Shown one piece after another: positions 1 through 6,484 of a stretch of DNA of 6,484 nucleotides. The notes under the pieces are model-generated. The model searched no databases and had not been told where the DNA came from. It saw only the letters and a program-made list of their open reading frames with translations. The translations under genes were made by a program, and so were the position numbers. This DNA is from Acidobacteriaceae bacterium. Lineage in GTDB: Bacteria; Acidobacteriota; Terriglobia; Terriglobales; SbA1. Where the stretch lies: assembly GCA_019237515.1 (NCBI GenBank), contig JAFAGX010000588.1, positions 1 to 6,484 on the forward strand, given 5' to 3'. How positions within the stretch are numbered: position 1 is the first letter of the stretch; each line of letters opens with the position of its first letter.

Positions 1-1
1 T

Positions 2-1201
2 AACGGCAGTTCCTTCGTGACCAGCCCTGCTAGCAAAAGTATGATGACTAGCGCCGCTGGCTATTCCAACAGTTCGCCACTTTCTGTGTCGTCCAACGGG
101 ATGACAGTGGGTACAGGCATCCTGTGGGCATCCAGCCCCTATTCGGGCGACGCCAATCGCGGCATTGTTCCTGGCATCCTCCGGGCTTTCGATGCCGCTG
201 ATCTCTCGGCTGAGCTTTGGGACAGCAAGATGAATGCTAACCGCGACGACGTGGGCAACTATGCCAAGTTCGTGCCGCCCACCATTGCAAATGGTAAGGT
301 CTATCTGGCTACTTTCTCCAACCAGTTGCTGGTCTATGGTCTGTTGAATTCCGCTGCCATTGCGGATTTTAGTATTGCAGCGACGGCATTTTCGCCGGCG
401 TCAATCTCTTCCGGAGCTTCAGCCACTTCCACAGTCACGATCACTCCGTCGAACGGTTTGACAGGTACAATCAATTTTTCTCCGACAAGCTGCACCGGTC
501 TGCCGGCAGGAGCTACTTGTTCGTTTAATCCATCGTCAATAACACTTGGCAGTGCCCCAGTTGCCTCGACTCTTACGATCGCAACCACCGGGGTAACACC
601 AGCGGGCACGTTTGACGTGAACATCTCCGCCACCTCAGGCGCGATCTCGCACACTACGACAGTGACGCTTATTACAGTTCCGCCAAGTCAGATATCAGGT
701 TTTAGTCTTGGGGTTTCCCCAAACTCGGCTTCAGTCAACTCAGGCAGTTCGGCTAGATACACGATTTCGGCAGTACCTCAGAATGGCTTTGCTGGTGTTC
801 TTTCGCTGACCTGCTCCGTTCCATCGAATGCCAAACTTGGTTGTTCGTTTAACCCTACGTCAATCACACCAGGTGTGACGTCTACCCTGACCGTAACATC
901 CACGGCTTCTACTGTGACATTGCTTGTCCCGAATAAGACCAAACTGTTACTCGCGTACGCGCTGTCATTGGCATTCCTTCTCGTAACTTTTGTGAGATCT
1001 GAGGCTCACAGCCGCAGAGTAGGCAGATATCTGGTACTGATTGTCATGATTGCACTCGTGACAGGCTGCGGAGGCGGCAGTTCTTCGACACCGAGCACTG
1101 GTGGTGCTCCGGGGACGCCTGTCGGGAATTACAACGTTGTGGTTACTGGCACTTCGGGCTCCCTGACACAGAGCGTCAATGTTGCATTGACGGTGCAGTA
1201 A
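2..1201 (+). CDS. PQQ-like beta-propeller protein with two Ig-like domains and a membrane/lipobox C-terminus (5' truncated)
   Basis: The frame is open from base 2 with no stop. GTG at 17 is only an internal valine codon, so the true start lies outside the window. The first 115 or so visible residues (to about 355) resemble the last blades of a PQQ-type propeller: 'GILWASSP', 'GILRAFDA', 'KFVPPTIANGKVYLATFSN', then 'LLVYGLL'. Two Ig-like beta domains follow, at about 365-685 and 698-916. Each has a cysteine pair (SC...TCSF and TCS...GCSF) that could form a disulfide. Next come a hydrophobic helix (about 944-991), a basic loop (SRRVGR), a second helix, the lipobox-like LVTGC (Cys codon 1067-1069), a GGGSSS linker and a 28-residue beta tail ending at TAA. 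It is probably exported and membrane-attached, with its substrate unknown. No terminator is visible before marR. The propeller family is likely; any enzyme activity is not supported, because the catalytic part would lie upstream. Confidence 0.8.
   Translation, partial: NGSSFVTSPASKSMMTSAAGYSNSSPLSVSSNGMTVGTGILWASSPYSGDANRGIVPGILRAFDAADLSAELWDSKMNANRDDVGNYAKFVPPTIANGKVYLATFSNQLLVYGLLNSAAIADFSIAATAFSPASISSGASATSTVTITPSNGLTGTINFSPTSCTGLPAGATCSFNPSSITLGSAPVASTLTIATTGVTPAGTFDVNISATSGAISHTTTVTLITVPPSQISGFSLGVSPNSASVNSGSSARYTISAVPQNGFAGVLSLTCSVPSNAKLGCSFNPTSITPGVTSTLTVTSTASTVTLLVPNKTKLLLAYALSLAFLLVTFVRSEAHSRRVGRYLVLIVMIALVTGCGGGSSSTPSTGGAPGTPVGNYNVVVTGTSGSLTQSVNVALTVQ
917..1201 (+). other. C-terminal cassette: TM helix, basic loop, TM helix, lipobox-like Cys, final Ig strands
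   Basis: Read directly from the translation: hydrophobic LLLAYALSLAFLLVTFV, basic RSEAHSRRVGR, hydrophobic YLVLIVMIALVTG, Cys, then a Gly/Ser/Thr linker. The last 28 codons (1115-1198) align without gaps to the last 28 codons of the first Ig-like domain (596-679). Nine residues are identical, including the TSG core, and most others are conservative. The cassette therefore appears to sit inside the second Ig-like domain, ahead of its final strands. The same arrangement recurs at 5102-5374. Confidence 0.7.
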
Positions 1202-1288
1202 TGCTCCAAAACGGTAATCTGCCATACGTGAAAACAGCGCAAAGTACACCGCACGCCGCTGCGACTGGCCGCCAGCGAATTGGGCGTC

Positions 1289-1317
1289 TTGACAGTATTC
1301 GTTACAACGAATAATAT
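1289..1317 (+). promoter_or_regulatory. marR promoter (sigma-70 type)
   Basis: The -35 is a perfect TTGACA at 1289-1294. Exactly 17 bases later lies TAATAT (1312-1317, 4 of 6 to consensus). An overlapping AATAAT (1310-1315) matches 5 of 6 but with a 15-base spacer. Either choice puts the transcription start at about 1321-1325, on or beside the GTG start codon of marR. The mRNA would then be leaderless or nearly so. The 18-bp operator fills the spacer. Confidence 0.65.
1296..1313. promoter_or_regulatory. Putative MarR operator O1
   Basis: TATTCGTTACAACGAATA is a perfect 8+2+8 inverted repeat. It lies between the -35 and -10 of the marR promoter, where a bound dimer would block RNA polymerase. 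Its length and position fit MarR-family operators. A second copy precedes yceI (1804-1821). Assigning it to the adjacent MarR protein is inference from position and duplication. Confidence 0.75.
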
Positions 1318-1323
1318 GAGGCC

Positions 1324-1788
1324 GTGACTGAACGTTCTCACTCCGTAAACAAGAGGCGCGGCGCCCCATCTCTAGAAGAAGGTGTGTTTTTGGACCTGAT
1401 GCGCACATGTGATCTGCTGGCGCGCGGCCCCGCCCAGGTGCTCAAGACGGAGGGCTTGTCCGCCACGCAATACAACGTACTGCGGATTCTGCGTGGCGCG
1501 CCAGACGGATTAGCGTGCGGGGAGATTGCTAACCGCATGATTACACGTGATCCCGACGTCACCCGCTTGCTGGACCGATTAGAAAAACGGGAACTAATCT
1601 CGCGCAGCCGGGAAACTGGCGACCGGCGAACGGTAATGACGCGGATCACGCCAGAGGGACTCAGGCTGGTAGGCCGCCTTGATGAGCCCGTCCAAGAGAT
1701 GCATCGCAAACAGTTGGGCCATTTGGGCAAAGCGCAGATTCGGGCGTTGGCTGACTTGATGGCTGCCATGCGGATTGGAGTCGGCTAA
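1324..1788 (+). CDS. MarR-family winged helix-turn-helix transcriptional regulator
   Basis: This 154-residue protein has the usual MarR length. An N-terminal dimerisation helix (about 19-41, VFLDLMRTCDLLARGPAQVL) leads into LSATQYNVLRIL (45-56). The DNA-binding region is GEIANRMITRDPDVTRLLDRLEKREL (66-91), with recognition helix about 78-90 and wing GDRRT (99-103), followed by ITPEG (108-112). These are hallmarks of the family, which acts as dimeric cytoplasmic repressors released by phenolics, electrophiles or oxidants. Two cysteines (29 and 65) could allow redox sensing, but nothing proves it. The GTG start has no well-spaced Shine-Dalgarno: a GAGG lies only 2 bases upstream. The promoter places the transcript start at this codon, so leaderless translation is likely. 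In-frame GTG 1384 and ATG 1399 are alternatives, but they would cut into the N-terminal dimerisation helix. It likely represses itself and yceI-pirin through O1 and O2. Confidence 0.92.
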   Translation: MTERSHSVNKRRGAPSLEEGVFLDLMRTCDLLARGPAQVLKTEGLSATQYNVLRILRGAPDGLACGEIANRMITRDPDVTRLLDRLEKRELISRSRETGDRRTVMTRITPEGLRLVGRLDEPVQEMHRKQLGHLGKAQIRALADLMAAMRIGVG

Positions 1789-1803
1789 TTTTTTACTCTC
1801 CTT

Positions 1804-1821
1804 TATTTGTTGCAACGAATA
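1804..1821. promoter_or_regulatory. Putative MarR operator O2, upstream of yceI
   Basis: TATTTGTTGCAACGAATA differs from O1 at one base in the left half-site and at the 2-base centre. It lies 16 bases after the marR stop and 42 bases before the yceI ATG. The yceI promoter is not clear. TATCGT (1820-1825), or TTGCAA (1810-1815) with TCTAAA (1835-1840), are weak candidates, and each overlaps the site. The copy suggests that the same regulator controls yceI and probably pirin. Confidence 0.7.
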
Positions 1822-1862
1822 TCGTGGTAACGCATCTAAAGTAAGCAGAAAGGAGAACTACC

Positions 1863-2420
1863 ATGGCGACAGTGGCTGTACCGCAAACTTCAACGAGTAC
1901 CTGGAACCTTGACCCTGCTCATACTTCGGCCGAGTTCAAAGTGAAGCACATGATGATCTCGAACGTGAAAGGGAATTTTTCAAAGCTTTCTGGAACATTG
2001 GTTCGAAACGAAGCCGACCACACGAAGTCTCGAATTGAGGCAGTGATCGATGCCTCGTCCATCGAAACGCGCGATCCGCAGCGCGACGCGCACCTAAAAA
2101 GCGCCGATTTCTTCGATGTGGAGAAATTTCCGACGCTATCATTCAAGTCCACTCGCATTAGCACCGCAGGCGAGGGCGAACTGGCGGTAGAAGGGGACCT
2201 AACGATCCATGGCGTGACTCGCAAAGTTACGTTTTCGGTAGAAGGACCGACGCCGCCAAGCAAAGATCCATGGGGCAACACGCGAATTGGTGTCTCCGCT
2301 ACGACCAAAATCAATCGAAAGGATTTTGGGCTGACCTGGAACGCGGCGCTTGAAACCGGTGGAATCCTGGTCGGCGACGAGGTAACCATCACTCTGGATG
2401 TTCAGTTCGTGAGAGCCTAA
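1863..2420 (+). CDS. YceI-family protein, cytoplasmic form
   Basis: This 185-residue protein spans one complete YceI domain. Visible family motifs are WNLDPAHTSAEFKVKHM (14-30), VKGNF (35-39), the conserved stretch around RDAHLKSADFFDVEKFPTL (74-92), LTIHGVTRKVTF (113-124), and the C-terminal INRKDFGLTWN (150-160) with GDEVTITLDVQF. YceI proteins are lipocalin-like beta-barrels. A Thermus member binds polyisoprenoid lipid, and others respond to alkaline or other stress, so a lipid or quinone carrier role is possible here. Many relatives are exported, but this N-terminus (MATVAVPQTSTST) lacks a hydrophobic signal peptide, so it is probably cytoplasmic. An excellent Shine-Dalgarno, AAAGGAG at 1849-1855, ends 7 bases before the ATG. 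O2 lies upstream, and pirin follows after a 54-base gap containing a hairpin. Confidence 0.93.
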   Translation: MATVAVPQTSTSTWNLDPAHTSAEFKVKHMMISNVKGNFSKLSGTLVRNEADHTKSRIEAVIDASSIETRDPQRDAHLKSADFFDVEKFPTLSFKSTRISTAGEGELAVEGDLTIHGVTRKVTFSVEGPTPPSKDPWGNTRIGVSATTKINRKDFGLTWNAALETGGILVGDEVTITLDVQFVRA

Positions 2421-2428
2421 GTAATTCA

Positions 2429-2460
2429 CTCCGCACCGCGATTTTGAACGCCGTGCGGAG
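2429..2460 (+). other. Intercistronic hairpin between yceI and pirin
   Basis: CTCCGCAC (2429-2436) pairs perfectly with GTGCGGAG (2453-2460). After one C-C mismatch, GCG (2438-2440) pairs with CGC (2449-2451), leaving the loop ATTTTGAA. No T tract follows, so it is not a standard intrinsic terminator. It ends directly beside the pirin ribosome site (GAGG 2462-2465, 9 bases before the ATG). It could stabilise the upstream message, mark a processing site or tune pirin translation. Confidence 0.6.
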
Positions 2461-2474
2461 AGAGGAAAACAACT

Positions 2475-3380
2475 ATGTCACTTAGACCAATCAGGCAGAT
2501 TATTCAACCGAAGCCAACGATCGAAGGCGCCGGTGTCAAGTTGCAACGCGCCTTTGGCTTCGGGAAAACCAAAGACTTCGATCCGTTTCTGCTTCTAGAC
2601 GATTTTCGCAGCGATAATCCCGATGACTACCGGGCCGGATTTCCCTGGCATCCACACCGGGGGATCGAGACGATCACATACGTGCTAGCGGGAAGTGTCG
2701 AGCATGGCGATAGCCTGGGCAACAAAGGAAAGATGACGGCGGGCGATGTGCAGTGGATGACCGCGGGAAGCGGCATTCTGCATCAAGAGATGCCGAAAGG
2801 CGATGCCAAGGGCAGAATGCACGGGTTCCAATTGTGGGCAAACCTGCCGTCGTCATTAAAGATGACTGATCCCCGTTATCAGGATATTCCGTCTAGCGAA
2901 ATTCCTGAAGTCACTGATGATGACGGAACGCGGGTACGGGTGGTATGCGGGGAGTTCTGGGGCAAAAGGGGATCGGTTGAGGGGGTCGCGGCGGATCCGA
3001 ACTATCTGGACATCTCTGTACCGGCAGGCCAACGCAAGCGGCTGAAAGTAGAGACCACCAGAAATGCATTCGCCTATGTGTTCGCGGGGGCAGGCACGTT
3101 TCGCGACGCTTCGGATGCGCGTGCGGTCCTGACCGAGCAAGCTGCTGATCCGAATGCGCCGGCGCGATACGACGTCGGCAACCATTCCTTAGTCTTGTTT
3201 GATCGCGGCGATGAAATCACGGTGCAGGCTGGACCGGAGGGAATCCGTTTCCTGCTGGTCTCGGGTAAGCCGATCGAGGAACCGGTTGCCTGGTACGGGC
3301 CCATCGTCATGAACACGCAGGAGGAATTACGGCAAGCTGTTTCCGAACTGCAGAGCGGCAGTTTTATTAAGCATCGGTAA
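2475..3380 (+). CDS. Pirin-family bicupin protein
   Basis: This 301-residue protein is close to the usual pirin length (about 230-300). The N-terminal cupin carries FDPFLLLDDF (35-44), FPWHPHRGIETITYVLAG (56-73) and GDVQWMTAGSGILHQEMP (90-107). His59, His61, His103 and Glu105 match the 3-His/1-Glu iron site of characterised pirins (human H56, H58, H101, E103). The C-terminal cupin (about 175-260) is degenerate, as is normal, and the family ending EEPVAWYGPIVMNTQEEL is present. Known pirins include quercetin dioxygenases and redox-sensitive transcription cofactors; the substrate here cannot be told. The intact metal site favours an iron-dependent enzyme or sensor. The gene sits in the same direction as yceI and probably shares its transcript. 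A terminator-like hairpin follows 25 bases after the stop. Confidence 0.95.
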   Translation: MSLRPIRQIIQPKPTIEGAGVKLQRAFGFGKTKDFDPFLLLDDFRSDNPDDYRAGFPWHPHRGIETITYVLAGSVEHGDSLGNKGKMTAGDVQWMTAGSGILHQEMPKGDAKGRMHGFQLWANLPSSLKMTDPRYQDIPSSEIPEVTDDDGTRVRVVCGEFWGKRGSVEGVAADPNYLDISVPAGQRKRLKVETTRNAFAYVFAGAGTFRDASDARAVLTEQAADPNAPARYDVGNHSLVLFDRGDEITVQAGPEGIRFLLVSGKPIEEPVAWYGPIVMNTQEELRQAVSELQSGSFIKHR

Positions 3381-3405
3381 AGCGAAGTTCGTGGCAACAA
3401 GGTCC

Positions 3406-3457
3406 AGCGCGGCACGGGGAATGCCACCGGAAATTTCTCGGCCGCGCTCAGTTTTTT
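3406..3457 (+). terminator. Rho-independent terminator after pirin
   Basis: AGCGCGGC (3406-3413) pairs perfectly with GCCGCGCT (3441-3448). Three bases later a T6 tract runs from 3452 to 3457. The 27-base loop is long for a terminator, which lowers confidence. The position just after the pirin stop fits the end of the marR-yceI-pirin unit. Confidence 0.6.
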
Positions 3458-3796
3458 GCAATCACTGAACTGACTCACTTACGTGATCGCGAGGTCATCG
3501 GACAATTAAGGTGATTCGGCTTCAGGAGTTCGCGAATCCACGTCGAATTCAATCACACTGCACGCCAGATCCCTCGGCCTGCTGGTAAATGTGCAGGCTA
3601 CTCGGGATGACCGTGGTCGTGCGCGCGTCATGACTCAGCCAGGTCAAGAATTATCCCCACTGCACAGCAATAACTTGACAATCAAATTACAAGTGAAGCC
3701 CAACAAAACTAGCCTCTCCTCGATCCAATCACTAGGTGTCCAAAGCTAGCTCGAAAAAGCAGCGCACACCTCTTCAAAACGAAAAGGACGAGGAAA
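3458..3796. other. Gene-free intergenic region
   Basis: No convincing coding frame is visible in this stretch. It holds a small hairpin, GCCTGC-N10-GCAGGC (3577-3598), and a perfect TTGACA (3675-3680) without a matching -10. ACTTG (3673-3677) and CAAGT (3690-3694) form a weak 5-base inverted repeat around that TTGACA. AGGTGT (3734-3739) and ACACCT (3766-3771) could pair over a 26-base loop. The promoter of the 3797 gene should lie here but cannot be assigned. The ribosome site is AAGGA at 3784-3788, 8 bases before the ATG. Confidence 0.5.
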
Positions 3797-5374
3797 ATGA
3801 AAAAAATAGCTTTGAGCTTGTTTATCGGTCTGCTCGCAATTCCTGCATTGATGTGGGGACAGCAAAATGCTTATAAGCAGACCAACCTGGTGTCGAACGT
3901 ATCGGGTGTAGCCCATACGACCGACTCACAATTATCGAACCCATGGGGTGTGGCATTCGTCGCGGGACAGGACTTCTGGATCGCTAACAACAATGGCGGT
4001 ACGTCTACTCTGTATGACGCGCAAGGAAACAAAGATATGGGGCTGGTGGTGACCATTCCCGGCGCTTCACACAATCCTAACGGCAATTGCAGCCCCGGTT
4101 GTCCGACCGGCGTTGTCGCAAACGGCAACGGCAGCTACTTCGGCGGTGGTCAATTCATTTACGACACCGAAGACGGGATCTTCGCGGTGTGGACGGGCGC
4201 GAGCAACACCGCATCGGTCGCGTTCGATAACTCCGCCAGCGGCGCAGTCTACAAAGGCATGGCTGTGCTCAATGGCACCTTTCTCCTAGCCGCGAATTTC
4301 AATAGCGGCAAGGTGGACGTGCTGGATCGGAATTTCACTCTGACATCGTTAAGTGGCTCCTTTACCGATCCGCACCTCGCTGCCGGCTTGGCCCCACACG
4401 GTATCAGCGTGATTGGGAACCAAGTATTTGTTGCATATGCGATGCAGGACGCCGCGAAGCACGATTCGCAACCCGGCGCAGGTTTGGGGCAGGTTGACAT
4501 TTTCGATAGCAATGGCAACTTTGTGAGTACTTTCGTGGCGGGCGGGAAGTTGAATGCACCATGGGGCATAGTCGCAGCACCGGCGGGCTTCGGAGCTTTT
4601 CCGAATGCAATTCTGATCGGAAATTTTGGCGACGGCACAATCAACGCGTTCGACACGACCGGGAAATTTCTTGGTCAACTCAGTGATAGTTCCGGAAAGG
4701 CTCTGAGTAATCCAGGGCTTTGGGACCTGACATTCGGTGGCGGTGGATCTTCGGGGGATTCCGGCACGCTTTATATCACTGCTGGGGGCAGCAATCAGCC
4801 CAACTTTCCTTCAGGAGGAAGTACCACGGCTGTGTTCGCCAGCATTGTTCCGGCAGCGACGGTGGGAAGTCCTGATTTCTCGCTGAGCCTATCTTCCCAG
4901 AGTGCGACTGTGGCGCAGGGAGGGTCAGCGACTGTGATGGTCAGTGCGAGCGCCGTGGGTGGATTTAACGGGCCAATTGCGCTCTCCTGTTCCGCTCCGG
5001 CGGGTTTGAATTGCGCGTTCAGTTCAAACAGCATCTCCCCGGGATCAAGCACTGCGTCATCGACCTTGACGATAATGGCAGCGTCCACGCCGCCGCCGAC
5101 AGGCTACGTAGTGAGCGCGATGAGCACGCTTCTACCCGGCTTCGGAGTGCTTGGGACGGTCTTGGTTGGCCGGAGAAAGAAGCTGTTTACTCGTAAGAGT
5201 GTTCTGTGGCTGAGCCTCGCTCTGGTCATTCTGGTTTCACTGTTCGCGTTGGGATGCGGCGGAGGTTCGAGCAACAAGTCAATGAATCCCGCTGGAACCC
5301 AGGTTAACTTGATGGTCACTGGAACATCAGGCGCTATCAGCCATTCCAGCGTAGTGGCGGTCACCATTCAGTAG
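3797..5374 (+). CDS. Secreted TIGR03118-like beta-propeller protein with Ig-like domain and membrane/lipobox C-terminus
   Basis: A Sec signal peptide (MKKIALSLFIGLLAIPALMWG, about 1-21) is followed by a propeller-type domain (about 22-355). Its repeated motifs are LSNPWGVAF, FWIANNNGGTSTLY, APHGISVIGNQVFVAYA, LNAPWGIVAAP and NPGLWDLTFGG. The pattern matches my recollection of the uncharacterised TIGR03118 family, whose function is unknown and some of whose members occur with PEP-CTERM sorting. An Ig-like domain (about 360-430) has a Cys pair (LSCSAPAGLNCAF). After a PPP linker come a moderately hydrophobic helix (about 437-457), the basic stretch GRRKKLFTRK (458-467), a strong helix (468-485), lipobox-like FALGC (Cys487), GGGSS and a 28-residue beta tail. 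The tail contains TSGAISH, identical to a stretch in the first Ig domain of the gene at the left edge. It is likely anchored in the envelope. AAGGA precedes the ATG and a strong terminator follows. Confidence 0.88.
   Translation: MKKIALSLFIGLLAIPALMWGQQNAYKQTNLVSNVSGVAHTTDSQLSNPWGVAFVAGQDFWIANNNGGTSTLYDAQGNKDMGLVVTIPGASHNPNGNCSPGCPTGVVANGNGSYFGGGQFIYDTEDGIFAVWTGASNTASVAFDNSASGAVYKGMAVLNGTFLLAANFNSGKVDVLDRNFTLTSLSGSFTDPHLAAGLAPHGISVIGNQVFVAYAMQDAAKHDSQPGAGLGQVDIFDSNGNFVSTFVAGGKLNAPWGIVAAPAGFGAFPNAILIGNFGDGTINAFDTTGKFLGQLSDSSGKALSNPGLWDLTFGGGGSSGDSGTLYITAGGSNQPNFPSGGSTTAVFASIVPAATVGSPDFSLSLSSQSATVAQGGSATVMVSASAVGGFNGPIALSCSAPAGLNCAFSSNSISPGSSTASSTLTIMAASTPPPTGYVVSAMSTLLPGFGVLGTVLVGRRKKLFTRKSVLWLSLALVILVSLFALGCGGGSSNKSMNPAGTQVNLMVTGTSGAISHSSVVAVTIQ
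5102..5374 (+). other. Second copy of the split Ig-domain C-terminal cassette
   Basis: Residues 436-525 repeat the plan seen at 917-1201: hydrophobic segment, basic loop (GRRKKLFTRK), hydrophobic segment, Gly-Cys-Gly-Gly-Gly, polar linker, then 28 residues of beta-strand tail with VTGTSG. The Ig-like domain before it stops after TLTIMAAS without its usual closing strands, and the tail supplies sequence that looks like those strands. Confidence 0.68.
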
Positions 5375-5385
5375 AAACGAAGACG

Positions 5386-5419
5386 CGGCAGGGCGCAGGC
5401 TTTGGCGCCCTGCTGTTTT
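5386..5419 (+). terminator. Rho-independent terminator after the TIGR03118-like gene
   Basis: GCAGGGCGC (5388-5396) pairs with GCGCCCTGC (5405-5413) in a perfect 9-bp stem. A G-T wobble and a C-G pair extend it to 11 pairs from 5386 to 5415. The 8-base loop is AGGCTTTG. TTTTCACTTTT follows at once. It begins 11 bases after the stop codon. On the minus strand no T run follows, so it should act mainly on the plus-strand gene. Confidence 0.85.
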
Positions 5420-5480
5420 CACTTTTCCGTAGCGGCTAATTATGTTCGGAATCACCGATGCAATTCAGTACCGTCAGTCA

Positions 5481-5849
5481 CTAGGATTCAGTTATCGGTG
5501 GCCGGCTTGGACGAAGCACAAGCAGGGGTAAACCGACGGCTGTGAATATTGCTACGCCGAGAAGGTGATCCTGGCGAGCGCTGGCGTCGCGTAGTCCCAT
5601 AATTGCCATCACAAACGCGTGAGCGAAACTCGACCATGCGGCGAAGGCAATCAGGCTGCGGTGTGCCCATGGATTCCGCACTGAGAGCAGCAATAAAATA
5701 CCAAGAGTGATGTAAATGGCTCCCATCATGGCGTCGGTGTAGCCGGCCTGGTCGCGGTTCCAGAGGATCGAGGCGACCGGATAGATCGCGGCGGTGAAAA
5801 GCAGCCCGATAACCACGAGGGCGAATTGTAGCGCGCGTTCTCGTGACAT
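5481..5849 (-). CDS. Small four-helix membrane protein, DUF6632-like
   Basis: This 122-residue protein starts MSRERALQFALVV. The ATG at 5849-5847 is chosen because GGAGGA lies 6 bases upstream. The open frame extends 36 codons further, but that part is Cys/Ser-rich, overlaps the permease gene and lacks a ribosome site. Four hydrophobic helices are visible: ALQFALVVIGLLFTAAIYPV, AMMGAIYITLGILLLLSV, SLIAFAAWSSFAHAFVMAIM and LLGVAIFTAVGLPLLVL. The motifs NPWAHRSLIAFAAWSSFAHA and DHLLGV match my memory of the uncharacterised DUF6632 family; that name is from recall and could be wrong. It follows the ABC permease gene by 37 bases in the same direction, so co-transcription is plausible. No function can be assigned. 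Confidence 0.8.
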   Translation of the reverse strand: MSRERALQFALVVIGLLFTAAIYPVASILWNRDQAGYTDAMMGAIYITLGILLLLSVRNPWAHRSLIAFAAWSSFAHAFVMAIMGLRDASARQDHLLGVAIFTAVGLPLLVLRPSRPPITES

Positions 5850-5855
5850 TCTGGA

Positions 5856-5861
5856 TCCTCC
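5856..5861 (-). promoter_or_regulatory. Ribosome binding site fixing the DUF6632-like start
   Basis: Read on the minus strand, GGAGGA is a near-perfect Shine-Dalgarno, 6 bases before the ATG at 5849. It decides the start against a longer open frame beginning at 5957. Confidence 0.85.
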
Positions 5862-5869
5862 ATCAGACA

Positions 5870-5893
5870 AATTTAGATGCGCGCATCTAGATT
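5870..5893. repeat. 24-bp palindrome over the permease stop codon
   Basis: The core TAGATGCGCGCATCTA (5874-5889) is a perfect 16-bp palindrome. Beyond one mismatched pair (5873/5890), three more pairs (5870-5872 with 5891-5893) extend it to 24 bp. It contains the TAG stop of the permease gene (5889-5887) and ends 8 bases from the ribosome site of the next gene. It could be an operator or an intercistronic RNA hairpin. No T tract follows on the minus strand, so a terminator is less likely. Confidence 0.7.
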
Positions 5894-6484
5894 GGGCCAC
5901 GATAGCAGCGCATGCGCACTGCTGCGACGAGGAACACAGCCGCCAGTGCGAGCCCAAGCCACAGTGGCGGCGCGGACAGATATCGAAGGGGCGTCAGATG
6001 TGTCATGGGACCGGTTGGAAACATCTCGCCTGAAGTGATCTCGGCTGGCGCTCCTCCGCCGACCAGGCGGTGGCCTACGATGGCGACGAAATGCGACGTG
6101 TGGAATACGAGTTTCTCGATACCGCCGATTGCGATTACTGGCAAGGCGGCCCATAACAATGTTGCGCGGCGCACCCAGCCAGAGACCAATATCAGCCAGC
6201 AATAAACGGGAAGAGGCCATATCGCATGCGCCAGGAAGAGGTGATAGGCCAACATACCCCACATCTGAAAGATTGATACTTCTCTCCACACCGAGGCCAC
6301 ACTCATGCCGCTGGCCGGCAGCACAATCGCGCTCATAAGCAGCATTATCACGTGCATGGCAATCGTGACCGCAATCGTGATCAGCGGCAGAACAATCAGG
6401 GGAACGCTTGCTTTTGCAAGCACGATACTGACATCGGAAACTGGCAACGATTTCCAGAACAGGATGCTGCGGTCGCGGCGCTCG
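5887..6484 (-). CDS. ABC-2 type transporter permease, C-terminal part (5' truncated by window edge)
   Basis: The frame is open to the right edge. About 198 residues are visible, and TTG at 6447 is an internal leucine, not the start. The visible beginning, ERRDRSILFWKSLPVSD, is a cytoplasmic signature I recognise from ABC-2 type permeases, where it is typically followed by V(L/I)AK and long hydrophobic helices. At least four membrane segments follow: VPLIVLPLITIAVTIAMHVI, the YHLFLAHAIWPLPVYCWLIL region, LLWAALPVIAIGGIEKLVF and LWLGLALAAVFLVAAVRMR. A soluble loop rich in Gly and Pro (GGGAPAEITSGEMFPTGP) precedes the last helix. Such permeases usually work with an ATPase encoded upstream, here beyond the window. 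The transported substrate is unknown. The stop TAG lies inside a palindrome, and the DUF6632-like gene begins 37 bases downstream. Confidence 0.85.
   Translation of the reverse strand, partial: ERRDRSILFWKSLPVSDVSIVLAKASVPLIVLPLITIAVTIAMHVIMLLMSAIVLPASGMSVASVWREVSIFQMWGMLAYHLFLAHAIWPLPVYCWLILVSGWVRRATLLWAALPVIAIGGIEKLVFHTSHFVAIVGHRLVGGGAPAEITSGEMFPTGPMTHLTPLRYLSAPPLWLGLALAAVFLVAAVRMRCYRGPI

Follow-up and report, generated by a model that had tools for sequence, protein, structure and literature searches.

The C-terminus of two proteins encoded in the window, the 6,484-nucleotide stretch of acidobacterial DNA analysed here, is well supported as a split Ig-like domain that is interrupted in the E-F loop, before its last two strands (Table 1). 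We lean towards the view that an internal lipoprotein signal in this loop would be processed by Lgt and LspA into a C-terminal lipid anchor.

The tail already has a model in NCBIfam, NF058595.1 (invert_tail, "lipo-invert putative C-terminal anchoring domain"), a name which suggests that NCBI reads it as a lipoprotein-like C-terminal anchor. Against this model the window proteins score 92.5 bits (protein 1) and 50.2 bits (protein 2) with a cut-off of 37, and all 68 members of alignment A2 are matched. An earlier note on this DNA had known of no described function for such tails; our literature searches on the NF058595 tail agree in that no paper was found, but the domain itself already had a name. 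The note also suggested an anchoring or sorting device, which is plausible and accords with NCBI's own view. The split Ig fold is not mentioned in the NF058595 name, the part of that entry compared here, and what is added to the known putative anchor is this fold and its occurrence in two Ig families.

The split Ig-like domain in profiles and structure models

The layout reported in the earlier note was borne out in both proteins. The reading frames are as described, the last Ig-like domain ends after strand E without its closing strands, the inserted cassette has two membrane helices joined by a basic loop, the second of them with a G-C-G end, and strands F and G, absent from the body, make up the final 28 residues. 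The gap-free alignment of the protein 1 tail to the end of that protein's own intact domain is exact in its positions, with 9 of 28 residues identical, and the shared TSGAISH is found a single time in either protein: in protein 1 it lies in the intact domain (residue 211), in protein 2 in the tail (residue 510).

Table 1. Positions of the two window proteins and their parts
Feature	Position	Strand	Evidence
Protein 1 (secreted; C-terminal split Ig-like domain with cassette)	ORF 2-1201	+	
Protein 1, intact Ig-like domain, strands F and G (internal control)	596..679	+	Model strands E85-95, E98-108; gap-free against tail
Protein 1, split Ig domain strands A-E (ends approximate)	692..910	+	Intact-Ig profile positions 2-72, 51.5 bits (row P0001); last body strand E176-183 in model
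Protein 1, membrane helix 1	935..994	+	Inside model helix H195-216; mean hydropathy 2.54
Protein 1, basic loop, predicted cytoplasmic	995..1027	+	4 K/R, 1 acidic residue
Protein 1, membrane helix 2, putative internal lipoprotein-like signal peptide, V-T-G end	1028..1066	+	Hydropathy 2.64; strict and relaxed lipobox both fit
Protein 1, invariant Cys 356, proposed lipidation and cleavage site	1067..1069	+	Sole invariant column in A2 (68 sequences)
Protein 1, tail strands F and G completing Ig domain	1115..1198	+	Strands E258-268, E271-281, pLDDT block means 90-97; profile match up to position 99, 26.9 bits
Protein 2 (TIGR03118 domain, residues 26-333, then split Ig domain and cassette)	3797..5374	+	TIGR03118 267.1 bits; NF058595 50.2 bits
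Protein 2, split Ig domain strands A-E (ends approximate)	4871..5086	+	Profile 1-73, 35.9 bits (row P0121); model strands E6-11 to E66-74
Protein 2, membrane helix 1	5129..5170	+	Overlaps model helix H95-104, pLDDT block means 51-55; hydropathy 1.72
Protein 2, basic loop RRKKLFTRK	5171..5197	+	6 K/R, 0 acidic residues
Protein 2, membrane helix 2, putative internal lipoprotein-like signal peptide, A-L-G end	5198..5254	+	Hydropathy 2.44; relaxed lipobox fits, strict does not
Protein 2, invariant Cys 487, proposed lipidation and cleavage site	5255..5257	+	Sole invariant column in A1 (84 sequences)
Protein 2, tail strands F and G completing Ig domain	5288..5371	+	Strands E147-157, E160-170; pLDDT block means 94-96 from model residue 151; tail part of overlay on 2ber 404-502

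A profile of the intact Ig domain (99 positions) detected both halves in all 69 non-redundant proteins, the window's two among them, with the body match ending at a median position of 73 and the tail match beginning at a median of 69. Against this profile the tails scored a median of 23.0 bits, compared with a mean of 1.4 for shuffled tails (s.d. 2.4, maximum 9.8), and 68/69 outscored all 20 of their own shuffles; in these split-profile and shuffle counts the row for P0022 used a Cys within helix 1 and not the cassette site. The Ig body was also present in 43 of the 45 proteins of a second set, which was picked by tail match and is not wholly independent of the first. The filter of the first set left out 31 of 240 proteins: P0018 and P0079 carry the cassette with its Cys and are filter misses, P0005 is cut by a contig end, and in the remaining 28 a simple hydropathy test picked up no hydrophobic hairpin. 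For the second set 14 of 74 candidates were left out, four of them evident tails of another type or with longer hairpins (L082, L096, L103 and L114).

AlphaFold, which is blind to the membrane and to cleavage, gave high confidence for the tail strands and a complete Ig-like beta sandwich for the split domain. With the tail included, this domain superposes on one continuous Ig-like domain (2ber 404-502) over 97 residues at 2.1 A, and from the overlay it appears that the tail would pack on the body. Rather than a complete Ig domain before the helices and an unrelated, disordered tail, the models have tail strands that finish the domain. Profile split and structure models thus both support the idea, put forward in the earlier note, of an Ig fold completed across a membrane hairpin.

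Chaperone-usher proteins, which act by strand exchange, were among the structural matches of the split domain, and after cleavage the F-G hairpin would be a separate chain. Both points would suit a reading in which the freed hairpin inserts into the Ig domain of a different molecule and so joins subunits, in the manner of donor-strand exchange. We consider this very unlikely since there is no break in the chain before cleavage, a single chain suffices to close the fold in the models, and the overlay conveys a common fold and nothing more. Kinship with chaperone-usher proteins is likewise not claimed from these matches.

A second Ig family, Big_3_5 (93 positions), is split at the same point in 10/10 listed proteins, where the body match stops at 62-74 and the tail match begins at 62-68. 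All ten have G, A or S directly before the Cys, and four exceed the NF058595 cut-off. Tail and body belonged to the same family in 78 of 79 proteins, the remaining one being a near tie. Besides L103, the only loci of the set compared whose tails scored better as Big_3_5 were L109 (via an inserted domain) and L114 (doubtful); the L103 C-terminus, used as a query over 80 genomes of the acidobacterial order, gave weak matches only, in 19. The same split fold in two different Ig families points to how the tail might work.

The cysteine site and the membrane hairpin

The Cys after helix 2 is the only invariant column in both alignments (A1, 84 sequences; A2, 68 sequences). In every one of the 69 non-redundant proteins the residue before it is G, A or S, where the background is 32% and each of the five positions further upstream has such a residue in 17-24 of 69; the second set gave 45/45. 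Each window protein has a Cys so preceded closing a hydrophobic segment. By the strict and relaxed patterns known for the lipobox, the strict form [LVI][ASTVI][GAS]C fits 22/69 sites and the relaxed form 53/69 (control 136/483 positions); among the 16 sites outside the relaxed form, most show a proline at -2, or else a cysteine or proline close by. Since the Cys is invariant, is preceded by G, A or S and stands in a lipobox-like site, helix 2 looks, from its sequence, like an internal lipoprotein signal peptide. In 66/69 proteins 34-50 residues separate the Cys from the C-terminus, so that the signal is internal and not at the N-terminus of the precursor, and the tail is therefore not filed as a classical lipoprotein.

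Summed over the 69 hairpin loops, K and R number 298 and D and E number 7. The linker from the Cys to strand F is variable, about 9-23 residues, and holds a whole extra domain in P0117 and L109, which is compatible with a lipoprotein tether. Helix 2 together with GCGGG is built like a lipoprotein signal peptide and its lipobox, an observation absent from the earlier note, as is NCBI's existing model of the tail. GCGGG was rejected as a motif because the residues after the Cys are often S in other genomes; the constant part is the Cys with G, A or S before it.

The N-terminal lipoprotein candidates of genome G106 (36, only 19 with G, A or S) came from a crude filter and are no useful yardstick, and a separate search for N-terminal lipoproteins over 83 loci gave 25 candidates, several resembling pieces of tail genes. 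A scan for a C-terminal hairpin with Cys over 1.6 Mb of G106 (1314 called ORFs) returned 29 candidates, four that look like Ig tails and 25 that look polytopic or unrelated, and recovered four of the five NF058595 places listed for those stretches.

The hairpin might also remain uncut, as a plain two-helix inner-membrane anchor in the E-F loop, with the Ig domain closing on the outer face and the Cys either unmodified or lipidated without cleavage. Fold and topology require no processing, helix 1 by itself would anchor the protein, and the strict lipobox is found at only 22/69 sites. However, this would leave unexplained an invariant Cys with G, A or S before it in every one of the 69 proteins, when such residues make up 32% of the helix upstream. 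We hold an uncut hairpin to be unlikely, though far from negligible, and prefer cleavage by LspA.

Distribution of the tail and candidate partner enzymes

As the earlier note had presumed, the tail extends beyond the two genes studied here: within one order of Acidobacteriota, 79 of 80 genomes have a match above the NF058595 cut-off. Among Planctomycetota controls 1/99 did so, with matches that cover only positions 73-113 and lie in evenly spaced repeats, that is, intact Ig domains. None of 14 named control genomes exceeded the cut-off, and the myxobacterial genome G009 had two matches, both below it.

For the enzymes, tail-bearing genomes are 20 of the 23 over the NF058595 cut-off, and tail-free genomes have none over it. 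LspA and Lgt are both present in 20/20 tail-bearing genomes. No extra LspA copy was found in these, each having one match, which weighs against the proposed processing; two of 20 tail-free genomes had two. At least two Lgt matches (PF01790) occurred in 18/20 tail-bearing versus 14/30 tail-free genomes (12 without two gene-fragment cases). As a candidate dedicated enzyme this extra copy is only a lead, since G035 and G133 have a single Lgt match yet 12 tail-family matches each, and since the divergent copy sits among genes common to most of six neighbourhoods compared.

The earlier note had also looked to an exosortase-like partner. Exosortase (PF09721) was matched in 17/20 tail-bearing versus 6/20 tail-free acidobacterial genomes, a difference confounded by lineage, and in TIGR03118 relatives of protein 2 from other lineages (L032, L040) PEP-CTERM-like anchors can stand at the same place, a point that also counts in favour of the lipid-anchor reading. 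An exosortase or other sortase-like protease might accordingly read helix 1 as a PEP-CTERM-like signal, with helix 2 and the tail as accessories. However, PF09721 was sought without a match in three of the 20 tail-bearing genomes (G019, G035 and G191, genome completeness not given), which nevertheless have 16, 12 and 11 tail-family matches, and on this account exosortase was rejected as a required partner. Furthermore, invariance belongs to the Cys that follows helix 2, and not one column before helix 1 is invariant. We regard such a reading as most improbable and retain Lgt and LspA as the candidate enzymes.

Proposed processing and comparison with known systems

While the split fold is well supported, we infer the lipidation, the cutting and the destination. 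With processing by Lgt and LspA, strands A-E would be exported and helix 1 would enter the inner membrane, the basic loop being left in the cytoplasm, as its charge suggests. Helix 2 would come back and place the lipobox Cys at the outer face of the membrane, and strands F-G would be exported and then dock on strands A-E in the fold indicated by profile and model. Given the lipobox-like site and the presence of both enzymes, Lgt may put a diacylglyceryl group on the Cys and LspA may cut before it. The product would be a short, N-terminally lipidated peptide with its F-G hairpin held non-covalently in the Ig domain of the large chain. The lipid anchor would be shifted from its usual N-terminal place to the C-terminal end, with the N-terminal domains pointing away from the membrane. 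Since helix 1 and the cut helix 2 would remain on the large chain after LspA, the lipid would not be its only anchor, and release to the outer membrane would need a further cut freeing the large chain from helix 1.

We give an even chance to the wider proposal that the Ig domain is a snap-fit coupling, in which LspA cuts in the E-F loop and the lipidated F-G hairpin stays docked, in at least two Ig families and many secreted proteins of one bacterial order. If true, this order anchors many secreted proteins at their C-terminal end with ordinary Lgt and LspA, by way of a domain split around a signal peptide. The proposal makes a tail known at NCBI just by the name of a putative anchor open to a concrete test, would help, in soil bacteria, to annotate many surface proteins per genome that are so far uncharacterised, and may point to a natural two-piece coupling for putting proteins on membranes.

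With Lgt/LspA lipoproteins the tail shares a basic n-region, a hydrophobic stretch, [GAS]-Cys and a Gly/Ser-rich tether. Bacterial lipoproteins have their anchor at the N-terminus, whereas here the signal is internal, near the C-terminus and after a first membrane helix, and the lipidated part would be a hairpin of ~40 residues without a covalent bond to the rest. In the donor-strand complementation of pili, an incomplete Ig fold is finished by a separate strand. Here too an incomplete Ig fold is completed, but the two completing strands come from the same gene product as the rest and lie beyond a membrane hairpin. The PEP-CTERM/exosortase system likewise has a C-terminal membrane helix and then basic residues, and PEP-CTERM-like ends occur on other TIGR03118 proteins; here, however, a second helix, the Cys and the Ig-completing tail come after, and exosortase is not required. 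According to the parts of the source drawn on (PMC11980579), MYXO-CTERM, the signal of myxosortase, is C-terminal with an invariant Cys, for which its authors proposed lipidation, and is lineage-restricted with dozens of carriers per genome. The tail resembles it in all of these respects of position, Cys and distribution. In those same parts the MYXO-CTERM Cys motif precedes the helix, a defined lipobox is lacking, and cleavage releases a C-terminal peptide (PMC11980579), whereas here the Cys comes after both helices and the C-terminal piece belongs to the structure of the protein itself.

An Ig-like domain divided by a hairpin

Relatives of the two tailed proteins were collected by two protein searches, and 240 were used (the best 120 of 133 and the best 120 of 600). 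A filter found a hydrophobic segment ending in Cys close to the C-terminus in 209 of these and overlooked it in two more; in the remaining 29 no hairpin was detectable, and in one of them the contig ends. At 60% identity the 209 were reduced to 69, including proteins 1 and 2 of the window (P0001 and P0121). An intact-Ig profile of 99 positions, built from 13 intact domains, matched the body preceding the hairpin in 69/69 proteins, ending at a median position of 73, and also matched the tail (the last 28 residues, strands F and G) in 69/69, starting at a median position of 69 and as a rule reaching 99. Body and tail are complementary halves of one Ig profile. The median tail score was 23.0 bits versus a mean of 1.4 for shuffled tails, and 68 of the 69 outscored all 20 of their own shuffles. 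A second set, drawn from genome loci, gave an Ig-like tail in 60 of 74 candidate ORFs, reduced to 45 at 60% identity with a body detected in 43; this set is partly dependent, 14 of the 45 being TIGR03118 relatives of protein 2 and the rest hits of the family model NF058595.

The tail and hairpin described for both proteins in the earlier note are real, and there is good support for its suggestion that the Ig fold is completed across a membrane hairpin. Sequence and model both support the split, hairpin and fold completion. Two proteins (L109 and P0117) have a complete extra domain between the Cys and the F-G hairpin, which lies 138 and 133 residues downstream of that Cys, and therefore the linker tolerates a folded insertion.

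The same arrangement recurs in a second Ig family. The tail of the protein at locus L103 scored 22.7 bits with a Big_3_5 profile and 4.9 with that of the first family; its last body half matched weakly (1.9 bits). A search based on L103 gave 10 proteins (6 at 60% identity), and in 10/10 the body match ended at positions 62-74 and the tail match started at 62-68 of 93; four reached the NF058595 cut-off. Body and tail belonged to the same family in 78 of the 69 + 10 proteins, the single disagreement being a near tie (4.4 versus 4.7 bits), although this agreement was partly selected for because the query covered both body and tail. That two families distinct in sequence appear to be cut at the same loop by a similar hairpin is the strongest sign that Ig completion is the point.

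Features of the window
Feature	Position	Strand	Remark
Protein 1 ORF, tail and cassette carrier	2-1201	+	reading frame open at window start
MarR-like regulator, YceI-like protein and third ORF, head to tail	1324-3380		between the two tailed genes
Protein 2 ORF, tail and cassette carrier	3797-5374	+	contains TIGR03118 domain
Two ORFs, apparent small multi-helix membrane proteins	5481-5957 and 5887-6483	minus	sequence reading

From its sequence, the N-terminus of protein 2 resembles a Sec signal peptide. No tie to the tail was found for the three intervening ORFs: the MarR-like and YceI-like matches both fall under the NCBI curated cut-offs, and the third, which may be pirin-like, had no NCBIfam match. 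Since the protein 1 tail (1109-1198) weakly matches positions 65-94 of 97 of Pfam DUF5980 (17.9 bits, cut-off 27.1), DUF5980 may be part of the same Ig-like family.

The lipobox-like site and candidate machinery

The Cys is the sole invariant column in both alignments of tailed proteins (A1 and A2). It is preceded by G, A or S in 69/69, as also in 45/45 of the second set and 10/10 of the Big_3_5 form; at each of five positions further upstream these residues occur in 17-24 of 69, and across helix positions -14 to -2 they make up 32%. Together the loops hold 298 K+R versus 7 D+E. With its basic, putatively cytoplasmic end, hydrophobic stretch and outer [GAS]-Cys, this half of the hairpin is laid out like a lipoprotein signal peptide. 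Lipobox patterns may be strict ([LVI][ASTVI][GAS]C) or relaxed; the strict one fitted 22/69 and the relaxed one 53/69 (control, 136/483 positions), and these incomplete fits count against the lipoprotein signal reading.

In the most probable mechanism the hairpin would cross the membrane, Lgt would lipidate the Cys, LspA would cleave, and the lipidated hairpin, once docked, would act as a C-terminal anchor. LspA had a single match in each of 20/20 tail-bearing genomes and Lgt at least one in 20/20. Exosortase was present in 17/20 tail-bearing versus 6/20 tail-free genomes, and had no match in three genomes rich in tail matches; no dedicated protease was found in searches that covered exosortase, LspA and Lgt. 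Lgt was duplicated (at least two PF01790 matches) in 18/20 tail-bearing versus 12-14 of 30 tail-free genomes, but two tail-rich genomes carry a single copy. Many tail-bearing genomes (G007, G048, G106 and others) possess a second, divergent Lgt-family gene, which at loci L243-L248 sits among genes common to most of six neighbourhoods.

Distribution, carriers and the named family

Of 80 genomes from the order that includes Granulicella mallensis (G007, reached via locus L024), 79 were above the NF058595 cut-off, and 56 had at least 10 matches at E <= 0.001, a count that takes in weak and partial matches. Across the phylum sample, with at most 21 candidates per genome scored, 23/199 were above it, 20 of which recur in the 80-genome draw. 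The cut-off was passed by 1/99 Planctomycetota, owing to intact Ig repeats, and by 0/14 control genomes.

NF058595 matched 68/68 varied sequences of A2, whose other domains include FG-GAP repeats, Big_3_5, ASH-like, choice-of-anchor D, kelch, NHL, PASTA and others. A single tail across many unlike carriers is the pattern expected of a signal for sorting or anchoring. Among 22 C-termini of protein 2 relatives the tail was present in four (L020, L023, L026, L028) and absent in 18, mostly of other lineages (L025, L027, L029-L036, L040, L042, L045, L054, L059, L060, L065, L067). Since two of these TIGR03118 proteins (L032 and L040) have PEP-CTERM-like ends where protein 2 has its split-Ig tail, anchors on one carrier seem interchangeable.

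The tail is already in NCBIfam release 20.0 as NF058595.1, "lipo-invert putative C-terminal anchoring domain", with proteins 1 and 2 scoring 92.5 and 50.2 bits, both above the cut-off of 37. A literature search on lipo-invert and NF058595 found no paper on the family, and titles and abstract openings on lipoboxes located internally or at the C-terminus, lipidation of the C-terminus, split Ig folds and CTERM signals held nothing alike; passages of PMC9287161 deal with ordinary signal peptides. One paper mentions TIGR03118 by name. The tail family itself is thus already named, and what is new here is the division of the Ig domain, the fact that a second Ig family shows it too, and the mechanism suggested by both.
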